A DNA stretch of 5,230 bases, taken from Candidatus Mcinerneyibacteriota bacterium (GTDB lineage Bacteria > AUK180 > JAQVHJ01). The position numbers were made by a program, and so were the translations under genes. Position 1 is the stretch's first letter. Each line of letters opens with the position of its first letter. Positions 1 through 5,230 of the stretch are shown here, one piece after another. The DNA lies in the NCBI GenBank assembly GCA_030630935.1, contig DAOVMD010000250.1:1-5230 (forward strand), read 5' to 3'. The notes beneath the pieces are model-generated. The model made no database searches. It saw only the letters and a program-made list of their open reading frames with translations, and was not told the DNA's origin.

Positions 1-1
1 A

Positions 2-43
2 GCATGTACGAATTGTGGATATATCGAGATGTTTTTAAAATAA
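2..43 (+). CDS. C-terminal end of a small zinc-ribbon protein (partial, cut by window edge)
   Basis: The first codons of the window read ACTNCGYIEMFLK and then TAA at 41-43. This is the C-terminus of a paralogue of the zinc-ribbon protein at 439-630, which ends ACTNCGYIEMFVK. The visible part contains the second CxxC zinc knuckle (CTNCG). Five of 42 bases differ between the two genes: four changes are synonymous (GCA/GCT, TGT/TGC, ATC/ATA, GAG/GAA) and one is conservative (Leu/Val). This pattern fits two copies kept as functional proteins. The rest of the gene lies left of the window; by analogy it should be about 63 residues and have its own leader. The function is unknown. Confidence 0.8.
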   Translation, partial: ACTNCGYIEMFLK

Positions 44-84
44 ATTAAACCAATATTAGGAATTGTTAGAATATTTTGATTTTT

Positions 85-103
85 TTTATCCTGCAGGGAT
101 AAA
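85..103 (+). other. Conserved stem-loop in tail repeat, copy A
   Basis: TTTATCC (85-91) pairs with GGATAAA (97-103) around the loop TGCAG. The copy at 679-697 keeps both arms exactly while the loop reads CGGAG. The T run lies before the stem (80-87), not after it, and on the other strand the stem is followed by A residues. It is therefore not a canonical intrinsic terminator in either direction. Its role is unknown; 3'-end protection or processing is possible. Confidence 0.55.
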
Positions 104-127
104 GTGATAGTAGCCCAGCAATAAAGT

Positions 128-171
128 GTTCAAGTGTTCAATGCATGCTTCGCATGCGTTCAAGTGTTCAA
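128..171 (+). repeat. Hairpin flanked by 14-bp direct repeats, copy A
   Basis: GTTCAAGTGTTCAA occurs at 128-141 and again at 158-171. Between them is GCATGC-TTC-GCATGC (143-157), a 6-bp stem with a 3-base loop. The 14-mer is itself an imperfect tandem of GTTCAA. The same arrangement recurs at 722-765. It resembles a dispersed intergenic repeat rather than a gene-specific site. Confidence 0.75.
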
Positions 172-369
172 ATGTTATTGTAGAGATGTACGAATGCACA
201 TCTCGGTGAAATTATTTTAAATCAAAAACAAAAAAAAAAGAGAAACAATATGTGAATCCTCACTGAATAAAATGAATTTGGAGTACAGCACTTGAGCGCG
301 CCTTTGTGCTCTTATGCACTTGTGCCTTGTGCTCTCGACAGCAAAGCTGTCTTCTATCTATAAAATCCC

Positions 370-398
370 TTGAAATATTTTTAATTATATGGTATTAT
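370..398 (+). promoter_or_regulatory. Sigma-70-like promoter of zinc-ribbon gene 2
   Basis: TTGAAA (370-375), a 17-base spacer and TATTAT (393-398) form a near-consensus housekeeping promoter. The predicted transcript start near 405 gives a 5' UTR of about 34 bases. The copy before the dodecin keeps TTGNAA, the 17-base spacing and TANTAT, although five consecutive spacer bases differ. That supports the hexamers as the functional part. Confidence 0.65.
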
Positions 399-424
399 AA
401 AATCAGATACATAAACATAAAACC

Positions 425-432
425 AAAGGAGG
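425..432 (+). promoter_or_regulatory. Ribosome binding site that sets the zinc-ribbon start
   Basis: AAAGGAGG lies six bases before ATG at 439. A TTG three bases earlier (436) is in frame but too close to the site. The identical AAAGGAGG (1216-1223) sits six bases before the dodecin ATG at 1230, which supports ATG 439 as the true start. Confidence 0.8.
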
Positions 433-438
433 AGTTTG

Positions 439-630
439 ATGAGTAATATTAAGAATAATTGTTGCCCTAAGTGTGAGAATACCGAATGGCAAGATGGTAA
501 TCTTCAATCAAGCGGAAGTTCAATGAACATAAAATTTTTGCCTTCCGGAAAATTCTTGGTTCTTAAGAAGGATAAAATAAAAGTCAAGGCTTGTACGAAT
601 TGCGGATATATAGAAATGTTTGTAAAATAA
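439..630 (+). CDS. Small zinc-ribbon protein, function unknown
   Basis: This is a 63-residue soluble protein, counted from ATG 439. Two CxxC pairs are visible: Cys9-Pro-Lys-Cys12 near the N-terminus and Cys52-Thr-Asn-Cys55-Gly near the C-terminus. An extra cysteine, Cys8, adjoins the first pair. The spacing fits a single zinc ribbon whose two knuckles coordinate one zinc ion. The linker has a Ser/Gly-rich turn (about 24-28) followed by a lysine-rich stretch of alternating hydrophobic residues (about 31-50) that would form the beta-sheet. Proteins of this shape often bind nucleic acid or act as adaptors, but nothing here identifies a partner and I do not recognise a named family. It is the second copy of a tandem pair (partial copy at 2-43). 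Its promoter and ribosome binding site are shared by duplication with the dodecin gene downstream. The stop at 628-630 is followed by the tail repeat. Confidence 0.85.
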   Translation: MSNIKNNCCPKCENTEWQDGNLQSSGSSMNIKFLPSGKFLVLKKDKIKVKACTNCGYIEMFVK

Positions 631-678
631 ACCATAAATTAAACCAATATTATGAATTGTTAGAATATTTTGATTTTT

Positions 679-697
679 TTTATCCCGGAGGGATAAA
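679..697 (+). other. Conserved stem-loop in tail repeat, copy B
   Basis: TTTATCC (679-685) and GGATAAA (691-697) enclose the loop CGGAG. It is the counterpart of 85-103. The two substitutions between the copies fall in the loop and leave all seven base pairs intact. Confidence 0.55.
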
Positions 698-721
698 TTG
701 ATAGTAGCCCAGCAATAAAGT

Positions 722-765
722 GTTCAAGTGTTTAATGCATGCTTCGCATGCGTTCAAGTGTTCAA
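722..765 (+). repeat. Hairpin flanked by direct repeats, copy B
   Basis: GTTCAAGTGTTTAA (722-735) and GTTCAAGTGTTCAA (752-765) flank GCATGC-TTC-GCATGC (737-751). The arrangement matches 128-171 with a single base change. Confidence 0.75.
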
Positions 766-768
766 ATG

Positions 769-987
769 CAATAGTTTCGCTTCGCTACACATTTATGATC
801 TATGGTTGAAAATTGATAATTTAAGATTGATTTTGCATTATGTATGATAATGCATTTGCTGAAAACGATATTTCTTAATATAAAGTTTTTTAATTATTCT
901 TAATTAATAAAAGAAGATAAATCCTTTTCTGTTCTCAGTTCTCTGCTATCTACTCTCTGCTAAAGCAATAGAGTTGCTTTAGCATTG
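769..987. other. Non-coding spacer between tail and leader, about 197 bases longer than in copy A
   Basis: In copy A the tail and leader are separated by 22 bases (175-196); here the gap is 219. The extra DNA is AT-rich and I see no gene in it. It contains a GCTTCGCT motif (777-784), a 7-bp stem-loop GCATTAT-gtatg-ATAATGC (835-853), a CAGTTCTCTG motif (936-945) and a perfect 10-bp stem GCTAAAGCAA/TTGCTTTAGC (959-968 with 974-983). Either sequence was inserted here or copy A lost it. No target-site duplication or terminal inverted repeat is convincing. Confidence 0.7.
959..983. other. Perfect 10-bp inverted repeat
   Basis: GCTAAAGCAA and TTGCTTTAGC enclose the loop TAGAG, five bases before the leader repeat begins. 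No T tract follows on the plus strand, so it does not look like an intrinsic terminator for the zinc-ribbon gene. It belongs with the other short palindromes of this window. Confidence 0.5.
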
Positions 988-1229
988 CACATCTCGGTGA
1001 AATTATTTTAAATCAAAAACAAAAAAAAAGAGAAACAATATGAGAATCCTCACTGAATAAAATGAATTTGGAGTACAGCACTTGAGCGCGCATTTGTGCT
1101 CTTATGCACTTGTGCCTTGTGCTCTCGACAGCGAAGCTGTCTTCTATCTATAAAATTCCTTGTAATATTCCGCTTTATATGGTAATATAAAAATCAGATA
1201 CATAAACATAAAACCAAAGGAGGAGTTAT
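988..1229 (+). repeat. Leader repeat, copy B (5' flank of dodecin gene)
   Basis: This is the second copy of 197-438. It carries the same A-rich tract (nine A instead of ten), the same pair of TTGTGCTC motifs 23 bases apart (first at 1094-1101), and a GACAGC-GAA-GCTGTC hairpin (1127-1141) whose only difference from copy A is in the loop. The promoter and AAAGGAGG (1216-1223) are also kept. The similarity ends at the dodecin start codon. Confidence 0.9.
1160..1188 (+). promoter_or_regulatory. Sigma-70-like promoter of the dodecin gene
   Basis: TTGTAA (1160-1165), a 17-base spacer and TAATAT (1183-1188) are the counterpart of the promoter at 370-398. Transcription would begin near 1195, giving a 5' UTR of about 35 bases that includes the strong AAAGGAGG site. 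The spacer differs from copy A in five adjacent bases (TTTAA versus CCGCT), so promoter strength may differ between the two genes. Confidence 0.65.
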
Positions 1230-1433
1230 ATGTCAGTAGTCAAGGTTATAGAAGTAATTGCACAATCAGAGAAAAGCTGGGAAGACGCTGTCCAGTCAGC
1301 AATCACAGAAGCTTCAAAGTCAATTGAAAATATCAAGTCCATTTATATTAAGGATTTCTCTGCAAAAGTAGAAGATAACAAAATCGTCTCATTCAGAGTA
1401 GATACAAAGATCAGCTTTGTTGTAAAAGCATAA
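1230..1433 (+). CDS. Dodecin family protein (flavin-sequestering fold, atypical flavin-site residues)
   Basis: This is a 67-residue cytosolic protein, the usual dodecin length. Dodecins form hollow dodecamers that store or buffer flavins (FMN, riboflavin, lumichrome). The family layout is clear: a first strand (VVKVIEVIAQS, 3-13), the SWEDAV helix start (16-21) leading into the only helix (about 17-33), then two long strands (about 37-47 and 51-65). An ungapped alignment from memory with Halobacterium salinarum dodecin (query number one higher) matches Ser16-Trp17, Asn34 and Phe63 to its Ser15-Phe16, Asn33 and Phe62. It puts Ser37 at the flavin-stacking Trp36 and Arg56 at Gln55. The family call is firm, but flavin binding in the standard mode is doubtful. 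ATG 1230 sits six bases after AAAGGAGG, and the gene has its own promoter. It appears to be transcribed alone, ending in a hairpin that begins at the stop codon. Confidence 0.92.
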   Translation: MSVVKVIEVIAQSEKSWEDAVQSAITEASKSIENIKSIYIKDFSAKVEDNKIVSFRVDTKISFVVKA

Positions 1434-1475
1434 CAGCGAAGCTGTCTCAAAGGGAGCTTGCTCCCCTTCGCTGTT
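1432..1475 (+). terminator. Candidate terminator hairpin overlapping the dodecin stop codon
   Basis: AACAGCGAAG (1432-1441) pairs perfectly with CTTCGCTGTT (1466-1475). Nested inside is GGGAGC/GCTCCC (1452-1457 with 1460-1465). The outer left arm begins within the TAA stop. An alternative fold is ACAGC-GAA-GCTGT (1433-1445), a third copy of the hairpin found in the leader repeats. No U-rich run follows, so efficient intrinsic termination is uncertain; it could instead stabilise the mRNA end. Confidence 0.45.
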
Positions 1476-1493
1476 GAGAGCAGAGATCAGAGA

Positions 1494-1548
1494 ACTGACC
1501 CAGAACCACGCACTTCGTTAGGGTATCTGGGCTCCGGAGCAGTCGTTT
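1494..1548. terminator. Second hairpin region between the convergent dodecin and DUF2784 genes
   Basis: CCCAGA (1499-1504) pairs with TCTGGG (1526-1531). The 10-bp palindrome GCTCCGGAGC (1531-1540) follows, and ACTG (1494-1497) can pair with CAGT (1540-1543). A short TTTT run (1545-1548) comes next on the plus strand, so weak termination of plus-strand transcripts is possible. The position between converging genes fits, but the structure is imperfect. Confidence 0.3.
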
Positions 1549-1559
1549 TATAGATTAAA

Positions 1560-1635
1560 GCATTGTCATATATAGTGCAAAAAATTATTCATTTTTCATT
1601 GTTCATTGTTACTTCTTCATTGTTGAGCGAAGCGA
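1560..1635. repeat. 76-bp dispersed repeat, copy 1 (overlaps the 3' end of the DUF2784 gene)
   Basis: This aligns without gaps to 2396-2471 at an offset of 836, with 11 mismatches that I counted (about 86 percent identity). It begins GCATTNTCATATATA, continues with degenerate 7-base units of the TTCATTG type (about 1585-1624) and ends GAGCGAAGCGA. Heptad repeats of this kind are known as mobile intergenic sequences in several bacterial groups. Here it supplies the last codons and stop of the DUF2784 gene. Confidence 0.8.
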
Positions 1636-2038
1636 TATTATTAGTTTTCTTCCTTGGTGGGATGAAGATTATTGTAAGGATTACAATTATTCCCCAACCT
1701 ATATATAACATTGTGAAAAACCATTCAGGGAAGTCATAGAAAATAATCATTCTGAGTAATCTTGCAATAAATGAAAGCTCTTTTTCAATAGACTGTCCTG
1801 CAGCTATTCTGAGATTATTCTCCCACTCAGTTAACGGGCAAAACATTCCAATTACCGCTTCAATTGAAACTAAAACCACCGCTACAAGGTGAGTAATTCT
1901 AAATGCCCTATTCCGGATCCAAGCCCATTTAAATATTGCACCAATAATAATTAAAAATTCCCCGCCAACCGTGAAACTTACATAGAGGAAATGAAATGTA
2001 ACAATAATATCTGCAAGAAGTGCGTAATAATTTTCCAT
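1589..2038 (-). CDS. DUF2784 family small membrane protein
   Basis: This is a 149-residue inner-membrane protein of the DUF2784 type, whose biochemical function is not established. The diagnostic features are present: an N-terminal LADIIVTFHFLYVSF helix with His16 (about 8-34), a second helix starting at His50 (about 48-66), then CPLTEWENNLR (67-77) followed by AAG (79-81). A Phe/Tyr-rich segment with Pro104 leads into a last hydrophobic helix (about 107-127). A basic PPRKK patch (127-131) ends the family-like part. The remaining 17 residues or so are polar (SLNNEEVTMNNEK), unlike the family, and are encoded by the dispersed repeat at 1560-1635. Family members are usually nearer 120-130 residues. 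ATG at 2036-2038 has a weak AAGG eight bases upstream. It is convergent with the dodecin gene and 439 bases downstream of the DUF3160 gene on the same strand. Confidence 0.88.
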   Translation of the reverse strand: MENYYALLADIIVTFHFLYVSFTVGGEFLIIIGAIFKWAWIRNRAFRITHLVAVVLVSIEAVIGMFCPLTEWENNLRIAAGQSIEKELSFIARLLRMIIFYDFPEWFFTMLYIGWGIIVILTIIFIPPRKKTNNIASLNNEEVTMNNEK

Positions 2039-2077
2039 GGTTAATACCTTAAGTTTTCCTAGGGCTAAAATCCCAAG

Positions 2078-2119
2078 CTATGAATCATTTTCATAGAAGC
2101 CATAAACCGCTCTAAACAA
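2078..2119 (-). promoter_or_regulatory. Candidate promoter with overlapping inverted repeat, upstream of DUF2784
   Basis: On the minus strand, TTGTTT (2114-2119) and TATGAA (2090-2095) are 18 bases apart. They could be a moderate sigma-70-like promoter with a start near 2083. A 7-bp inverted repeat CTATGAA-tcatt-TTCATAG (2078-2096) overlaps the -10 element and the predicted start, which would suit a repressor site. Both elements are weak and rest on this one sequence. Confidence 0.3.
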
Positions 2120-2166
2120 AAGCATCGTAATATATAAATAAAAAAACATTATTATCTTCAATCATG

Positions 2167-2341
2167 CACCAGTCCAAACTGGACTGGTGTGAAGGTTAGT
2201 ACTTTGGATAAGTATTATAATTAGCAATAACAATGGGGTTTCACCCCCTTCCCCGATGGAACAATCGGGACTACTCACCGAGCTGCTTAGGTTCGGTCGT
2301 AGCATGCTTAATCCAGAATTTACCCCGAATTCACTTCGGGG
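2167..2341. repeat. Cluster of four GC-rich hairpins in the 2039-2477 gap
   Basis: Within 175 bases there are four inverted repeats. CACCAGTCCA (2167-2176) pairs with TGGACTGGTG (2180-2189); GGGGT with ACCCC (2235-2247); CCCGAT with ATCGGG (2252-2269); CCCCGAA with TTCGGGG (2323-2341). An AGCATGCT palindrome lies at 2301-2308. The first stem is a perfect 10 bp with a 3-base loop. The base composition is much more GC-rich than the surrounding intergenic DNA. No T tract follows any stem in a useful orientation, and I see no gene. It may be a structured RNA, a decayed mobile element or stacked intergenic palindromes. Confidence 0.6.
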
Positions 2342-2395
2342 CGGTTGATAGAAGCATTCTTTCATTTCTTTAAGCAACTCCAGATCTGAATAAGA

Positions 2396-2471
2396 GCATT
2401 ATCATATATAAAGCAAACCATTATTCATTCTTCATTATTCATTGTTACTTTTTCCTTGCAGAGCGAAGCGA
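2396..2471. repeat. 76-bp dispersed repeat, copy 2 (just after the DUF3160 stop)
   Basis: This is the counterpart of 1560-1635, in the same orientation. It includes degenerate TTCATT(A/G) heptads (2421-2446) and ends in GAGCGAAGCGA (2461-2471). It lies six bases downstream of the DUF3160 stop on the minus strand, so both minus-strand genes carry this sequence at their 3' end. Confidence 0.8.
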
Positions 2472-2477
2472 CGCTCT
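2460..2477 (-). other. Hairpin directly abutting the DUF3160 stop codon
   Basis: AGAGCG (2460-2465) and CGCTCT (2472-2477) enclose a 6-base loop. The stem begins at the base after the stop codon (2478-2480, read on the minus strand). No T run follows on the minus strand. It could impede 3' exonucleases, but a terminator role is not supported. Confidence 0.35.
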
Positions 2478-4757
2478 TTATTCCTTCGTATAAAAACTTT
2501 TTATCCAACTTGGTCTTTCGGGCTGCTTCCCGGTCTTGAGCATTTTTCTCCACTTTTCATCGGTTAACCTATCCGACATCGGGTGTTTAAACTCGTAATA
2601 TGACAGGGTTGGTCCAGCACCTATCAAGATTCTACCATCGGGTAATTTATACGCTGCAATAATTAAATCTACATATCCGGTTCCTTCTTCCAGGCATTTC
2701 TTTGTATTCTGATCAGTATGGACATCGGCAATGATTGTGGTCTTCATCCCTTTTGACTCCACTCCTGCAACTGTACCTTCAAGGTTCTTACCAAAGTTCC
2801 TGATAAATCTATAATCACTCTCTGTCAACTCTTCATTCTTTAATTCCTTCGTAGAAATCGCTACTAACTTTTCCAGGATATTCTCCAGGTGTTTCAGACG
2901 GCTTTCGGCTTTTTCGTCAAGAACCTTAAGTTCCGTCAGACCTTTATTAGTCATCCTGGTCATACAAAGTAAATGCGCATAAAACTCAGGTATTGGTTCA
3001 ACATAACCAACAACCGGTTTTGGCTGGGGCGGCATAGGTCCCACACTCTCGCGTGTCATTTCAGGTGTATAACTCTGTTTCGCATATAAAATAGTATCAT
3101 GTCTGAGACTTGACCATGATCCCAACGCTGCGTTTAGTTCTTTATCAAGCCATGCTTCAGTCTTCATAAATGTCTGGTAGTTCCCTGAGTAATCATAACT
3201 GACCAATATCTTCAATGCATATAACCAGCTCCAGTATAGGTTCTTATTCCAATCCTTCTCACTGAACTCACCGAACTCCTTCTCCAATTTCTTATATTGC
3301 TTTCCATAAGTTGTATAATCAAGGTCCCCGCCCTTTTTCAGGATATCCACTGCTCTCTTTGATCCAAGCAGACTCATTACATCCAGACCCCTGGGGAAAC
3401 CTCGAACAAATCCGTTCGGGATCTTGATCATGGTAAACGGATTACCTCGACCAATAAAGTCTCCAGCAGCCGGGGATACTAATTGGCTGAGCATATAAGA
3501 ATCGGGAACAAATCTCTGACCCATAAAACGAAGACCCTTTGTGCTGTCAAGAATCTTATCAAGATGCTCAGGCGTAAATGCTTCTCCTGGTCCGACAGCA
3601 ACTCCTGATTCACCTGTTCCGCCATAGATCTTAGGGCTTGGTAATAATGCAAACTCCTTCCTTAATTTAAATAATTTTTCATCATCCAATAACTCTGCTG
3701 AATCAAACTGAGTCCCGTAAACCTTCCGCATGATTTCTCTATAATCGTATATGGAAAGGTCATCCGAGAACCCGACATAATATGCAGTGACAAGATAAAT
3801 CCGGTTCCAGACCTCTGCAACAGTTCTATCTCCTGCCTTAACATCATCAACATTTGCCGAGATTAACATTGCCTGGAGTGTCTGGATCTTCGCTTCATCA
3901 GGAGAGATCAATGCTTTTGCCGGCGGGGACATGGTTCCAAAATTCTTATGTCCTTTTAAAAGGAATGTCATACGACCATACCACATCATTGCCTTGAAAT
4001 ACTTTTTCAATTCCTCACTCCGGGTATAATGACCACGGGGAACATACTGGGAATAGTCTTCGTTATAAGTAAATAACGGGGATGGTTTGAACCCGGTATG
4101 AGCTTTGATATTTTCGAGTTCCTGATCAACTTTCTTCTTGACATAACCCGGAACCTCAGCATCAGGGTTCAGAAGTTTCAGGGCAATTGTAAAAAATGCA
4201 ACATTATTCTTTGCAGCAGCCTTTAAATCACCACCGAAATTATCGTACTGAGTCATGGACTTCTTCTGCATACCTTCAGTTGCCTTGATTAAATCAGGAT
4301 AAAATTCCTTCTCTTCAATTTCTTTTAATGTCTCACCAAACTGAATGTGATACAGGTGAAGAAGTGTGTCACACGTTACAAATATCGGTATCTCCCGATC
4401 TTTCAAGGTTTCGTAGGGCTTGACAATATCGTCAACCTGCCCAAACGGGATTACAACAAAACCGTTCTTACTTAAATAGGACTTTGCGGTGTTTGTTAGA
4501 CGGAGTTTATTAACGACACTATTATAATTTGCAATTGCATTGGGTTTCAATGGTAAAGAATACTGTGGGATCTTCGGCTCAACATCAACCTTAACAGGTG
4601 AATAGAATCCTGCAAAGAATGTCACCGGGTCTTCAAGCTTATCAATCTTCTCAATTGAAATCACTTCCGCTCCTCCTGTCGAACATGACATAAATAAAAG
4701 GATAAAGGAAAAACTTAATAAAATTCCAACTACCCAAAAAAATCTTTGTCTGCTCAT
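2478..4757 (-). CDS. DUF3160 family lipoprotein, function unknown
   Basis: This is a 759-residue protein within the usual size range of DUF3160 proteins. A basic N-terminus (SRQR), a hydrophobic core (7-23) and LFMSC (21-25) form a lipoprotein signal peptide. Cys25 would be lipidated, and Ser26 at +2 favours outer-membrane sorting. The lipobox is imperfect, with Phe and Met at -3 and -2. Recognisable family blocks in order are PIFVTCDTLLHLYH (124-137), YVPRGHYTRSEELKKYFKA (238-256), FMGQRFVPDSYML (411-423), RGFPRGLDVMSLLGS (452-466), SWSSLRHDTILYAKQSY (547-563), VGYVEPIPEFYAHL (583-596), IADVHTDQNT (676-685) and GAGPTLSYYEF (713-723). The conserved Asp, His and Glu residues look like a buried active or metal site, but no catalytic motif such as HExxH is present and no activity is known. 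The ATG follows GAGG by six bases, and the gene has its own promoter at 4803-4831. Confidence 0.92.
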   Translation of the reverse strand: MSRQRFFWVVGILLSFSFILLFMSCSTGGAEVISIEKIDKLEDPVTFFAGFYSPVKVDVEPKIPQYSLPLKPNAIANYNSVVNKLRLTNTAKSYLSKNGFVVIPFGQVDDIVKPYETLKDREIPIFVTCDTLLHLYHIQFGETLKEIEEKEFYPDLIKATEGMQKKSMTQYDNFGGDLKAAAKNNVAFFTIALKLLNPDAEVPGYVKKKVDQELENIKAHTGFKPSPLFTYNEDYSQYVPRGHYTRSEELKKYFKAMMWYGRMTFLLKGHKNFGTMSPPAKALISPDEAKIQTLQAMLISANVDDVKAGDRTVAEVWNRIYLVTAYYVGFSDDLSIYDYREIMRKVYGTQFDSAELLDDEKLFKLRKEFALLPSPKIYGGTGESGVAVGPGEAFTPEHLDKILDSTKGLRFMGQRFVPDSYMLSQLVSPAAGDFIGRGNPFTMIKIPNGFVRGFPRGLDVMSLLGSKRAVDILKKGGDLDYTTYGKQYKKLEKEFGEFSEKDWNKNLYWSWLYALKILVSYDYSGNYQTFMKTEAWLDKELNAALGSWSSLRHDTILYAKQSYTPEMTRESVGPMPPQPKPVVGYVEPIPEFYAHLLCMTRMTNKGLTELKVLDEKAESRLKHLENILEKLVAISTKELKNEELTESDYRFIRNFGKNLEGTVAGVESKGMKTTIIADVHTDQNTKKCLEEGTGYVDLIIAAYKLPDGRILIGAGPTLSYYEFKHPMSDRLTDEKWRKMLKTGKQPERPSWIKSFYTKE

Positions 4758-4760
4758 AAC

Positions 4761-4767
4761 TCACCTC
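4761..4767 (-). promoter_or_regulatory. Ribosome binding site of the DUF3160 gene
   Basis: On the minus strand GAGGTGA occupies 4767 to 4761. Its GAGG core ends six bases before the ATG at 4757-4755. The spacing is ideal and supports the chosen start, which also gives a complete signal peptide. Confidence 0.75.
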
Positions 4768-4802
4768 AAGCTTTTTTAAAGTTCTAAAAATATCTACGAA
4801 AA

Positions 4803-4831
4803 AGTATAACAGAAATTTAGACTAAATGCAA
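4803..4831 (-). promoter_or_regulatory. Sigma-70-like promoter of the DUF3160 gene
   Basis: On the minus strand, TTGCAT (4831-4826), a 17-base spacer and TATACT (4808-4803) make a near-consensus promoter. Transcription should start near 4796, leaving a 5' UTR of about 39 bases containing GAGGTGA. This is the cleanest promoter on the minus strand, and it indicates that the gene is transcribed independently of anything to the right. Confidence 0.65.
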
Positions 4832-4855
4832 ATGAATTCTGGTTAACAAATTTTG

Positions 4856-4890
4856 GAGTGCATTGATGAACTCTGTGAATCAATGCATTC
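4856..4890. other. Long inverted repeat upstream of the DUF3160 promoter
   Basis: GAGTGCATTGAT (4856-4867) and ATCAATGCATTC (4879-4890) pair over 12 positions with one G/T wobble, around an 11-base loop. It lies 25 bases upstream of the -35 element. It could be a regulator site, or the transcription end of a gene arriving from the right on the minus strand. No T run supports a terminator. Confidence 0.4.
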
Positions 4891-4894
4891 AAAC

Positions 4895-4908
4895 GGGTGC
4901 TTGCACCC
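4895..4908. other. GGGTGC-TT-GCACCC palindrome
   Basis: This perfect 14-base palindrome has GCTTGC at its centre, the same core as GGGAGC-TT-GCTCCC at 1452-1465. It is followed by TTATTAATT on the plus strand, which would suit a plus-strand terminator, but no plus-strand gene lies before it. Confidence 0.4.
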
Positions 4909-4960
4909 TTATTAATTGATAAACCGATTTTTCCACCGTTTTTAAAGCTACAAACGTTAT

Positions 4961-4997
4961 TTGTCATTGCGAGAGAGCATAGCGATCGCGGCAATCT
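4961..4997. repeat. REP-like palindromic element (TCATTGCGAG...GCGGCAATCT type)
   Basis: The element opens TTGTCATTGCGAG and closes GCGGCAATCT. ATTGC (4966-4970) and GCAAT (4991-4995) are the complementary ends, and a perfect GCGATCGC palindrome (4982-4989) lies inside. Elements of this form are widespread as repetitive extragenic palindromes in many bacterial genomes, where they give spurious reading frames with an RLPRSL-SLAMT pattern; that pattern is visible here on the minus strand. No RAYT transposase gene is in the window. Confidence 0.7.
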
Positions 4998-5169
4998 AAT
5001 ATTTTTTATTTTTCTTTGGATTTTTCCCTTTAGCATGATCAGTGTGTTCAGTAGTTAATTTTGCACTCTTTAGTTCCTTTAAGCACCAGTGTTTCTAAAT
5101 AAATGTAAACGGTATAATTAAGTCAAGTATTAGTCTCTTCAAGTACCTGCTATTTTTTTTGTTTATTTA

Positions 5170-5199
5170 AGTTCTCGTTAGTTCTCTTCAGTTCTCTGT
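5170..5199. repeat. Three tandem 10-bp units (AGTTCTCNNN)
   Basis: AGTTCTCGTT, AGTTCTCTTC and AGTTCTCTGT follow one another with a period of 10. The third contains CAGTTCTCTG (5189-5198), which recurs exactly at 936-945 and, inverted, at 1488-1497. After it comes an AT-rich stretch and GAGCGAAGCGAG (5215-5226). Confidence 0.65.
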
Positions 5200-5230
5200 T
5201 AAATAAAAAAGTTTGAGCGAAGCGAGTTAA

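Follow-up and report, generated by a model that had tools for sequence, protein, structure and literature searches.

In the window, by which we mean the whole 5,230-base stretch of DNA analysed here, a block made of the end of a zinc-ribbon gene, a truncated repeat module R0, the module R1, a connector, the modules R5 and R4 and a promoter/Shine-Dalgarno leader is present in two tandem copies, of which copy A (2-438) would feed zinc-ribbon gene 2 and copy B (589-1229) would feed a dodecin gene. We consider it probable (about 60%) that this is a tandem block of common descent which later underwent exchange, with either gene as a possible donor of the leader. The window is exactly one contig (C264) of a draft genome of 3.16 Mb in 471 contigs, 80% complete, and its base 1 lies inside zinc-ribbon gene 1, most of which is off the contig. 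The features are as follows.

2-43, plus strand: 3' end of zinc-ribbon gene 1 and start of copy A, last 13 codons (ACTNCGYIEMFLK) and stop, recognised by homology to 589-630
44-118, plus strand: tail A, with a truncated R0 from about 73 (TATCCCGTAGGGATA hairpin, then GTAGCCC), recognised from other R0 copies
119-174, plus strand: R1 of copy A, with palindromic GCATGCTTCGCATGC, from dispersed matches
175-195, plus strand: short A-type connector, TTATTGTAGAGATGTACGAAT, slightly altered versions of which occur in L037, L040 and L159
196-365, plus strand: R5 and R4 of copy A, distal leader, dispersed
366-438, plus strand: proximal leader A, TTGAAA-17-TATTAT (370-398), 5'UTR and Shine-Dalgarno AAAGGAGG, the promoter by consensus only
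439-630, plus strand: zinc-ribbon gene 2, 63 aa, PF09855 (Zn_ribbon_13 / DUF2082), by profile match
589-630, plus strand: 3' end of zinc-ribbon gene 2, where copy B begins, homologous to 2-43 (37/42 identical)
631-712, plus strand: tail B, with a truncated R0 from about 667, from alignment to A and other R0 copies
713-768, plus strand: R1 of copy B, from dispersed matches and alignment to A
769-986, plus strand: long B-type connector, modules R2, R2b and R3, which recurs in L010 and partly in L011, L015 and L016
987-1155, plus strand: R5 and R4 of copy B, distal leader, dispersed and aligned to A
1156-1229, plus strand: proximal leader B, TTGTAA-17-TAATAT, 5'UTR and Shine-Dalgarno AAAGGAGG, by homology to A
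1230-1433, plus strand: dodecin gene, 67 aa, PF07311, by profile match
1589-2038, minus strand: gene for a DUF2784 membrane protein
2478-4757, minus strand: gene for a DUF3160 protein

An earlier note on this DNA had proposed that copies A and B share their parts in one order; alignment against shuffled sequences bears this out, and shows the orientation to be the same as well. The local alignment score of the whole block was 417, with 24 ± 2.5 (maximum 31) for dinucleotide shuffles, and the end anchors alone scored 95 (2-72 against 589-666) and 98 (366-438 against 1156-1229), with shuffles at about 18 ± 3. Both copies begin with the final 13 codons and the stop of a zinc-ribbon gene and continue through the tail and then the leader up to a start codon. 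Identity between A and B is 88% in the zinc-ribbon 3' end (42 bases including the stop), 97% with a 7-base indel in the tail after the stop, 93.5% in R0, 98% in R1, 97.5% in R4 and 100% with a 1-base indel in R5. The middle differs, with 21 bases in A (175-195) and about 218 in B (approximately 769-986), which was not visible to the earlier reader. The claim that leader homology ends at the two start codons was confirmed, as it stops at GGAGGAGTT, two bases before ATG 439 and ATG 1230. Such a breakpoint had been called unusual; in our opinion no special mechanism is needed, because a functional join must keep the spacing of the Shine-Dalgarno sequence to the ATG, and selection keeps that sequence in front of the start codon.

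Only the zinc-ribbon 3' end (42 bases) and the last ~74 leader bases are specific to this locus. A search of copy B (641 bases) against its own genome gave 62 matches, and mapping on the fetched loci resolved positions from about 73 to 365 of A and from about 667 to 1155 of B into the dispersed modules R0, R1, R2, R2b, R3, R5 and R4. R0 was found at 19 other places in the genome at E<2e-6; as seen in the window (73-118 and 667-712) and in L144-L162, it measures about 80 bases, with hairpins TATCCCGTAGGGATA and CCCCGCAATTTATTGCGGGG around GATAGTAG. The genomic copies usually run on from the TATCCCGTAGGGATA hairpin into a second one, CCC(C/A)GCAATTTATTGC(G/T)GGG, and in both window copies this second hairpin is cut after GCAAT, with R1 directly next. 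Many R0 copies lie less than 200 bases from contig ends, thus R0 probably breaks the assembly. R1 gave 45 matches in the fetched genome loci and a 92-95% match in one class relative (G003). The long connector keeps its module order elsewhere, R1-R2-R2b-R3-R5 in L010 and R2b-R3-R5 in L011, L015 and L016, and other R4 copies generally continue otherwise than those of the window, with ATAAAACGACTG or similar. Short stretches like R1, R4 and R0 are present in class relatives; we observed R1-like and R4-like modules in L163, L164, L166 and L167, and L167 holds a local tandem array of the R4 core.

The tail and the distal leader, and these parts only, thus consist of many dispersed palindrome-bearing copies of the kind expected of REP/BIME-like repeats. 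A Y1 (RAYT) transposase flanked by the modules was searched for at the three Y1 loci of the genome, where only weak, chance-level matches and no clear module copy were found, and Y1 transposases were rejected as module carriers. Repeat-module mosaic also makes up most of the non-coding DNA of the window (713-1155, 1476-1650, 2050-2480 and 4850-5230), and its modules recur, variously combined, at dozens of genomic sites. Ahead of each leader, at 337-351 and 1127-1141, lies a hairpin of the form GACAGC-loop-GCTGTC, and a similar hairpin, ACAGCGAAGCTGTCT, sits right at the stop codon of dodecin (1433-1447). A scan rated all three as terminator-like, the third of them on the minus strand (3 found, 0.7 expected).

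Evidence of common origin comes from the joints between the modules. Both the R0|R1 junction (118/119 and 712/713) and the R4|leader junction (365/366 and 1155/1156) are confined to A and B within the 3.16-Mb draft genome, in searches which allowed 2 and 3 mismatches, respectively. Because neither junction occurs anywhere else in the genome, we infer a single ancestral block for A and B; that an identical mosaic was put together on two separate occasions is excluded for practical purposes. Outside R1, moreover, A and B resemble each other more than either resembles the copies elsewhere in the genome, the best identities to which are up to 90% for R0 (full module), up to 91% for R5 and up to 92% for R4; R1 reaches 98% elsewhere in the genome too.

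Synonymous divergence between the two zinc-ribbon genes is high, with pS of about 0.59 over 13 codons, or ~7 synonymous sites, on which the whole contrast rests, while the non-coding DNA of A and B differs by 2-4% (16/371 mismatches; Fisher P = 2e-4). Since synonymous divergence far exceeds non-coding divergence, the zinc-ribbon paralogues seem to predate the intergenic block; this points, as a hint and not as proof, to later homogenisation or a second exchange and not to one duplication. Selection acting on the non-coding sequence is another possible source of this contrast. Over the 13 shared codons there are 5 differences, 4 of them synonymous (P = 0.004 under neutrality), thus both zinc-ribbon genes look maintained.

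The proximal leaders deserve separate consideration. The earlier note had allowed that the leader might prove to be a dispersed element standing before many unrelated genes. This applies to the distal leader, whose modules adjoin genes in any orientation and have no special tie to start codons, but not to the proximal 74 bases, for which no other convincing copy was found in the genome; the notion of a purely dispersed leader was rejected for this part. A candidate third copy at C175:10930 (E 6e-5) was rejected as well, as it falls within a reverse-strand reading frame that is AT-rich. Between A and B, the promoter region is identical at 25/33 positions without gaps and the 5'UTR with the Shine-Dalgarno at 37/37, and in both leaders a TG stands one base before the -10 hexamer. 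A five-base block in the hexamer spacer differs between the copies, and yet the spacer length is kept, which suits a promoter. In a consensus scan of the region, 6 candidate promoters were found against 7.1 ± 2.8 expected, i.e., not above chance, and the hexamers of leader B fall below the cut-off of that scan. We therefore treat both proximal leaders as predicted promoters, on the strength of the sequence. A search for known RNA families in the leader found none, only chance-level matches below gathering scores.

As for the genes, zinc-ribbon gene 2 exceeds the cut-off of the PF09855 profile (29.6 bits, cut-off 23), and the dodecin exceeds that of PF07311 (85.7 bits, cut-off 22.5) and falls below that of the NCBIfam equivalog model (46.2, cut-off 75). 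The search for closer relatives of the zinc ribbon in 386 genomes yielded one weak match, and no viral or phage origin was found for either the zinc ribbon or the leader. Comparison with related genomes, which the earlier note had asked for, covered six other genomes of the class, in which neither a dodecin nor a PF09855 zinc ribbon was found; it favoured neither polarity, and the absence of both genes means that they may be late acquisitions. We also considered a conserved pairing of dodecin with the zinc ribbon elsewhere and rejected it, as a clear zinc-ribbon neighbour was found at 0/80 dodecin loci of other genomes (one weak match, E 0.05, in L106). A literature search found no paper with both dodecin and this zinc ribbon.

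These results can be set against the history given in the earlier note, an ancestral order of zinc ribbon, tail, leader and dodecin in which one duplication of the first three parts put gene 2 behind a copy of the dodecin promoter. The order of the parts, the unique ends and the edges fit this model, and the private junctions common to both copies support its tandem block of one origin. What lacks support is the single step: a pS of about 0.59, though from 13 codons, is much above the 2-4% of the non-coding DNA, a contrast that one duplication followed by neutral drift would not lead one to expect, and the internal connector has been replaced, so a second event is needed anyway. Nor does anything show that the leader started as that of dodecin, and its direction, with the zinc ribbon being placed under the dodecin promoter, goes beyond what the six relatives and the 80 dodecin loci can tell. 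As a whole, we hold this model to be a tentative possibility. The reverse polarity, in which an array of leader-zinc ribbon-tail cassettes existed and dodecin took over the leader of the last one, fits the sequence equally well, and the two directions have about equal support. Because the contig breaks off within another zinc-ribbon gene, more cassettes may lie to the left; however, repeat and module scans detected no zinc-ribbon tail just after dodecin (from 1434 on), and gene 2 is the single full zinc-ribbon gene found in the assembly. We regard such an array as rather unlikely. These gradings overlap, as the preferred reading includes both polarities, and they are neither exclusive nor meant to sum to one.

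Two further explanations would remove the duplication altogether. If the leader were merely a dispersed element inserted twice independently, the 62 matches of copy B, with the dispersed modules of its tail and distal leader and their traces in class relatives, would be accounted for. This is indeed true of the middle of the block; for the block as a whole it is largely refuted by the proximal 74 bases and the two junctions, all private to A and B, and by the spacing of the zinc-ribbon 3' end from R0, which is almost equal in the two copies (7-base indel). We consider it extremely improbable. The joining of two loci or two strains via shared repeats during assembly is quite improbable too. Such an artefact is favoured by a draft in 471 contigs, many of which end close to R0 copies, and by exact words of up to 48 bases common to A and B, but the substitutions throughout and the replacement of ~200 bases show that one read path was not simply doubled, and zinc-ribbon gene 2 sits unbroken between the copies.

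It seems, then, that a tandem block of common descent with later exchange is the best explanation. The zinc-ribbon paralogues would be the older element, and the intergenic block would have been copied later between the neighbours, by unequal crossing-over or gene conversion in repeat-rich DNA, with the connector of one copy exchanged for another dispersed form. Each gene would have a sigma-70-like promoter of the extended -10 type to itself, in its own copy of the block, and both would be translated from the same strong Shine-Dalgarno leader, the likely outcome being two small, separately transcribed genes with near-identical leaders, which may be co-regulated. We find it very improbable that promoter-Shine-Dalgarno leaders travel in this genome as cassettes along with dispersed repeat mosaics, that conversion keeps neighbouring copies alike and that unrelated genes thereby acquire a common regulatory leader which stops precisely at the start codon.

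In essence, the block is a local duplication of an ordinary kind, in DNA rich in repeats, and it gives a zinc-ribbon gene and a dodecin gene nearly the same leader. It offers a clear small example, from an uncultured lineage, of a gene gaining the (predicted) promoter and ribosome-binding leader of its neighbour by local duplication, and it shows mosaic intergenic repeats surrounding and reshaping such blocks, while the general picture is unchanged. More attention may be due to the dispersed modular repeats, traces of some of which are seen across the class, than to the duplication itself.

Through gene conversion, tandem paralogues that lie side by side come to be more similar in one segment than would be expected from their age. 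We liken the block to this process, the likeness being drawn here from 13 codons. The Cit+ duplication described by Blount et al. in 2012 reportedly puts citT behind the rnk promoter. In both systems a tandem copy brings a gene under a neighbouring gene's leader; unlike Cit+, the block described here is old (2-12% divergence) and has its edge at a start codon. According to passages of PMC5526668 and references therein, promoter capture by rearrangement or tandem duplication is a known kind of event, and the Cit+ duplication of the E. coli long-term evolution experiment is cited there as promoter capture. REP and BIME elements, and small non-autonomous mobile repeats, are short, palindromic, high-copy and intergenic and occur in mosaics (PMC2817692, PMC3733652, PMC2229807). 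The modules of the window share these traits, from short length to mosaic arrangement, a likeness and not an assignment to the class, and they are unlike REP and BIME in having no clear copy at the genome's Y1 transposase loci.
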